Position numbers and translations under genes: made by a program. Positions 1 to 64,000 of a stretch of 64,000 nt of DNA are shown here, in pieces. Each line of letters starts with the position of its first letter. Within the stretch, counting starts at the first letter, position 1. The notes below the pieces were generated by a model. That model worked only from the letters and a program-made list of their open reading frames with translations. It made no database searches and was not told where the DNA came from. The stretch is from Crystallibacter degradans. GTDB lineage: Bacteria > Actinomycetota > Actinomycetes > Actinomycetales > Micrococcaceae. The stretch spans positions 1 to 64,000 of the forward strand of contig NZ_JABBCH010000008.1 of the NCBI RefSeq assembly GCF_012952295.1. The letters run 5' to 3'.

Positions 1-1473
1 GGAAAACTCTCGCGCGTCCACGCGCTGCTGGGACCGTGGCGGTCCGCTCTCGCAGGCATGCAGTCCCAGCTGCACCGGCAGCTCCTCGACGGGAAGCCGC
101 TGATGAAGCGGATGCCGACAAAAGCCAGGGACCTAAGCTTCACGACCGAGCTGTCCGCCCGGCAGGTCAAGTCCGTTTACAACCAGACGTTCCAGGCCAT
201 GAACTCGTGGACCGGCCTGGTCAAGAACGCCGTTCGGGAACTGATCAGCGGCTCCCGGCTCGACGACGAGGCTCGCACCATCCTCTACCGGGTGAACGCC
301 CGCAAGGCATGGTACGCGAAGGAACTCAGTCTCCCGATCCTGGTCAACACCGCAACGGGCGAAGTCCGGCACAGTGACGGCAAGCCCGGCAAGGGCTGGG
401 CCGCGAAGGAACTTCCGGTACCTGCCGAACTGCTCAGGCTCTGCCGCCATATGGTCAAGCAGGTCAGCAGGCATGCTGTTTCGTTGCCGGACCTGTCCCG
501 GGTGAACACGATGCTCATGGACGGCACCATAGCCCAGGTGGAATCCTCGAAGGACAGCTCCTTCGATTACTGGCTCCGCATCTCCACACTGAAGAAGGGA
601 GACGTCGCACGCATACCGTTCAGAGCCCACCGGCACTTCCGCCACGCACCGGGCGAGGTGTCCGACTTCGTGCAGCTCAACGTCCTCAAGGACGGCTCCC
701 TCCAGTTCGTCCTTCAAAAGAAGTCTCCGCTCGCGCAGCCACGCCCCGAGGGTGAGTACCTCGGCCTCGACTGGGGGATGAAGTCCCTTTTCGCGACCAG
801 CGACGGCCGCCTCTTCGGCGTCGGCGCCATGCCACACCTCAGGGAGCTGGACCGGCAAGCGCTGGAACTGGCCAAGAGCCTGCAACGGCAGGGCATCCGG
901 CCCAAGACGAACCGCCGGCACCGGAATCTGCAGCGACGCATGCGCGACTACATCACCAACGAGGTCAACCGCATCCTCAACAAGCTCTCGACCGAAGACA
1001 TCCAGGGCCTGGCCGTCGAGAAACTCGACGCCAGGGGCGGCGGCATGAGCCGGGACATGCACCGTCTGGTCACCCGCTTCGGCCGCGCCGCCATCAAGAA
1101 AAAGTTGGCATCCCTGCAAGAAGACACCGGCCTCGACGTGATCGAGGTCAACGCCGCCTACACCTCCAGGGAATGCTCATCCTGCGGCCTCGTCCACGAC
1201 GGGAACCGCAAGGGACTCAAATTTCGCTGCCGCTTCTGCGACAGGAAAACCCACGCCGACATCAACGGTGCACGAGTCGTTCTGTCAAGACGTTCTTGGC
1301 ATACCCAAGGCGACTCGAAAACCAAGTCACAGCGTGGGACAGTCCGCCAACGGCTGGACGATGCGTTCAAGGCCCGCTGGGGCTGCGCACCGCCTACCAG
1401 AGGCTCGACAGGGAACCCGAAGACCGGCTCCCGACGCCGCCCCGCAGTGCGGCTAGTTACGGCCCCTTCCTGA
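1..1473 (+). CDS. tnpB: TnpB-type RNA-guided endonuclease (IS200/IS605 OrfB family), 5' end outside window
   Basis: Transposon-encoded nuclease of the Cas12 ancestor family; known members cut DNA guided by an RNA made from the element's right end. Counting from the ATG at 58, the RuvC residues are all present: D238 (GLDWG), E321 (AVEKLD) and D401 (HADINGA). A zinc ribbon with C373, C376, C391 and C394 lies between the last two. Residues about 165-225 look like the WED-type barrel. The frame is open to base 1 and the upstream codons (GKLSRVHALLGPWRSAL) read like the usual N-terminal helices of the family, so the true start probably lies left of the window. No TnpA is visible. The intact catalytic set argues for an active nuclease or a recently mobile element. 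Confidence 0.88.
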   Translation, partial: GKLSRVHALLGPWRSALAGMQSQLHRQLLDGKPLMKRMPTKARDLSFTTELSARQVKSVYNQTFQAMNSWTGLVKNAVRELISGSRLDDEARTILYRVNARKAWYAKELSLPILVNTATGEVRHSDGKPGKGWAAKELPVPAELLRLCRHMVKQVSRHAVSLPDLSRVNTMLMDGTIAQVESSKDSSFDYWLRISTLKKGDVARIPFRAHRHFRHAPGEVSDFVQLNVLKDGSLQFVLQKKSPLAQPRPEGEYLGLDWGMKSLFATSDGRLFGVGAMPHLRELDRQALELAKSLQRQGIRPKTNRRHRNLQRRMRDYITNEVNRILNKLSTEDIQGLAVEKLDARGGGMSRDMHRLVTRFGRAAIKKKLASLQEDTGLDVIEVNAAYTSRECSSCGLVHDGNRKGLKFRCRFCDRKTHADINGARVVLSRRSWHTQGDSKTKSQRGTVRQRLDDAFKARWGCAPPTRGSTGNPKTGSRRRPAVRLVTAPS

Positions 1474-1802
1474 AGGATCCGTGTGAATGCGTGGAGACAT
1501 GGAGAGTATTCCATGAATTCACGAACTGTCGCGGCAGCTCCACTCCAGTTGGTGGGCAGGTTGCTCCCAAGCAGAGTCCTGCAGCCGGGCCAGGTGGTCG
1601 AGAACGTGATCAGCGACGGCACGCAGATCATCCGCGGTGGGCATCATGTCTCGATCCTGTACCATTTCCGTCCAATTTGTCGCCCCTTTGTAGCGCAAGC
1701 CGTACTTTGGGGCTTATGGTCAAATCGAAAGGTTGCTTAGGACCGTCTCTTCCCCCGAGGATTCAGTCTGAGCGTCTACAAGGATGTGGAGGCGCAGTAC
1801 CG
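1474..1802 (+). other. 329-bp gap: candidate TnpB right end/guide RNA region, then lpqY leader
   Basis: No gene is seen here. The 5' part holds a nested inverted repeat (listed separately) directly after the tnpB stop, where IS200/IS605 elements carry their right end and guide RNA. Where the element stops cannot be fixed by eye. The 3' part must carry the promoter and leader of the trehalose transporter operon; a GGAGG ribosome binding site lies at 1788-1792, 10 nt before the lpqY ATG. I could not assign a convincing -35/-10 pair. Confidence 0.5.
1483..1522 (+). repeat. Nested imperfect hairpin just after tnpB
   Basis: Outer arms GTGAAT (1483-1488) and ATTCAC (1517-1522) enclose inner arms CATGGA (1498-1503) and TCCATG (1510-1515) with a 6-nt loop. 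Subterminal imperfect hairpins of this kind mark the ends of IS200/IS605 elements and the 3' scaffold of the TnpB guide RNA. Assignment to that role is inference from its position 10 nt behind the stop codon. Confidence 0.45.
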
Positions 1803-3122
1803 ATGCCACAGCACGAGAGGTTTGAGCCCCGGAACCGTAAGAAACCACGCGCCCTGGCCGGATTAACCCTGGCTCTGGGCGCCATGCTTTTAAGCGGCTG
1901 CAGCGAAGCGGAAAGCGTGCCGACGCTGACCTGGTATATCAACCCCGACGACGGCGGCCAGGCCGCCATTGCCGAAAGATGCACCGCCGATTCCGGCGGC
2001 GCTTACCGCATAGAAACCTCGCTGCTCCCCAACGACGCGGCCGCCCAGCGCGAACAGCTGGCCCGCCGCCTCGCCGCCGGAGACTCGTCCCTTGACATCA
2101 TGAGCCTGGATCCGCCGTTCATCCCCGAACTCGCCGAGCCGGGCTTCCTGGCTCCGGTGCCCGACGACGTGGCACAGCGGACCACCCAGAACGTGGTCGA
2201 GGGCGCGTTGGCCGGTGCGCAGTGGAAGGACGAACTGGTCACCGTCCCCTTCTGGGCCAACACCCAGCTGCTGTGGTACCGCAAGTCGGTGGCAGAAGCA
2301 GCCGGACTGGACATGAGCCAGCCCGTGACATGGCAGCAGATCATGGACGCCGCGGCCAGCCAGGATAAGTTCCTGGGCGTGCAGGGCCAGCGCGGGGAAT
2401 CAATGACCGTCTGGGTCAACGCGCTGATCGAGTCCGGCGGCGGGCAAATCATCCAAAACCCGGAGGCACCCGCCGCGGAAATCGAGCTCGGCCTGGTCTC
2501 CGAGGCCGGCCGGGAAGCCGCGGAAATCGTTTCGACCATCGGCAAGGAAGGGCTCGGCGGTCCCGGCCTGGCCACCCAGGACGAGAACTTCTCGATGATC
2601 CTGTTCCAGGGCGACAAAGGCTCGTTCATGGTGAACTGGCCTTTCGTCTGGCCAGCCACCAACAGTGCCGTTGAGGCAGGGTCCCTGGATCCGGAACTGA
2701 TCGAGGACATCGGCTGGACGCTGTACCCCAGGGTCAACGCAAACGAACCGGCCGCGCCTCCGCTGGGCGGGATCAACCTCGGCGTCGGCGCCGCGAGCGA
2801 CCACCCGGACCTGGCCTACCAGGCCATCGAGTGCATCGTCTCCCCCGAGAACCAAGCCGAGTATTTCATCACCAACGGCAACCCGCCGTCGAACACCGAA
2901 GCCTACGAAGACCCCCGGATCGAAGAGGCCTTCCCTATGGCCGACACCATCCGGGAATCCCTTGAACTTTCCGCGCCGCGGCCGCAGACCCCCTACTACA
3001 ACGAGGTCTCCATCGGCCTGCAGCAGAACTGGGCACCGCCCAGATCCGTCGATCCGGCAACCACACCGGAGCAGACTACCGAATTCATCCTTGCAGTACT
3101 CCGAGGGGAGAGCCTGCTGTGA
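1803..3122 (+). CDS. lpqY: Trehalose ABC transporter substrate-binding lipoprotein LpqY
   Basis: Extracellular family 1 solute-binding lipoprotein (439 aa) that would capture trehalose for the SugABC permease. The N-terminus is basic, followed by a hydrophobic stretch and lipobox LLSGC with lipidated C33. The body follows the mycobacterial LpqY pattern closely: AIAERC near the start, LDIMSLD, NTQLLWYR, VNWPFVWP and the GGINLGVG segment. The start is the ATG 10 nt behind GGAGG; the frame is open far upstream into tnpB, but those codons do not resemble the family. The stop overlaps the sugA GTG by 4 nt, so the genes are co-translated. Substrate is inferred from LpqY similarity and gene order. 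Confidence 0.88.
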   Translation: MPQHERFEPRNRKKPRALAGLTLALGAMLLSGCSEAESVPTLTWYINPDDGGQAAIAERCTADSGGAYRIETSLLPNDAAAQREQLARRLAAGDSSLDIMSLDPPFIPELAEPGFLAPVPDDVAQRTTQNVVEGALAGAQWKDELVTVPFWANTQLLWYRKSVAEAAGLDMSQPVTWQQIMDAAASQDKFLGVQGQRGESMTVWVNALIESGGGQIIQNPEAPAAEIELGLVSEAGREAAEIVSTIGKEGLGGPGLATQDENFSMILFQGDKGSFMVNWPFVWPATNSAVEAGSLDPELIEDIGWTLYPRVNANEPAAPPLGGINLGVGAASDHPDLAYQAIECIVSPENQAEYFITNGNPPSNTEAYEDPRIEEAFPMADTIRESLELSAPRPQTPYYNEVSIGLQQNWAPPRSVDPATTPEQTTEFILAVLRGESLL

Positions 3123-4081
3123 GTACCACGGTCAAATCAAGCAACCCGGGCACCAAAGCCGCCAAGCGTGCAGCCCAGCCCTACAGCGAACGGGCCAAGG
3201 GCGAGCGGCGGCTGGGCTGGCTGCTCGCCGGTCCGGCGTTCGTCGTCATGCTGGCCGTGACGGCCTACCCCATCGTCCAGGCCGGCTACGACTCGCTCTT
3301 CAACTACCGCCTGACCGCGCCGTCGGAGCGGGAGTTCATCGGCCTGGGCAACTACGGCGTCATCCTGACCGACTTCGTCTGGTGGCGGGATCTGGGCGTA
3401 ACGCTCCTGATCACGGTCATCACCGTCATCGTTGAGCTGATCCTGGGCTTCGCGCTGGCGCTGGTCATGCACAAAGCGCTCAAATCCGTCCGCGGACTGC
3501 TGCGCACCGCCATCCTGGTGCCCTACGGCATCATCACGGTGGTCTCCGCCTTCGCCTGGTTCTATGCCTTCGACATCAACTCCGGCTACGTCAACAACTG
3601 GTTCGACTGGGTGCCTGGCATAGATCCGGATCTTAACTGGTTCGCGGGCACCTGGACCTCGCTCTTCGTCATCATGGCCTCGGAAATCTGGAAGACCACG
3701 CCCTTCATTTCGCTGCTGCTGCTGGCCGGCCTGGCCCAGGTCCCGGATGAACTGACGGAGGCAGCGGAGGTCGACGGCGCCACCTGGTGGGAACGGATGA
3801 GCCGGGTGATCCTGCCGAACATGAAGGCGGCCATCATGGTCGCGGTGCTCTTCAGGGCACTTGATGCCTTCCGCATTTTCGACAATGTGTTCATCATGAC
3901 CAACGGCGCATTCGGCACGGAAGTGCTGTCCCTGCTTGCCTACCGCACGTCCATCAGCCGGCTGGAGATCGGCATGGGTTCGGCCGTCTCCGTCCTGCTG
4001 TTTATCTGTGTTCTGCTGATCTGCTTCATAGCCATCAAGCTGTTCAAGGTCGACCTTGCCGGCGCACGAGGGAGTAAGTAA
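3119..4081 (+). CDS. sugA: Trehalose ABC transporter permease SugA
   Basis: Inner-membrane permease of the MalF/SugA type, 320 aa, GTG start in a 4-nt GTGA overlap with lpqY. It has a cytoplasmic basic N-terminus, then six predicted membrane spans beginning about residue 37 (LAGPAFVVMLAVTAYPIVQA). The coupling loop that contacts the ATPase is clear: ELTEAAEVDGATWWERMSRV, matching the EAA...G consensus. It ends in a basic tail and overlaps the next gene's ATG by one base. Together with SugB it forms the channel; trehalose specificity comes from the operon context. Confidence 0.9.
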   Translation: MSTTVKSSNPGTKAAKRAAQPYSERAKGERRLGWLLAGPAFVVMLAVTAYPIVQAGYDSLFNYRLTAPSEREFIGLGNYGVILTDFVWWRDLGVTLLITVITVIVELILGFALALVMHKALKSVRGLLRTAILVPYGIITVVSAFAWFYAFDINSGYVNNWFDWVPGIDPDLNWFAGTWTSLFVIMASEIWKTTPFISLLLLAGLAQVPDELTEAAEVDGATWWERMSRVILPNMKAAIMVAVLFRALDAFRIFDNVFIMTNGAFGTEVLSLLAYRTSISRLEIGMGSAVSVLLFICVLLICFIAIKLFKVDLAGARGSK

Positions 4082-4923
4082 TGAAGAATTCATCGACCAA
4101 GGAAAAGGTGACGTGGGCGGTCATTTCCGTGCTCGTCCTGCTGTACGCACTGTTCCCGGTGGCTTCCATCCTCGCGACCTCCTTCAAGCAGCCCAGCGAC
4201 CTGACCACGGGTAAGTTCCTGCCCACCGAATGGAGCACAGTCAACTACGAACAGATTCTGGTCGGCGACGCCCAGGGCCTGTTCCTCAGTTCGCTGCGGA
4301 ACTCGATCGGCATCGCCCTCATCGCCACCTTCATCGCCGTCGTTCTGGCCACCTTGTGCGCCTATGCGATTGCCCGTCTGGACTTCCCCGGCAAGAAGAT
4401 GATCCTCACCACCGCGCTGGCGGTCTCCATCTTCCCTGTCATCTCAATCGTGACCCCGCTGTTCAACCTTTGGCGGACCATCGGCCTCTATGACACTTGG
4501 CCCGGACTGATCATCCCCTACCTGTCGCTGACGCTGCCGATCTCCATCTGGACGCTGGCGGCGTTCTTCCGGCAGATTCCGTGGGAGCTGGAGCAGGCTG
4601 CCCAAGTCGACGGCGCCACCACGTGGCAGGCGTTCCGCAAGGCGATCGTCCCGCTGGCCGCGCCGGGCGTATTTACGACGGCGATCATCGCCTTCTTCAT
4701 CGCCTGGAACGATTTCGTCTACGGCATCTCCCTGACCTCGACGGAGGCCGCCCGGCCGGTACCGGCGGCACTGGCCTTCTTCACCGGCGCCTCCCAGTTC
4801 GAGGAACCCACCGGGGCCATCTCGGCGGCGGCCATCATTGTGACCATTCCGATTGTCCTGCTGGTGCTGCTCTTCCAGCGCCAGATTGTCTCAGGCCTGA
4901 CCCAGGGCGCCGTCAAGGGCTGA
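4081..4923 (+). CDS. sugB: Trehalose ABC transporter permease SugB
   Basis: Second membrane subunit of the importer, MalG-type, 280 aa. Predicted spans start at about residue 13 (AVISVLVLLYALFPVASIL). The EAA loop reads ELEQAAQVDGATTWQAFRKA. The C-terminal RQIVSGLTQGAVKG is the usual MalG-family end. The ATG shares a base with the sugA stop TAA, showing translational coupling. It is followed after 28 nt by the ATPase gene. Confidence 0.9.
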   Translation: MKNSSTKEKVTWAVISVLVLLYALFPVASILATSFKQPSDLTTGKFLPTEWSTVNYEQILVGDAQGLFLSSLRNSIGIALIATFIAVVLATLCAYAIARLDFPGKKMILTTALAVSIFPVISIVTPLFNLWRTIGLYDTWPGLIIPYLSLTLPISIWTLAAFFRQIPWELEQAAQVDGATTWQAFRKAIVPLAAPGVFTTAIIAFFIAWNDFVYGISLTSTEAARPVPAALAFFTGASQFEEPTGAISAAAIIVTIPIVLLVLLFQRQIVSGLTQGAVKG

Positions 4924-4951
4924 CCCGCTGCGCATAGAAAAGGATTCGACC

Positions 4952-6220
4952 ATGGCCTCGATTACTTTGAACAACCTCGTCAAGCAGTACGGGGACGGCT
5001 TTCCTGCCGTGAACGACGTCAGCATCGATATAGCCGACGGCGAGTTCATCATCCTCGTCGGCCCTTCCGGCTGCGGCAAGTCCACCCTGCTCAGGATGAT
5101 CGTGGGCCTGGAGGACATTACCTCCGGGGACCTGCTGATCGATGGCAAGCGTGTGAACGAGAAGGCACCGCGTGACCGCAATCTGGCCATGGTGTTCCAG
5201 AACTATGCCCTGTACCCGCACCTGACGGTGTTCGAAAACATCGCCTTTCCGCTCCGGCTCGCCAAGGGACGGCACAGCGAGGCCGAGGTCCAGCGGTTGG
5301 TGACCGAGGCCGCCAAGACACTGGAGCTGACGGACCATCTGCAGCGCAAGCCGGGAAACCTCTCCGGCGGCCAGCGGCAACGGGTGGCCATGGGCCGCGC
5401 CATCGTGCGGCAGGCCGATGCCTTCCTGTTCGATGAGCCGCTCTCCAACCTGGACGCGAAACTCCGCGGCCAGATGCGTTCCGAAATCTCCCAGATGCAG
5501 CGCCGGCTCGGGGTTACCTCCGTCTACGTCACCCACGACCAGACCGAAGCCATGACCTTGGGCGACCGGGTTGCGGTGCTGAAGAAGGGCGAACTGCAGC
5601 AGATCGCCTCGCCGCGCGAGCTGTACGAGCAGCCGGTCAACCTGTTTGTCGCCGGCTTCATCGGCTCGCCGTCGATGAACTTCCTGCCCGCAACACTGGA
5701 AGGCAACAAGCTCAAGACTCCCGTCGGAGACATCGAAGTCTCGGAGGAGAAAGTCCGGGTAGCCGAGGGCAAACGCGTGGTCCTGGTGGGCATCCGCCCG
5801 GAATACTTCGAAGACGCCAGCATGGTGGACGAGAGCAAGCGCCAGCAAGGCTCCACCTTCACTGCGGAACTGACGCACACCGAATGGCTGGGCAACGAAC
5901 AGTACGGCTACATCAAGTTCGACCCGGATCCCGAGGTCCGCGACCTGCTGGACAACCTCGCTAGGGAGATGGACGCCGATGAGCTCAGGCCGCAGATCGT
6001 GGTCACCCTCGACGCTGCCAGCCGGATCCGCGGCGGCCGGCCAGCCGAATTGTGGCTGGACACCCGCAAGATCCACCTGTTCGATCCGGGAACCGGCGAA
6101 AACCTGACCCGGGACGCCGCGGCAGGAGCCGCCCTGACCGACGAAGCAAACGCTGCGCGCGCCGAGGAAATCGCCGACGCCCGGGAGCGGGACGCAGCGA
6201 CAAAGCAACAGGCTTCCTGA
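4952..6220 (+). CDS. sugC: Trehalose ABC transporter ATP-binding protein SugC (MsiK/UgpC type)
   Basis: ATPase that drives the importer, 422 aa. Walker A GPSGCGKS at 37-44, Q-loop near 83, signature LSGGQ at 137-141, Walker B FLFDEP near 158-163 and the switch histidine in YVTHDQTEAM. After about residue 240 comes the OB-fold (TOBE/MalK regulatory) domain found in sugar ATPases. The last 35 residues are an acidic, alanine-rich tail (EEIADARERDAATKQQAS), probably disordered. The start ATG follows AGAAAAGGA. In related actinobacteria such an ATPase can serve several sugar importers; here it is encoded with its own permeases. Confidence 0.92.
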   Translation: MASITLNNLVKQYGDGFPAVNDVSIDIADGEFIILVGPSGCGKSTLLRMIVGLEDITSGDLLIDGKRVNEKAPRDRNLAMVFQNYALYPHLTVFENIAFPLRLAKGRHSEAEVQRLVTEAAKTLELTDHLQRKPGNLSGGQRQRVAMGRAIVRQADAFLFDEPLSNLDAKLRGQMRSEISQMQRRLGVTSVYVTHDQTEAMTLGDRVAVLKKGELQQIASPRELYEQPVNLFVAGFIGSPSMNFLPATLEGNKLKTPVGDIEVSEEKVRVAEGKRVVLVGIRPEYFEDASMVDESKRQQGSTFTAELTHTEWLGNEQYGYIKFDPDPEVRDLLDNLAREMDADELRPQIVVTLDAASRIRGGRPAELWLDTRKIHLFDPGTGENLTRDAAAGAALTDEANAARAEEIADARERDAATKQQAS

Positions 6221-6330
6221 ACCGCTGGGCCGCCTGCATGTCGCAGTTCCGCAGTTGGCCAAGGCTGGGGTAAGCTGAATCTCGTTGTTTTCAACCGGGA
6301 TCATCGTCCAGTTTGTTGGACGGTCCTCGT

Positions 6331-6404
6331 GCGGGCGTAGCTCAATGGTAGAGCGCTAGCTTCCCAAGCTTGATACGCGGGTTCGATTCCCGTCGCCCGC
6401 TCCA
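6331..6404 (+). tRNA. tRNA-Gly (CCC anticodon)
   Basis: Acceptor arms 6331-6337 and 6394-6400 pair perfectly. The D stem is GCTC/GAGC, and the anticodon loop TTCCCAA (6361-6367) gives anticodon CCC at 6363-6365. The T arm has the TTCGATT loop, and CCA is encoded at 6402-6404. The anticodon stem (6356-6360 with 6368-6372) has one T-T mismatch at its second pair; the rest is sound. It would read GGG codons. Confidence 0.96.
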
Positions 6405-6446
6405 ATTTCCCGCGTCCGCCCCTTTGGACGATGGGCGGAACCGCGG

Positions 6447-6470
6447 CCGGGGCTCCGGTTATGGCCCCGG
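6447..6470. terminator. Possible hairpin terminator between tRNA and convergent gene
   Basis: CCGGGGC (6447-6453) pairs with GCCCCGG (6464-6470) around a 10-nt loop, between the tRNA and the 3' end of the convergent membrane-protein gene. There is no T run on either side, so termination is only suggested by position. Confidence 0.35.
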
Positions 6471-6484
6471 CGCGAACGGCCTGC

Positions 6485-7522
6485 TCAGTACTCGTTGTCC
6501 GGACCGAAGCCGGCCCGGTCCACCTTGCGGTGGAAGCGCATTCCAGCCAGCCCGCCCAGCAAAGCTCCGCCCAGCGTCAGCACCAGCACGATTGCCAATG
6601 CAATCAGCCCCGGAACCGTCAGATCCTGGATCGCAGCAGACACGGCCGAGTTGCCGGTAAACGAATTGATCACGTCCATCCCACCCGTTGCCAGGCCGAC
6701 GACGCTGGCCACGACGGCCATCACGATTCCCCAGAGCCAGACCGCCAGTCCCTGACGGACGCCATCAAAGCGCGCCATGCGCCCGGCAACGTAACCGCCG
6801 GCAAAATAGGACAGCAGCAGAATGACGCCCAGGACTATGGCGGCAGGGATAGCCGCGGCCCCGCCGCCGGAGGCAATCGCCTCCGGATTCTGGAGATCGT
6901 TGAGGGCAGAGAAGCCAAAGGCAACCGTAATGCCCGTGGCGATGGAGAGCAGCAGGACGATCATGCCGGTGGCACTGAGCCACCCGAAGAACGCTGAGCC
7001 CAGCTTCACTCCGCCGAACGCGTCACGCTGCCGCACGAACACGGCCTCGCGGTCCAGCGGCGTCACGGGCCGGTATGCGTCGGTATCCCGGGGCTGGTAT
7101 TCACCGCCGGACTGTTCGTCGGTGCTGGCCTGGTCACCGGTATAGGCCCGTTCGGCGCTGATGCGCCGTCCTGCCGGGGCAGCAGCCGCCACGCCGGAAG
7201 TGTTCAGGACGGTCGTGTCGTTGCTTCCGGAGCTATCGGGAGTGCCAAGGACCGTCGTGTCGTTGCTTCCGGATGTGCCTGTGCTGCTGGTGCTGGCCGC
7301 CGGTGCGGCTGACCGGTCAAGCGGCCTGGTTTCCGTGCCTCCGCTCCCGGCAGCGGTCCGGTCACCTTCACCGGCGGTATTCAACACGGTGGTGTGTGCG
7401 GCCGTGTCCCCCTCGTCCACCGGCGGCCGGCCGGATTCCGCTACTTGCTCCTGCCACAGGGGGTTTTCGCTCCCCCTGCGAGTGCCGTCGTCGTTCTTTT
7501 CCCGGACCTTGTCTTCGCTCAT
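6485..7522 (-). CDS. Membrane protein with long Thr/Ser-rich cytoplasmic N-terminus (unknown function)
   Basis: Function not recognised; 345 aa. Roughly the first 165 residues are hydrophilic, charged and low in complexity. They carry a 14-residue repeat (SGSNDTTVLGTPDS / SGSNDTTVLNTSG) and a degenerate earlier copy (HTTVLNTAGEG). The repeat is also visible in DNA: 26 bp at 7206-7231 and 7248-7273 differ at one base, with a 42-bp period. The C-terminal half has four to five hydrophobic segments rich in Gly and Ala (for example AAIPAAIVLGVILLLSYFAGGYVAG). Thr-Val-Leu motifs of this type would suit Ser/Thr kinase phosphorylation, but that is a guess. Confidence 0.75.
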   Translation of the reverse strand: MSEDKVREKNDDGTRRGSENPLWQEQVAESGRPPVDEGDTAAHTTVLNTAGEGDRTAAGSGGTETRPLDRSAAPAASTSSTGTSGSNDTTVLGTPDSSGSNDTTVLNTSGVAAAAPAGRRISAERAYTGDQASTDEQSGGEYQPRDTDAYRPVTPLDREAVFVRQRDAFGGVKLGSAFFGWLSATGMIVLLLSIATGITVAFGFSALNDLQNPEAIASGGGAAAIPAAIVLGVILLLSYFAGGYVAGRMARFDGVRQGLAVWLWGIVMAVVASVVGLATGGMDVINSFTGNSAVSAAIQDLTVPGLIALAIVLVLTLGGALLGGLAGMRFHRKVDRAGFGPDNEY

Positions 7523-7698
7523 CTTGCGGGCCTCCTGCTTCGATGGCCACCATCGCCGCTTGGCTACGGCAGGCTTGTGCTCCTGTTTCGTCTACCCTAG
7601 TCCGGGCCCCGGACGCAGGCCAGCAAGTGGGGCCGGTGTGCCGGTCCGGCCGCAACCCACCGTAGGTTTTCGATCCGCTACCGCTAAACTTAAAAGCG

Positions 7699-8112
7699 AT
7701 GAACCGAAAAATGTTTAAGTCCAAGATCCACCGCGCCACGGTCACGCATGCCGATCTGCACTATGTCGGCTCCGTCACCGTGGATCTCGACCTGCTCGAT
7801 GCCGCGGACATCCTCCCGGGGGAGCTGGTCTCCATTGTGGACGTCACCAACGGCGCCCGGTTGGAGACCTACACCATCGCCGGCGAACGTGGCTCCGGGG
7901 TCATGGGCATCAATGGCCCTGCTGCACACCTGGTGCATGAGGGCGATACCGTCATCCTCATCACGTATGCGGACATGACCACCGATGAAGCCAAGGCCTA
8001 TGTGCCCACCGTTGTCCATGTCGATGGCTCCAACAAGATCCTCGAGCTGGGCACGGATCCGGCCGAGGCTCTTACCGAAGGCCTGATGCGCCCGCCGTTC
8101 GCCATTAAGTAG
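7699..8112 (+). CDS. panD: Aspartate 1-decarboxylase precursor
   Basis: Makes beta-alanine from L-aspartate for pantothenate and CoA synthesis. The 137-aa proenzyme is full length for the family and cleaves itself between G24 and S25 (HYVGSVT) to form the pyruvoyl cofactor; that pair is at the canonical position. Other family features are [18 protein letters not shown] at the N-terminus, the catalytic Y near 58 (LETYTI) and NGPAAHL. It stands alone: a divergently transcribed membrane protein lies upstream and a broken transporter gene starts directly after its stop. panB and panC are not in the window. Confidence 0.96.
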
Positions 8113-8121
8113 GGGCGCAGT

Positions 8122-8949
8122 GCCGCCGCCGTCCTGGGTGTCATCGCCGGCTTTTCCGTTGTCTGGGTGGTGATCCTGACCGGCTTCGCGGCCGGGCGGG
8201 CCAACGTGCTCGGCCCCGAAGGCAGCCGTGCGTCGCAGCGGTCAGCGCCGTCGTCACGGCCATCGTGTTCCTGCTGTCCGCCAGGCTATGGCTGAAACGG
8301 GACCTCTCCGATGCGCTGATCGGTTCTTCGCTGGTATTCGGCCAATCTGGGGCTGCCCGTGGCCGCCTATGTGCTCGGCGATGCGACTTTGGTGGCGCCG
8401 GTACTGATCTTCCAGCTGGCCTTCTTCTCGTCGGTTTTCCTGATGCTGCTGGATTCGAATACCAGCCGGCACCGGACCACCGTCTTCAGCTTCTTGTTCC
8501 AGATTGTCCGCAACCCGATGATTATCGGCACAGGGATAGGCCTGCTGCTCGCGGTCACCGGTTGGCAGCCGCCCGAACTGGTCATGGAGCCGATCCGGCT
8601 GATCGGCGGAGCGGCGGTACCGGCGACGCTGATCGCTTTCCGCATTTCCCTTAACGGGTCCAAACCGCTGCAGGCCGGCGGCGGACGCCGGGTCGACGTG
8701 GTTCTCGGATCGGCTTTCAAACTGGTGCTGCAACCGGCCGTCGCGTAGTAAGTGGCGCGTTTCGCCTTGGGCATGGAGGGGCACCTGCTGTTTTCCGCCG
8801 TCGTGCTTGCCGCTTTGCCCACTGCCCAGAACGCCTTTGTCACCGCGCCGCGCTATGAGCACGGCATCGTCATTGCCAAGGACACCGTCCTGCTGACCAC
8901 GATAGTCGCGGTGCCGGCGATGATGGGACTGGCGGCGCTGCTGGCCTGA
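8122..8949 (+). pseudogene. Decayed AEC-family (auxin efflux carrier-like) transporter
   Basis: Three reading-frame blocks together recall an AEC permease. Block one (from 8122) encodes VLGVIAGFSVVWVVILTGFA...NVLGPEG. Block two, in another frame from about 8265, encodes FLLSARLWLKRDLSDALIGS. Block three returns to the first frame by 8341 with NLGLPVAAYVLGDA and later IVRNPMIIGTGIGLLLAVTG. About 70 residues are missing between blocks one and two, and one base appears lost near 8335. Two adjacent in-frame stops (TAG TAA, 8746-8751) interrupt the last part, after which ARFALGMEGHLLF continues to the stop at 8949. No functional product is expected. Confidence 0.85.
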
Positions 8950-9026
8950 CCGGCAGCGCAGCCAGGGGTGCAACAGGACAGCAACGAGATGCCTCTGGAG
9001 TGCTCACGCTGTGTAGGCTGGCGTTC

Positions 9027-10889
9027 ATGGTGATGACTCCCCCTGACGGGCATCTGGACAAGATCCGCAAGGGCTACTCCTTCGACGGCCCGGCCCTTCA
9101 CCTGGGCGCCGCAATGCTCGACGGCGAAATCCACCAGGACGCGCCCGTGCGGCTGCCGGTCGCGATGATGAACCGGCACGGGCTGGTCTCGGGCGCCACG
9201 GGAACCGGCAAGACCGTCACCTTGCAAGTCATGGCCGAGCAGTTGTCAGCCCACGGCGTGCCGGTCTTCCTCGCCGATATCAAAGGGGACCTGACCGGCC
9301 TTTCCACCCCGGCAGGCGGCAGCGACAGACTGCGCACGCGCGCGCAAAGCGTCGGCCAGGACTGGAACGCCAGGTCCTTCCCGGTGGAATACTTCTCCCT
9401 GGGCGGCGACGGCAAGGGAGTGCCCGTGCGGGCCAGGATTTCCGATTTCGGGCCGCTGCTGCTGGCCCGGGTGATGGGCTTGAACGAAACGCAGGAGTCC
9501 AGCCTCCAACTGGTCTTCTATTACGCGGACAAGAACGATCTGGAGCTTTATAACCTGGCGGATCTACGCGCCGTAATCTCCTTCCTCACCTCGGATGAAG
9601 GCAAGGACTCGCTGGAGGCCCTGGGCGGCCTGTCCAGATCCACCGCCGGCGTCATCCTGCGCGAACTTGTCATGCTCGAAGCGCAGGGCATGGACAAGTT
9701 CTTCGGCGAAACCGAGTTCGACTCTGCGGAGTTCCTGCGGTTGGCTGAGGACGGCCGCGGTGTCATCTCCTGCCTGGAACTGCCGACCCTGCTGGCGCGA
9801 CCCGCGCTTTTCTCCACGTTCCTGATGTGGCTGATCGCGGACCTCTTCGCGGAACTGCCCGAGGTCGGGGACGCCGAGAAGCCCAAGCTGGTGTTCTTCC
9901 TCGATGAGGCGCATCTGCTCTTCCGCAACGCCTCGGACGCGTTCCTCGAATCCATCACGACCACCGTTCGGCTGATCCGGTCCAAGGGTGTAGGCATCTT
10001 CTTCGTCACGCAGGCGCCCAAGGATGTGCCGTCCGAGGTACTTGGCCAGCTGGCAAACCGGATCCAGCATGCCCTGCGCGCGTTCACGCCCGACGATGCC
10101 AAAGCGCTCAGGGCCACTGTGTCCACCTTCCCCACCAGCGCCTATGACCTGGAGGAAGTGCTGACCAATGCCGGCACCGGGGAGGCCGTGGTCACGGTGA
10201 TGACTGAACGAGGTGCTCCGTCGCCTGTTGCCTGGACCAGGATCTGTGCGCCGGAATCCACCATCGGCCCCTCGCCGGCCGCAACAGTAGACAGCATCGT
10301 ACGGGAATCGCCGCTGCTGCCCGTCTATGCGCCGACGGTGGACAGCCACTCCGCCTTCGAAAAGCTCAGCGGTACGCCCGCTCCTACCCACGACGGCGGA
10401 CCCGGCAGCGCCGGGAAGGACTTCGGCATCGAGGCCGGGGCGACCGGCGCTGATGGCTCCGGCACCAGCGGCGGCACTGGTATTAATGGCGGCTCCGTCC
10501 CGCGGACGCAAGCCGATATCGACGCCGAAGCGCGGCGGATTGAGGAGGCCATCCTCGGCCGGCCGTCCAGCCGCCAGGCAACCAGAACGCCGGCGCCGCT
10601 GCCGGATTGGCGGCCTATGCCCGGAGCGGGACAGCAGCGGCAGCCTGAGCACCGCGAATCCCGTAGGCCCGGACCGGGGCAGTCCGCCCCTGAGCGGCGC
10701 AATCCGGAGCGGCAACCTCCTGAACGCAGCACTCCGGAACGGCACACCCAGGGACATTCCGGGAAGCCGGGCAAGAAGGACGATACGGCGGATCTGATCA
10801 AGGACGTGGCCGTCGAGGCGGCTACTGTCCTGGGACGGGAACTGGTCCGCGGGCTCTTCGGCACGCGGCGCCGTCGTCGTCGTTGGTAG
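9027..10889 (+). CDS. HerA-like (DUF853) ATPase
   Basis: Large P-loop ATPase of the HerA/FtsK-related helicase superfamily, DUF853 group; the cellular role in bacteria is not settled. From the ATG at 9027, Walker A GATGTGKT is at 56-63 and Walker B is LVFFLDEAH, followed by VRLIRSKGVGIFFVTQAP. After about residue 455 comes a Gly/Pro-rich, RRNPERQ-type disordered linker, then a short helix and a basic end (RRRRRRW). The start is uncertain: a GTG at 9000 and an ATG at 9033 share the frame; the family usually starts shortly before the DKIRKGYSFDGPAL block, which favours 9027 or 9033. It lies alone. Confidence 0.85.
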   Translation: MVMTPPDGHLDKIRKGYSFDGPALHLGAAMLDGEIHQDAPVRLPVAMMNRHGLVSGATGTGKTVTLQVMAEQLSAHGVPVFLADIKGDLTGLSTPAGGSDRLRTRAQSVGQDWNARSFPVEYFSLGGDGKGVPVRARISDFGPLLLARVMGLNETQESSLQLVFYYADKNDLELYNLADLRAVISFLTSDEGKDSLEALGGLSRSTAGVILRELVMLEAQGMDKFFGETEFDSAEFLRLAEDGRGVISCLELPTLLARPALFSTFLMWLIADLFAELPEVGDAEKPKLVFFLDEAHLLFRNASDAFLESITTTVRLIRSKGVGIFFVTQAPKDVPSEVLGQLANRIQHALRAFTPDDAKALRATVSTFPTSAYDLEEVLTNAGTGEAVVTVMTERGAPSPVAWTRICAPESTIGPSPAATVDSIVRESPLLPVYAPTVDSHSAFEKLSGTPAPTHDGGPGSAGKDFGIEAGATGADGSGTSGGTGINGGSVPRTQADIDAEARRIEEAILGRPSSRQATRTPAPLPDWRPMPGAGQQRQPEHRESRRPGPGQSAPERRNPERQPPERSTPERHTQGHSGKPGKKDDTADLIKDVAVEAATVLGRELVRGLFGTRRRRRRW

Positions 10890-10965
10890 TTGCCCTGCAT
10901 CGACGGGGCGTAACGTAGCTAACAGCGGTCAAGGTTCATGCCCCGTCAACAGGTAACGTAAGAGC

Positions 10966-11952
10966 GTGGGAAATTCGACGGTGCTCAAGACGGTGGCTGC
11001 ATGGCTGCTCTGTTTAATGCTTGCCATAGCCGCCGCCGTGCTGACTGTAGTCCTGGTTAATGCCAACGTCTACAGTCCTCAGCATCAGGTCCGCGCGTAT
11101 ATCGACGCCTTGCGGGACGGCGACGGGGCCAAGGCGCTGGGGCTGTTGCACGCCACCGTTCCGGATGCCAACGCGGCTTTGTTGGACGGCCCCGCGCTCA
11201 AGCAGTCCGTGGCTGAGCTGGAGGAGCTCGAAATAGGCGAGCCCGTGGAGATCGACAGCAACCGGGTGGAACTGCCCGTCCGCTACACGATCGACGGGAC
11301 CGAGCACACCACGTCCTTCGAGCTGGAAAAGTCCGGAACCAGCTGGCTGTTCTTCAACCAGTGGGCCTTTGTTCCCACCACGCTTCCCACCCTCGACATC
11401 AGCGTGGTCAACGAGGACGAGGCGTCGCTCAACGGCACGCGCGTTGCCCTGCCGGACGGCAAGGGCGAGTTTTCGGTGTTTGTGCCCGGCACCTTCGAAG
11501 CGCACTACACCAGCCAGTTTTTTGCCGCGCCCGCCGTGGAGTCCGTGGTGACCGAACCGGCCGAGGCCGCCGAGGCGCGGCTGTCCTTGTCCACGCAGGC
11601 CACGCCCAAGCTGGTGGAAGAAGTCACGGCGCAGGTCCGCGGCTTCCTTGACGGCTGCGCCGAGCAGAAGGTGCTGCAGCCGGCCGGCTGCCCCTTCAGC
11701 CAAGCGATGAACCGCGTCCAGGACGACAGCATCAACTGGGACATTGTGGACTACCCCGAGGTGACGATCGAGCCCAGCAACGGCACGTGGATCATGAAAC
11801 CGCTGTCCGGGACTGCGAAGCTCAATGTGGTGGAGATCGACCTCTTCACAGGCCAGGCCGTCCCGCGCGAGCTGGAGCAGGACTTCACCTTCACCGGCAG
11901 CCTCGCCGTCAATGACGGCAACGTCACGCTCACCCCCGTTGTGGAGTACTGA
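10966..11952 (+). CDS. Membrane-anchored extracellular protein of unknown function
   Basis: Not recognised. The 328-aa product starts at a GTG without a clear ribosome binding site, so leaderless translation is possible. One N-terminal membrane span (about 10-31, VAAWLLCLMLAIAAAVLTVV) is followed by an exported region. That region begins with a helical segment like small tether domains (VRAYIDALRDGDGAKALGLL) and continues with beta-rich sequence. A possible disulfide pair sits in FLDGCAEQ and PAGCPF. It follows the HerA-like gene by 76 nt and could share its transcript. Confidence 0.72.
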   Translation: MGNSTVLKTVAAWLLCLMLAIAAAVLTVVLVNANVYSPQHQVRAYIDALRDGDGAKALGLLHATVPDANAALLDGPALKQSVAELEELEIGEPVEIDSNRVELPVRYTIDGTEHTTSFELEKSGTSWLFFNQWAFVPTTLPTLDISVVNEDEASLNGTRVALPDGKGEFSVFVPGTFEAHYTSQFFAAPAVESVVTEPAEAAEARLSLSTQATPKLVEEVTAQVRGFLDGCAEQKVLQPAGCPFSQAMNRVQDDSINWDIVDYPEVTIEPSNGTWIMKPLSGTAKLNVVEIDLFTGQAVPRELEQDFTFTGSLAVNDGNVTLTPVVEY

Positions 11953-12031
11953 GCCGCTAGACGCCACCGGCCCCGCCTCACGGCGTAGGCCGGCCTTGGA
12001 CCATCGGGCTGCTGCAACCTGCTAACGACGA

Positions 12032-12070
12032 CGGCGCCCCGGTACCACCATAGGCAGTCCCCGGGCGCCG
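12032..12070. terminator. Bidirectional hairpin terminator between convergent genes
   Basis: CGGCGCCC (from 12032) pairs with GGGCGCCG (ending 12070), with further partial pairing toward a 20-nt loop. It sits between the + gene ending at 11952 and the - gene ending at 12087. A T-rich tail is weak. Confidence 0.45.
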
Positions 12071-12086
12071 CTCGGCACCGTTCTCT

Positions 12087-14129
12087 TTAGTCCAGTCCGC
12101 GCAGGTCCAGTGTCAGCTCGCCGCTTCCGCTACCCAGCACTACGGGAATGCCCCAGTCCTGCTGGTACAGGTGGCAAGCCGCGTGGTCGGGAATCTCGCC
12201 CCCGGGCTCGCCGTCGCAGGCCGCCGCGCGGGCGGTGATGTGCAGGACGCCTTCGGGAACGTCCTCGGCCAGTACCAGTTCGCGGATCAGGCCTACCGAG
12301 GTGCCGCCGCCGGAAACCAGCAGGTTCTCCGGCGAGGAGGAGATCTTCAGCTGGGTGGGATCGCCCCAGCGGTCATCGAGCTTCTGCCCCTTGGGCGCGG
12401 CAAACCGCACGGTCAGTGCCAGCGGACCAGCCGAAACCTCGGTCTTCGGGCGCTGCGTCTGCGAGGCGCCCTCGTCCACGGTCAGCGCTTCCTTGGGAAG
12501 CGGGATACGGACAAGCTGGTGCTTGTTGGCTTCAACCACGATGAGCAGGGGCTCTCCCCCGTCCGCCACCGCGGAGGTGTCCATCAGCACGTCGGAGGGC
12601 TCGGCGAACCCGCGGGCCAGCGTGGAAACGGTCCCGGTGGCCGGATCGTAGCGGCGGACCGCGCCGTTGTAGGTGTCGGCCACGGCCACGGAGCCGTCCG
12701 GAAGCACGGTCACGCCCAGCGGATGCTGCAGCCGTGCGTCGGCGGCGTCGCCGTCGCGGAAGCCGAAGTCGAACAGGCCGGTACCGATGGCGGTCTGCAC
12801 CTGCACCCGCTCGCTGCCGTTGACCTCGGAGAACGAGATAACGCGCAGCGCGGAGGTCTCGGAGTCGGCGACCCAGATGCTGCCGTTGGCGTCCTGGGCG
12901 AGCCCGGAGGACTGTGCGAACCATGCTGCGGTAGCCTCACCGTCCTGCAGTCCTTCCAGTCCGGTGCCGGCCAGTACGGCCACCTGCCCGTTGGCCGGAT
13001 CGAAGGAGAAGATCTGGTGCACGCCAGCCATGGCCACCACCACCTTGTTCAGCGCGGTGGACCACAACACGTCCCAGGGCGAACTGAGCGAGACGGCCAG
13101 CGGGTCATCCCCCAGCGAGGAGGAAGCGGTGGCGAGGGCCTCCGCGAGCTCCTCGCCGAGGTCTTCGCCCGAGGCGGCCTCGTCCGCCACGGAGCCCGGG
13201 CCTGCCTCGGCCTGGGACGCGGCGGCACGCTGGTTTTCCGCATCCAGCAGGCGCTGGACACCGTTGCCAGCAAGGGTGGCCACGGCGCCGGTAGCCAAGG
13301 TAAGTCCCCGCAAACGGTGGTTAACAGAGTCGGCGATAACGACGTCGTACCCGGCCTTTGCGCGTACGTCCTCGGGCAGCAGCGCCAGGCCTTGGGGCTC
13401 GTTGAAGCGCGCAGCCTCAGCGGAGCCATCCTGCCAGCCCTTCTCCCCCGAGCCGTAGATGTTCAGCACGGTGTCCAGGTCCGCCGCCAGCTCTACCAGC
13501 CGGTGGTGCCCGGTATCCGAAACCAGGAAGGTTTCGCCGGCGGAACCAACACCGTCCGGCAGCGGGACAAGCTTGCCCGGGAAGCGCAGGACACCGGCGG
13601 TGGTTTCGGCCGGTACGTAGGGGCCGTCGCCGCGGTGCAGGGTGCCCTTGGCTTCGTGTTCGGCGATCAGCTCTTCGACCAGGGACTCGAGCCCGCCGGC
13701 ATGGCCTTCGCCGGACAGGTGGGCCACGATGTAGCCTTCCGGGTCGACGACCACCAGCGTGGGCCAGGCGCGGGCGGAATACGCCTGCCAGGTGTCCAGC
13801 TCAGGGTCATCCAGCACCGGGTGGTGGATTTCGTAGCGTTCGACGGCGGCGGCCAGGGCCACCGGATCCGCCTCGTGTTCGAACTTGGGCGAGTGCACGC
13901 CCACGGTGACGAGCACGTCCCGGTACTTCTCCTCCAGCGGCCGCAGTTCATCCAGCACATGCAGGCAGTTGATGCAGCAGAAAGTCCAGAAGTCGAGCAA
14001 CACAATTTTGCCGCGCAGATCCTCCAGTCCCAGCTGTTTGCCGCCGGTATTGAGCCAGTTGCGGCCCACCAGTTCGGACGCCCGCACCCGGTAATTGGTG
14101 CGGATGGACGTCTCGGCTGCCTCGGTCAT
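12087..14129 (-). CDS. NHL-repeat thioredoxin-like protein
   Basis: A 680-aa protein with a redoxin domain followed by NHL beta-propeller repeats. The thioredoxin-like part spans about 15-165 with VLLDFWTFCCINC; the redox pair is C52-I-N-C55. A cis-proline stretch (ARAWPTLVVVDPEG) is present. From about 200 onward, NHL blades recur (GFNEPQGLALL-type, HPLGVTVLPDGSVAVADTYNGAVRRYDP). No signal peptide is seen, so it is probably cytoplasmic. Its ATG overlaps the stop of the upstream CopD-CtaG gene by 4 nt (ATGA), so it is co-translated with a copper/cytochrome oxidase assembly protein. A redox role in that process is an inference. Confidence 0.9.
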   Translation of the reverse strand: MTEAAETSIRTNYRVRASELVGRNWLNTGGKQLGLEDLRGKIVLLDFWTFCCINCLHVLDELRPLEEKYRDVLVTVGVHSPKFEHEADPVALAAAVERYEIHHPVLDDPELDTWQAYSARAWPTLVVVDPEGYIVAHLSGEGHAGGLESLVEELIAEHEAKGTLHRGDGPYVPAETTAGVLRFPGKLVPLPDGVGSAGETFLVSDTGHHRLVELAADLDTVLNIYGSGEKGWQDGSAEAARFNEPQGLALLPEDVRAKAGYDVVIADSVNHRLRGLTLATGAVATLAGNGVQRLLDAENQRAAASQAEAGPGSVADEAASGEDLGEELAEALATASSSLGDDPLAVSLSSPWDVLWSTALNKVVVAMAGVHQIFSFDPANGQVAVLAGTGLEGLQDGEATAAWFAQSSGLAQDANGSIWVADSETSALRVISFSEVNGSERVQVQTAIGTGLFDFGFRDGDAADARLQHPLGVTVLPDGSVAVADTYNGAVRRYDPATGTVSTLARGFAEPSDVLMDTSAVADGGEPLLIVVEANKHQLVRIPLPKEALTVDEGASQTQRPKTEVSAGPLALTVRFAAPKGQKLDDRWGDPTQLKISSSPENLLVSGGGTSVGLIRELVLAEDVPEGVLHITARAAACDGEPGGEIPDHAACHLYQQDWGIPVVLGSGSGELTLDLRGLD

Positions 14130-16282
14130 GGGGTATCTCCTTGGTTCCGGCTGGAATCTGTGGGGGCCTGGGACGGGGTGCGTGCTACCTGCTCGTCCCG
14201 CTGTGCCAGTCTGGCAAACATATCGTTATAAGCGGCCAGCTCCGCATCCTTATTCCTGTCAGCTGCCCGATCTTTACGCTTTGTTTCCCGTGCGTCCGTT
14301 CGTGACCACATCAGGGCCACGCCGATGGCCACGCAGAGCGTCGGTATTTCGCCGACTCCCCACATGATGGCGCCGCCCAGCCGCTGGTCTTCCATAGCCG
14401 AAAGTCCCCAGTCCCGGCCCATGCTGCCGAACCAAGAGGCCTGCAGCAGCGACGTCGAGCTCGTCAGGGCAACACCGAAGAACGCGTGGAAGGCCATAGT
14501 CGCGAAGAGCAGGATCAGCCGCAGCGGGAACGGCGCACGGTACGGCACCGGATCCTGGCCGATCATCGACAGGATAAACAGGTAGCCGGTCAGCAGGAAG
14601 TGGACATTCATCAACTCGTGCCCCACATGCTCGTGCAGGGCGAAGCCGAAGGCCGGCGAGTAGTAGAAGATGATGATGGAGCCAGCGAAGTTAGCGGCCG
14701 CAAAAAGCGGGTGCGTGATGACCTTGGAGTAGGTCGAGTGGACCAGCCACAGGATCCATTCGCGCGGCCCCCGGCTGCCGTCCTGCCGTGGCGGCAGGGC
14801 CTTCAGCGCCAGCGTCACCGGCGCGCCCAGCACCAGGAACAGCGGCACCACCATGGTCAGCGCCATATGGTCCAGCATGTGGGCGCTGAAAAGCACCATG
14901 CCATAGACCGCCGGCGCACCGGAGGTAACGTAGGTCAGCGCCAGCAGACCCACAATCCAGCTGGCAGCACGGGCAATCGGCCAGGAGTCCCCGCGCCGGC
15001 GGATCCGCACCACGCCGATCAGGTAGGCGATGCCCACAATCAAGGTGAAGGCCACCCAGAGCCAGTCCCAGCGCCAGGTGGTGATCCATGCGGAACCGGT
15101 GAGCTCGGGCGGCAATTCGTAGCCGGTCAGGATGCGGGCTGGCGATGCGTCCGGCGGCAGTTCCTCCGGGGTCGGTGGCGCGGTCCGGGCCAGCGCGACA
15201 GCCACGCCCGAGATGGCGCCCATGATCAGCAGTTCGACGGCGATCAGCTGCCACAGGACCCGGGCCGCTGATTTGGTGCCCAGCTGCGGCACGATCCATT
15301 GCCGGTGCATGAAGCCGATTGCACACAGCAGCAGCGTTGCCAGCGTCTTGAAGACCACGAGGGCACCGTACTCGCTGGCGATCTGGTCCAGGGACGTGAT
15401 CCGGATACCCGCATTGATCAGGCCGGAGAAGAAGACCAGGAAGAAACTGATCAGTGCCAACGCCGAATAGCGTTTGAGCACGTGTTTGGTGATGTCCTTG
15501 GAGCCAAGCGTGCCGGACAGGAAGGCAAGGGCAATCAGCCCGCCCACCCACAGGCAGACTCCCAGCAGGTGCAGGCCGATGGAGTTGACCGCTCCATAGT
15601 GGTCGTCGCCGCCCGCAGAGTGTCCGGTCAGTGCCATGGGCAGCAGGCCGCCTACGGTGGCCAGCACCAGCGTGAATGCCAGTCCGGTCAGCGAGCGGAC
15701 GCCGAAGATCAGGGTGGCCACGATGGCGGCGACGATCGTAATGGCGAGCCAGGCCTGCCCGGTGGCGATGTCCGTCATGTAACCGACCAGCGCCGAGGTG
15801 TACCCGGCGTCTCCGCTCAACGGCAGCCCGGAGATGTCGGAGAAGGACAGCACGAGAACAGCGACGGCGGCCAGCGTCCACACAATTGCTGCGCCTGCGG
15901 CAAGGGCCAGCACGCGGGTGAACGCCGGGTGCTCGGGACTGTCGTCCTGATGATCGGATTTCCGCGAGCGGTGCAGGCGTTTGGGCACGATAGCCACGGC
16001 GAACACCAGAGAGCCGATCACGGCGGCCAATGCGAGGTTATGGACAGCTTTCGCCGCAGGCAGACCCCAGCGCGTGAGCGCCCCGGGGTCCGAGAGCTGG
16101 CGGGTAGCTGCGGCCCCGGAATAGACCAGGGCGGCGACGAGGGCAAGGACGACAACGGCGGCTGCGGCCAGGAGCCACAGCTTGCCGATGCCCTCGGCCG
16201 TAATCGCGGCAGGACGCAGCGGCTCCCCGGCTGCGGGCTGCTGGGAAGACTGCTTTGCTGATGGTGCTGACACGGTATCCAT
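14126..16282 (-). CDS. CopD-CtaG fusion: copper transport / cytochrome oxidase assembly membrane protein
   Basis: A 718-aa polytopic membrane protein. The N-terminal half (about 30-400) is a CopD-type domain with some eight spans, including VHNLALAAVIGSLVFAVAI and ALTGHSAGGDDHYGAVNSIGLHLLGVCLWVGGL, whose histidines suit copper binding. The C-terminal half (about 405-650) is a Caa3-type CtaG domain with VLFSAHMLDHMALTMVVPLFLVLGAPV and FALHEHVGHELMNVHFLLTGYLF. The fusion is common in actinobacteria and is tied to delivery of copper to cytochrome c oxidase. A charged cytoplasmic tail ends the protein. The start ATG follows GGGGGTAGAG. Confidence 0.9.
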   Translation of the reverse strand: MDTVSAPSAKQSSQQPAAGEPLRPAAITAEGIGKLWLLAAAAVVVLALVAALVYSGAAATRQLSDPGALTRWGLPAAKAVHNLALAAVIGSLVFAVAIVPKRLHRSRKSDHQDDSPEHPAFTRVLALAAGAAIVWTLAAVAVLVLSFSDISGLPLSGDAGYTSALVGYMTDIATGQAWLAITIVAAIVATLIFGVRSLTGLAFTLVLATVGGLLPMALTGHSAGGDDHYGAVNSIGLHLLGVCLWVGGLIALAFLSGTLGSKDITKHVLKRYSALALISFFLVFFSGLINAGIRITSLDQIASEYGALVVFKTLATLLLCAIGFMHRQWIVPQLGTKSAARVLWQLIAVELLIMGAISGVAVALARTAPPTPEELPPDASPARILTGYELPPELTGSAWITTWRWDWLWVAFTLIVGIAYLIGVVRIRRRGDSWPIARAASWIVGLLALTYVTSGAPAVYGMVLFSAHMLDHMALTMVVPLFLVLGAPVTLALKALPPRQDGSRGPREWILWLVHSTYSKVITHPLFAAANFAGSIIIFYYSPAFGFALHEHVGHELMNVHFLLTGYLFILSMIGQDPVPYRAPFPLRLILLFATMAFHAFFGVALTSSTSLLQASWFGSMGRDWGLSAMEDQRLGGAIMWGVGEIPTLCVAIGVALMWSRTDARETKRKDRAADRNKDAELAAYNDMFARLAQRDEQVARTPSQAPTDSSRNQGDTP

Positions 16283-16352
16283 TCTCTACCCCCAGTAGAA
16301 TTTCGGCCAATCTGCGCGCAGCAGCACCCTACCCTCCGGCCCTTGGGTTTAA

Positions 16353-16393
16353 ATGACAAGACCGCCGCCGGGAACCGGCAGCGGCCTTGTCAG
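16353..16393 (-). terminator. Strong intrinsic terminator of the HU gene
   Basis: On the minus strand an 18-bp stem (TGACAAGGCCGCTGCCGG with its partner, two G-U pairs) closes a 3-nt loop and is followed by TTT. It lies 13 nt past the HU stop codon and before the promoter region of the CopD-CtaG gene. Confidence 0.88.
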
Positions 16394-16405
16394 AAGTTGT
16401 TTGGT

Positions 16406-16693
16406 CTACTTCTTGTTGGAGACAGCAGCCTTCAGCTTGGAACCTGCAGTCAGCTTGACGCTGTGGCCTGCGGCGATCTGGATGGTTTCGCCGGTCTGCG
16501 GGTTGCGGCCGGTGCGGGCTGCACGGTCGGTGCGCTCAACTGCGAGCCAGCCGGGGATGGTGATCTTCTCACCCTTGGCAACGGAGGTTGCGAAAATGTC
16601 GAAGACAGCGTCCAGAACGCCGTTCACTGCAGTCTGGCTCGTGCCAGCCTTCTCTGCTACTGCTGCGACCAGTTCACTACGGTTGATAGCCAA
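16406..16693 (-). CDS. HU-family nucleoid DNA-binding protein (TTG start)
   Basis: Histone-like protein, 95 aa, that bends and compacts DNA as a dimer. Family features: MAINRSELVAAVAEKAG at the start, then FDIFATSVAKGEKITIPGWLAV and the DNA-binding arm RTGRNPQTGETIQIAAG, ending KLKAAVSNKK. The start is TTG at 16693, because AGGAGG lies 7 nt upstream and the residues from there match HU exactly. An ATG at 16735 in the same frame lies upstream of the proposed -10 box (16719-16724) and gives residues foreign to the family. The gene is monocistronic, ended by a strong terminator. Confidence 0.93.
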   Translation of the reverse strand: MAINRSELVAAVAEKAGTSQTAVNGVLDAVFDIFATSVAKGEKITIPGWLAVERTDRAARTGRNPQTGETIQIAAGHSVKLTAGSKLKAAVSNKK

Positions 16694-16718
16694 TTTATGT
16701 CCTCCTGGACTACTTCGG

Positions 16719-16746
16719 ATATTAGAGCTTTGCACGGTCGTGAAAA
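16719..16746 (-). promoter_or_regulatory. Promoter of the HU gene
   Basis: Reading the minus strand, TTTTCA (16746-16741), a 16-bp spacer, then TAATAT (16724-16719). Transcription would begin near 16712, leaving a leader of about 18 nt that carries AGGAGG. This placement supports the TTG start. Confidence 0.55.
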
Positions 16747-16903
16747 GCTTCTGTCCGAAAACTTACCAGTTAAGCCGCCAAGTTCCGGCAAATTCCGCGT
16801 GATCTGGCGATTTTTCCCCGAAATTGTGGGGAATCTGCCAGTTTTGGGGACGTTTGCCCGATTCAACTCGGTAATCACGCTCAGGAACCGGGCGGAAGAC
16901 ATG

Positions 16904-16938
16904 AAAAAGGCGGCGGTCCGAAGACCACCGCCTTTCTT
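16904..16938 (-). terminator. Intrinsic terminator of the rpmB-rpmG-rpsN operon
   Basis: The minus-strand RNA forms AAAGGCGGTGGTC / GACCGCCGCCTTT around a TTCG tetraloop, with one G-U pair, followed by TTTTTC. It lies 25 nt after the rpsN stop codon. Confidence 0.92.
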
Positions 16939-16962
16939 CATGAGGCTATCGCCTGCCGGTTT

Positions 16963-17268
16963 TTACCAGCTGGACTTCTTGATGCCCGGCAGTTCGCCGG
17001 CATGCGCCATGTTGCGGAAGCGAACACGGGAAATGCCGAACTTCTGGAGGGTGCCGCGGGGGCGACCGTCGATCTGGTCGCGGTTGCGCAGGCGGACGGG
17101 AGAAGCATTGCGGGGCAGCTTCTGCAGGCCCAGGCGGGCTGCTTCGCGTGCCTCGTCGGATGCGTTTTCGTCAACCAGGGTCTTCTTCAGTTCGAGGCGC
17201 TTTTCAGCGTAGCGCTCGACGATGACCTTGCGCTGCTCGTTGCGAGCAATCTTGGACTTCTTTGCCAT
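16963..17268 (-). CDS. rpsN: 30S ribosomal protein S14 (long, cysteine-free form)
   Basis: Small-subunit protein S14, 101 aa. This is the long form without the CxxC zinc site of the 61-aa type; no cysteine is present. Typical blocks are [34 protein letters not shown] and the conserved end [24 protein letters not shown]-like. It follows rpmG by 3 nt in an rpmB-rpmG-rpsN operon. In many actinobacteria this trio of zinc-free paralogues replaces zinc-binding copies during zinc shortage; whether other copies exist cannot be judged from this window. Confidence 0.96.
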
Positions 17269-17271
17269 GTC

Positions 17272-17439
17272 TTAGCGCTCCTCTCGGAATTCGACGTGCT
17301 TGCGGATCTTCGGGTCGTACTTCTTCAGGACCAGACGGTCCGGGTCGTTACGACGGTTCTTACGCGTGACGTAAGTGAAGCCGGTGCCCGCGGTGGACTT
17401 CAGCTTGATGATGGGACGTACGTCCTTGTCCTTTGCCAC
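17272..17439 (-). CDS. rpmG: 50S ribosomal protein L33 (GTG start, cysteine-free)
   Basis: Large-subunit protein L33, 55 aa, from a GTG start that shares one base with the rpmB stop TAG. It reads [20 protein letters not shown], then [20 protein letters not shown], then [15 protein letters not shown]. No cysteines are present, so this is the zinc-independent form. The 3-nt gap to rpsN and the overlap with rpmB show a tightly coupled operon. Confidence 0.96.
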
Positions 17440-17675
17440 TAGAGCTTCACACCCTTCGCGATCAGTTCGCCGACGACGGCGTCAATACCGCGGACGTCGA
17501 TGGTCTTGATGCCGCGGGCAGAAAGCTGCAGCGTGACGTTGCGGCGCAGGGACGGAACCCAGTAGCGCTTCTTCTGGATATTCGGATCGAACCGGCGCTT
17601 GTTGCGGCGGTGCGAGTGCGAAATGCTGTGGCCAAAGCCGGGTACGGCTCCGGTCACCTGGCAATGAGCTGCCAT
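17439..17675 (-). CDS. rpmB: 50S ribosomal protein L28
   Basis: Large-subunit protein L28, 78 aa. Typical blocks: [40 protein letters not shown], and the end [20 protein letters not shown] single cysteine remains, so the four-cysteine zinc site of zinc-binding L28 is absent. The ATG follows GGAGGAG by 5-6 nt. First gene of the rpmB-rpmG-rpsN operon, preceded by a long leader. Confidence 0.96.
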
Positions 17676-17946
17676 GATCTCTCCTCCAAGTTTTAGTAAA
17701 TATTGACGGACCTGCACAGATACAGCGGTGTAGCTGCCTCTGAATCTGCGTGTAAGAGCGCCCGTCACCAGTTTTGACACCGTTATTACTGCGACTTTCC
17801 GGAGGTGAACCAGGCGGGGTGAGATCCAGCCGAAGTGCCTCGCCGCGGGGAAGACGGTGAAGTCCAGGCGCCGCATACCGCTGATCCCCGAAGGGACCGG
17901 CTCAGCAACAGCCTTAAATTCTAGGTTGACACGGGAATTCACGCAA
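17676..17946 (-). promoter_or_regulatory. Promoter and ~235-nt leader of rpmB-rpmG-rpsN
   Basis: On the minus strand TTGCGT (17946-17941), a 17-bp spacer and TAGAAT (17923-17918) make a good promoter. Transcription would start near 17911, leaving about 235 nt before the rpmB ATG. The start of the leader can fold into a hairpin (GCTGA...TCAGC) capped by CCCTTCGGGG. No clear AT-rich Zur palindrome was found. The remaining upstream stretch to 18100 holds no gene that I can support. The long leader suggests post-transcriptional control, but its nature is not recognised. Confidence 0.5.
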
Positions 17947-18100
17947 CTTATCGGCTGACCTGGCCTGGCTGCACATTTCTGCCCAGCTGGCGCGGACGAC
18001 CCACAGGTTGCGTGACTTAACGCCTCTCCATCTTAGGGCCCGGCGGCGTTTCAGCCAAACCGGGAACACCGCCGGCGATAAGGAACCGGGGCGTGAGGGC

Positions 18101-18592
18101 TCAGCTGTTGATGCGGGGCTCGCGCAGTACCCAGCTGCTCGGCTCCAGCCGCTGGACGATTTTCTTGCCCAACCGCTCCAGATCGGCAACATCCTTGTGG
18201 TCGAGCCCGTCAAATACCGCATCGCGCACGGACTCGACGTGGGCCGGGGCAAGCTGCTCGATGGCGGAGTAGCCCTCTTCGGTCAGGGTAGCCATGGTGA
18301 CCCTGGCGTCCTCGGCGCACGGACTGCGCTTGACCCAGCCGCGCAGTTCCAGCTTCTTGACCACATGGGAGAGCCGGGACAGGGACGAGTAGGTGCGTGA
18401 AGCCAGCTCGCTCATCGGCAATGAACGGTCCTCCGCCTCGGAGAGCATAGCCAGGACGTTGTAGTCGAAGAGCGTGACTTTGGCCTCACGCTGCAAGGCG
18501 CCGTCCAGATTGCCGGGCAGCAGGGTGGTTACAGCCAGCAAGGCAAGCCAAGCCTGGCGTTCTTCGGGATCAAGCCAACGTGCAGAAGTCAT
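18101..18592 (-). CDS. MarR-family transcriptional regulator
   Basis: Winged-helix regulator, 163 aa. The DNA-binding core runs through YNVLAMLSEAEDRSLPMSELASRTYSSLSRLSHVVKKLELRGWVKR, with the wing region CAEDARVTMATLTEEGYSAIE that is typical of MarR proteins. Dimer helices are at both ends. The start ATG at 18592 follows AGAGGT; an open frame runs further upstream but lacks family residues. It is transcribed in the same direction as the VIT-family gene 71 nt upstream. The ligand and targets are unknown. Confidence 0.9.
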   Translation of the reverse strand: MTSARWLDPEERQAWLALLAVTTLLPGNLDGALQREAKVTLFDYNVLAMLSEAEDRSLPMSELASRTYSSLSRLSHVVKKLELRGWVKRSPCAEDARVTMATLTEEGYSAIEQLAPAHVESVRDAVFDGLDHKDVADLERLGKKIVQRLEPSSWVLREPRINS

Positions 18593-18663
18593 ACCTCTAT
18601 TCTGCCACATACTTGACGATTCAACTTTTCCTCCTGGCTTTGCCGTGGTCCGCGTCAGCGGGG

Positions 18664-19407
18664 TTAGACGATGCCGCTGGTACCGAGCCATGAACCGATC
18701 AGGAACGTGGCCATTAGCGCCAGCGCTCCGCCAATGACAACCCGCGTCACGGCAGGCAGGATGCGTGCACCGCCGAGGTAGGCACCCAGGCCGCCGGTTC
18801 CGGCCAGGGCCAGCAGCGTCGCGGCGAATGTCACGGGAACCCGCAGGCCTTCCGCTGGCAGCAGGATGGCCAGGGCCGGCAGGGCGGCACCGGCGACGAA
18901 AGCGATGAAAGAGGCAAAGGCAGCGTGCCATGGACTCGCTACCTCGTTTGGATCGATGCCCAATTCTGCCTCCAGGTGCGCGCCCAGGGCGTTATGCCTG
19001 GTGAGTTCCAGGGCGACCTGCCGTGCGGTGGCCGCGCTGACACCTTTGGACTCGTAGATTCCTGCCAGTTCCGCAAGCTCTTCCTCGGGCATCTGCTCAA
19101 GTTCGCGGGACTCTTTGGCAATGAGGGCATTCTGGCTGTCGCTGGAACTGGAGACTGAGACGTACTCTCCCAAAGCCATGGAGATGGCACCGCCAATCAC
19201 GGCGGCGAGCGTGGCAGCCAGCAGGGCACCGACATCCGAGGTGGCACCTGCCACCCCGACCACGATGGCGGCGACCGAAACGATACCGTCGTTGGCCCCG
19301 AGGACGCCCGCGCGCAGCCAGTTCAACCGGGTGGCTATGCCGGAACCGTGCGGTTCGTTTGCATGCTGGTGGTTGATGCCTGCCGTGGAGTCAGGTCCGC
19401 CGCCCAT
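18664..19407 (-). CDS. VIT1/CCC1-family iron/manganese transporter
   Basis: Membrane protein of 247 aa in the vacuolar iron transporter family, which move Fe2+ or Mn2+ out of the cytoplasm. The signature first span is LRAGVLGANDGIVSVAAIVVGVAGA, followed by the second span GAISMALGEYVSVSSSSDSQ, both diagnostic. A cytoplasmic helical domain with acidic residues (QMPEEELAELAGIYESKG) follows, then three more spans. The ATG lies 2 nt behind the stop of the upstream SGNH hydrolase gene, so the two are one transcript. Confidence 0.92.
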   Translation of the reverse strand: MGGGPDSTAGINHQHANEPHGSGIATRLNWLRAGVLGANDGIVSVAAIVVGVAGATSDVGALLAATLAAVIGGAISMALGEYVSVSSSSDSQNALIAKESRELEQMPEEELAELAGIYESKGVSAATARQVALELTRHNALGAHLEAELGIDPNEVASPWHAAFASFIAFVAGAALPALAILLPAEGLRVPVTFAATLLALAGTGGLGAYLGGARILPAVTRVVIGGALALMATFLIGSWLGTSGIV

Positions 19408-19409
19408 GC

Positions 19410-20183
19410 CTACGTCCGCACGTTCAGGCTGGCCAGCTGGGGGTACTTTGGCCCTAGGCTGTCCCCGGAGGAAACACCGCGCAGCCGGCGGGCGATCCAC
19501 GGCCCAACGTGCTCCCTGGTCCAGCGGGCGTTGGCCACCAGCGATTCACGCCGCGTCAGCGTGCTCAAGGCCGGCAGTTCCGGAAGCTCAATAAGATCGT
19601 CTACCTGCAAGGTCTCCAGCACCCGCTTGGCCATGAGGGTATGCCCGGCGGCGGACATATGGAGCCGGTCTTCGTCCCAGTACCGCCAGTCCTGGAACTC
19701 CCTCATCCGCCAGTAGTCCACAATCCGCGCGCCGTGCTTCTCGGCGATTTCGCGCACCCACTCGTTATAGATCGCTGTGCGGCCCCGGGTCTTCCCGAAA
19801 ACGGCTGATCCGGCGGAATCGAAACCGGTGAACATAACGACGTCGGCACCGGACTGCGCAAGTCTGGCGATGCCGCCGTCGTACGCTTTCATCAGTTCGT
19901 CGATGTCCACACTCGGGCGCAGGATGTCGTTGCCACCCGCGTAGACGGTCACGAGCGTGGGCTCCAGCGCCAAGGCCGGTTCGATCTGCTCGGCGAGCAC
20001 CTGCCGGATCTTCTTCCCGCGGATCGCCAGATTGGCATAACCCCAGCCCTGGCCCGCCAGCATCAACTGCTCCGCCACCCTGTCAGCCCAGCCGCGCACC
20101 CCGTTAGGCAGTTGTGGGTCTTTATCGCCGACGCCTTCCGTGAAGGAGTCACCAAGCGCCACAAACCGTTGAGTAAAAGTCAC
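19410..20183 (-). CDS. SGNH/GDSL-family hydrolase
   Basis: Esterase/lipase-type hydrolase, 257 aa. Block I is VALGDSFTEGVGD with the catalytic Ser in GDS. Block III is VYAGGNDIL and block V is DRLHMSAAGH with the catalytic Asp/His. No signal peptide, so it acts in the cytoplasm. The substrate cannot be inferred. The C-terminal 60 residues after the last block are basic and not recognised. The stop codon lies 2 nt before the VIT-family ATG. Confidence 0.9.
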   Translation of the reverse strand: MTFTQRFVALGDSFTEGVGDKDPQLPNGVRGWADRVAEQLMLAGQGWGYANLAIRGKKIRQVLAEQIEPALALEPTLVTVYAGGNDILRPSVDIDELMKAYDGGIARLAQSGADVVMFTGFDSAGSAVFGKTRGRTAIYNEWVREIAEKHGARIVDYWRMREFQDWRYWDEDRLHMSAAGHTLMAKRVLETLQVDDLIELPELPALSTLTRRESLVANARWTREHVGPWIARRLRGVSSGDSLGPKYPQLASLNVRT

Positions 20184-20246
20184 TCTGACAGATTAACAAA
20201 CTCCGGCGTGACTACTGGTGCAGAGCCAGTGCCGGCGTTTGGTTAG

Positions 20247-21098
20247 TCAGTGGCTCAGCTGCATCCGTTGGAGGATCGTGGCGGAGATTTCCTCGACCGA
20301 CATGGAGGCGGAGTTCATGGAGGGCACCCCGTTGGACCTGTACATCTCCTCGGCGTTACGCAGTTCGTAGCTGCATTGGGCCAGCGAGGCATAGGTGGTG
20401 TCCGGGCGGCGTTCCTGGCGTATCTGGCTCAGCCTGACCGGCAGGGAGGTCAGCCCAAAACATTTGTGGATATAGGGCAGCAGCGGATCCGGGAGCGACT
20501 GCCGGGAAAAATCCTCCTCGATCAGGGGGAAGTTCGCAGCCAAGATCCCGTGCTGCAGCGCCAGATACATTGCTGTCGGAGTTTTGCCGCACCGCGATGG
20601 GGCGATAAGGATCAGTGCCGCGCGCCCGAGGGCTCGGATGGACTGGCCGTCGTCATGTTCCATGGCGTACTCGACGGCGGTCATGCGGGACTGATAGCGG
20701 ATGGCGTCGCCAACGCCGTGGGCCCTGCCCGGTTCTCCGCTCGCGGTTGCCTGCAGGGCACTCTCCAACTGTGCGATGTGGGCATCGTACAGGTCCACAA
20801 AGTGCCCCTTGCTCTGCGAGAGGATCGCGCGCATATCCCGATTGACCGCCGTCGAGAAGACGATCGGCCGCGGGCCCGCGGCCGCGAGGCTGTCAATCGT
20901 GCGGACGACACGTTTTGCCTCCTCGGTGGTGGTGATAAAGGGAATGGTGCGGCGTTCGAACCGATGGCCGGGAAACTGGGTCAGCAAAGTGTTGCCCAGC
21001 GTCTCGGCGGTGATGCCAGTGCTGTTCGAGAGGAAGAAAACCACGGGAGCGGGGGCGCGCTCCGCCCCCGTGGTTTTGAGTTCACTGGTGCTGGTCAA
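20247..21098 (-). CDS. PEP synthase regulatory protein (DUF299 kinase/pyrophosphorylase)
   Basis: Bifunctional regulator that inactivates PEP synthase by ADP-dependent phosphorylation and reactivates it by phosphorolysis. About 283 aa from a TTG start. The N-terminus [21 protein letters not shown] and the P-loop-like [19 protein letters not shown] are typical. The TTG start at 21098 overlaps the ppsA stop by 4 nt (TTGA), a coupling like those elsewhere in the window; the frame is open upstream into ppsA, but those residues do not fit. Position immediately after ppsA supports PpsA as the partner rather than pyruvate phosphate dikinase. Confidence 0.9.
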
Positions 21099-23530
21099 CG
21101 GGTCTTGCCCGGATCTGCGCTTGAGACCGTGGAGCGGTTGCCGGTCCGGGCCAGGCGCAGCCAGGTGTCCGTCACGGCGTCCGGGTTGAGTGAGATGGAG
21201 CTGATGCCTTGCTCCAGCAGCCATTCCGCAAAGTCCGGATGGTCGCTGGGGCCCTGGCCGCAGATGCCGACGTACTTCCCGCGGGCACGGCAGGCGGCGA
21301 TCGCCATCTCCAGGAGCTTCTTCACCGCTGGGTTGCGTTCGTCGAAGCCGCCGGCGACGAGCGCGGAGTCCCGGTCCAGGCCGAGGGTGAGCTGGGTCAG
21401 GTCATTGGAGCCGATGGAAAAGCCGTCGAAGTAGTCCAGGAACTCATCAGCCAGCAGGGCGTTGGCCGGCAGTTCGCACATCATAACGATCCGAAGCCCG
21501 TCCTCACCCCGGCGCAGCCCGTTGGCGGCGAGCAGCTCGGTCACCCCCTGCGCTTCCTCAAGGGTGCGTACGAACGGGACCATGAGCTTGATGTTGGACA
21601 GGCCCATCTCGTTGCGCGCGAACTTCAGGGCCTCGCACTCGAGCTCGAACGCCTTGCGGAACGACGGCGAGAGGTACCGGGAGGCACCACGGTACCCGAT
21701 CATCGGGTTCTCTTCGACCGGCTCGAAGGCGGGGCCGCCGAGCAGGTTGGCGTACTCGTTGGACTTGAAGTCCGAGAGCCGGATGATCACCGGTTCCGGC
21801 GCGAAGGCGGCGGCGATGGTGGCGATGCCCTCGGCCAGCCGGCGGACGTAGTAGTCCCGGGGCCCGTCGTAGGCGGCGGTCTTTTCCCGGATCTGCTGCA
21901 CCGTGTAGTCGGACAGCGCGGCGGGGCGCTCGATCTCGCCTTCCAAGGCCAGCAGGGCGTTGGGGTGGATGCCGATCTGCCGGTTTATGATGAATTCCAG
22001 ACGGGCCAGGCCGACGCCGCTGTGCGGGAGCCGGGAGAAGCTGAAGGCCTGTTCGGGCGTGCCTACGTTCATCATGATCTGAACCGGCGCCGGCGGCATT
22101 GTATCCACCGTGGTTTCGTGCAGCGTGTAATCGAGCAGCCCCTCGTAGACCAGCCCGGCCTCGCCCTCGGCGCAGGAGACGGTCACCGGTGCTCCGTCGG
22201 CCAGGATCCGGGACGCGTTTCCGGTGCCGACCACAGCCGGGATACCCAGTTCCCGGGCAATGATTGCCGCGTGGCAGGTGCGACCGCCGCGGTCGGTCAC
22301 GATCGCCGCGGCCTTCTTCATGATCGGTTCCCAGTCCGGGTCGGTCATATTCGCCACCAGGACGTCGCCGGGCTGGAACGAGGCCATCTGGTCGATCGAG
22401 GACAGCACACGCACCTGGCCGGCGCCGATCCGTTGGCCAATGGCCCGGCCTTCGGCCAGGACCTTGGAGTGCTCGTTGAGCTTGTAGCGGGAAATGGTGC
22501 CGCTGGCCTGGCGGGACTGGACGGTCTCGGGGCGGGCCTGCAGGATGTACAGTTCCCCGTCCACGCCGTCCTTGCCCCACTCAATGTCCATGGGGCGGCC
22601 ATAATGGGCTTCGATCGCCACCGCGTGCCGGGCGAGCTGCTCGACTTCGACATCGCTGAGGCTGAACCTGCCGCGCTGCTCGCGTGGCACGGGTACGAAA
22701 TCGACCGTCCGGCCGACCTCCCGGGACTCGGTGTAGGTCATCTGGACGGCTTTTTCGCCGAGTCCGCGCTTGAGGACCGCCGGACGGCCCGCGGCCAGGG
22801 CGGGCTTGTACACGTAGAACTCGTCAGGATTCACCGCTCCCTGGACCACTGCTTCGCCTAGGCCGTAGGAGGAGGTGATGAACACGGCGTCGTTGAAGCC
22901 GGACTCGGTATCCATCGTGAACATCACGCCGGAGGTGCCGATGTCGGAGCGGACCATGCGCTGGATACCGGCCGAGAGGGCAACCTCCGAATGGGTGAAA
23001 CCGTGATGGACGCGGTAGGCAATGGCCCGGTCATTGTAGAGCGAGGCAAAAACGTCCTTGATCGCGTGGAGGACATTCTCCACGCCCCGGATGTTCAGGA
23101 AGGTCTCCTGCTGGCCGGCAAAGGAAGCATCCGGCAGGTCCTCGGCCGTGGCGCTGGAGCGCACCGCCCAGGACACCTCCGCATCCCCGCCGTGGGTTTC
23201 AACCAGCTGGCCGTACGCGGCCCGGATCTGCTCCTCGAAACCGGCCGGGAACGGAGTATGGCAGATCAGGTCCCGGATCTGTGTGCCGGCCTGGGCCAGT
23301 GCGGTCACGTTGTCGCTGTCCAGGTCGTGGAGGATCGCGGCGATCCGATCGTCAAGGCCGGACTCGCCCAGGAAACGCCGGTAGGCGTCCGCCGTCGTGG
23401 CGAAACCGTCAGGAACCCTGACCCCGGCCGTGGCCAGGCCGCGGATCATCTCCCCAAGGGAGGCGTTTTTGCCCCCGACCTTCTCAAGGTCGGACAGGCC
23501 AAGTTCGGAAAACCAAAGAACGTCGGTCAT
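21095..23530 (-). CDS. ppsA: Phosphoenolpyruvate synthase (pyruvate, water dikinase)
   Basis: Gluconeogenic enzyme making PEP from pyruvate and ATP, 811 aa. Domains in order: ATP-grasp nucleotide-binding domain (1-340, with [21 protein letters not shown]), the swivelling phosphohistidine domain (about 385-460, catalytic H420 in [21 protein letters not shown]), and the C-terminal PEP/pyruvate barrel ([29 protein letters not shown]). Length and motifs match functional enzymes. AGGAG lies 11 nt upstream of ATG. It is coupled to its regulator downstream. Upstream on the same strand lie a collapsed permease gene and a glycine riboswitch, with no strong terminator between. Confidence 0.96.
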
Positions 23531-23644
23531 GGGGTTGTGCTCCTATGCGTGAACGCGCTGATCAGCGCTGTGAACGAAATCGGTAATGCCCAGGGCTGTC
23601 CGGGCGGAGTCTGGCGGTATGGGTGGCTGCCTGACCGGGCAGAA

Positions 23645-23865
23645 CTATCCGGCTTCCACCGTGGCGGAGTTCTCGCGGGCTTCGGCGTCGTGCCGGGCTT
23701 TGGCGTCTAGGTCGGCGCGGAACGCCGCGTAGCGGGCCAGATGCGCTGCCTTGCGGCGAAGTTGATGGCCCCGCCGATCGCGATCAGCTGGATATGGCGG
23801 TTGGAGAGCTGGCGCTCAAGGTGGGGGGCTTCATCCATCGCGGTGGAGACAGGTGGAACGGTCAT
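23645..23865 (-). pseudogene. Amino acid permease (APC family) remnant with internal deletion
   Basis: From the ATG at 23865 the first 34 residues are the intact N-terminus of a CycA-like permease (HLERQLSNRHIQLIAIGGAI). The reading then breaks off after GGAIN, exactly where the first membrane span should begin. In another frame the sequence continues with a typical C-terminal tail (HLARYAAFRADLDAKARHD, then AEARENSATVEAG) and stops at 23645. About 1.2-1.3 kb encoding all membrane spans is gone, and the junction near 23760 is out of frame, giving a 52-codon stub. The glycine riboswitch just upstream implies a former glycine/alanine permease. Confidence 0.82.
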
Positions 23866-23881
23866 GAGGAACTCCATCGTT

Positions 23882-23903
23882 CAAGTGCCACTGCCGTGGC
23901 ACT
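23882..23903 (-). promoter_or_regulatory. Perfect hairpin between glycine riboswitch and permease start
   Basis: AAGTGCCAC and GTGGCACTT form a perfect 9-bp stem with a 4-nt loop. It ends 17 nt before the ATG of the permease remnant and just before its GGAG site. It may be part of the riboswitch expression platform; no T run follows, so control of translation or anti-termination is as likely as termination. Confidence 0.45.
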
Positions 23904-23917
23904 TTGATTCGGGCTCC

Positions 23918-24117
23918 TCCCCGCTCTGTCATGGACCTGAGAGATTCCGCGTCCCCTGCTCTCGCAGGCGCCGCTTGCACCGTCGGTGAGCCAGGCTGCT
24001 GCCTGACTGCTTTCCAGAGTTGCCTATCCGCGGCGGTACTTTGGCCTGAGAGATTCCCGGGGAGGGTTTGCTCCTACGGCGCCTGCTGAATGTACCGGCA
24101 GGACTCTCCCGCCGCAG
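23918..24117 (-). promoter_or_regulatory. Tandem glycine riboswitch (orphaned copy, upstream of permease remnant and ppsA)
   Basis: Two glycine aptamers in series on the minus strand. Aptamer 1: GGCGGGAGAGTC, GCGCCGTAGGAGCAAA, then GAATCTCTCAGGCCAAA. Aptamer 2: AACTCTGGAAAGCAG, CACCGACGGTGCAAGC, then GAATCTCTCAGGTCCATGAC. These are the conserved cores of the gcvT-type class, which usually turns on glycine use or transport genes. A TATGAT box (24123-24118) just upstream is a plausible -10, with a weak -35. Its direct target is now a stub; the next intact gene on the strand is ppsA. Confidence 0.93.
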
Positions 24118-24123
24118 ATCATA

Positions 24124-24511
24124 AGCACTGCCCACCTCTGGGTGAGCAGGCTCACACCGTAGCGCGCAGAGGTGGAATCGTGCAAGCAAACTGCGTGAAT
24201 CGCTTTATTTTTCGCAACGCAGGGGCAATTGTGACACAACGTAAGCAATAACCGGCCTCGACCAAGATCCCGACCGCGGGTTCCGCCGACTGCGCTCCCG
24301 GCCGCACCGCATGAACTTCCCGCCCACCTGCGCCAGGTACGAACTGCCATGCAGTGGAACCGCCACCGGCTACGTCGCGGTCGGAAAGATGGCTTCGGCA
24401 CGTTCTGTGCCCATTCCCCGCGGAGGATGCGCGGCGTACGCTGGAGAATACTTCTGAAAGGTCCGGGCGGGGCGGATCCGGACAGCTTCCTTCCGGGAAC
24501 AGACATGGCGC
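24124..24511. other. Divergent intergenic region, no gene seen
   Basis: About 390 bp between the riboswitch promoter (minus strand) and the FG-GAP protein gene (plus strand). Several open frames exist on both strands but none shows a protein family or a good ribosome binding site. Presumably it carries the two divergent promoters; none stands out for the plus strand. Confidence 0.4.
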
Positions 24512-25690
24512 ATGCACAAGCGCGGCGGCCAGCATCGACTGGCCGGAATTGTCTGCGTGCTGTGCCTGTTTGTGCCGCAGCCGGCTTTGGAAGCCGGCAA
24601 GCTGCCCTCACACTCTGCATGTCCCCCCACCGCTGTCGTGACCGCCGTGCCCGCCGTCGGGCTGGTGCCGCGGGACATCGAAATTGTCTCGCCGCCGCTG
24701 ATTGCGGGCGAGCCCGTGGTGGGCGGGGAGCTGTCTTTGGAAGGCTTCGAATTCTCTGCGCCGGGCTCCGTCCTCACCTACGACTACAGCTGGCGGGACA
24801 CACTGGACGGGCACCCCGACGGCTACCACCGGGTCTTGTCTCTGACGCCGGATTGGCGCGGCGTGACCCTCACCGGCAATGTCGAAGCTTCGGCGGACGA
24901 CTATGAAACGACGCCCGCACCGGCCCGGCCGGTCCGGGTCTATTCGCGGACCTTCTCCCCGGACAACCGCAGCGAATTCTTTGCCCGCACGCTTGACGGA
25001 TCCCTCTGGTTTATTCCGTCATCCCCGGCAGGCCGGCTGGGAATGGCGAGTACCGGCGCCGGGAAGTGGCCCAAGGCCAGTGAAATGGACTCGGCGGGCG
25101 ATTTCGACGGCGACGGCCGCCATGACATCCTCACCCTGCACCGGAACGGCGTGCTGCTGCTGCATCCCGGCGACGGCTTGGGCGGGACCAAGCCCCTCCG
25201 GGTACTCGGCCCGGGCTGGACCGGCGTGCGCGATTTCCTTCTGCCCGGAGATTTCGACGGCGATTCCAGGCCCGACGTCATTACCCGCGACGACAGCGGG
25301 GCGCTGTGGCTGCATCGGGGACACGCTTCTGGCCTGAGGCCACGGACGCTGATCCTGCACGGCATCCGCCCGCCGGCCCGTGTCTTCTCCCCCGGCGACT
25401 TCGACGGCGATGGAAGGGCCGACATCATGTCGCTGGACGCCGTCGGAAGATTCTGGCTGCTGGCCGGAACCGGCAGCGGACAGGCCGAGGACCCGGTGCA
25501 GGCAGGCGGCGTTAGGTTCAGGGTGATGTCCGTAGCCACGCCCGGCGACTTCAATGCGGACAGATCCCCCGACCTGATTGTCCTCACCGCGGCCGGGATG
25601 TTGCTGCTTCTGCCGGGCACGGGCGACGGCACAATAGGTTTGCCGGTGCCGCTGGGCCTTGCCGGGCGGGACGTGGCGGAGCTGTTCTGA
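24512..25690 (+). CDS. Secreted FG-GAP/VCBS-repeat protein
   Basis: Exported beta-propeller protein, 392 aa, function unknown. The N-terminus is basic then hydrophobic (HRLAGIVCVLCLFVPQPALEA), a likely signal peptide. Residues about 50-145 form an unrecognised domain beginning IEIVSPPLIAGEPVVGGELS. From about 145 on, four calcium-binding FG-GAP blades are visible: DFDGDGRHD, DFDGDSRPD, DFDGDGRAD and a degenerate DFNADRSPD. Such propellers often tether enzymes or bind ligands outside the cell. No enzyme domain is present. The start is the first ATG before the signal peptide but lacks a strong ribosome binding site. Confidence 0.78.
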   Translation: MHKRGGQHRLAGIVCVLCLFVPQPALEAGKLPSHSACPPTAVVTAVPAVGLVPRDIEIVSPPLIAGEPVVGGELSLEGFEFSAPGSVLTYDYSWRDTLDGHPDGYHRVLSLTPDWRGVTLTGNVEASADDYETTPAPARPVRVYSRTFSPDNRSEFFARTLDGSLWFIPSSPAGRLGMASTGAGKWPKASEMDSAGDFDGDGRHDILTLHRNGVLLLHPGDGLGGTKPLRVLGPGWTGVRDFLLPGDFDGDSRPDVITRDDSGALWLHRGHASGLRPRTLILHGIRPPARVFSPGDFDGDGRADIMSLDAVGRFWLLAGTGSGQAEDPVQAGGVRFRVMSVATPGDFNADRSPDLIVLTAAGMLLLLPGTGDGTIGLPVPLGLAGRDVAELF

Positions 25691-25711
25691 GCAGGCGGAA
25701 TAAGGCCGGGG

Positions 25712-26050
25712 TCAGGCACCGTCGCGCGGAGCATACATGAGTACCGCCACCCCGGCCAGGGCAATCGCGGCCCCGGTGTAGTCCCAGCGGTCCGGCTGGA
25801 AACCGTCCATCACCATGCCCCAGGCCAACGAGCCGGCAATAAAGATCCCGCCGTAGCCGGCCAGGACCCGGCCGAAATTGGCATCCGGTTGGAAAGCCGC
25901 GATGAAGCCGTAGGCGCCCAAGGCCATGACCCCCAACCCGGCAAACCACCAGGCCCGGTCTTCGCGCACCGCCTGCCAGATCAGCCAGGCACCGCCGATC
26001 TCGGCGAGGGCGGCCAGGGCGAAGAGCAGGACGGACTTGGCGATGGTCAT
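25712..26050 (-). CDS. YnfA/UPF0060 family membrane protein
   Basis: Small four-span membrane protein, 112 aa, of the UPF0060 (YnfA) family, related to small multidrug resistance transporters; function not established. It carries the family blocks [44 protein letters not shown] and [12 protein letters not shown]. It lies 50 nt downstream of the siderophore-interacting protein gene on the same strand and may ride on that transcript. Confidence 0.93.
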
Positions 26051-26100
26051 GCGTCAATTCTCGCCTACGCCGGGCAGCTCAAGTCCAACACGCGTGGCCC

Positions 26101-27099
26101 TCAGGCTTCGGCCTTGCCCTGCCGCCAGTAACCCATGAAGGCCACCTGCTTGCGGTCGATGCCGACGTCCCGCACCAGGTAACGGCGCAGCTCCCGGATA
26201 ACCGCGGCCTCGCCGGCAATCCAGGCGTAGAACGGCCGCGTGGATTCCACCGTGGTTTCCCACAGGATGACGCTGTCAATGTCCACGTCCTCTGGCTCGT
26301 CGCCCTCGCCCTGCCGCAGGCCGGCACCGGGAACAAGGACGGCGTTCCGCACCGCCGCATCGAGCAGCTCACCGTGCGGACGGCCGCCGCGCGCCAGCCA
26401 CTGCACTTCCATGTCGGCCCCGGTCACCAGCTCCTGGAAGTCCGCGACGTCGGGCACTTCGAGGATGGCGTTGCCAGTCATGTCCGCCGGCAGCGCGGCC
26501 AGGATGGCGGCGATCGCCGGGACAGCGGTCTCATCGCCGGCGAGCAGCACATGCGACGCCAGGCCGGGACGCCACTCGATGCCCCCGTAGTTCTTGGCCG
26601 TGGTGCAGTTGACGGCGCCGGCGTTGGGCCCGATGATCGTGACCCGGTCTCCGGCCATCGCACGGTCCGCCCACATCGAGGCGGGCCCGCCCTTGCCATC
26701 GGCGTCGAAATGCATCACAAAGTCGACGTCGAGCTCCGGAGTCTTCCCGTAGCGGAAGTCCCGGACCGTGTAGGTGCGCATGGAGCCGCGCGTGCGCTCG
26801 TCGAGCGACAGCCAGTGCTGGTACCACCCGCCGGTCAGCGCGGTGGCGCCCGGGCCTGATTCCGGCGCGCGGGGGTCGCCGAAAGCCGGCAGCGGGATTT
26901 CGCGACCGTCCGCATCCAGGGCAGGAACCACTACCTTGATGCGCAGGTCCAGCGTGGGGCCGTCGACGCCGAAAAGCCTGAGCCCTTCTCCGGCGAACGT
27001 GATCCGGCGGAAGTTCGGCGACAGTTCCCGCACGGCTGCGACGTCGACGTCGAAAGCCAGGACGGGGGTGACTGCTGTTTCGGTGGCGAGTGCCGTCAT
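26101..27099 (-). CDS. Siderophore-interacting protein (FAD-dependent ferric-siderophore reductase)
   Basis: Cytoplasmic flavoprotein that releases iron by reducing imported ferric siderophore, 332 aa. The FAD-binding domain holds the RTYTVR motif (residues about 105-115) and the SIP domain holds HVLLAGDETAVPAIAAILAALP and FYAWIAGEAAVIRELRRYLV, both typical. It is the last iron gene of the operon, 37 nt after the ATPase gene. The operon's IdeR-like box lies upstream of the first permease. Confidence 0.93.
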   Translation of the reverse strand: MTALATETAVTPVLAFDVDVAAVRELSPNFRRITFAGEGLRLFGVDGPTLDLRIKVVVPALDADGREIPLPAFGDPRAPESGPGATALTGGWYQHWLSLDERTRGSMRTYTVRDFRYGKTPELDVDFVMHFDADGKGGPASMWADRAMAGDRVTIIGPNAGAVNCTTAKNYGGIEWRPGLASHVLLAGDETAVPAIAAILAALPADMTGNAILEVPDVADFQELVTGADMEVQWLARGGRPHGELLDAAVRNAVLVPGAGLRQGEGDEPEDVDIDSVILWETTVESTRPFYAWIAGEAAVIRELRRYLVRDVGIDRKQVAFMGYWRQGKAEA

Positions 27100-27136
27100 C
27101 GTGATTCTCCGTTCGAAGGGGCGTGCTTGGCGGCGG

Positions 27137-27952
27137 TCATGCTGCGGACGGCATGCTGCCGCCGTTGCTGTGGTGGCGTCCTACCGGGACGACCATCGGC
27201 GTGCCGGACACCGGATCAGGAATGACGAGGGATTCGAGCCCGAAGACGTCGGACACCAGTTGCTCGGTCACTACGTCCGACGGCGGTCCCTCGGCTACCA
27301 CCTCGCCGGCCTTCATGGCGATCAGGTGGTCGGCATAGCGCGCGGCCAGGTTCAGGTCGTGCAGCACAATGGCCACGGTGGTGCCCTTGCGTCGGTTCAG
27401 GTCCGTGACCAGATCCAGCACCTCGATCTGGTGCGTGACGTCCAGGAAGGTGGTTGGCTCGTCCAGCAGCAGGATGTCCGTTTCCTGGGCTAGGGCCATG
27501 GCGATCCAGACCCGCTGGCGCTGACCCCCGGAGAGCTCGTCCACATCCCGCCCGGCCAGCTCTTCCGTGTCCGTTGCCGCCATGGCCGCGTTCACGGCGA
27601 CGTCGTCCTTGGCCGTCCATTGCCGGAACCAGCCCTGGTGCGGGTAGCGGCCGCGGCCCACCAGCTCGGCGACGCTGATCCCGTCCGGCGCCGTGGGCGT
27701 CTGCGGTAGCAGGCCGAGGACCCGGGCCACCTCGCGCGTGGAACGGGCGTGGATGTCCTTGCCGTCCAGCATCACCGTGCCGGCGGTGGGCTTGAGCAGC
27801 CGGGCGAGCCCGCGCAGCAGTGTGGACTTCCCGCAGGCGTTGGCGCCCACAATGATGGACACCTGCCCCGCGGGCAGTTCCACCGTGAGGTCCTGCACCA
27901 CTGGGCGCTGGTCATAGCCCAGCGTGAGGTTCCGGGACTGGAGAGTGCGCAT
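27137..27952 (-). CDS. Iron-siderophore ABC transporter ATP-binding protein
   Basis: FecE/FepC-type ATPase, 271 aa. Walker A GANACGKST at 36-44, signature ELSGGQRQR, Walker B DILLLDEPTTFLD and switch histidine in VLHDLNLAARYAD. The alanine-asparagine Walker A variant is common in iron-chelate ATPases. It starts directly after the permease stop and powers the two FecCD permeases upstream. The matching binding protein is probably the lipoprotein at 41.1-42.2 kb, which shares the iron box. Confidence 0.94.
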   Translation of the reverse strand: MRTLQSRNLTLGYDQRPVVQDLTVELPAGQVSIIVGANACGKSTLLRGLARLLKPTAGTVMLDGKDIHARSTREVARVLGLLPQTPTAPDGISVAELVGRGRYPHQGWFRQWTAKDDVAVNAAMAATDTEELAGRDVDELSGGQRQRVWIAMALAQETDILLLDEPTTFLDVTHQIEVLDLVTDLNRRKGTTVAIVLHDLNLAARYADHLIAMKAGEVVAEGPPSDVVTEQLVSDVFGLESLVIPDPVSGTPMVVPVGRHHSNGGSMPSAA

Positions 27953-29131
27953 TTAGCCTCCTCGGCCGACGCGGTTGGTAGTGACCAGCAGCCAGAGCAG
28001 GAACGGCGCGCCGAGGGCACCGGTCACCACTCCCACCGGCAAAGCCGTGCCGTTGGTCAGGAACATGGGAATCAGGTTGGCGGCGGCGAAGTCCGCGGCG
28101 AGCACGATCACCGCGCCGACACCGGCCGCGGCAACCAGCGAACCGGCCCCGCCCAGCAGCCGGCGGGCAATCGGCCCGGCCAGGAACGCCACGAAAGCCA
28201 CCGGCCCGGCTGCCGCAGTAGCGACGGCGGCCAGCAGCACCGCGGTGACCACCAGTCCCAGCCGCGCAGGCCCCACCCGCACGCCCAGACCGGCGGCGGC
28301 GTCGTCGCCCATTTCCAGGCCGCGGAGGCTGCGCGAGAGCATCGCCACAGCCGGAAGCAGCAGCACCAGGCTGGCGGCGAGCACGGCCACGCGGTCCCAG
28401 TTGCTGGAGTTCAGCGAGCCGTTGAGCCAGACCAGCGCGCCCTGCGCCGTGCGGATGTCGGTGCGCGTCATCAGGTAGCCGACCACGGCCTGCATGATCG
28501 CGGCGAACCCGATGCCGATCAGGATCAGCCGCGCGCTGGCCCCGCCGGAGGCTCCGGAGCGGTGCGACACCAGATAGATCAGCAAGGCGATCGCCAGCGC
28601 GCCGATCATCGCGGCCATGGACACCGCCACGCCGGTCAACCCGAAAACCACCATGGCGGCCACGGCCGAGGCGCTGGCACCGTAGCTGATCCCGATGATG
28701 TCCGGACTGGCCAGCGGGTTGCGCAGCATGGTCTGGAAAATCGTGCCGGCCAGGCCGAACGCCACGCCGATCAACGTGCCGGTGACCGCCCGCGGCAGCT
28801 TGTTCTCCATCACGATGAAACTCGCGCCCGGAATGTCCGCGCCGCCAAGCAGCCGGAAAAAGTCGGGAATGGTCACGGTATAGCTGCCCAGCAGGACATT
28901 GACAAAGAAGAGAATAACGACGGCGGCGCCCAATGCCGCAACCACAACGCGGCGTCGGCGCTGGCGGGCGGAATGGTGCTGGCAGCCGGCAGGGCGCTTG
29001 CTGCCGTAGCTGTCCTGCTTGCCGGAGCGGTTCTTGCCCGCCAAAACGGTGCTGGGCAGCACCGTTTCCGCAGCCGGGAGCCGTTTTGCGCTCTCCGGTG
29101 CTGTCACTGCACCCTGCAGCAATTTGCTCAC
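27953..29131 (-). CDS. Iron-siderophore ABC transporter permease (FecCD family), second subunit
   Basis: Polytopic permease of the BtuC/FecCD family, 392 aa from a GTG that overlaps the stop of the first permease by 4 nt (GTGA). After a 60-residue basic cytoplasmic N-terminus come about nine to ten spans. Family blocks: RAVTGTLIGVAFGLAGTIFQ, NPLASPDIIGISYGASASAV and LGVRVGPARLGLVVTAVLLA. It pairs with the upstream permease to form the channel. The long N-terminal extension is more variable than the rest. Confidence 0.93.
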   Translation of the reverse strand: MSKLLQGAVTAPESAKRLPAAETVLPSTVLAGKNRSGKQDSYGSKRPAGCQHHSARQRRRRVVVAALGAAVVILFFVNVLLGSYTVTIPDFFRLLGGADIPGASFIVMENKLPRAVTGTLIGVAFGLAGTIFQTMLRNPLASPDIIGISYGASASAVAAMVVFGLTGVAVSMAAMIGALAIALLIYLVSHRSGASGGASARLILIGIGFAAIMQAVVGYLMTRTDIRTAQGALVWLNGSLNSSNWDRVAVLAASLVLLLPAVAMLSRSLRGLEMGDDAAAGLGVRVGPARLGLVVTAVLLAAVATAAAGPVAFVAFLAGPIARRLLGGAGSLVAAAGVGAVIVLAADFAAANLIPMFLTNGTALPVGVVTGALGAPFLLWLLVTTNRVGRGG

Positions 29132-30243
29132 AGTCCGGCCGCCTTCCGCCGGCGGACCAGCCAGATGAAGACGGGCGCACCGATAATGGCGGTCATGATG
29201 CCGGCCTGGACCTCGCCGGGCAGCGCGATCAGCCGGCCCACGATATCCGCTCCCAGCAGCAGCACCGGCGCCAACACCAGCGAGAACGGCAGGATCCAGC
29301 GGTAGTCCGGCCCGGTGAACGCGCGGACCATGTGCGGAATGACCAGCCCCACGAAGGCAATCGGCCCGGCCAGCGCGGTCGCCGAGCCGCACAGGATGAC
29401 CACGCCAAGGGCGGTGATGGCGCGGGAGAGGCCTACCTTCTGCCCAAGCCCGCGCGCCACGTCGTCGCCCAGCGAGAGGTTGTTCAGGATCCGGCCGGTG
29501 AGCAGCGTGATCAGCAGGCCCACGGCAACAAACGGAATGACCGGCAGAATAACGTCCCAGCCGCGCCCGCTGACGTTGCCGACCTGCCAGAACCGGAAGG
29601 CATCCAGCGTGTCCTGGCTGCTGACCAAGATGGCGTTCATGAGCGAGCTGAGCCCGGCAGTGAGCGCTGCGCCGGCGAGCGCCAGCTTGATCGGCGTCGC
29701 GCCTTCGCGGCCCAGGCTGGCAATGCCATAAACAACGACGGCGGCAACCGCCGCGCCGACGAAGGCGAACCAGATGTAGCCGGTCAGGCTGCTGATGCCG
29801 AAGACGTAGATGCCGGTAACCACGGCCAGCGCCGCGCCGGCGTTCACGCCGAGGATGCCCGGGTCCGCCAGCGGATTCCGGGCCACGCCCTGCATTGCGG
29901 CACCGGCAACGCCCAGGGCCGCGCCGACCAGCAGGGCCGTCACGGTCCGCGGAATGCGCGAGTGCACCACCGCATGGTCGCCGTTGGCCGGATCGAAATC
30001 AGTCAGGGCCGCGATGAGTGTTTCGAAGCTGATGGGCCGGGCCCCGAAGGCCAGCGAGGCGAAACAGACCACGGCCAGGACCACCAGGACCACGGGGATG
30101 CCTGCCAGCGCGCGGCGGTTTCCGGACTTGGCCGGATGCCGGGGCGCTGCGGCGAGGTGCTCGGACCCCGCGGAAGCGCCCTCGGGCACGGGGCCGCGGG
30201 GGCGCTGATCGATGCGGGTTGGCACAGACACCTCTGCTCCCAC
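29128..30243 (-). CDS. Iron-siderophore ABC transporter permease (FecCD family), first subunit
   Basis: Polytopic FecCD permease, 371 aa from GTG at 30243, preceded by AGGAGGTGG. Family blocks: RIPRTVTALLVGAALGVAG, NPLADPGILGVNAGAALAVV, GLGQKVGLSRAITALGVVIL and FVGLVIPHMVRAFTGPDYRW. First gene of a four- to five-gene iron operon (permease, permease, ATPase, siderophore reductase, possibly YnfA). The iron box at 30274-30292 lies in its leader or promoter. Confidence 0.93.
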   Translation of the reverse strand: MGAEVSVPTRIDQRPRGPVPEGASAGSEHLAAAPRHPAKSGNRRALAGIPVVLVVLAVVCFASLAFGARPISFETLIAALTDFDPANGDHAVVHSRIPRTVTALLVGAALGVAGAAMQGVARNPLADPGILGVNAGAALAVVTGIYVFGISSLTGYIWFAFVGAAVAAVVVYGIASLGREGATPIKLALAGAALTAGLSSLMNAILVSSQDTLDAFRFWQVGNVSGRGWDVILPVIPFVAVGLLITLLTGRILNNLSLGDDVARGLGQKVGLSRAITALGVVILCGSATALAGPIAFVGLVIPHMVRAFTGPDYRWILPFSLVLAPVLLLGADIVGRLIALPGEVQAGIMTAIIGAPVFIWLVRRRKAAGL

Positions 30244-30273
30244 AGTCCACCTCCTGACCTACTGAAAAAGACT

Positions 30274-30292
30274 TAAGTAAGGCTAGCCTACT
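30274..30292. promoter_or_regulatory. IdeR/DtxR-type iron box upstream of the siderophore uptake operon
   Basis: TAAGTAAGGCTAGCCTACT, close to the actinobacterial iron-repressor consensus TTAGGTTAGGCTAACCTAA, with a perfect AGGCTAGCCT core. It is 31 nt before the permease GTG and 81 nt before the divergent hydrolase ATG, so it could affect both. The same word recurs before the iron-binding lipoprotein gene at 42.2 kb. Confidence 0.8.
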
Positions 30293-30372
30293 GTGGCGCA
30301 GATTAAGAAACGATTTGCTGCCCTAATTGATTGCAACAGCCACTGGACACTGGCCTCGGGCATACTCGAAGC

Positions 30373-31104
30373 ATGTCCGCACCGATCGTCCTGCTGCACG
30401 GCTGGGCCTGCCCCGCCAGCTACTGGAATCCGCTCGCCGGTTACCTGCGCGAGGCCGGGCACGCGGTGCTGAACCTGGACTTACCGGGCTACCGCGGGCC
30501 GCTCGAGCCGGATTTTGAGTGGACGGTGGAAAACGTCGCCGCCGACTTCGCGCTCAAATTCGCCGCCGCCGGACCGGTGCACTGGGTGGGCCACTCGCTC
30601 GGCGGCAGCATCGCGGCCACCATCGCCGCCCGTTTTCCGCGCACGACGGCGTCACTCACCTTGGCAGGGATGGTCCCGGTCGAGCCTTCGCAGGCAACCG
30701 TGGACCGGCTCACCCGCCTGTTTGGCGGACCGGAGCAGCCCGGCGAGGAAGCCGCCGAAGAAATGATCGCGGCCTGGTTCCGCGGCGGAAACGCGCCGCA
30801 AGGTGCGGACCGAGAAAGGTTCCTGGCCCCCTTTAGGCTGCCGGCCGCCGTCGTGCGTTCGAGCATGCTGGCCGGCCTGACCGGCGCGGCAGAGGATGTA
30901 CCGGACAAAATCACGGCCCCGACTCTCGTGGTCACCGGAGTCCGGGATGCCACACGCCCGCCGGACATCGTGCAGGATTTCCTTGCCGCCCACCCCACAT
31001 GGCGGCATGCGCCCATTCCCGATGCCGGCCATCTGGTGCATTGGGAGCAGCCCCGAGCGTGCGCCGCGGCCATCTTGGACCTGCTGGCAGCAGCAGAGCA
31101 CTGA
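30373..31104 (+). CDS. Alpha/beta hydrolase
   Basis: Hydrolase of 243 aa. The oxyanion region is LLHGWACPASYW, the nucleophile elbow GHSLGGS (Ser in the middle), the acid TLVVTGVRDATRPPD and the histidine PDAGHLVHWEQP. This is the BioH/3-oxoadipate enol-lactonase type, but the substrate is not determined. An in-frame TTG 42 nt upstream is possible; the ATG at 30373 matches the family length. Divergent from the iron operon; a role in siderophore ester hydrolysis is conceivable, though nothing in the sequence shows it. Confidence 0.88.
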   Translation: MSAPIVLLHGWACPASYWNPLAGYLREAGHAVLNLDLPGYRGPLEPDFEWTVENVAADFALKFAAAGPVHWVGHSLGGSIAATIAARFPRTTASLTLAGMVPVEPSQATVDRLTRLFGGPEQPGEEAAEEMIAAWFRGGNAPQGADRERFLAPFRLPAAVVRSSMLAGLTGAAEDVPDKITAPTLVVTGVRDATRPPDIVQDFLAAHPTWRHAPIPDAGHLVHWEQPRACAAAILDLLAAAEH

Positions 31105-31234
31105 AGCGCCGGCCCGGCCAACGGTTACGGCTGGCGCGTACCAGGCAGTAACAAAAACGTCTACCCGGGAGTAACATTGAAGGACAGCTAAAGGGTCTCC
31201 GGCCTGCGGCAGACCCTGGTCAAAGGGGACTGCC

Positions 31235-33187
31235 ATGAGTACCGGAACTGAACAACACCTACCCACCAGCCAAAGCGCCGACGTCACGGAGCGCGATGCA
31301 CGCGCTGTGGCCGAGGCGGCCCGCGAGTCGGAATGGACGCGGCCGAGCTTTGCAAAGAGCCTCTATCTGGGCCGCTTCGAGATGGACCTCATCCACCCGC
31401 ACCCGGTGCCTTCGCCGGAGGATGCGGCAGCCGGAGATGTCTTCCTGGAACAGCTGGAAAAGTACGCGCGGACCATGGATGGAGCCCGGATCGAACGCGA
31501 CGCGAAGATCCCGGACGAGTATCTGGCGGAGCTGGCGGAACTCGGCGCCTTCGGCATGAAGATCCCGGTGGAGTACGGCGGGCTGGGCCTGTCCCTGACT
31601 TACTACGGCCGTGCGCTGATGCTGCTGGGATCCGTGCATCCGAGTCTCGGCGCCCTGTTCTCGGCGCACCTGTCCATCGGCGTGCCGGAGCCCGTCAAGG
31701 TCTTCGGCAGCGAGGACCAGAAACAGCGCTTCCTGCCCCGGTGCGCTGCCGGTGCGGTCTCGGCGTTCCTGCTCACCGAGCCCGACGTCGGGTCGGATCC
31801 GGCCCGGCTCGGCACCACAGCAACCCCCACCGACGACGGCGAATCGTACGTGATCAACGGCAGCAAGCTCTGGACCACCAACGGGGTCATCGCCGAACTC
31901 GTTGTGGTCATGGCCAAGGTTCCGGCGCACGACGGCGGACCAGGCGGCATTTCCGCCTTCGTCGTCGAAGCTGACGCGGCCGGCATCACGGTGGAAAACC
32001 GCAATGCCTTCATGGGGTTGAGAGGCATCGAAAATGGGCTGACCCGCTTCGACAATGTCAAAGTGCCGGCGGCCAACCGGCTGGGCGGCGAAGGCAAGGG
32101 TCTGAAGATCGCGCTGACCACGCTGAACACCGGGCGGCTGGCCATGCCGGCCCTCTGCGCGGCCTCCGGAAAGTGGTCGCTGAAGATCGCCCGCGAGTGG
32201 TCCAACGCAAGGGTCCAGTGGGGCCGGCCGGTGGGTCGCCACGAGGCTGTGGGAAAGAAGATTGCCTTCATCGCCGCCACCGCGTTTGCCCTGGAGTCGG
32301 TCTTTGAACTGTCGGCGGCGCTGGCAGACACCGGTATGAAGGACGTACGGATCGAGGCGGCCTTGGCCAAGCTCTGGTCCAGCGAAATGGTCTACAAGGT
32401 TGCAGACGAGCTGGTACAGATCCGTGGCGGACGCGGCTTCGAGACCGCAGCCTCCCTGGCCGCCCGCGGCGAGCGGGCCGTGCCGGCCGAGCAGCAACTG
32501 CGGGACATGCGGATCAACCGCATCTTCGAGGGGTCCACCGAAATCATGCACCTGCTCATTGCGCGGGAGGCCGTAGACGCCCATCTGGCCGCGGCCGGTG
32601 ACCTTGCCTCCGCGGACGCGGATCTGGCCGCCAAGGCCCGGGCTGCCATCGGAGCCAGCGGCTTCTATGCCCGCTGGCTGCCGCAACTCCTGACTGGCCA
32701 GGGGATGAACCCCACCTCGTACGGCGGGTTCGGGCGGTTGGCCGGGCATCTGCGGTTCGTCGAGCGGTCCTCGCGGAAACTCGCCCGGCACACCTTCGCC
32801 GGCATGGGCCGCTGGCAGGCCAAGCTGGAACACCGGCAAGTCTTCCTGGGCCGGATCGTGGATATCGGCGCCGAGCTCTTTGCCATGGCCGCGGTCTGCA
32901 GCCGGGCCGAACTGCTGCGCAGCCAGAACCCCTCCGAGGGAAAGAGCGCCTACGAGCTGGCGGATGCCTTCTGCCTGCAGTCCCGCGAGCGCGTCCGGCA
33001 CCTGTTCACCGAGCTCTGGCGAAACTCGGACACGCCGGACCGGCGACTGGCCGGGAAGGTGCTGGACGGAGACTACGTCTGGCTGGAGCGCGGCATCATC
33101 GATCCGTCCGAAGGAACCGGACCGTGGATCTCCGAGCCATCCGAAGGGCCCTCCACGAAGGAAGACCAGCACCGCAAGTATCGGTAG
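31235..33187 (+). CDS. Acyl-CoA dehydrogenase with C-terminal extension
   Basis: FAD-dependent enzyme of fatty acid beta-oxidation, 650 aa, longer than the usual 380 aa. The core has LTEPDVGSDPARLGTTATPT, FMGLRGIENGLTRFDNVKVP and RINRIFEGSTEIMHLLIARE, with the catalytic glutamate expected in the FEGSTEI region. After about residue 445 comes an extra helical domain like that of membrane-associated very-long-chain enzymes (VERSSRKLARHTFAGMGRWQ). The start ATG follows AAAGGGGA. It appears monocistronic. Chain-length preference cannot be told. Confidence 0.92.
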   Translation: MSTGTEQHLPTSQSADVTERDARAVAEAARESEWTRPSFAKSLYLGRFEMDLIHPHPVPSPEDAAAGDVFLEQLEKYARTMDGARIERDAKIPDEYLAELAELGAFGMKIPVEYGGLGLSLTYYGRALMLLGSVHPSLGALFSAHLSIGVPEPVKVFGSEDQKQRFLPRCAAGAVSAFLLTEPDVGSDPARLGTTATPTDDGESYVINGSKLWTTNGVIAELVVVMAKVPAHDGGPGGISAFVVEADAAGITVENRNAFMGLRGIENGLTRFDNVKVPAANRLGGEGKGLKIALTTLNTGRLAMPALCAASGKWSLKIAREWSNARVQWGRPVGRHEAVGKKIAFIAATAFALESVFELSAALADTGMKDVRIEAALAKLWSSEMVYKVADELVQIRGGRGFETAASLAARGERAVPAEQQLRDMRINRIFEGSTEIMHLLIAREAVDAHLAAAGDLASADADLAAKARAAIGASGFYARWLPQLLTGQGMNPTSYGGFGRLAGHLRFVERSSRKLARHTFAGMGRWQAKLEHRQVFLGRIVDIGAELFAMAAVCSRAELLRSQNPSEGKSAYELADAFCLQSRERVRHLFTELWRNSDTPDRRLAGKVLDGDYVWLERGIIDPSEGTGPWISEPSEGPSTKEDQHRKYR

Positions 33188-33256
33188 GCAACGGAGGACT
33201 TGGTAGGTTGTTCGTGGTGCAGCACCCTGCACTGCCGCACGCCCGAGGAGCCGATC

Positions 33257-34348
33257 ATGGGAACGCATTGGGACCGGCTGGATGATGAGCTGCGTCCGGC
33301 CGTTGAAGCCAGCACTCGTCAGTTCGAACGGGTGCGCCCCGAAATCGAGGCCGTCACGCGCGAGGTGCAGACGACCATCCGGGACATCTTCCAGGAGACG
33401 GAGCTGAAGCCGCTGTTCGTCACGGCACGGACCAAGACCGTCGCCTCGTTCCGGGAAAAGGCTTCACGCACCCTGCAACCAGCCGTCGCCGGGGATGCCC
33501 CAAGCCTCGAGTATCCTGATCCGCTGCGCGATATGCATGACATGGTCGGGGTCCGCGTGATCGTCAGTCTGCCGCATGAGATCCGCGAAGCGGCCAGCCA
33601 GATCAAACGCCAGCGCAGCGAATTCGACATCCGGGCAGACCGGGAGAAGGACATCGGCTCGATCGAGTCAGGAACGTACGGCTATTCCAGCCGGCACCTG
33701 CTCATCCGCACCATCCAGAATCCTGCGGTCAAGCGTTTCCAAGAGGTGCTGGGAGAACCAGCCAGGCCCAACGGCAGCCACGTGTTCGAGGTCCAGATCC
33801 GCACCATTCTGGCCCATGCCTGGTCTGAAATTGAGCACGACATCCGTTTCAAAGCCTCCAACCCGCGGGCGTGGAGCCCCTACTTAGACAGGCAGTTCAC
33901 CGCCACGGCAGCGATGCTCGAGGCGGTGGAATCCACCTTCTCGGAGCTGTATGAGCGCTACGAGACGGTTACCGGCTATTGGGATGAAGAGGGTGAAGGT
34001 GCCGCGCCGCTGACACCTCGGCGGATCCGCGAGGTCTGGCAGACACTGCTGCCCCATGTGGACCGCAAGTCCGACGACGATTGGGGCTGGGCTGCCGAAC
34101 TTGTGGCCGCACACGGGTTGAAGACCACCACTGATCTCGTCGATCTGCTCCAGGCGGCGGTCATTACTTCCGTCCGCGAGGCGCTGGAGCACCGCTACTC
34201 CCCCGGTCCGGACCGGTTGCTCGACGACGTGCTGCTGTGGCGGTTCGGCAAACGCCACATTGAACTGACCGCTGGCGACGACAACCACCGGCGGGAGAGC
34301 CTGCTGCGGCGGCACCGGCAGATGGAAACATTCCGTTCTACCAGCTAG
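33257..34348 (+). CDS. Stand-alone RelA/SpoT-type nucleotide pyrophosphokinase with C-terminal extension
   Basis: Predicted (p)ppGpp or related alarmone synthetase, 363 aa. All synthetase motifs are present: RTKTVASFREK (R58, K60, S64, K68), DMVGVRV (D95), YGYSSRH (H147) and FEVQIRTILAHAWSEIEH (E178). There is no HD hydrolase domain and no TGS/ACT region, so it is not the housekeeping Rel. The C-terminal 150 residues are helical and unrecognised, longer than in plain small alarmone synthetases. The start is the ATG 6 nt behind GAGGAG. It stands alone, 69 nt after the dehydrogenase, with no visible antitoxin partner. Confidence 0.88.
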   Translation: MGTHWDRLDDELRPAVEASTRQFERVRPEIEAVTREVQTTIRDIFQETELKPLFVTARTKTVASFREKASRTLQPAVAGDAPSLEYPDPLRDMHDMVGVRVIVSLPHEIREAASQIKRQRSEFDIRADREKDIGSIESGTYGYSSRHLLIRTIQNPAVKRFQEVLGEPARPNGSHVFEVQIRTILAHAWSEIEHDIRFKASNPRAWSPYLDRQFTATAAMLEAVESTFSELYERYETVTGYWDEEGEGAAPLTPRRIREVWQTLLPHVDRKSDDDWGWAAELVAAHGLKTTTDLVDLLQAAVITSVREALEHRYSPGPDRLLDDVLLWRFGKRHIELTAGDDNHRRESLLRRHRQMETFRSTS

Positions 34349-34378
34349 CCGGCCAGGCACCTTCCCGGGGCCGCTCCG

Positions 34379-35410
34379 CTATCGGCGTGCCCGCCCTTTC
34401 CCTCGCCACGGCCGGGAGGCGATGACCAGCGCCAACGACGTCAGCACGATGCCGGCGATGGTTGCCGCACCGACGAGGCTTCCGGCCGTCGGCCAGAGGA
34501 TGTCCAGGACCAGCGAGCCCACCAACTGCCCGCCAATCATGGCCAGGCTGGTCAGCAGAACACCGGTATTGGCGACGCTGAGCGTGGCAGCGCCCAGCAC
34601 CAGCGTTCCCAGCGGCCCGCCCGTATACAGCCACCATTGCGGGGTCAGGAGTCCGGTTTGCCCGCTGGTCAAGGCTTGGGTTGTCCAGACTGCCAGCAGT
34701 GCCACCGTGCCGGTGCCGAAATTGAACAAGGTGGAGATGACCGGGCTGCCATGCACGGTGGCGATCTGCCCCAGCATGCCCTGCTGCACGCTCTGCATCA
34801 GCCCGGCCGCCAGCGGGAGCAGCATGAACAGGACCAGCAGCGCGGTGCTCAGGGAGTTTCCGAAATGCGGCAACGCCGCCGTCACCGCTGCGGCCAGTGC
34901 CAGTACGGCGCCGGCGACCCGGACGCCGTTGACCGGAATCTTCTTGCCCGAGCCAAGTCCCAGCCGGTCAACAACCAGGCCCGAGGCCAGCTGTCCGGTG
35001 ACCACGGCGATCGTGAACAGCGAGAGGCCGATGGGCCCTACGGCGACGGTCTGCGTGAAAACATAGAACGCCCCGATCAGTCCGGCCAGCAGGTACCACG
35101 GCGGGTACCGCCGTTGCCGGAACAGGCTGGGCACCCGGCGCAGGCGAGCGCGCGCGGACGGAAGAACCGTGGCGAACACCAGCACGGCGATGAATCCGGT
35201 GCCGAAGCTGATCAGCGCGGCACCGATCCGGTCCTGCAACTGCACGCCCAGCTCACTGTTGAGCCGTCCCTGCACCGCCAGTCCAATGCCGCCGAACACA
35301 GCCAGCACCAAAGCCAACGCTGCCGGCACCCGGATCTCCGCGTGGGAGGGGCCGGAACCATGAGGCGCCGCGGCATCGGCTGCGGCACTGCTATCACGGC
35401 GTCTGGTCAC
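34379..35410 (-). CDS. DMT-family transporter (two DUF606/YdcZ repeats)
   Basis: Ten-span membrane protein, 343 aa, built of two homologous five-span halves. Half one starts VPAALALVLAVFGGIGLAVQGRLN, half two PLAAGLMQSVQQGMLG. The repeated sequences FNFGTGTVALLAV and ISFGTGFIAVLVF are the DUF606 hallmark. Substrate unknown; relatives belong to the drug/metabolite transporter superfamily. It converges with the RelA-like gene 30 nt away and is divergent from the TipA-like regulator. Confidence 0.9.
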   Translation of the reverse strand: MTRRRDSSAAADAAAPHGSGPSHAEIRVPAALALVLAVFGGIGLAVQGRLNSELGVQLQDRIGAALISFGTGFIAVLVFATVLPSARARLRRVPSLFRQRRYPPWYLLAGLIGAFYVFTQTVAVGPIGLSLFTIAVVTGQLASGLVVDRLGLGSGKKIPVNGVRVAGAVLALAAAVTAALPHFGNSLSTALLVLFMLLPLAAGLMQSVQQGMLGQIATVHGSPVISTLFNFGTGTVALLAVWTTQALTSGQTGLLTPQWWLYTGGPLGTLVLGAATLSVANTGVLLTSLAMIGGQLVGSLVLDILWPTAGSLVGAATIAGIVLTSLALVIASRPWRGKGRARR

Positions 35411-35503
35411 GCTGTCGATCGTAACCCCACGCGTCTCCGCCAGAGCCAGCGCGCGGGAAACTCAGGCTGAATTTTCCGGAGGGCGGCTGAGCTACCGGAG
35501 GCC

Positions 35504-35534
35504 TTGACCTTGACGTTACGTCAACACGGATAGT
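35504..35534 (+). promoter_or_regulatory. MerR-type promoter and operator of the TipA-like gene
   Basis: -35 TTGACC (35504-35509) and -10 GATAGT (35529-35534) are 19 bp apart, the stretched spacing typical of MerR-activated promoters. The spacer contains a perfect inverted repeat TTGACG-TTA-CGTCAA (35510-35524). Together with the gene directly downstream this points to autoregulation by the TipA-like protein. Confidence 0.7.
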
Positions 35535-35570
35535 GAAGGATATAAAAAAAGGCAGAAGGGAGGCCATCGC

Positions 35571-36320
35571 ATGGAATGGTCCATTCAGGAGGTCGCCAGG
35601 GCCGCCGGCACCACCAGCAGGACGCTGCGCCACTATCAGGACATCGGCCTGCTGGAACCCAGCCGTATCGGCCACAACGGGTACCGCTATTACGACGACG
35701 GCTCCTTGCTGACGCTGCAGCGCATCCTGCTGCTGCGCCAGCTGGGTTTAGGCCTGCCGGAGATTGCCAAGGTAGTGCGCGGCCGTACCGAAACGACCGC
35801 CGCCCTGCGCGGACACCTGGAAATCCTGGTTCAGGAACGGGACCGGATCGAACGCCAGATCGTGTCGGTCCAGTCAACAATCAACAAGATGGAGAGAGGC
35901 GAGCAGCTGATGGCTGACGAAATGTTCGATGGTTTCGACCACACGAAGTACAAAGAGGAGGTCGAAGAACGCTGGGGCGCAGAGGCCTATGCAAAGGGTG
36001 ATCAGTGGTGGCGCGGCCTGAGTTCGGGCGAACGCACGGCCTGGATGGACCGGACGAAGGACCTTATGGCGGCTTGGACCGCCGCCGCGGCATCAGGCAT
36101 CCCGGCCGACAGCGATGAAGCCCAGACCTTGGCCCAGCGGCAGCTCGATTGGCTTGCCAGTGCGAATGGCGGCCAGGAAATCTCCTACGGGTACTTCACC
36201 GGACTGGGCGAGATGTATGTGGCAGACTCCCGTTTCGGCGCGAACTACGGCGGCGAGGCCGGTGCCGGATTCGTTCGGGACGCCATGAAAACCTATGCGG
36301 ACCGCCACCTGGCCATATAG
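35571..36320 (+). CDS. TipA-like MerR-family regulator with TipAS drug-binding domain
   Basis: Transcription activator of 249 aa. The N-terminal winged helix (1-70) reads MEWSIQEVARAAGTTSRTLR then HYQDIGLLEPSRIGHNGYRY. A coiled-coil dimerisation helix follows (about 78-110, LEILVQERDRIERQI). The C-terminal domain (about 120-249) is the TipAS fold, which in Streptomyces binds thiopeptide antibiotics: WWRGLSSGERTAWMDR, FTGLGEMYVADSRFGANYGG. Relatives sense thiopeptides or other drugs and induce their own promoter; a matching operator lies upstream. The ATG follows AGGGAGG. Confidence 0.93.
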   Translation: MEWSIQEVARAAGTTSRTLRHYQDIGLLEPSRIGHNGYRYYDDGSLLTLQRILLLRQLGLGLPEIAKVVRGRTETTAALRGHLEILVQERDRIERQIVSVQSTINKMERGEQLMADEMFDGFDHTKYKEEVEERWGAEAYAKGDQWWRGLSSGERTAWMDRTKDLMAAWTAAAASGIPADSDEAQTLAQRQLDWLASANGGQEISYGYFTGLGEMYVADSRFGANYGGEAGAGFVRDAMKTYADRHLAI

Positions 36321-36342
36321 GCCGGCAACTCAAGCGCCCAGC

Positions 36343-37119
36343 TCAGGCGGGTCCGGGTGGTTCTATCCGCTCCCGGCAGGCAGTGACGAAGGCTTCCAGC
36401 AAAGCCTCAAGCTGCCCATCAGGGGTGCCTTCGGCCTCGGGATGCCACTGCACGGCAAGCAGCCAGCCCTCATCCCGGCGTGCCAGTTCCACCGCTTCCA
36501 CCACACCGTCAGGGGCGGCCGCCACCACACGGAGCCGGTCGCCGAGCCTGCGCACTGCCTGGTGGTGCCCGGACCGGACCATCGTTTCGCCCGGGCCAAT
36601 CGCTCCGGCCAGCAAGGTTCCGCGGCCGATCGCCACGGGGTGGCTGGCCATCGGCGGCCGTTCCTGATGAATCTTGTGGAGGGACTCCGGTCCCAGGTCT
36701 TCGGTCAGGGAACCGGCGAAGGCCACGTTGATGAGCTGCAGCCCGCGGCAGATCCCGAGGACGGGCCGGCCGTTCTCCACGGCGCCGATGACCAGGTCGA
36801 TCTCGGTTTCATCCGCGACCGTGTCGACACAATGCACGGTCGGCTCATCGGCGTTGCCGCCATACCGCGCCGGATCCACGTCTCCCCCGCCGAGAATGAG
36901 CACGCCGTCGTAATCCTTGGCGGTGAACACGTGCCCGGAAGAGGCGTTGATAACGACGGCATTGGCCCCGGCAGCGTCCAAGCCTGCCACCGCCCGGCGG
37001 GCAAGATCAGCCAGCACCTCGGAGAACCACGCCGGATGGGAGGCCGCGTCCTGCGCGTAGCTGACCGCAATCCTCGGCCGCAGCTGCGTCTGTGCGGAGG
37101 CACCGCCGTCGTTGTTCAT
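36343..37119 (-). CDS. Class I glutamine amidotransferase-like gamma-glutamyl hydrolase (PuuD-type)
   Basis: Hydrolase of gamma-glutamyl amide bonds, 258 aa, family of gamma-glutamyl-GABA hydrolase. Catalytic nucleophile C124 in ILGICRGLQLINVAFAGSL; the His and Glu are in LLAVQWHPEAEG. The start of the domain has VLILGGGDVDPARYGG, typical of the family. Its ATG overlaps the stop of the glutathione S-transferase-like gene by 4 nt (ATGA), so they are co-translated. No other putrescine-degradation gene is nearby, which weakens a role in that pathway. Confidence 0.9.
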   Translation of the reverse strand: MNNDGGASAQTQLRPRIAVSYAQDAASHPAWFSEVLADLARRAVAGLDAAGANAVVINASSGHVFTAKDYDGVLILGGGDVDPARYGGNADEPTVHCVDTVADETEIDLVIGAVENGRPVLGICRGLQLINVAFAGSLTEDLGPESLHKIHQERPPMASHPVAIGRGTLLAGAIGPGETMVRSGHHQAVRRLGDRLRVVAAAPDGVVEAVELARRDEGWLLAVQWHPEAEGTPDGQLEALLEAFVTACRERIEPPGPA

Positions 37120-38201
37120 GCCGGGTAGAGGGGGTTGTGCCCGGCGCTCACCCGCTCCGAGTCGCGGACCGGTCCCGGGGCGGCGCCGTTGCCGAAGGGG
37201 CTGCCGCCGAGGGCCTCCCGGCCGTGGTCGCTCAGCCAGTTGGCCACGTCCGGGCCCTGCGGGACAATCTGCGTGGGGTTAATGTCCTCGTGCACGATGT
37301 AGTAGTGCTGCTTGATCTGCTCGAAGTCGATCGTGTCGCCGAAGCCGGGAGTCTGGAACAGGTCGCGGGCGTAGCCCCACAGCGCGGGCATCTCCGTGAG
37401 CTTGTTCCGGTTGCACTTGAAGTGGCCGTGGTAGACCGGATCAAAGCGCACCAGCGTGGTGAAGAGGCGCACGTCCGCTTCGGTAATGGACTCCCCCATC
37501 AGGTAGCGGCGGGTGGTGAGTCGCTCCTCGAGCCAGTCCATCGCGGTCCAGAGCCGTTCGTACGCCTTGTTGTAGGCCTCCTGCGAGCCGGCGAAACCGC
37601 AGCGGTAGACGCCGTTGTTGACCTCGGTGAACACCCGCTTGTTTACCTCGGCCATCTCCTCGCGCAGGTGCTCCGGGTAGAGGTCCGGGGCGCCCTCGCG
37701 GTGGAACTCCGTCCACTCGGTGGCGAAGTCCAACGTGATCTGCGGGTAGTTGTTGGTCACCACGGCCCCGGAGGCAATATCGACGACGGCGGGAACCGTG
37801 ATGCCACGCGGGTAGTCCGGGAAGCGCTTGAAGTAGGCCTGCTGCAGGCGCTCGATGCCAAGGACCGGGTCCTTGCCGCCGTCGTCCAGGTCGAAGGTCC
37901 AGCTGCGCGCATCATGAGTGGGGCCGGGCATGCCGATGGAAAGAACGTCCTCGAGGCCCAGTAGCCGGCGGACAATGATGGCCCGGTTGGCCCAGGGGCA
38001 GGCACGCGCGGCAACCAGGCGGTAGCGCCCCGGCTCCACCGGCCAGCGGCCCTCGTTGGGGTTGTCCCCGCCGCGGACAATCCGGTCCTCGATGTAATGG
38101 GTGTCCCGGGTGAACTCTTCGCCGGTGTGGACGTAGGCACCCTTGGTGCTGTACTCGGTAGCGGGGGCTGAGTTTTCGGTGCGCGCGCTCGTCTGGCTCA
38201 T
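37116..38201 (-). CDS. Xi-class glutathione transferase (glutathionyl-hydroquinone reductase family)
   Basis: Omega/Xi-class GST-like enzyme, 361 aa. The redox centre is ACPWANRAII with C68, the diagnostic CPWA motif. The substrate-side blocks PDLYPEHLREEMAEVNKRVF and YRCGFAGSQEAYNKAYERLW are typical for this class, which removes glutathione from glutathionyl-hydroquinones. Actinobacteria of this type mostly use mycothiol, so the physiological thiol may differ. It is translationally coupled to the gamma-glutamyl hydrolase downstream. Confidence 0.92.
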   Translation of the reverse strand: MSQTSARTENSAPATEYSTKGAYVHTGEEFTRDTHYIEDRIVRGGDNPNEGRWPVEPGRYRLVAARACPWANRAIIVRRLLGLEDVLSIGMPGPTHDARSWTFDLDDGGKDPVLGIERLQQAYFKRFPDYPRGITVPAVVDIASGAVVTNNYPQITLDFATEWTEFHREGAPDLYPEHLREEMAEVNKRVFTEVNNGVYRCGFAGSQEAYNKAYERLWTAMDWLEERLTTRRYLMGESITEADVRLFTTLVRFDPVYHGHFKCNRNKLTEMPALWGYARDLFQTPGFGDTIDFEQIKQHYYIVHEDINPTQIVPQGPDVANWLSDHGREALGGSPFGNGAAPGPVRDSERVSAGHNPLYPA

Positions 38202-38392
38202 GGTTTCAGCCTATCCCGCTACCGGCACGAGCTTCCATGGCGACCGGAATTTGCGGCATCCGGATGGCCGTGTTGTATCCGGGAGTCCCTGAGATCCCGC
38301 GCAAATGTGACACTCGTCGCTATGGTAAGGGTCTAAGGCAACTAATTGGCGCCCTACGCGCCGACAACGACGTCGCTACGCAGGAGGTTTCC

Positions 38393-39760
38393 ATGTCATC
38401 GGTAAGCAGCAAGGGCAGAAATCCGGTCTCCGCTTTCATGCGCCCGGTCAATTCGCTGGTGGAGCGGTACATCCCCAGTGCGCTGGTTTTCGCGATCGTG
38501 CTGAGCGTGGTCGTGGCGATCATGGCCCTGATCCTCACCGACGCCGGGCCGGTCGAGGTCATCAAGGGCTGGGGCGACGGGTTGTCCGGCCTGCTGGCCT
38601 TCATGACGCAGATGGCGCTGATCCTGCTGCTGGGCCACACCTTGGCCAATACGCGGCCGGTCCGAAAACTGCTCTCGTTCCTGGGGGGCCTGCCGCGCAG
38701 CCCCGTCCAGGCGTACGTGTTCGTTTTTGTCATCGCGGCGATCGCCTCCCTGATCACCTGGGGACTCGGCCTGGTGGTAGGCGCGCTGCTAGCCAAGGAG
38801 GTTGCGGCCCAGTTGCGGGCCAAAGGCGTGCGGCTGCACTTCCCGATGCTGGTGGCGGCAGCTTTCTCCGGCTTTGTGGTCTGGCATATGGGCTACTCCG
38901 GTTCCGGCCCGCTGACGGCCGCCACCGAGGGATCCTTCCTGGCCGAGCAACTCGGCCGCACCATCCCGGTCAGCGAAACAACGTTCTCGCTCTGGAACAT
39001 CCTCGCGGCGGTGGCCACCGTCATCGTGGTCGGCGGCGCGCTGGCCCTGGTAGCACCGCGCGGCGATGACAAGATCGTGGAACTTGCCGTGGATGCCCGC
39101 GAAGGCGAGGCGGATCTGGACGACGAGGTGGTCACGCCGGCCGACCGCGTGGACGCCAGCCGTATTCTGACCCTGGTGGTCGGAGTGGCGCTGGTGGCCT
39201 ACCTGGTGATCCACTTCAGCCAGGGCGGTACGCTGACCCTGGATATTGTGAACTGGTCCTTCTTGACGCTGATCTTCCTGCTGGTGCGCAACCCGTTTGA
39301 GCTGATTGCGTTGATCAAGAACGCCGCGTCCAACGTGGGTGACATCCTGCTCCAGTTCCCGCTCTACGCCGGCATTATGGGCATCATGACCGCCACCGGG
39401 CTGATCACCGTGCTGTCCGATTTCTTCGTGAACGTTTCCACCCCGCAGACCTTCGGCTTCCTCGCGCTGCTCTCCGCCGGGCTGGTGAACTTCTTCGTTC
39501 CTTCCGGCGGTGGCCAGTTCGCGGTCCAGGGACCTATCATGCTCGACGCCGCTGCCCGGCTCGACGTGGATCCGGCGGTAGCCATCATGGCCGTGTCCTA
39601 CGGCGACCAGTGGACCAACATGATCCAGCCGTTCTGGGCACTGCCGCTGCTCGCCATCGCCGGGCTGAAAATGCGGGACATCCTCGGCTACACCGTCATC
39701 ACGCTGATCGCGTCCGGACTGGTGTTCTCCGCGACCCTGCTGATCGTTGGGGCCGGCTGA
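38393..39760 (+). CDS. Short-chain fatty acid transporter (AtoE family)
   Basis: Polytopic membrane protein, 455 aa, of the AtoE family that takes up short-chain fatty acids. About eleven spans; diagnostic blocks are RYIPSALVFAIVLSVVVAIM, WGLGLVVGALLAKEVAAQLR, WHMGYSGSGPL and FFVPSGGGQFAVQGPIM. CAGGAGG lies 5 nt before the ATG; an open frame extends upstream but has no family residues. It is alone; no acetoacetate or CoA-transferase gene is adjacent. Confidence 0.93.
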   Translation: MSSVSSKGRNPVSAFMRPVNSLVERYIPSALVFAIVLSVVVAIMALILTDAGPVEVIKGWGDGLSGLLAFMTQMALILLLGHTLANTRPVRKLLSFLGGLPRSPVQAYVFVFVIAAIASLITWGLGLVVGALLAKEVAAQLRAKGVRLHFPMLVAAAFSGFVVWHMGYSGSGPLTAATEGSFLAEQLGRTIPVSETTFSLWNILAAVATVIVVGGALALVAPRGDDKIVELAVDAREGEADLDDEVVTPADRVDASRILTLVVGVALVAYLVIHFSQGGTLTLDIVNWSFLTLIFLLVRNPFELIALIKNAASNVGDILLQFPLYAGIMGIMTATGLITVLSDFFVNVSTPQTFGFLALLSAGLVNFFVPSGGGQFAVQGPIMLDAAARLDVDPAVAIMAVSYGDQWTNMIQPFWALPLLAIAGLKMRDILGYTVITLIASGLVFSATLLIVGAG

Positions 39761-39767
39761 GCGGCCT

Positions 39768-41042
39768 TCAGCCGGCGAAGGCGAACCTGTCCCTGCCGGC
39801 AAACAGGCCAGTCACGGCCTGCGCGCCGGAAACCACGCACAGCATGACCAGCGAAGCTTCCCACTGACCGGTCGCGGCGAACAGTCCGCCGAAGAGCGGC
39901 GGCCCGGCGGCTGCCAGCAGATAGCCGATCGACTGGGCCATGCCGGAGAGTGCGCTGGCTTCCCGGTGGGTGCGGGTGCGCAGTCCGAACAGCGCCAAGG
40001 CCGTCACCAACGAGCTGCCGCAACCGAACCCGGCAACCAGAACCCACAGCAGCATGGCCCCGGGCAGAAGCAGGATTCCCAGCACGCCGGCAACAATCAG
40101 CAGCGGGGGCAACGCAGCCGGGAACCGCTGGTTTTTCCCCTTCAGGATCAGCGGGGTCAGGAGGCTGGAGACGATGCCGATCAGCTGGAACATCATCAGG
40201 TCCCAGCCGGAGGCCACATCCCCACGGCCGTGTGAACGTTCCAGCGTGGGCAGCCACGTGATCAGAATGTAGAACGCCATGGATTGCAGCCCCATATACA
40301 AGGTGACCTGCCAGGCGACCCCGGATCTCCACACGGATCCGCGGACAGGCGCGGGCACAGCGGCGTTGCGTTCGGCCTGGGCGGAGCTGGCGCGGACCCG
40401 AAGCCGGGGCAGCCAGACCAGCACGGCCGGAATGGTCAGCACCACGTAGATGACGAGGGCAAAGCGCCAACCGGCCGGTTCGCCGTCGTCAATTGGCAGC
40501 AGCGACAGCGGCACCGAGAGCCCTGCGCCGAGCGAAGCGATACCACCAAGCACTGCGGAATAGGCGCCGGTCAGCGTGGCCATCTTGTCCGGGAAGTCCC
40601 GCTTGAGGATCGCAGGCAGCAGCACATTGCCGACGGCGATGGCCGCACCGATAATGAACGTTCCCAGCCAGAGATTGACGATACTGCCGGGAGCCGGCCG
40701 CAGGAAGGTGCCTGCGATGAGCAGCAGGAGCGCGGTGAAAACGGTACGCTCCACCCCGAACTTCTCGCTCAGCCCGTGGGCCAGCGGTGAAATGACCCCG
40801 AAGGCCAGCAGCGGGACGGCAGCCAGCAGCCCCAGCGCTGCCGCGCCCAGGCCGGTGTCCGCCCCGATCTGGTCCAGCAGCGGCCCGACGCTGGTGAGCA
40901 CCGGCCGCAGATTGGCAGCAACCAGCAGCACGCCGGCGATGAGCATGCCGCTCGACAGCGCCCGACGCGCTCCGCTGACCGTATCCACCACTGCCCCACC
41001 CCGTTGGTCGTGCTTATGCCTTGCTGGCACCTCCGCCCGCAT
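39768..41042 (-). CDS. CynX/NimT-family MFS transporter
   Basis: Twelve-span major facilitator, 424 aa, of the CynX/NimT group (cyanate, nitroimidazole and related solutes; real substrate unknown). The first span segment LIAGVLLVAANLRPVLTSVGPLLDQI with the ANLRP motif is diagnostic. The central loop is basic. In-frame GTG codons near residue 17-18 (VVDTVSG) are alternative starts, since the first 16 residues are charged and not conserved. A second protein of the same family lies at 60 kb. Confidence 0.9.
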   Translation of the reverse strand: MRAEVPARHKHDQRGGAVVDTVSGARRALSSGMLIAGVLLVAANLRPVLTSVGPLLDQIGADTGLGAAALGLLAAVPLLAFGVISPLAHGLSEKFGVERTVFTALLLLIAGTFLRPAPGSIVNLWLGTFIIGAAIAVGNVLLPAILKRDFPDKMATLTGAYSAVLGGIASLGAGLSVPLSLLPIDDGEPAGWRFALVIYVVLTIPAVLVWLPRLRVRASSAQAERNAAVPAPVRGSVWRSGVAWQVTLYMGLQSMAFYILITWLPTLERSHGRGDVASGWDLMMFQLIGIVSSLLTPLILKGKNQRFPAALPPLLIVAGVLGILLLPGAMLLWVLVAGFGCGSSLVTALALFGLRTRTHREASALSGMAQSIGYLLAAAGPPLFGGLFAATGQWEASLVMLCVVSGAQAVTGLFAGRDRFAFAG

Positions 41043-41070
41043 GCGGGCACAACAAGACTATGTGATGGGC

Positions 41071-41109
41071 AGCATAAGGGCGCCCGGTCAAACCGGGCGC
41101 CCTTATGCT
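41071..41109. terminator. Bidirectional terminator: perfect 17-bp hairpin
   Basis: Arms 41071-41087 and 41093-41109 are perfect complements (AGCATAAGGGCGCCCGG) with a 5-nt loop. It lies 16 nt past the stop of the iron-binding lipoprotein gene and upstream of the MFS gene on the same strand. No long T run follows, yet the stem alone is strong. Confidence 0.7.
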
Positions 41110-41125
41110 GCTGCGTGTATCGGGA

Positions 41126-42190
41126 TTATTTGGAGTCCGCGGCTTCCGCTGCGTCGGCTGCTTCGCCGAGCATCGGCAGGAACTGATCCAGTGCCCACGG
41201 CAGGCTCAGCGGGGATGCGGCTGAGATGGACAGCGTCAGGGTGTTGTCCGAATCGGCAACCAACGCGTCATTTTCGACGGCGGGAATCTGGCTCAGCAGC
41301 GGGTCCTCGATGACCTGCTGCTTGGTCTTGGCATCGGGCACCCAGGTGACAAAGATGTCAGATTCGAGCTCGTTGGCCTTCTCGGCGGACCACGGGATGA
41401 AGAACTCGCCGGAGTCGCTGGTGGCATTGGTGACGACGTCGGCCTGCTTCATGCCGATGCTGGTGAGGAACTTCGGACGGTTGTCGTTCATCGTGTAGAC
41501 GTTGACGCCGTCACCCTTAGCGGGCTCCAGATTGCCGTAGATAAACGACTTGCCCGCGAGCTGCGGGTACTCGGAGGCCTTGGCATCGATCGTCTGCTCG
41601 GTCTCGGCGACCAGCTTCTTGGCTTCCTCGGTCTTGCCCAGCGCCTCTCCGATCATCATCGTCGAGTCCTGCCAGTCCGTGCCGTAGGCCAGTTCCGGAT
41701 AAGCCACCACCGGAGCGATCTTGCTCAAGGTGTCGTAGTCTTCCTGGGTCAGGCCGGAGTAGGCGGCCAAAATGACATCCGGGGTCAGCGCCGCAATCTC
41801 ATCAAACGCGATGCCATCGGCTTCGGAGTACTGCTCCGGGGCCTTCTCGGAACCAATGGGAGCCCCGAGCTCCTCAAGCTTGGCATCCTTCCACGGCGTG
41901 GACTTGTTCTCGTTTCCGCCCCACTCGACTGCAGGCATTCCGACCGGCACGACGCCGAGCGATAGCGCTACGTCGTCGTTCACCCAGGAAACTGTGGCCA
42001 CACGTTCGGGCTGCTCTTCGATGACGGTCTCGCCAAAGGCATGCTCAATGGTCACCGGGAATGCGTCCGAAGACCCTGCGGCGGTTTCACCCCCTGTGGA
42101 ACCATCGGCAGGACCGGTGGAACAGGCGGATACGGACAGAAGAACAACGGCGGCTGCGGCAAGCATGCCGCGGACACGGGAAAGGGCCAC
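41126..42190 (-). CDS. Iron-siderophore ABC transporter substrate-binding lipoprotein
   Basis: FepB/FhuD-like binding protein, 354 aa, from GTG at 42190 behind AGGAG. Signal peptide and lipobox: GMLAAAAVVLLSVSAC. The mature part has two Rossmann-like lobes joined by a long helix. Family blocks: FPVTIEHAFGETVIEEQPER at the start of the mature protein, LTPDVILAAYSGLTQEDYD and FVTWVPDAKTKQQVIEDPLL. An iron box lies 33 nt upstream and nearly duplicates the one before the FecCD operon, 12 kb away, which lacks its own binding protein; the two probably work together. Confidence 0.93.
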   Translation of the reverse strand: MALSRVRGMLAAAAVVLLSVSACSTGPADGSTGGETAAGSSDAFPVTIEHAFGETVIEEQPERVATVSWVNDDVALSLGVVPVGMPAVEWGGNENKSTPWKDAKLEELGAPIGSEKAPEQYSEADGIAFDEIAALTPDVILAAYSGLTQEDYDTLSKIAPVVAYPELAYGTDWQDSTMMIGEALGKTEEAKKLVAETEQTIDAKASEYPQLAGKSFIYGNLEPAKGDGVNVYTMNDNRPKFLTSIGMKQADVVTNATSDSGEFFIPWSAEKANELESDIFVTWVPDAKTKQQVIEDPLLSQIPAVENDALVADSDNTLTLSISAASPLSLPWALDQFLPMLGEAADAAEAADSK

Positions 42191-42222
42191 GATGGGACTC
42201 CTCGGCTCAGAGGTAACGAACA

Positions 42223-42241
42223 AAAGTAAGGGTAGCCTATG
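42223..42241. promoter_or_regulatory. IdeR/DtxR-type iron box upstream of the siderophore-binding lipoprotein
   Basis: AAAGTAAGGGTAGCCTATG shares AAGTAAGG-TAGCCTA with the box at 30274-30292 and resembles the consensus TTAGGTTAGGCTAACCTAA. Position 33 nt before the GTG suits repression by iron-loaded IdeR. Confidence 0.75.
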
Positions 42242-42362
42242 CTTCGATTGAATAAGAAACAATCGCGTTACGTATTTATTGCAGTCGTTCCTGAACCTCA
42301 CACAACTGCCCGCCCGTACGTTTGCCTATCGGAGATAATGGTCTCGTGGAAGGAGCTTTACC

Positions 42363-42863
42363 ATGCCTGCAGTGCACTCCGTAATCGACACTCCCATCGG
42401 CGAGCTCACCCTCGTGGCAGTCGACGGGTCCCTGACCGGTGCGTATTTTCCTGCCCATAAACGGATGCCGGATACCGAGGCCTTTGGTCCCCGCGAGGAC
42501 GCTGGGTTTATCGACGCCAAACGCCAGCTGTCCGAGTATTTTGCCGGCGAGCGCACGGAGTTCGACCTGCCGCTGAACCCCAAGGGCGACGCGTTCCAGC
42601 TGAAAGTGTGGGATTTGCTGCAGAGGATTCCGTACGGCCAGACCTGCTCCTACGGACAGCTCGCCCGGGAGCTCGGTGACACGCATCTTGCCCAGGCCGT
42701 CGGCAATGCCAATGGCCGTAACCCAATCTCGATTATTGTGCCGTGCCACCGGGTTGTCGGAGCAGACGGCCGGCTGGTGGGTTATGCAGGCGGACTCGAG
42801 CGCAAAAGGTTCCTGCTTGAGCTGGAGGAGCCTGTGGAGATCAAAGCCGCCAAACTTTTCTAG
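42363..42863 (+). CDS. ogt: Methylated-DNA--protein-cysteine S-methyltransferase (Ogt type)
   Basis: Suicide repair protein that takes the alkyl group from O6-alkylguanine, 166 aa. Acceptor C128 in IIVPCHRVVG; helix-turn-helix region YGQTCSYGQLARELG; N-terminal block MPAVHSVIDTPIGELTLVAV. The start ATG follows GGAGC. First gene of a plus-strand cluster of seven genes of which five repair alkylated DNA; 42 nt separate it from the sigma factor. A second, different alkyltransferase lies one gene further on. Confidence 0.95.
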   Translation: MPAVHSVIDTPIGELTLVAVDGSLTGAYFPAHKRMPDTEAFGPREDAGFIDAKRQLSEYFAGERTEFDLPLNPKGDAFQLKVWDLLQRIPYGQTCSYGQLARELGDTHLAQAVGNANGRNPISIIVPCHRVVGADGRLVGYAGGLERKRFLLELEEPVEIKAAKLF

Positions 42864-42905
42864 GACGTAACCTCACATCATGAACTCCGGCAGCGTCTAC
42901 ACAGC

Positions 42906-43454
42906 ATGAAACCCTTCGAGCAGCTCGTCACCGAGCACGGCGCGATGGTCCTGCGGGTCTGCCGCGCCGTACTGGGACCGGATGAGGCCGAGGATGCCTG
43001 GTCCGAAACGTTCCTGTCCGCCCTCAAGGCCTACCCTGAGCTGCCCGAAGAGGCCAATACCGAGGCATGGCTGGTGACCATCGCACACCGCAAAGCCATT
43101 GACGTCACCAGGAAACGGTCGCGTAACCCGCTGCCCTTGGGGGAGTTACCCGACCGTCCGTCCGCAGATCCGCCGGAAGAGGACCAGGATTTGTGGGATG
43201 CAGTGAAGGCGCTTCCGGACCGGCAGCGCGAAGCCATCGCATACCACTATCTGGCCGGCCTGCCCCACCGCGAGGTTGCCGCCATCACCGGTTCAACACC
43301 GGAAGCAGTCCGGCGGGCCGCCTCGGACGGCATCAAGAACCTGCGGCGGACCTATCTGGCCCCGGCTGCAGCGTCCCTGGCTCCAGTTCCCCTTCCGGTC
43401 GGCTTCGTGCCGGCCCCTACCAGCATTTCCGTTTCGAAAGGAGAGACCCGATGA
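42906..43454 (+). CDS. ECF-type RNA polymerase sigma factor in alkylation repair operon
   Basis: Sigma-70 family factor of 182 aa with only regions 2 and 4. Region 2 (about 10-75): AMVLRVCRAVLGPDEAEDAW then SETFLSALKAYPELPEEANT and EAWLVTIAHRKAIDVTRKRS. Region 4 (about 100-150): LPDRQREAIAYHYLAGLPHR then EVAAITGSTPEAVRRAASDG, a full helix-turn-helix. A Pro/Ala-rich tail of about 30 residues follows. The stop overlaps the ATG of an alkyltransferase gene by 4 nt. No anti-sigma gene is adjacent. The position between two alkyltransferase genes suggests it controls the alkylation response. No strong ribosome binding site is seen. Confidence 0.92.
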   Translation: MKPFEQLVTEHGAMVLRVCRAVLGPDEAEDAWSETFLSALKAYPELPEEANTEAWLVTIAHRKAIDVTRKRSRNPLPLGELPDRPSADPPEEDQDLWDAVKALPDRQREAIAYHYLAGLPHREVAAITGSTPEAVRRAASDGIKNLRRTYLAPAAASLAPVPLPVGFVPAPTSISVSKGETR

Positions 43455-44068
43455 ACTCCGTTGAACCGGAATCCTCCGCCCTGCCGGCCCCGTTGCGGGC
43501 CGTTGATCCTGCCGTGCTCCGCGCACTGCAGACACATCTGGCGGCCGCTGCCGCCGAAGCCGGCTTGCTGGACTTGTCCTACACAACCGTGGACACTCCT
43601 ATCGGCAAACTGCTGCTGGCCGCAACGGACCAGGGCTTGGTCCGTGTCGCCTTCGACCGGGAAAACCATGACGCCGTGCTGGAGCAACTGGCGGGCAAAA
43701 TCAGCCCCCGGATCCTGCACTCTCCCGCCCGGCTGGCGGCCGCGGTGCGCCAACTGGACGAGTACTTCGCCGGGCGCCGCCGGGTGTTCGAGCTGCCGCT
43801 GGACTGGCGGCTGGCCAAAGGTTTCCGCCGCGAGGTGCTCGCCCACCTGCCGCAGATCGCCTACGGCCAGACCGAAAGCTATGCCCAGGTCGCCGCGGCC
43901 GCCGGCAGTCCCAAGGCAGTCCGCGCGGTCGGCACCGCCTGCGGCACCAACCCCTTGCCGGTCGTGGTTCCCTGCCATCGGGTGGTCCGCTCCGACGGCA
44001 GCTTCGGCGGGTATCTGGGCGGCACCGAAGCCAAGCAGCTCCTGCTCACCCTGGAGGCAGCGGCTTGA
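43451..44068 (+). CDS. Methylated-DNA--protein-cysteine S-methyltransferase with N-terminal extension
   Basis: Second O6-alkylguanine transferase, 205 aa. Acceptor C175 in VVVPCHRVVRSDGS; recognition helix YGQTESYAQVAAAAGSPKAV. Compared with the first, it has an extra N-terminal segment of about 45 residues (LRAVDPAVLRALQTHLAAAA) before the TPIGKLLLAATDQGL block. The ATG overlaps the sigma factor stop by 4 nt (ATGA), and its own stop overlaps the AlkB start by 4 nt (TTGA). Equimolar synthesis with the sigma factor makes a regulatory partnership plausible; that is inference. Confidence 0.93.
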   Translation: MNSVEPESSALPAPLRAVDPAVLRALQTHLAAAAAEAGLLDLSYTTVDTPIGKLLLAATDQGLVRVAFDRENHDAVLEQLAGKISPRILHSPARLAAAVRQLDEYFAGRRRVFELPLDWRLAKGFRREVLAHLPQIAYGQTESYAQVAAAAGSPKAVRAVGTACGTNPLPVVVPCHRVVRSDGSFGGYLGGTEAKQLLLTLEAAA

Positions 44069-44736
44069 AGGCACTCTTCGATCCCGTCCCCGCCGAACCA
44101 GTGGATGTCGCTCCCGGCGCCGTCCATGTGCCCGGCTGGCTCAGCCTGGAACAACAGGCCGAACTGGTGGAAGCCTGCCGCACGTGGGGGCGCGGGCCGG
44201 TGCCCTTCCGCGCGGCCAAGCTGCCCGGCGGCCATGAGATGAGCGTCCAAACCGTGTGCCTGGGGTGGCACTGGCAGCCCTACAAGTATTCCCGCATGGC
44301 GGAGGACGCCGGCGGCGGCCGGGTGCTTGAGTTCCCCGAGTGGCTGGCCGAATGGGGGCGCAAGGCACTGACCGATGCCTACGGTCCTGCGGCGGAGTCC
44401 GCGGGCGCTGCCTATAACCCCGACACTGCCCTCATCAACTTCTACGCTGATACCGCCAAAATGGGCATGCACCAGGACAAGGATGAGAAAACGGACCTGC
44501 CGGTGGTCTCCCTCAGCGTCGGAGACGACTGCCTCTTCCGCTTCGGCAACACTCGGACCCGCACCAAACCGTACACAGATCTCAGGCTCCGCTCCGGAGA
44601 CCTGTTTGTCTTCGGCGGTCCCAGCCGCTTCGCCTACCACGGTGTACCCAAGATTTACCCCGGCACCGCCGATCCGGCCTGTGGATTGGCATCGGGCCGC
44701 CTGAACCTCACCATGCGCGTCACCGGCCTGGCCTGA
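44065..44736 (+). CDS. alkB: AlkB-type 2-oxoglutarate/Fe(II) DNA dioxygenase
   Basis: Oxidative demethylase that repairs 1-methyladenine and 3-methylcytosine, 223 aa. Iron ligands H136 and D138 (MGMHQDKDE) and H192 (FAYHGVPK); 2-oxoglutarate-binding R212 and R218 in GRLNLTMR. NFYADT is the usual preceding block. The TTG start overlaps the alkyltransferase stop by 4 nt, with GGAGG 6 nt upstream. Third translationally linked gene of the alkylation operon. Confidence 0.94.
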   Translation: MKALFDPVPAEPVDVAPGAVHVPGWLSLEQQAELVEACRTWGRGPVPFRAAKLPGGHEMSVQTVCLGWHWQPYKYSRMAEDAGGGRVLEFPEWLAEWGRKALTDAYGPAAESAGAAYNPDTALINFYADTAKMGMHQDKDEKTDLPVVSLSVGDDCLFRFGNTRTRTKPYTDLRLRSGDLFVFGGPSRFAYHGVPKIYPGTADPACGLASGRLNLTMRVTGLA

Positions 44737-44766
44737 CGAGCACCCGAACCGGGAGATAATCGAGCC

Positions 44767-45369
44767 ATGGAAAAAACCGCTTCCGGCGTCGTACTGTGCG
44801 AGGACGGGCTGGCCCGGCCAGCGTGGGCCGCCGTGGACCCGATGCTGCGCGACTATTACGACACCGAATGGGGCATGCCCGTCCACGGCGAGCAGGCCAT
44901 CTACGAACGGATCAGTCTGGAAGGATTCCAGGCCGGACTGTCCTGGGCCACCATCCTGCGCAAGCGGCCCGCCTTCCGCGAGGCCTTCAAAGACTTTCAT
45001 CCGGACACGGTTGCCGCTTTCGGCGACGCCGATGTCGAGCGCCTGATGCAGAACGCCGGGATCGTGCGCAACCGCGCGAAGATCACCGCCGCGATCACCA
45101 ATGCCAAGGCGACCATCGCCCTGCGTAAGGACGGCGGACTGGACGAGTTTGTCTGGTCCTTCAAACCGGATGCCACCCCGGCACCCCAAAACATAGAGCA
45201 GGTGCCCACCACATCCGCGGAGTCCATCGCATTGTCCAAGGCCTTGCGCAAGCGCGGCTTCGCCTTTGTCGGACCCACCACCATGTTCGCGCTGATGGAA
45301 GCCATCGGCATGATCGACACCCACCTAGTGGACAGCCACCGGCGCGGCAGCTCCGGAGTCTGGGGCTGA
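44767..45369 (+). CDS. tag: DNA-3-methyladenine glycosylase I (Tag family), zinc ligands largely replaced
   Basis: Base-excision glycosylase for 3-methyladenine, 200 aa. Family blocks: DTEWGMPVHGEQAIYERISL, EGFQAGLSWATILRKRPAFR and SKALRKRGFAFVGPTTMFAL, containing the catalytic-pocket Glu and Trp. In E. coli Tag a zinc clamp is made by C4, H17, H175 and C179. Aligned here these are P18, Y31, H186 and S190, so three of four ligands are absent. The fold may be held without zinc. It follows alkB by 30 nt in the same operon. Confidence 0.92.
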   Translation: MEKTASGVVLCEDGLARPAWAAVDPMLRDYYDTEWGMPVHGEQAIYERISLEGFQAGLSWATILRKRPAFREAFKDFHPDTVAAFGDADVERLMQNAGIVRNRAKITAAITNAKATIALRKDGGLDEFVWSFKPDATPAPQNIEQVPTTSAESIALSKALRKRGFAFVGPTTMFALMEAIGMIDTHLVDSHRRGSSGVWG

Positions 45370-45579
45370 AAGCCGCCTCCCACGCTGGCAGGAAAACTGC
45401 AACGCGCTTCCACACCAGCCAATCAGGATTGCGGAACTGTCACAATTTCCGGCCGAATCACGGACCTGACAGCCGCGTGCCACAATGATTGCAGATGCCG
45501 GTGAACGCGCCCGCATCTGCCGGCCGGCAACGATGCTGTCCGGGCAAGACGTTGACACGTGCTGTTCGAAGGAGAAGTC

Positions 45580-45972
45580 GTGACCATACTTGTCGCCTAC
45601 GCGCCGCGCCCGGAAGGCCGTGCCGCTCTGTCCAAAGGTATCCAGATGGCCACCGCCCAGAACGAGAAGCTGGTCGTTGTCAATGCCAGCCCCGGGGGCC
45701 CGCATAAAGATACCTCGCTGGCAGATGCGCACGACGCCGAATGGGTCACCCGCGAGCTGAACAACTCCGGCCTGGACGCCGAATTCAAGCAGTTTGTCCG
45801 CGGCAAGGACGCGGTGGAGGAGATCCAGGAACTGGCCGAGAGCCTGCCTGCCTCGCTGCTGGTCATCGGCCTGCGCAAGCGCACTCCGGTCGGCAAACTC
45901 ATCATGGGCAGCACCGCCCAGGAAATCCTGCTCACCGTGGACTGTCCCGTGCTGGCGGTCAAAGCCCGCTAG
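45580..45972 (+). CDS. Universal stress protein family
   Basis: USP-fold protein of 130 aa, from GTG at 45580 preceded by AAGGAG. Blocks TILVAYAPRPEGRAALSKGI, LVVVNASPGG and SLPASLLVIGLRKRTPVGKL then IMGSTAQEILLTVDCPVLAV. The ATP-binding GxxG motif seen in many USPs is not clear (GLRKRT), so it may not bind ATP. A TTGACA at 45552-45557 could start a separate transcript, since a 210-bp gap follows tag. Its stop shares one base with the alkA GTG. Confidence 0.9.
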   Translation: MTILVAYAPRPEGRAALSKGIQMATAQNEKLVVVNASPGGPHKDTSLADAHDAEWVTRELNNSGLDAEFKQFVRGKDAVEEIQELAESLPASLLVIGLRKRTPVGKLIMGSTAQEILLTVDCPVLAVKAR

Positions 45973-46826
45973 TGGAAGTCTCGCTGGACGTCCTGCCTCC
46001 GTTCGATGCCGGTGCTGCGCTGGCGGCCCTGGCCGCCCATGCCGCACCGGGCCTCGAAACAACGGACATCGAGGCCGGCACCCACACGAGGCTCTTCGCC
46101 ACACCGTCAGGACCGGTCACCGGCACTGTGCGCTTCCGCCCCGGCGGTCCGTCGCTGTCAGTAGAAACCAATCATCCCGCTACCACTGCCGTAATAACGA
46201 CGGCGGTGCGCCGCTGGCTTGATCTGGACACGGACCCGGACACGGTCCGCGACGTACTGGGGCAGGATCCATTGGTCGGTCCGCTCCTCACGGCACGTCC
46301 GGGCCTTCGGATTCCCGGTTACCTGGACGGCTTCGAGGGGGCCGTCTGCACGGTCCTCGGCCAGCAGGTCTCGCTTGCCGCCGCACGGACCTTTACCGGC
46401 AGGCTTGTCAGCGCTTTCAGCAGTTCCGGCCCCGCCGGCCTGCACACCTTCCCGGCCCCTTCCACCCTGGCGGCTGCAGGAGCCGAACGGATCCAGCAGG
46501 CCGTCGGGCTCACCGGAGCACGCTCGCGCACAGTCCATGCCCTGGCAAACGCCTGTGCCGACGGTCTGGCCATTGATCCGGAAGGCGACCATGCCGGGAT
46601 CCGCCAGCGTCTGCTCGCACTGCCCGGCATCGGCCCCTGGACCGTGGACTACATTGCCATGCGCGCACTCGGAGACCGCGATGCCTATCCGGAGGGCGAC
46701 CTGGTGCTCAAGCGTGCCCTGGGTGCCCGCTCGGTCCAGGAGGTCCGCGCCCACGGCGAAGCCTGGCGTCCCTTGCGCGCCTACGCTGTCTTCCAGCTCT
46801 GGACTGCCGCCGCCTACATTGCCTAA
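45972..46826 (+). CDS. alkA: DNA-3-methyladenine glycosylase II (AlkA type)
   Basis: Helix-hairpin-helix glycosylase removing several alkylated purines, 284 aa. N-terminal AlkA_N barrel (about 1-95), then the HhH-GPD domain: EGAVCTVLGQQVSLAAARTF, hairpin LPGIGPWTVDYIAMRAL and catalytic D243 in DAYPEGDLVLK. GTG start overlaps the stress protein stop by one base. Last gene of the repair cluster. In E. coli alkA and alkB are in the Ada regulon; no Ada transcription factor is present here. Confidence 0.93.
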   Translation: MEVSLDVLPPFDAGAALAALAAHAAPGLETTDIEAGTHTRLFATPSGPVTGTVRFRPGGPSLSVETNHPATTAVITTAVRRWLDLDTDPDTVRDVLGQDPLVGPLLTARPGLRIPGYLDGFEGAVCTVLGQQVSLAAARTFTGRLVSAFSSSGPAGLHTFPAPSTLAAAGAERIQQAVGLTGARSRTVHALANACADGLAIDPEGDHAGIRQRLLALPGIGPWTVDYIAMRALGDRDAYPEGDLVLKRALGARSVQEVRAHGEAWRPLRAYAVFQLWTAAAYIA

Positions 46827-46839
46827 CCCTCGTCCATGG

Positions 46840-47766
46840 CTAGGAGCTAGTGGAGCCAGCACGAACACCCCGGGATCCAGCCTCCTCGATCCGCCGCAGC
46901 AGTCCCGCCGGAAGCTTGAGCTCCGCCGCCCCGAGATCGGACTTCAGATGCTCGGGCCTGACTGTGCCCACGACGGCGCTGGTGACGTTCTCGTTGTTGA
47001 GCACGAAGGCCAGGGCTATCTCACTGGCCTTGAGCCCTTCGACTTCGTTGATAAACCGGAACTTCCGGCCCCGGATGAACTTGGACCGATGGTTCTTCAG
47101 GGCACGGGCCAGATACCACACGTCGCTGGGCGTCGTGAGCCTAAAGATGTTCCGCGAGTATAAGGTCTGGGCCAGCGGGGACTTGACTATGATCCCCATG
47201 CCTGCCGACCCGGCCCTGGTGATGAGCGGCTCCAAAGAACGGTCAAGCAGGTTGTATTCAATCATCAAGGCGTCGAAGATGCCGAGCTTCAGCGCCCGTT
47301 TCGCGCCACCCGCTCCCGTCGATAGGCCCAGCGCCCCGATCATGCCCTTGTCTTTGAGTTTAAGGACTGGTTCGATAGCGGGATCGGCAGGGTGGGGAAA
47401 GCCGTGGAAGTCCAGCAGCGGCAGATGATCCAGTTGCAGGCGCCTGAGACTCTCCTGCAGGCTCTGCTCAATGGCCCGCGGCGAAAAGTCCTTAACATTT
47501 CGCCCGCCGGACCACAGGGAACCGACCTTGGTGGAAATGATGAGGTCCCGTCCCCGGCCCTTGAGAATGCGGCCTAGGCGCTCCTCGGCGTTGCCGCGGC
47601 TGTAGTTGGGGCCGGTATCGAAAAGGTTGACGCCGCCATCTAGGGCCTGCTCCACCAGACGCCCCGCCTGCCGTTCGCTGAAAGCCTTCATGCCCCAGTA
47701 GCCGCCGGCACCAAAGCTGATTTCGGACACTAATAGCCCGGATTTCCCAAGCCCCCGCTGTTTCAT
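46840..47766 (-). CDS. Aldo/keto reductase
   Basis: NADPH-dependent oxidoreductase of 308 aa with a TIM barrel. Catalytic tetrad: D in NLFDTGPNYSRGNAEERLG with the Tyr, K in IISTKVGSLW and H in PLLDFHGFPHPADP. It starts KQRGLGKSGLLVSEISFGAG as usual. Cofactor-binding end SAVVGTVRPEHLKSDLGA. Converges with alkA (13-nt gap) and is not part of the repair operon. Substrate unknown. Confidence 0.92.
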   Translation of the reverse strand: MKQRGLGKSGLLVSEISFGAGGYWGMKAFSERQAGRLVEQALDGGVNLFDTGPNYSRGNAEERLGRILKGRGRDLIISTKVGSLWSGGRNVKDFSPRAIEQSLQESLRRLQLDHLPLLDFHGFPHPADPAIEPVLKLKDKGMIGALGLSTGAGGAKRALKLGIFDALMIEYNLLDRSLEPLITRAGSAGMGIIVKSPLAQTLYSRNIFRLTTPSDVWYLARALKNHRSKFIRGRKFRFINEVEGLKASEIALAFVLNNENVTSAVVGTVRPEHLKSDLGAAELKLPAGLLRRIEEAGSRGVRAGSTSS

Positions 47767-47952
47767 TGTTCCTCTTCATTTGCTCCGGGGCGACAGCATC
47801 AGCCGTTGTTACCGGTAGTGGCGATGCCTTTGACAAGGTGCGCAGCAGAAAGATGCAACGGCGCTGCAGAACAGTTGCCAGTCAACATCGGAGTCGATGT
47901 TCCGGAGTCGCCAGGCTCGCCAGATCAAGAGCCGGGAATCCGGACTCCGGTG

Positions 47953-48267
47953 TTAGAGGCCGTAGTAGCGGCTCAGCTTCGCCTCGTCATCGGGAGAGAG
48001 ACCCATTTCCGGTTCGATGTCGATTTCCGGGGAGTCCTTGATGGTGTCATGGTCGTAGGCCACGTGGACGTTTGTGCCTTCAACTCTTGCCCCGGCGAGC
48101 GGGATGAAGTGTTCGCGCGTTTCCAGCAGTCCCAGCGCAACGGTGATCCATGCCAACCGGCCCGTGTCCTTGTCCCGGTGGACCTGTCCTACCAATCCCA
48201 GCTTGTGGTCTTTGTTGTCCCACGCCGTAGCGTCCTGCAGCTCGTGGATATCCTGCCGTTGCGTCAT
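47953..48267 (-). CDS. PRC-barrel domain protein
   Basis: Small cytoplasmic protein of 104 aa with a PRC-barrel-like fold: ATAWDNKDHKLGLVGQVHRD then GRLAWITVALGLLETREHFI and the strand VHVAYDHDTIKDSPEID, ending LSPDDEAKLSRYYG. Such stand-alone proteins are common in actinobacteria, sometimes stress-induced; function not established. ATG at 48267 follows AAGGAG by 8 nt. The 186-nt stretch to the aldo/keto reductase start holds nothing recognised. Confidence 0.82.
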   Translation of the reverse strand: MTQRQDIHELQDATAWDNKDHKLGLVGQVHRDKDTGRLAWITVALGLLETREHFIPLAGARVEGTNVHVAYDHDTIKDSPEIDIEPEMGLSPDDEAKLSRYYGL

Positions 48268-48404
48268 CGGATGCTCCTTCATGATGGACAGCATGCTTTC
48301 CCAGTCAGAAAGTAAACTTACCCACGAACTTAGCAGTGACGTTTGACTTGTCAATTACCTTCCGAACGGCGGCTCGACGGAACCGCGGGAGTGTTATCGC
48401 GCCG

Positions 48405-49613
48405 TTACTTCGGGACGCCGTGCCGATTACCGTGGCGCCGCAGCACCAGGGCCAGCAAGACGCAAAGCAGGTAACCGGCACCGACTACCACCCAGCCCGA
48501 GCGGAAGCTGCCGCTGCCTTCCAGCAGCAGACCCATCAGCAGCGGGCCTGCGGCGAACCCGGCATACATTCCCATCGAGACCACGCCGGAGGCAGAGCCA
48601 ACGCGCGCCGCCGGCACCACCTTCATGACGCCGGCCATCACTACAACGTTGGTTCCCAGCACCGTGGCCCCGTGCAGCGCGACTCCAAGCCAGAGCAGCA
48701 GTGGGTTCCCCAGTTCGCCGGCCCCCAGCAGCGCCGCCGCACCGAGCAGCGCGCCGAGCCCCAGCAGGACCAGCAGGGTGGATGCCCGCCTCCCCTTGGC
48801 CATCTCGCGACCCCACAAAATGCGCGATGTCACGCCAACCACGCCGGAAACGCCTGCGGCCACGCCACCAAGCAGCAGCGAGAAGTCCAACTCGCGGACG
48901 GTGAACAGCGGCAGATACACGTTGGTGGCCTGCATGCCGAGCCCGGTCAGCAACGCGTAGCCGGCAAACAGCCATACAGCCAGCGGATATCCCTTGGCTT
49001 GGTCCACGGTCGGCGGAGCAGCTGCGCGGCCGGGAGCCGCCGTCGTTATTGGCTTCTCCTCCGGCAACTGCCGCAGGCCGTACAGCAACAGCCCGACGGC
49101 GACGACCGCGGCAAGTGCGGTGGCTCCCTGCCAGCCCAGCCAAAGCGCGACCGGAGGGAAGAACAGGCCGGCGAATAGCTGGCTGCCTTGAACGCCGGAC
49201 TGTTTCACACCAATCCAGCCGGGACGTTTGGTCGCTGTCACATGGTGGATGATGATGCGGTTGGTGGTGGGGTTCGAGATGGCCTGGGCGGGACCTGCGA
49301 GCAGCGCGGCGACGAGCAGGACAAAATAGTGGTGCGCCAGCGAGGCTATCACCAGGGCCACCGTGGTGCCGGCGAAGATCAGGATCAACTGCGCGCGGTT
49401 GGAAATGCGGTCGCTGAGCCGGCCCAGCCACATGCTGCAGACAGCCGCACTGGCAAAGATTGCCGTTGCCAGCAGGCCGAATTGTGACTCGCTGATGCCC
49501 AGATCAGTGATGATCAGCGGGCTCGTGGCACTCAGCCCGTAATTCAGCAGCGGGCCTACGCCCATGGCGCAGCTGAGGACAAACAGTAAGGCGCCGGTTG
49601 GCTGCTTGGTCAT
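48405..49613 (-). CDS. MFS transporter
   Basis: Twelve-span major facilitator of 402 aa. Spans start at about residue 8 (ALLFVLSCAMGVGPLLNYGL). The loop 2-3 motif is WLGRLSDRISNRAQ, matching G-x-L-x-D-R-x-x-x-R/K. The central loop is short and proline-rich (EEKPITTAAPGRAAAPP). Substrate unknown. The promoter lies in the 130-bp gap before it, shared with the dTMP-kinase-like gene upstream on the same strand. Confidence 0.88.
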   Translation of the reverse strand: MTKQPTGALLFVLSCAMGVGPLLNYGLSATSPLIITDLGISESQFGLLATAIFASAAVCSMWLGRLSDRISNRAQLILIFAGTTVALVIASLAHHYFVLLVAALLAGPAQAISNPTTNRIIIHHVTATKRPGWIGVKQSGVQGSQLFAGLFFPPVALWLGWQGATALAAVVAVGLLLYGLRQLPEEKPITTAAPGRAAAPPTVDQAKGYPLAVWLFAGYALLTGLGMQATNVYLPLFTVRELDFSLLLGGVAAGVSGVVGVTSRILWGREMAKGRRASTLLVLLGLGALLGAAALLGAGELGNPLLLWLGVALHGATVLGTNVVVMAGVMKVVPAARVGSASGVVSMGMYAGFAAGPLLMGLLLEGSGSFRSGWVVVGAGYLLCVLLALVLRRHGNRHGVPK

Positions 49614-49744
49614 AGGTACTTGGTCTCCTGCTCGACTGGAGCCTTATCTGCTCCTTTGCAGGTTATCGCGCCCGCAGCCCCGCTCTGCCCGGCAACGCTA
49701 TGACCTAGGCACTCTATGCGCCGGCAGCGCTACGGCCCTGGCGC

Positions 49745-50392
49745 TCAGGTCTGACTGGCGGGTGCCGTGGCCTCCTGCGCGGCCAGAAGGGCGGGGCTGC
49801 AGATCGCCTCGATCTGGCGGTGGATGTCCTGCACCGGCCGATCGGCCTGCACGAGGCGGAAGCTGCCGAAGTCCGTCAAGCTGCGATAGGCCGCGTCCAG
49901 GTCGCGCAGGTCCTCCAGCGTTTCGGTATCGGTGCCGCGGACCTGGATGCGCTCCAGTGCGCGGGCGGGAGAAATCTCGAAATAGAGCACGAAGTCCGGC
50001 CGGGGCACGAACTTCCGGAGCAGGCGCAGCAAGAGTCCCGGTTCGACCCCGCGTTTCGCGTTCGCCGCCAGCTGGCAGTACAGATACCGGTCATGGATTT
50101 CGACGTCGGCAGGGGCAGTGGAGGCAAGGCTGCCGAGCAGGGCGAAGGCCCGGACCACCGTTTCATAGCGGCTGAGCAGCCGGGCACCGAGCATCTTTTC
50201 CGCGCTGCTACCGAGCCTACGGGCAAGAGTATCCAGCGTCCGGCGTCCGCCGGGGTTCCGGCACAGCCGTACCTGCGCACCGCCCAAGGTGAGCTGATCC
50301 GCCAGGTAACGCGCCGCCGTCGTTTTCCCGGCGCCGTCAATACCAATCAGTGCGATCCGCAACGGCGCGGACTGGCGATGGCGTGCTGGCAT
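49745..50392 (-). CDS. Thymidylate kinase-like P-loop kinase
   Basis: Nucleoside monophosphate kinase fold, 215 aa. Walker A GIDGAGKT at 17-24, DR motif in HDRYLYCQLAANAKRG and FVLYFEISPARALERIQVRG as in dTMP kinases. Start chosen at 50392 because GGAGAGGAG lies 9 nt upstream. The sequence is more divergent than housekeeping Tmk, and some actinobacterial proteins like it sit in polysaccharide or other loci, so the substrate may not be dTMP. Confidence 0.8.
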   Translation of the reverse strand: MPARHRQSAPLRIALIGIDGAGKTTAARYLADQLTLGGAQVRLCRNPGGRRTLDTLARRLGSSAEKMLGARLLSRYETVVRAFALLGSLASTAPADVEIHDRYLYCQLAANAKRGVEPGLLLRLLRKFVPRPDFVLYFEISPARALERIQVRGTDTETLEDLRDLDAAYRSLTDFGSFRLVQADRPVQDIHRQIEAICSPALLAAQEATAPASQT

Positions 50393-50581
50393 GGGCGGTG
50401 ACTCCTCTCCTGTGCGGAGCATCTACTTTAGCGGCTTCCCATAGGGAGAGTCTGTGGGGTTCCTGAGTGAATACTGGTGATTCTTGTTGAGCAGGCGCTT
50501 AGCAGAAACAGTCGAGACGGGTACGAACGACGCACCGGCGCGCCAGTGCGATTCTGCCCGGCTTATCATCCTGGCCCAACT

Positions 50582-51385
50582 ATGATCAACCTGGGCGGCC
50601 CCGACAAGGGGCCTGAGTTGGGGGAAGGTTTCGTGGAGGCTGACGAATCGTTGCGCGCCCGCGAGGCGCTGCGCCAGTTCAAGCGTGCCGGCATAGCACT
50701 GATCGCCGTCGCGGCGTTCTGGCTCTGGCTCCTGCTCGGCAGTGCAGGGTTCATCGCCGCTATCTTCGAATCGCCCAAAGCCATAGTCGTCGTCTTTTAC
50801 GGCGGGGCCGTGCTTGTCCTGGTATCCCTGCTCGTCGCCCTAACCGCCATCATGGTCCTCCTGGCCAACTGGCCGGACAAGTCCCAGCGCGAGGCCGCAT
50901 ACGGAACCATGCGTGAGCGCTCGAATGACGCTATTGCCTTTGTGCTGCGGCAGCTTCGCATCAAGGCCCGCATGGTTCGAACCGGCAGCTCGCCCCGGCC
51001 AAATGGTTTATCGTTGCACGCGGTCCGCACCTACATTTCAGTGCGGCTCCCAGGTCTCCGTGCCCGGCTTCTTGCGGCCGCCGGGCGCATAACCGCGTCG
51101 GCTGTCCGGCTGGTTGCCGCCTGGACACGACAGGCAGCTGGCAGGTCCCGCCGCTCCGCCGCCCGCAGGATACCGGGTCTGCAACGTCAGGACGTTCCCG
51201 GAGCAGGCGACGGCCCGCTCTCCCGTGCCGAAGCTGCCCAGAATCAGCCTCCCGCCGCCGGGCAGGAACGACCTGCGCGTGCACGCACGTCCGTACCGGT
51301 GCGGCGGCCTCCCATCCCTAACAGGCCGCCGACGTCTGCCGCAGTTCCACAGCCGCTCCAGGACCGGCGGGACATCGCCTCCTGA
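50582..51385 (+). CDS. Two-span membrane protein with long basic tail (unknown)
   Basis: Not recognised; 267 aa from the ATG at 50582. Two spans, ALIAVAAFWLWLLLGSAGFIAAIF and IVVVFYGGAVLVLVSLLVALTAIMVLL, are followed by about 150 residues rich in Arg, Ala and Pro (SRRSAARRIPGLQRQDV), probably disordered. A GTG at 50633 (VEADESL) with GGGGAAGG upstream is an equally good start. The tail could bind nucleic acid or be an unselected extension; base composition does not differ visibly from neighbours. Confidence 0.6.
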   Translation: MINLGGPDKGPELGEGFVEADESLRAREALRQFKRAGIALIAVAAFWLWLLLGSAGFIAAIFESPKAIVVVFYGGAVLVLVSLLVALTAIMVLLANWPDKSQREAAYGTMRERSNDAIAFVLRQLRIKARMVRTGSSPRPNGLSLHAVRTYISVRLPGLRARLLAAAGRITASAVRLVAAWTRQAAGRSRRSAARRIPGLQRQDVPGAGDGPLSRAEAAQNQPPAAGQERPARARTSVPVRRPPIPNRPPTSAAVPQPLQDRRDIAS

Positions 51386-51602
51386 GAAGCGACGCGATGG
51401 TTGCGCCTTTTCTACTTGATGGCCGCAGTCACGGCCCTGTGAGGCCAACTTCACCCGCTGTGGTGGCCGAATTCACCTCGTTTTGGTCGGTTGTGTCAGG
51501 CGGTCTTAACTAAAATTGAATCAGGGCCACACATCGTGTATGCCCGCCTACTTCACACTTCGCTTCACGCCTTTTTCAGGCACTCTACCTCCCGGAGGAA
51601 AA

Positions 51603-51935
51603 ATGCTTCGCACTCGTCAGCGCGTCGGTCACGATATCCTGCTGGCCCGTCACGGCCGCAGCATTGCGTCCATGCGGCTGGACCGCCCGTCGAACTCGGT
51701 GGTCGCCGTTCTGGATGACGGCACCGTGGACCGGGCCCCGAACCTCATCGCCGCGGATCTTGCTTTGCCGGCAGGCCGGACAGGCCTCACCTCGGAGGAC
51801 TGCAAGGTCCTCGGCATCATGTCCGCAGCCTGCGCTGGACTCGGCGCCCTCATGGTCGGCTCCGTACTGGCCATGGTTCAGTTCGGCGAACAGCTCGGCC
51901 TGACCGAAGCCGCCCAGTACCTGAGCGTCTACTAG
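51603..51935 (+). CDS. Small single-span protein of unknown function
   Basis: Not recognised; 110 aa. ATG follows GGAGG by 4-5 nt. The N-terminal half is basic (LRTRQRVGHDILLARHGRSI), and a single hydrophobic segment near the end (VLGIMSAACAGLGALMVGSVLAMVQF) could anchor it in the membrane. It stands alone after a 217-bp gap, so it likely has its own promoter. Confidence 0.65.
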   Translation: MLRTRQRVGHDILLARHGRSIASMRLDRPSNSVVAVLDDGTVDRAPNLIAADLALPAGRTGLTSEDCKVLGIMSAACAGLGALMVGSVLAMVQFGEQLGLTEAAQYLSVY

Positions 51936-51949
51936 CCCGCAACCGTCCG

Positions 51950-52846
51950 CTACGGCGAGGGCGAGCCGCCATTGACGTTCAATGTCTCGCCCATGACGTA
52001 GCTGGATTCCGACGATGCCAGGAACACGTACGCCGGGGCGAGCTCGGTAGGCTGCCCGGCGCGCCCGATCGGCGTGGACTTTCCGAACTTCGGCAGGGCC
52101 TCCTTAGGCTGCCCATCGCTGACCTGCAGCGGAGTCCAGAACGGCCCCGGGGCAACCGCATTCACCCGGATGCCTCGCGGCGCTAATTGCTGGGCCAGGC
52201 CCTTGGTGAAGTTATTAATCGCCCCCTTGGTCGCCGCGTAATCAATCAGCGTCGGCGAAGGCTGGTAGGCCTGGATCGACGTCGTATTGATAATGCTGGA
52301 GCCGGGCTGCAGGTGCGGCAGGGCCGCCTTCGTGATCCAGAAGAATGCATAGATGTTGGTCTTGAAGGTCTTGTCGAACTGCTCGTCGCTGAGGTCTTCA
52401 AGCTTCTCGACGGCGATCTGCCGGCCGGCGTTATTGACCAGGATGTCCAGACCGCCGAGGCCTTTCACAGCGTTCTTGACCAGCTCGCGGCAGGTGTTTG
52501 AATCGGTCAGGTCGCCCGGCAGTTGGACCGCCTTCTGTCCCGCCTCCTCGATCACCCGGGCCACGACCTTGGCGTCCTCTTCCTCTTCCGGCAGGTAGGA
52601 CAAGGCCACATCCGCACCCTCACGCGCGAAGGCTATCGCCACCGCGGCACCGATGCCGGAATCCGATCCCGTGATCAGCGCCTTGCGGCCCTTCAGCCTG
52701 CCTGTCCCGCGGTATGTATCCTCGCCGCGGTCCGTATGGGGCACCAGTTCCTTGTCCAGACCGGGCTCCGGCTGGTCCTGTTCGGGCGGTTCGATGCTGG
52801 GGTAGCGCTTGACTGGATCCTGGAAGGTGTATTGGTCCTGGCCCAT
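51950..52846 (-). CDS. SDR-family oxidoreductase (YghA-like)
   Basis: NAD(P)H-dependent short-chain dehydrogenase, 298 aa. Cofactor motif ITGSDSGIGAAVA, active site Y-A-A-T-K (LIDYAATKGAINNFTKGLA) and the conserved NNAGRQ. A 50-residue N-terminal extension (YPSIEPPEQDQPEPGLDKEL) is typical of the YghA/stress-associated subgroup. ATG at 52846 lacks a strong ribosome binding site but matches the family start (MGQDQYTFQDP). Substrate unknown. Confidence 0.92.
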   Translation of the reverse strand: MGQDQYTFQDPVKRYPSIEPPEQDQPEPGLDKELVPHTDRGEDTYRGTGRLKGRKALITGSDSGIGAAVAIAFAREGADVALSYLPEEEEDAKVVARVIEEAGQKAVQLPGDLTDSNTCRELVKNAVKGLGGLDILVNNAGRQIAVEKLEDLSDEQFDKTFKTNIYAFFWITKAALPHLQPGSSIINTTSIQAYQPSPTLIDYAATKGAINNFTKGLAQQLAPRGIRVNAVAPGPFWTPLQVSDGQPKEALPKFGKSTPIGRAGQPTELAPAYVFLASSESSYVMGETLNVNGGSPSP

Positions 52847-52920
52847 TACTGCTCCAATCCGGCAGGTAAAGCTAAGCTTGCTTACCAGCCTATTGGTCAC
52901 AGTTCGGGTGTCAATCCCGA

Positions 52921-53022
52921 AGCGCCGCGCGCGGCATGGAGATGTACTTGCCGCTGTGGCTGCGGCTGATGGGCGCGCTGGGCAACGCGGACTTCAACAT
53001 CAGGATCGTCCGGAAAGACTGA
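52921..53022 (+). pseudogene. Possible C-terminal remnant of an unidentified gene
   Basis: A short frame reads [20 protein letters not shown] then [12 protein letters not shown] and a stop. It looks like protein sequence (hydrophobic helix, charged end), but has no upstream coding part or ribosome binding site. I could not name the family. It may be chance. Confidence 0.25.
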
Positions 53023-53051
53023 ACGGCCGCGGCAATGCCGCAGCCGTTCAA
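53020..53051. terminator. Hairpin terminator downstream of sdaA
   Basis: GAACGGC-CGCGGC and GCCGCA-GCCGTTC pair around AAT with one mismatch, 27 nt beyond the sdaA stop on the minus strand. The tail on that strand is GTCTTTCC, a weak T tract. Confidence 0.55.
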
Positions 53052-53077
53052 CCCGCTCGAAGCGCTACCGTGGTCTC

Positions 53078-54493
<1,416 letters not shown>

Positions 54494-54574
54494 GATGGCT
54501 CCTTAATGCCCTTCGGCGGCTTGCTGCCGCTTCCGGTTAGAGACGATGAATAACGACGGCGGTACCAGCGGCTG

Positions 54575-54955
54575 TTAGGACAGCTCGCCGCCGTTCTTGG
54601 AACTGTAATCCTCGGCCGAGAGCAGGGGGCCCTCTTCCGAAACGTTGACGGTGAACAGCCAGCCCTTGCCATACGGATCCGAGTTCAGCAGAGCCGGATC
54701 ATCGATGGCAGCCTGGTTGACCTCGGTGATCTCGCCGGAAACCGGTGCGTAGATGTCGGAGACGGACTTGGTGGATTCCACCTCGCCGCAGGTTTCGCCG
54801 GCGGTGATCGTGGAGCCGACCTCGGGCAGGTCAATGTAGACCACGTCGCCGAGGGCGTCGGTGGCGACCTGCGAGAGGCCGACCTTGACCGGGCTGGAAG
54901 CATCCACCCACTCGTGCTCTTCGGAGTAACGCAGGTTGGAAAGAACTGTGCTCAT
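54575..54955 (-). CDS. gcvH: Glycine cleavage system H protein
   Basis: Lipoyl carrier of the glycine cleavage complex, 126 aa. Lipoylated K63 in [16 protein letters not shown], preceded by [10 protein letters not shown] and followed by [19 protein letters not shown]. Shuttles the aminomethyl group between GcvP and GcvT. It lies 59 nt after gcvT. A ribosome binding site GAAAGG precedes the ATG. Confidence 0.97.
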
Positions 54956-55014
54956 GGGTAGAACCTTTCGAAAGAGGGGAAATACAGAAAGAACAGCGGC
55001 CGCGGCAGGTTTGC

Positions 55015-56151
55015 TTACTTGTCGCGCTTGTAGAAGGGCAGTGCCACGACCTCGAACGGCTCGGGCTTGCCGCGCAGGTCAACGTCAAGCCGGGTGCCGG
55101 GTTCGATGTGCTCGATATCGACATAGGCCAGCGCTACGGGGTAGCCGAGCGTGGGGCTGGGCTGGCCCGAGGTCACTTCTCCGACGGTCTGGCCGTCCTT
55201 GGAGACCGGGTAGTGCGAGCGGGCAGCGCGGCGGCCAAGCCCCTTCAGCCCGACCAGCTTGCGCTTGGAGCCGCGCTCCTTCTGGGCTTCGAGCGCGGCA
55301 CGGCCGACAAACTCGCCTTCCTTCTTCAGCGCGACGATCGGACCGAGTCCGGCGTCGTACGGGCTGACTTCCAGGGACAGCTCGTTGCCGTAGAGAGGCA
55401 TACCGGCCTCCAGCCGCAGCGAATCGCGGGCTGCGAGGCCTGCGGGCACCAGATCGAAGTCCTTGCCTGCCGACAGCAGGGCGGACCACAGCGAAGCGGC
55501 GTTCTCGTTCGGGACGTAAATCTCGAACCCGTCTTCGCCGGTGTAGCCGGTGCGGGCCAGCAGCAGCCTGAGCGGAGCCCCGCTCACGGTGAAGTGGACC
55601 TCATCCGCAGCGTAGTACTTCATCTCGGTCACCACGGCGTGGTCGGCCGCGGCCACCAGCTGCTTCAGGATGGCGACGGAGTTGGGCCCCTGCACAGCCA
55701 CCAGCGAGATGGACGCGGTGACGTCTTCCACTGTCACATCGAAGTCCCCGGTGCGCTCGGCCAGAGCCTCGGCCACAGCCTTGGCGTTGCCGGCGTTCGG
55801 CACCACGAGGAACTTCTCTTCCGCGCGGCGGTAGCTGATCAGGTCATCGATGATGCCGCCGTCTTCGTTGCAGATCAGCGAATACTTGGCCTTGCCCACG
55901 GCGACGGCGGAGAGCCGGCTCACCAGCGCATAGTCGAGGAACTTCCCGGCGTCGGGACCGGTGACCCAGACCTCGCCCATGTGGGAGAGGTCGAACAGGC
56001 CGGCAGCCTGTCGCACGGCATGGTGCTCGGCCAGCTCGCTCTGGTATTTCAGCGGCATCTGCCAGCCGCCAAAGTCCGTGAAGGAGGCGCCAAGCTTCTG
56101 GTGCTCTTCATACAGGGCGGTGTACTGCTTCGTAGCGGTTTCAGCGCTCAT
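55015..56151 (-). CDS. gcvT: Glycine cleavage system T protein (aminomethyltransferase)
   Basis: Transfers the one-carbon unit from the H protein's aminomethyl arm to tetrahydrofolate, 378 aa. Family blocks: [34 protein letters not shown], the folate-site region [18 protein letters not shown] and [22 protein letters not shown] at 56151 follows GGAAGG; a longer in-frame extension lacks family residues. It follows gcvP by 16 nt. Confidence 0.96.
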
Positions 56152-56167
56152 GGTCTGGAACCTTCCT

Positions 56168-59035
<2,868 letters not shown>

Positions 59036-59085
59036 GAAGGAACTCCAGTTATTGGCTGGCACGGTGGTACCAGGTGGATCGGGTT

Positions 59086-59287
59086 CCTCCCCGCTCTGTA
59101 TTGGACCTGAGAGATTCCGCGGGAACTTTTCCAAGTTCCGCTTGCACCGTCGGTGAGCCGTGCCGTAAAGGTCGACTACTTTCCAGAGTTGCCTGTCTGC
59201 GGCGGTACAGGGGCCTGAGAGATTCCTGGGGAGGTATTGCTCCTACGGCGCCCGCTGACATGTACCCAGCAGGACTCTCCCGCCGCA
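59086..59287 (-). promoter_or_regulatory. Tandem glycine riboswitch upstream of gcvP
   Basis: Two aptamers on the minus strand. Aptamer 1: GCGGCGGGAGAGTCC, GGGCGCCGTAGGAGCAA, GAATCTCTCAGGCCCC. Aptamer 2: AACTCTGGAAAG, CACCGACGGTGCAAGC, GAATCTCTCAGGTCCAA. It ends about 50 nt before the gcvP ATG. The class senses glycine cooperatively and usually activates glycine cleavage genes. The copy at 23.9-24.1 kb shares most core segments. Confidence 0.96.
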
Positions 59288-59380
59288 ATTCGAAGGCAGT
59301 ATGCAGTTATGACACTTTTCAGTGTGTTGTATCTCTTGAATGGTAGCCGGTGAGAGGGAACCCAAACAAGGCGGCCGGCA

Positions 59381-59902
59381 TTAGCCGCGCGCTTCGCGGC
59401 GTTGGACCATTCCCTTAACATAGGCGGCCTGCCCGGCGTGCTCCAAACAATCGTCAATGACACTGACGAGCCGGACTCCGAGGGTAACGTGCGGGTCCCA
59501 GCGTGTATCTACGATCCGGTCCAGCTCGTCTTCGGTGAGCGAGCCGATGAACTCAAGGCTTTGGCGGTGCACCGCGTCGAAATACTCGGCCAGCAGGCTC
59601 CCCGATTCCACCGTGACGGCGCTGACCTGGTCCGAGGTGTGGCCGAAGCCGGTTTCGCGTGTGTCCAGCGGGAGGCCGAACAGCTCTGCCCAGCCTCCCG
59701 AGGTCCAGCGCTGCTCCACACCGGCGACATCGGCAATGTGATCGTCCTGGACCCGGGTCAGATGCCAGATCAGCCAGGCGATCGAGTTGCCGCTCCCGCC
59801 GGGCCGTTCGGCCAGTTGGTCCGGGTCCAGTCCATCAAGCACTTCGTGGACCCGTTCCTGGATCCGGCCGAAGGCGTCTGCCAGCAGATCGTTGAACTTC
59901 AT
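59381..59902 (-). CDS. DinB-family protein (DUF664)
   Basis: Four-helix-bundle DinB-fold protein, 173 aa. Relatives include mycothiol- or bacillithiol-dependent S-transferases with a His3 metal site; here candidate ligands are in IWHLTRVQDDHIADVAG and DCLEHAGQAAYVKGM. It opens MKFNDLLADAFGRIQERVHE. ATG at 59902 follows GAGGAGC. Its metal site and the organism's likely mycothiol use suggest a thiol transferase, but the substrate is unknown. Confidence 0.88.
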   Translation of the reverse strand: MKFNDLLADAFGRIQERVHEVLDGLDPDQLAERPGGSGNSIAWLIWHLTRVQDDHIADVAGVEQRWTSGGWAELFGLPLDTRETGFGHTSDQVSAVTVESGSLLAEYFDAVHRQSLEFIGSLTEDELDRIVDTRWDPHVTLGVRLVSVIDDCLEHAGQAAYVKGMVQRREARG

Positions 59903-59952
59903 GTTCGCTCCTCGTAAATCCGGGATTGGCGGCAACGAAGCCAGCCTATGCC

Positions 59953-61218
59953 TTACCGCCGCACATGGTCCTCCAGATAGCGCGGTTTGCTGACAATGAA
60001 AGCGCCGACGATGAGGATGACGAGCGATACGGCGAGCAGCCCGAAGGACGTTGCCCAGGTGCCGGTGACGTCTTTGAGCAGCCCGAAAGTCAGCGGTCCG
60101 AGGCAGGCAACCGAGTAGCCGATGCCTTGGGCGAAGCCGGACAGCGCTCCCGATCCGGCGGTGGTCCTGGTCCGCAGGTTGACCAGCAGCAAAGCCATGG
60201 CAAATGTCCCTTGGCCCAGCCCGGCCAAGGTGATCCAGAGGATCGTGCCCGAGGAAGGTGCCAGCAGCAGGCCCGCATATCCGCCGGCGTAACAGAGCAC
60301 GAACAGAGCTGCGAGCGGGAACGGATTGCGCATTCTGGCCGCCAGATACGGAACCAGCAAGCTGGTCGGCAGGCCGAGGATGGCGTAATAGGACAGCAGG
60401 GTGCCGCCCTGGGCGGCGTCCATTCCCGCATCGAGCAGCAGCGGAGGCAGCCAGGTGAACATCGAGAAGGTGTTGGTGGACGTCCCGGCGAACACCATGG
60501 CCAGACCCCACGCCACGGGCGATGACCAGACGCGGACTTTCGCGTGGGGCACCGCGGCCGACGGGCTTTGAACAACCTCTGCCCGCCGCGTTGCCCGCTC
60601 CCCCAGCAAGGTGGCCACCCACGGCACCAGCGCCGCCAGGCTCACACCGGCCCAGATGCCGATAGACCAGCGCCAGCCGGACGTGTTCGACAGCGGCACC
60701 GCCAGCAGCGGGCTGAACGCGGTACTCACCGCCAGCAGGGTCACGTACAAGGAAGTCACGAGGCCGATACGGTCCGGGAAATAACGCTTGACCAGGGGCG
60801 GCATGACGATGTTGCCCAGCCCGTAGCCCACCATGGTCACGGCGGAGAAGCCAAGGAACAGCGGCACGTCCGAGGCGAGCGCCCGTCCGATCTGGCCTGT
60901 CGCGGCCAGTACCAGCGAACCGAGCAGGACCGCAGGCAGGCCAAGTGTTCTGATCAGTGCCGGCGTAGTGAAGCCAGCCAAGGCGAAGGCAGCGGTCGGG
61001 AGCATGCCGAGAACGCCGATGGAGGCAGGACCAAACGGCAGCTCCTCGGAGATCTCCGCCAGCACTGGAGAGACGCCCGAGACCGCGAGACGGAGGCTCA
61101 GAGCCATGACCAGGATGCCGGCGAGGACGATCAGGCGGCGCCGGAGAAGTCCAGGAACGGACGCGGTGTCCTTTGGTACAGACTTATCCGTGATCTGGAG
61201 GTGGTTTGTTCTAGGCAC
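59953..61218 (-). CDS. CynX/NimT-family MFS transporter
   Basis: Twelve-span transporter, 421 aa, same family as the protein at 39.8-41.0 kb. First span: VLAGILVMALSLRLAVSGVSPVLAEI. Central features: LGNIVMPPLVKRYFPDRIGLV and LVNLRTRTTAGSGALSGFAQ, the latter closely similar in position and sequence to the other copy (LFGLRTRTHREASALSGMAQ). Substrate unknown. Its start is the ATG behind AGAGTGCC; no better ribosome binding site is seen. Confidence 0.9.
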   Translation of the reverse strand: MPRTNHLQITDKSVPKDTASVPGLLRRRLIVLAGILVMALSLRLAVSGVSPVLAEISEELPFGPASIGVLGMLPTAAFALAGFTTPALIRTLGLPAVLLGSLVLAATGQIGRALASDVPLFLGFSAVTMVGYGLGNIVMPPLVKRYFPDRIGLVTSLYVTLLAVSTAFSPLLAVPLSNTSGWRWSIGIWAGVSLAALVPWVATLLGERATRRAEVVQSPSAAVPHAKVRVWSSPVAWGLAMVFAGTSTNTFSMFTWLPPLLLDAGMDAAQGGTLLSYYAILGLPTSLLVPYLAARMRNPFPLAALFVLCYAGGYAGLLLAPSSGTILWITLAGLGQGTFAMALLLVNLRTRTTAGSGALSGFAQGIGYSVACLGPLTFGLLKDVTGTWATSFGLLAVSLVILIVGAFIVSKPRYLEDHVRR

Positions 61219-61315
61219 TCTGATTTCCGTCTGCAGGCAGGCTTGGGCCGGCGGCGGTTGCCGGCTTCTTCACCATAGCCGTCTCGGCGCTGCCACGGTC
61301 CCCAGCTGAAGTGGG

Positions 61316-61657
61316 TTAACGCTCTCCGGGATCCGTGTCCCGGAGAAAGCCCTCCGGGCTCTGGGGCCCGAGTTCCGCACTGCGGCCCTCTTCCTGCCGG
61401 GCACTTTCCTGCGTGCGATCCACCAGTTGCCGCCAGGGCCCGGTTACGTCTTGCTCCGGGAGGGAGGCCTCACGTTCGCCGGCGCTGATCCGGTACATAT
61501 AGCGGTCCGGCTGGTTCTGCGTCTGCGGGACATCGTCCCAAGGGCAGGACTCAATAATGGGCAGCCACTCGTCACGCAGTTCGGGCTGACCCACTTCAAC
61601 TGCCCAGCGCCTCGTCAGACCCGCGAATCCGCCGGTGCGCTTGACGCTGATCCTCAT
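61316..61657 (-). CDS. Protealysin inhibitor (emfourin family)
   Basis: Small cytoplasmic protein of 113 aa. Emfourin family: RISVKRTGGFAGLTRRWAVE at the start and RYMYRISAGEREASLPEQDV in the middle. Emfourins inhibit protealysin-like M4 peptidases encoded next door. The ATG overlaps the stop of the M4 peptidase gene by 4 nt (ATGA), so inhibitor and enzyme are made together. It extends about 20 residues beyond the conserved part with a charged tail. Confidence 0.9.
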   Translation of the reverse strand: MRISVKRTGGFAGLTRRWAVEVGQPELRDEWLPIIESCPWDDVPQTQNQPDRYMYRISAGEREASLPEQDVTGPWRQLVDRTQESARQEEGRSAELGPQSPEGFLRDTDPGER

Positions 61658-62718
61658 TCCAAGACGCCCACCTCAGTCCAGGCCGCGGTCACGGCCTTAA
61701 GTTCCTCTGAGTCCTTACCGTAGCGGCTTTCCGCCGCACTTTCAGTAGCTGCCGCGAAACCTGCAAAGTCCGTATCCGCCACCACTTCCGTACCGGTGAT
61801 CGTGTCGTACCAAATCTGGCCGGCCCGTTCCCAGGCGTTTCCGCCCAGGATCGAGGCCAGCCGGTAGAAGGCATGGTTGGGAATGCCCGAGTTCAGGTGC
61901 ACTCCCCCGTTGTCGTCCGTGGTGTCGATGTAGTCCGCCATCGTGGCAGGCTGCGGATCCTTGCCGAGCACGTCGTCGTCATATGCAGTGCCCGGTGCCT
62001 TCAGCGAGCGCAGACCGTCGCCGCTGACTTGGTCGGTGAACAGGCCTTCGCCGATCACCCAGCTCGCGTTCTCTGCACTGTGTCCGAGCTTGTACTGCTC
62101 CACCAGGGCAGCGAAGACGTCCGAGATGGACTCGTTCAGTGCGCCGGGCTGGCCCTGGTAAACCAGGTTGGTGGTATGTTGCGTGATGCCGTGGGTCAGC
62201 TCATGCCCGATGACGGACAGCGATCTGGTGAAGCTCTGGAAGACCCGCCCGTCGCCGTCGCCGAAAACCATCCGCGTGCCGTTCCAGAAGGCGTTGTCAT
62301 AGTCCTCGCCATAGTGAACGGTGGCGCGAAGGATTCCTCCCCGGCCATCCAATGCGTTGCGCTGGTAGACGTCCGCGAAAAGCTCGAAGGTGGATCCCAG
62401 CCCGTCGTAAGCTTCGTTCACCGCGACGTCTTCAACCGGGCCGTCTCCCTCGCTGCGCACGCGGATGCCGGGCAGCCGTTCCATGTTCTGGGCGTCATTG
62501 ATCTGCCGGGTGGGGTTCAGCCCTGTGGCTCGGATTCGCTGCGACGGCAGGAGGGTGGGCAGGGCCGGCATCTGCGCACGTTTGACGTTACGGTTCCGGC
62601 GCATGGCTGCATCCCGGGTCAGGGCACGCTGGGCAGCCTCCGCCACCGGCAGCAGGGACCGGTCATCCAACTGGGCCAGCCGGCGGAGCAGGTACGGCGG
62701 GACAATAGAACAGAACAT
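61654..62718 (-). CDS. Protealysin-like M4 metallopeptidase
   Basis: Thermolysin-family zinc peptidase, 354 aa. Zinc site HELTH (H172, H176, catalytic E173) and E196 in GALNESISD; substrate-site histidine in VHLNSGIPNHAFY. The short N-terminal propeptide begins MFCSIVPPYLLRRLA, the CSI-PPY type seen in protealysins. No signal peptide, so it is made as a cytoplasmic precursor. ATG follows AAGGAGG. Encoded with its emfourin inhibitor. Confidence 0.94.
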   Translation of the reverse strand: MFCSIVPPYLLRRLAQLDDRSLLPVAEAAQRALTRDAAMRRNRNVKRAQMPALPTLLPSQRIRATGLNPTRQINDAQNMERLPGIRVRSEGDGPVEDVAVNEAYDGLGSTFELFADVYQRNALDGRGGILRATVHYGEDYDNAFWNGTRMVFGDGDGRVFQSFTRSLSVIGHELTHGITQHTTNLVYQGQPGALNESISDVFAALVEQYKLGHSAENASWVIGEGLFTDQVSGDGLRSLKAPGTAYDDDVLGKDPQPATMADYIDTTDDNGGVHLNSGIPNHAFYRLASILGGNAWERAGQIWYDTITGTEVVADTDFAGFAAATESAAESRYGKDSEELKAVTAAWTEVGVLE

Positions 62719-62857
62719 GTGGACCTCCTTGCGTTGCCCCCAGCCTATGGTCCGGGTGTGACAACCTGTCGCAGCCACGGCATCCGAATATTCAGTGCTC
62801 ATCACTGCCCGCTACGCTGGCTACATCCAGCCGAAACGATTAAGTGCGAGGCAACCG

Positions 62858-63685
62858 ATGAAATCGAGCACAATTGCCGCAGCCTCATTCCTGGCCCTGG
62901 CGGCCCTGACCGGTTGCACGACTGCCGGCCCGTCCGGCGATGGCAGTTCCTCTTCGGGCTCAGCTTCGCAGTCCGACGGACCGTCACGTTTGGAGACCGT
63001 CGCCGACAGCGGCGTGCTCAAAGTGTGCACCACAGGCGACTACCGCCCGTTCACGTATCTGGATCCGGAGACGGGAGAATACACCGGAATCGACATCGAT
63101 ATGGTGGCGGACCTGGCCGAGCGACTGGAAGTGGAAGTAGAGTACGTCCCGACCACCTGGGCATCCTTGATGCCGGACTTTCTGCGCGAATGCGATATCG
63201 GCGTAGGCGGCATTTCCATCTCCTTGGAGCGGGCTGCCCAAGCGTTCTATACTGAGCCGACTCTGGACGAGGGCAAGACGCCGATCACGCTGTGCGAAAA
63301 CGTTGAGAAGTACGACACCGTGGAGGAGATCAACCAGCCTGGTGTCCGTTCGATCACGCCGATCGGCGGGACCAACGAGAAGTTCGCCGACGAACATTAC
63401 CCCGAAGGCGAGATCATCCGCTACGAAGACAACAACACCATTTTCGACGAAATCATCGCTGGCCGCGCGGACGTCATGACAACGGACGCATCGGAAACAA
63501 TGTGGGTGGCGAACGAGCATCCCGAGCTCTGCGCCGTCCACCCTGAGGATCCATTCAACTTCTCGCAGAAGGCCTACCTACTTCCGCAGGGCGACGTCGA
63601 ATTTCGCGAGTATGTGGACCAGTGGCTGAACATGGCCAAGAACGATGGTACCTACGACGCAGCCAAGGCGCCCTGGTTCGGCTAG
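62858..63685 (+). CDS. PheC-like periplasmic-binding-fold lipoprotein (cyclohexadienyl dehydratase family)
   Basis: Family 3 binding-protein fold, 275 aa, with signal peptide and lipobox ALTGC (SFLALAALTGC). The body matches cyclohexadienyl dehydratases rather than plain transport proteins: LKVCTTGDYRPFTYLDPETG, EYTGIDIDMVADLAERLEVE, GGISISLERAAQAFYTEPTL, ADVMTTDASETMW and HPELCAVHPEDPFNFSQKAY. The enzymes convert prephenate or arogenate outside the cytoplasm. Membrane anchoring is unusual for them in a Gram-positive. A ligand-binding role cannot be excluded. No permease follows. Confidence 0.82.
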   Translation: MKSSTIAAASFLALAALTGCTTAGPSGDGSSSSGSASQSDGPSRLETVADSGVLKVCTTGDYRPFTYLDPETGEYTGIDIDMVADLAERLEVEVEYVPTTWASLMPDFLRECDIGVGGISISLERAAQAFYTEPTLDEGKTPITLCENVEKYDTVEEINQPGVRSITPIGGTNEKFADEHYPEGEIIRYEDNNTIFDEIIAGRADVMTTDASETMWVANEHPELCAVHPEDPFNFSQKAYLLPQGDVEFREYVDQWLNMAKNDGTYDAAKAPWFG

Positions 63686-63711
63686 ATCTACCCGGCGGAT
63701 ACGCTAAAGAA

Positions 63712-64000
63712 ATGCCTGAGTCTGCAGCTGCGCGCAAAAGAATGCCAACTTGGGCGATCATCGCCGTCCTGTGCCTGTCCGGTACAACGGTCTCGCTGCA
63801 ACAGACGATGGTCATCCCGCTGCTACCCGAGTTCGCGCAACTGCTCAATGTCTCCATCGACGATGTGTCCTGGCTGGTCACCGCCACTTTGCTGACCTCT
63901 GCCGTCGCGACACCGATCGTGGCCAGGCTGGCGGATATGTTCGGCAAGCGGCTGATGATGCTGGTCTGCATCATCCTGATGACAGCCGGTTCCGTGGTGG
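63712..64000 (+). CDS. MFS transporter, DHA2-type, 3' end outside window
   Basis: Only the first 96 residues are inside the window. Two spans are visible (TWAIIAVLCLSGTTVSLQQTMVIPLLPE and VSWLVTATLLTSAVATPIVA) followed by the MFS loop ADMFGKRLMMLV. The pattern fits 14-span DHA2 multidrug exporters. ATG lies 26 nt after the PheC-like gene stop, so the two may be co-transcribed. Confidence 0.85.
   Translation, partial: MPESAAARKRMPTWAIIAVLCLSGTTVSLQQTMVIPLLPEFAQLLNVSIDDVSWLVTATLLTSAVATPIVARLADMFGKRLMMLVCIILMTAGSVV

Follow-up and report, generated by a model that had tools for sequence, protein, structure and literature searches.

The adaptive response to alkylation is normally run by transcription factors of the Ada or AdaA type. 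Ada is an alkyl acceptor that doubles as the sensor, acts on genes such as ogt, alkA and alkB and is autoregulated; methylated Ada is the known precedent for a co-activator. Sigma/anti-sigma pairs are usually laid out as the sigma gene followed by that of its partner, with overlapping stop and start codons.

An association between ECF sigma factors and alkyltransferases has been documented for group ECF122, in which a 6-O-methylguanine DNA methyltransferase is conserved in the genetic neighbourhood (PMC8999054, section 8). The group is listed with those ECFs for which no cognate anti-sigma factor is known, the alkyltransferase is named as possibly involved in regulation and the mechanism is stated to be uncharacterised (PMC8999054). 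The sigma factor described here likewise has such a conserved neighbour, and the association has apparently been published already as ECF122, an assignment made by the shared methyltransferase neighbour. As the association is already listed, the value of the present analysis lies in a specific, testable mechanism and not in the discovery of the pair. In the literature short of the 2021 ECF classification (which may report some of them), the gene coupling, the alkyltransferase subfamily, the promoter and the complementarity with Ada described below were not found. In SigH-RshA of Corynebacterium glutamicum, the sigma gene is also followed by a partner gene, the signal is also cytoplasmic, and in the rshA mutant cg0184-cg0186, with a putative alkyltransferase, go up (PMC3489674). 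There the partner is a sensor of thiol oxidation and the alkyltransferase a distant target, whereas here the alkyltransferase adjoins the sigma gene and carries no ZAS/ASD domain.

The locus lies in a window of 64,000 nt (the whole stretch of DNA that was analysed) from Crystallibacter degradans, where seven genes, ogt1, ECF sigma, MGMT2, alkB, tag, usp and alkA, share one (+) strand:

42297..42323, + strand: predicted promoter 1, CTCAC-N17-CGTTT, −10 starting 44 nt before the ogt1 ATG
42363..42863, + strand: ogt1, ordinary O6-alkylguanine-DNA alkyltransferase, 166 aa (PF01035, 3.5e-35; PF02870, 2e-9)
42872..42898, + strand: predicted promoter 2, CTCAC-N17-CGTCT, −10 starting 12 nt before the sigma ATG
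42906..43454, + strand: ECF sigma factor, 182 aa (PF04542, 7.1e-13; PF08281, 2.4e-10; PF04545 over the same region 4)
43451..43454, + strand: ATGA, overlap of sigma stop and MGMT2 start
43451..44068, + strand: MGMT2, sigma-linked alkyltransferase, 205 aa (PF02870 at 43-118, PF01035 at 125-203)
44065..44068, + strand: TTGA, overlap of MGMT2 stop (TGA) and alkB start (TTG)
44065..44736, + strand: alkB, 2OG-Fe(II) demethylase, 223 aa, TTG start (PF13532, 4.7e-48)
44733..44760, + strand: candidate sigma-70-like promoter match before tag, CTGACG-16-GATAAT (9/12 in a consensus scan)
44767..45369, + strand: tag, 3-methyladenine DNA glycosylase I, 200 aa (PF03352, 4.1e-67)
45580..45972, + strand: usp, universal stress protein (PF00582, 2.2e-19), alternative start 45559; the GTG at 45580 is preferred because GGAG precedes it
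45972..46826, + strand: alkA, 3-methyladenine DNA glycosylase II, 284 aa (AlkA_N PF06029, 2.6e-20; HhH-GPD PF00730, 3.7e-8)

The order of the seven genes, claimed in an earlier note on this DNA, is confirmed by the open reading frames and Pfam, and the ATGA and TTGA overlaps that it had described are found at 43451-43454 and 44065-44068. The locus resembles Ada and AdaA-AdaB of E. coli and B. subtilis in an acceptor protein that probably doubles as sensor, in genes of the ogt/alkA/alkB type and in autoregulation. Unlike Ada, it has no N-Ada Zn domain, and sensing and transcription are assigned to two different proteins; the activator would be a sigma factor and the signal O6-alkylguanine, not a phosphotriester.

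The Pfam search of the window sigma revealed regions sigma2 and sigma4 only, with sigma1.1 and sigma3 absent and the Sigma70_ECF match below cut-off. Its acidic region 2.2 motif is DEAED, of the DAED type that binds RNA polymerase, and the loose pattern D-x-[ED]-[DE] occurs in 118 of 151 sigma orthologs. By these domains and this motif the protein is an ECF (group 4) sigma factor; since it is minimal and its DEAED is intact, activity is to be expected as long as nothing holds it back.

MGMT2 combines the MGMT/AGT N-domain, the DNA-binding domain and the PCHRV acceptor motif. The acceptor Cys is C175, in agreement with the residue singled out by the earlier note, and C175, H176 and R177 are invariant in 67 aligned sequences; over a wider set, CHR is kept in 151/151 and the SPR signature in 141/151. 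Alignments A1 and A2 hold 69 and 67 of the 75 referenced pairs, and L022, L054, L059 and L067, which are cut, interrupted or overlong, were left out of at least one alignment. In a tree of 89 of the 127 MGMT sequences, chosen for spread, MGMT2 forms one clade (98/89) separate from 38 other MGMTs, so that, once L104_2199 is counted as the MGMT2 of L104, a single branch divides the pair group from the rest. The window ogt1 is placed outside this clade, and the idea of MGMT2 as just another ogt is ruled out by it. Pfam searches found no Ada Zn domain (PF02805) in MGMT2 and no known anti-sigma domain (ASD/ZAS), either along its full length or in residues 1-43 searched by themselves. MGMT2 has an N-terminal extension (residues 1-40; predicted helix 20-36; AF2 mean pLDDT 94.1), which looks proline-rich rather than helical in a few members (L023, L057 and L072). 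The best solved MGMT matches of its structure in Foldseek are chains of 148-169 aa. Among them, M. tuberculosis OGT (PDB 4bhb, 4wx9) shares fold and active site at 36-39% identity (E about 1e-14 to 1e-12), and its solved chains, at 161-165 aa (MGMT2 has 205 aa), imply by their length that the 40-residue extension is missing.

Conservation of the adjacency, which had been proposed as a check on the idea, was found in actinobacteria. MGMT2 lies directly 3′ of the sigma gene in all 20 orthologs from 39 relatives. In a sample of 296 phylum genomes, in which at most 11 candidates per genome were scored and absences are not firm, it directly follows all 56 sigma matches of at least 63.9 bits; among the 62 listed matches below that score, 15 were fetched and 3 of these were linked to MGMT2. 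Linkage was also observed in 79 of 80 named loci, counting L128 with its overlapping matches, and in the exception, L124, the contig ends 112 bp past the sigma match. Copies of the window locus (L001, L002) were excluded from all pair sets. Where the sigma factor is missing (19 relatives), the best MGMT scores no higher than 127.9 bits, whereas linked MGMT2 proteins score 146-436. As its order is kept across the phylum, the pairing is more than chance; judged by gene order, the pair is a phylum-wide module of Actinomycetota, and a pair local to close relatives is ruled out by the phylum sample and the named loci.

The two genes are not only adjacent. MGMT2 is co-encoded with and overlaps its sigma gene, as an anti-sigma-like gene does, and the 4-nt start/stop overlap of exactly −4 occurs in 128/156 pairs (60/77 plus 68/79). 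Each start codon was the first candidate lying no more than 30-40 nt from the sigma stop; this rule tilts the count towards overlap, yet it does not account for the pile-up at exactly −4. A natural fusion was not found among the 156 pairs; L109 alone has both in one frame, with a stop between. A co-fold of sigma and MGMT2, made from one read-through locus with 20+20 unpaired rows, gave pTM 0.56, a disordered junction and no confident interface, and the inter-protein positions with the highest mutual information over 151 pairs were for the most part gappy columns of the linker and the N terminus, and were set aside as uninformative.

The statement of the earlier note that Ada is missing holds genome-wide: no PF02805 match was found in the whole C. 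degradans assembly (4.96 Mb, 99.98%-complete), whereas the same search gave matches in 6 of 14 control genomes. A candidate Ada-like mini-protein in this genome (best E 0.018) was not accepted. Pair and Ada co-occur in none of the 39 relatives, of which 20 have the pair, 7 Ada and 12 neither (Fisher 0.003, phylogeny not corrected). In the phylum sample PF02805 matches 106 genomes, 67 of them counted as carrying a strong Ada domain; such a domain is also present in 7/58 pair genomes, or 12/58 including weak and partial matches.

The exact CTCACN17CGTY occurs only twice in the 64 kb window, before ogt1 and before sigma. Over 157 loci (80 named, 57 phylum and 20 relatives, near copies and the cut L124 included), a 9/9 match to this bipartite CTCAC-N17-CGTY precedes the lead gene in 118 against 0.45 expected. 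In the 48 ogt1-led loci it also stands before sigma in 25, against 0.05 expected, and is absent there in 23. The distance from −10 to ATG is 12-19 nt in 69/99 sigma-led and 25/25 ogt1-led loci having the element, and the sigma message from promoter 2 is probably leaderless. The earlier note had proposed comparing promoter motifs upstream of ogt, tag and alkA; the motif is shared by ogt and sigma, but no exact match was found upstream of tag or alkA. Sigma-70-like sites number 2 in the region against 0.6 expected in the consensus scan. Given the housekeeping-like match before tag and the lack of the exact motif before tag and alkA, the sigma factor would serve tag, usp and alkA by read-through only.

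Conserved adjacency together with the motif shared by ogt1 and sigma makes it very probable that the sigma factor drives its own alkylation-repair operon, as the earlier note had supposed it might. We strongly infer that CTCAC-N17-CGTY is what it recognises, with ogt1, sigma, MGMT2 and alkB amplified and tag-usp-alkA reached by read-through. A wider regulon is unsupported by the site counts. In the C. degradans genome CTCACN17CGTYT has 7 sites against 5 for the reversed control; two of the 7 lie in the alkylation operon, four of the other five overlap ORFs, and the remaining site (L225) is 187 nt upstream of an ORF. The 39 relatives together have 183 motif against 179 control sites, and when one mismatch is allowed, the shorter pattern occurs 22 times in the window, fewer than the 36.9 expected.

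We lean, by a small measure, towards a self-driven ECF operon in which MGMT2, as dedicated partner, holds the sigma factor until C175 is alkylated by repair; the earlier note had raised the alkyltransferase as a possible sensor or anti-sigma partner. Unalkylated MGMT2, made at about 1:1, would bind sigma, perhaps via the N-terminal extension, and keep it off RNA polymerase. Repair of O6-alkylguanine would irreversibly alkylate C175, MGMT2 would change shape or be destroyed, and the freed sigma would produce more MGMT2, which in fresh, unalkylated form would end the response when no lesions are left. In this way the suicide enzyme would keep a tally of lesions, and a two-protein system would do the work of the single protein Ada. 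The broader proposition, that MGMT2 is a suicide-enzyme anti-sigma factor, freeing sigma on C175 alkylation, and with it a two-protein stand-in for Ada in many Actinomycetota, is put forward more tentatively, a little short of an even chance.

Restraint by MGMT2 has to be weighed against other explanations. MGMT2 might be an output gene only, next to an autoregulated sigma factor that is controlled otherwise (by its own synthesis or turnover, or by another regulator), the adjacency reflecting the first gene switched on. Such a role finds support in the promoter motif before the operon, which makes MGMT2 a sigma target whatever its other role, in the catalytic Cys kept in all 151 sequences, as a working enzyme requires, and in the co-fold, which gave no confident interface. 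The listing of ECF122 without a cognate anti-sigma factor (PMC8999054) fits as well, and so does C. glutamicum, where an ECF already tied to an alkylation-repair cluster has a thiol-sensing anti-sigma factor distinct from the alkyltransferase (PMC3489674). Nevertheless, nothing requires an output gene to belong to a single clade, to keep a fixed order with, mostly, a 4-nt overlap or to retain an extension apparently unneeded for repair; the pair is constant, whereas ogt1, alkB, tag, alkA and Oxygenase-NA vary between loci. With ogt1 directly upstream in 48/157 loci, a purely catalytic MGMT2 would be partly redundant. No other gene family was constant near the pair in the 80 named loci, so nothing else is evident to restrain an intact, self-amplifying sigma factor. 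We consider the output-only role unlikely, though a serious candidate.

Quite improbable, in our view, is a complex of the opposite sign, in which alkylated MGMT2 would aid the sigma holoenzyme in promoter binding or opening. Methylated Ada is a precedent, MGMT2 scores about equally against the Ada model (105.4 bits) and the ogt superfamily model (104.5), and gene coupling would suit a complex of this sign as well as the other; yet with sigma2 and sigma4 intact such help should be unneeded, and sigma then partner with stop/start overlap is the usual anti-sigma layout. That the sigma factor answers another stress, with alkylation repair incidental, might be argued from the universal stress protein within the operon and from the 30/80 named loci with none of the other tested alkylation genes within 4 kb. 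We hold this very improbable, as in 50/80 one or more of ogt1, alkB, alkA, tag, Oxygenase-NA and the Ada-like mini-protein lie in that range, the 12 unlinked ECF loci have no match to ogt1, alkB, tag or alkA, and the one invariable partner, MGMT2, accepts alkyl groups itself.

For a soil actinobacterium without a textbook Ada, the locus and its relatives point to widespread sigma-based induction of alkylation repair, and the sigma-based model predicts clearly: a single promoter motif, a single partner and a single cysteine. Should it hold, a completed repair reaction on the repair enzyme itself would gate a sigma factor, a new type of ECF signal, and the pair would be a self-contained alkylation biosensor.

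Loci assigned to other phyla were also encountered. Those from Dehalococcoidia and Rokubacteriota are metagenome bins, from which no claim is drawn. A Sporosarcina locus (L179) was rejected as spread to Bacillota: it consists of 8.5 kb at 64-72% G+C and groups with an Arthrobacter, which makes contamination the likelier explanation.

The seven consecutive forward-strand genes named in the earlier note (ogt1, ECF sigma factor, MGMT2, alkB, tag, usp and alkA) were all found to be real, and in that order, by gene and domain analysis of the window, and the overlaps proved exact (ATGA at 43451-43454 and TTGA at 44065-44068). The universal stress protein gene usp (45559-45972) sits between tag and alkA in this repair operon. 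The absence of Ada was borne out for the entire genome (4.96 Mb, actinobacterial, assembly 99.98% complete), in which PF02805, the Ada zinc domain, is without match. PF01035 matches three proteins there, the two full alkyltransferases of the operon and one short alkyltransferase-like protein, the product of the following gene:

C59:137287-137472 (L003), the genome's third MGMT-like gene, with W instead of C at the acceptor position

Because of this tryptophan, the product looks like an ATL protein.

Adjacency of sigma and alkyltransferase, which the earlier note proposed to survey, is conserved. Among 39 relatives, the sigma protein found 20 genomes at E <1e-29, clearly separated from the next matches (1e-12 or weaker); MGMT2 adjoins sigma in 20/20 of these and was within 1.5 kb of none of the ten weaker loci examined. 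MGMT2-level scores (at least 146 bits) occur in exactly the same 20 genomes, a gap that is narrow at its lower edge since the best score in sigma-less relatives is 127.9. Across a phylum-wide sample of 296 genomes, MGMT2 directly follows sigma in 56/56 matches of at least 63.9 bits, counting the window, genome G025 and locus L059, whose contig ends after the first part of MGMT2. Below 63.9 bits, 15 of the 62 matches listed were examined: three are linked to MGMT2 and 12 are other ECFs. The best 80 loci of named genomes (Streptomyces, Mycobacterium, Rhodococcus, Nocardia, Amycolatopsis, Gordonia, Kocuria and others) have MGMT2 downstream of sigma in 79 cases, the remaining contig ending too early. 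The sigma stop and MGMT2 start overlap by exactly 4 nt in 60/77 pairs of the first set and 68/79 of the named set, and no fusion was seen among the pairs of either.

In a tree of 89 alkyltransferases out of 127 collected, with L104_2199 counted as sigma-linked, all sigma-linked proteins fall into a single clade (98/89 support, bootstrap not fully settled). The 38 others, ogt1 genes adjoining MGMT2 among them, lie outside it. By sequence, MGMT2 is a distinct subfamily. It carries the acceptor motif CHR in 151/151 cases and, ~90 residues N-terminal of it, SPR in 141/151; among the unlinked alkyltransferases listed, a similar motif occurs once at 89 residues and four times at 85. The AlphaFold prediction for the window MGMT2 (mean pLDDT 94.1) places a helix (20-36) inside a 40-residue N-terminal extension. 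Among solved structures, those nearest to it are 165-residue chains of M. tuberculosis OGT and of E. coli Ada alkyltransferase.

Upstream of 157 loci, dyad counting revealed one dominant signal, TCAC-N17-CGT[C/T]. All nine positions of CTCAC-N17-CGTY are present in 40/48 ogt1-led regions (0.10 expected from first-order Markov versions) and 78/109 sigma-led regions (0.35 expected likewise), and at least eight in 142/157, though the set holds close relatives and these are thus not 157 independent cases. In 25/48 ogt1-led loci, a 9/9 element stands directly before sigma. From its -10 half to the sigma ATG, the distance is 12-19 nt in 69/99 sigma-led and 25/25 ogt1-led loci with the element, which implies a sigma message that would be leaderless; the element before ogt1 is mostly further from the start codon. 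The 64-kb window holds only two exact copies, and one-mismatch sites are rarer than expected:

42297-42322 (+), exact CTCAC-N17-CGTY before ogt1
42872-42897 (+), exact CTCAC-N17-CGTY before sigma
41126-42301 (-), neighbouring PF01497 gene for a substrate-binding protein of iron-siderophore type, oriented divergently to ogt1

The first copy lies in the region between the PF01497 gene and ogt1 and may overlap the 5' end of the former. Of ogt1, tag and alkA, whose upstream regions the earlier note proposed to compare for promoter motifs, only ogt1 has an exact site; none precedes tag or alkA, and a sigma-70-like match lies upstream of tag. Genome-wide, the pattern with an added T gave 7 sites against 5 for the reversed control, which speaks for a regulon that does not extend beyond this locus.

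That sigma drives its own operon via CTCAC-N17-CGTY is very probable. If a minimal ECF retains its polymerase-binding motif and drives transcription of its own gene, it would need a brake, and MGMT2 is the candidate because it is the only protein found adjoining sigma every time, is usually co-translated, has an extension beyond the catalytic domains and is a predicted suicide alkyl acceptor. Sigma would be held by MGMT2 and released on alkylation of C175, and newly made MGMT2 would then shut off the response. We consider it fairly probable that MGMT2 regulates sigma with either sign, and give the specific reading of an anti-sigma factor relieved by alkylation an even chance or slightly less. 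A co-fold of both proteins neither backs nor rules out the held-sigma model.

The pair as such is already known, since according to section 8 of PMC8999054, which cites a 2021 classification, ECF122 has 6-O-methylguanine DNA methyltransferases for conserved neighbours; the mechanism is described there as uncharacterised. In the literature searched, ECF122 was not found elsewhere, and no description of a sigma-alkyltransferase mechanism was found, including the available text of PMC8103513, PMC10779285, PMC8999054 and PMC3489674; the novelty, as far as these sources reach, lies in the proposed mechanism and not in the existence of the pair. For alkylation repair under the control of a sigma factor, actinobacteria offer one precedent of another design: PMC3489674 links SigH of C. 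glutamicum, an ECF, to a cluster of genes that includes a putative alkyltransferase.

The pair and Ada tend to avoid each other, a tendency and not an exclusion because shared ancestry is uncorrected in all the following tests. Among the 39 relatives, the pair is present in 20 and Ada in 7; none carries both and 12 carry neither (Fisher 0.003). In the 296 phylum genomes, at least 58 have the pair and 67 a strong PF02805 match, with both in 7 against 13.1 expected (Fisher 0.02); counting all 106 PF02805-positive genomes, both occur in 12 against 20.8 (Fisher 0.005).

Another tested alkylation gene lies within ~4 kb in 50 of the best 80 named loci (ogt1 37, Oxygenase-NA 21, alkB 15, an Ada-like mini-protein 14, alkA 12, tag 10), MGMT2 being the sole constant neighbour among those tested. 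Examples of two of them are:

L040:2579-3298, Oxygenase-NA, 2OG-Fe(II) oxygenase (PF09859, 3.1e-74)
L042:2558-2827, Ada-like mini-protein of ~90 aa (PF02805, 6.8e-10, profile 19-64)

Oxygenase-NA often follows MGMT2 where the window has alkB (L040 and 21 named loci). The mini-protein is encoded downstream of MGMT2 in 17 loci (L042, L038, L040 and 14 named, e.g., L108:5212-5460). It keeps three of the four cysteines and has glycine at the position of the N-Ada acceptor, Cys38. A role as DNA-phosphate reader is conceivable, or the protein may be a sensor remnant. Locus L179, on a contig titled Sporosarcina, has 64-72% G+C and an MGMT2 that groups with Arthrobacter wenxiniae, and is probably contamination in that public assembly.
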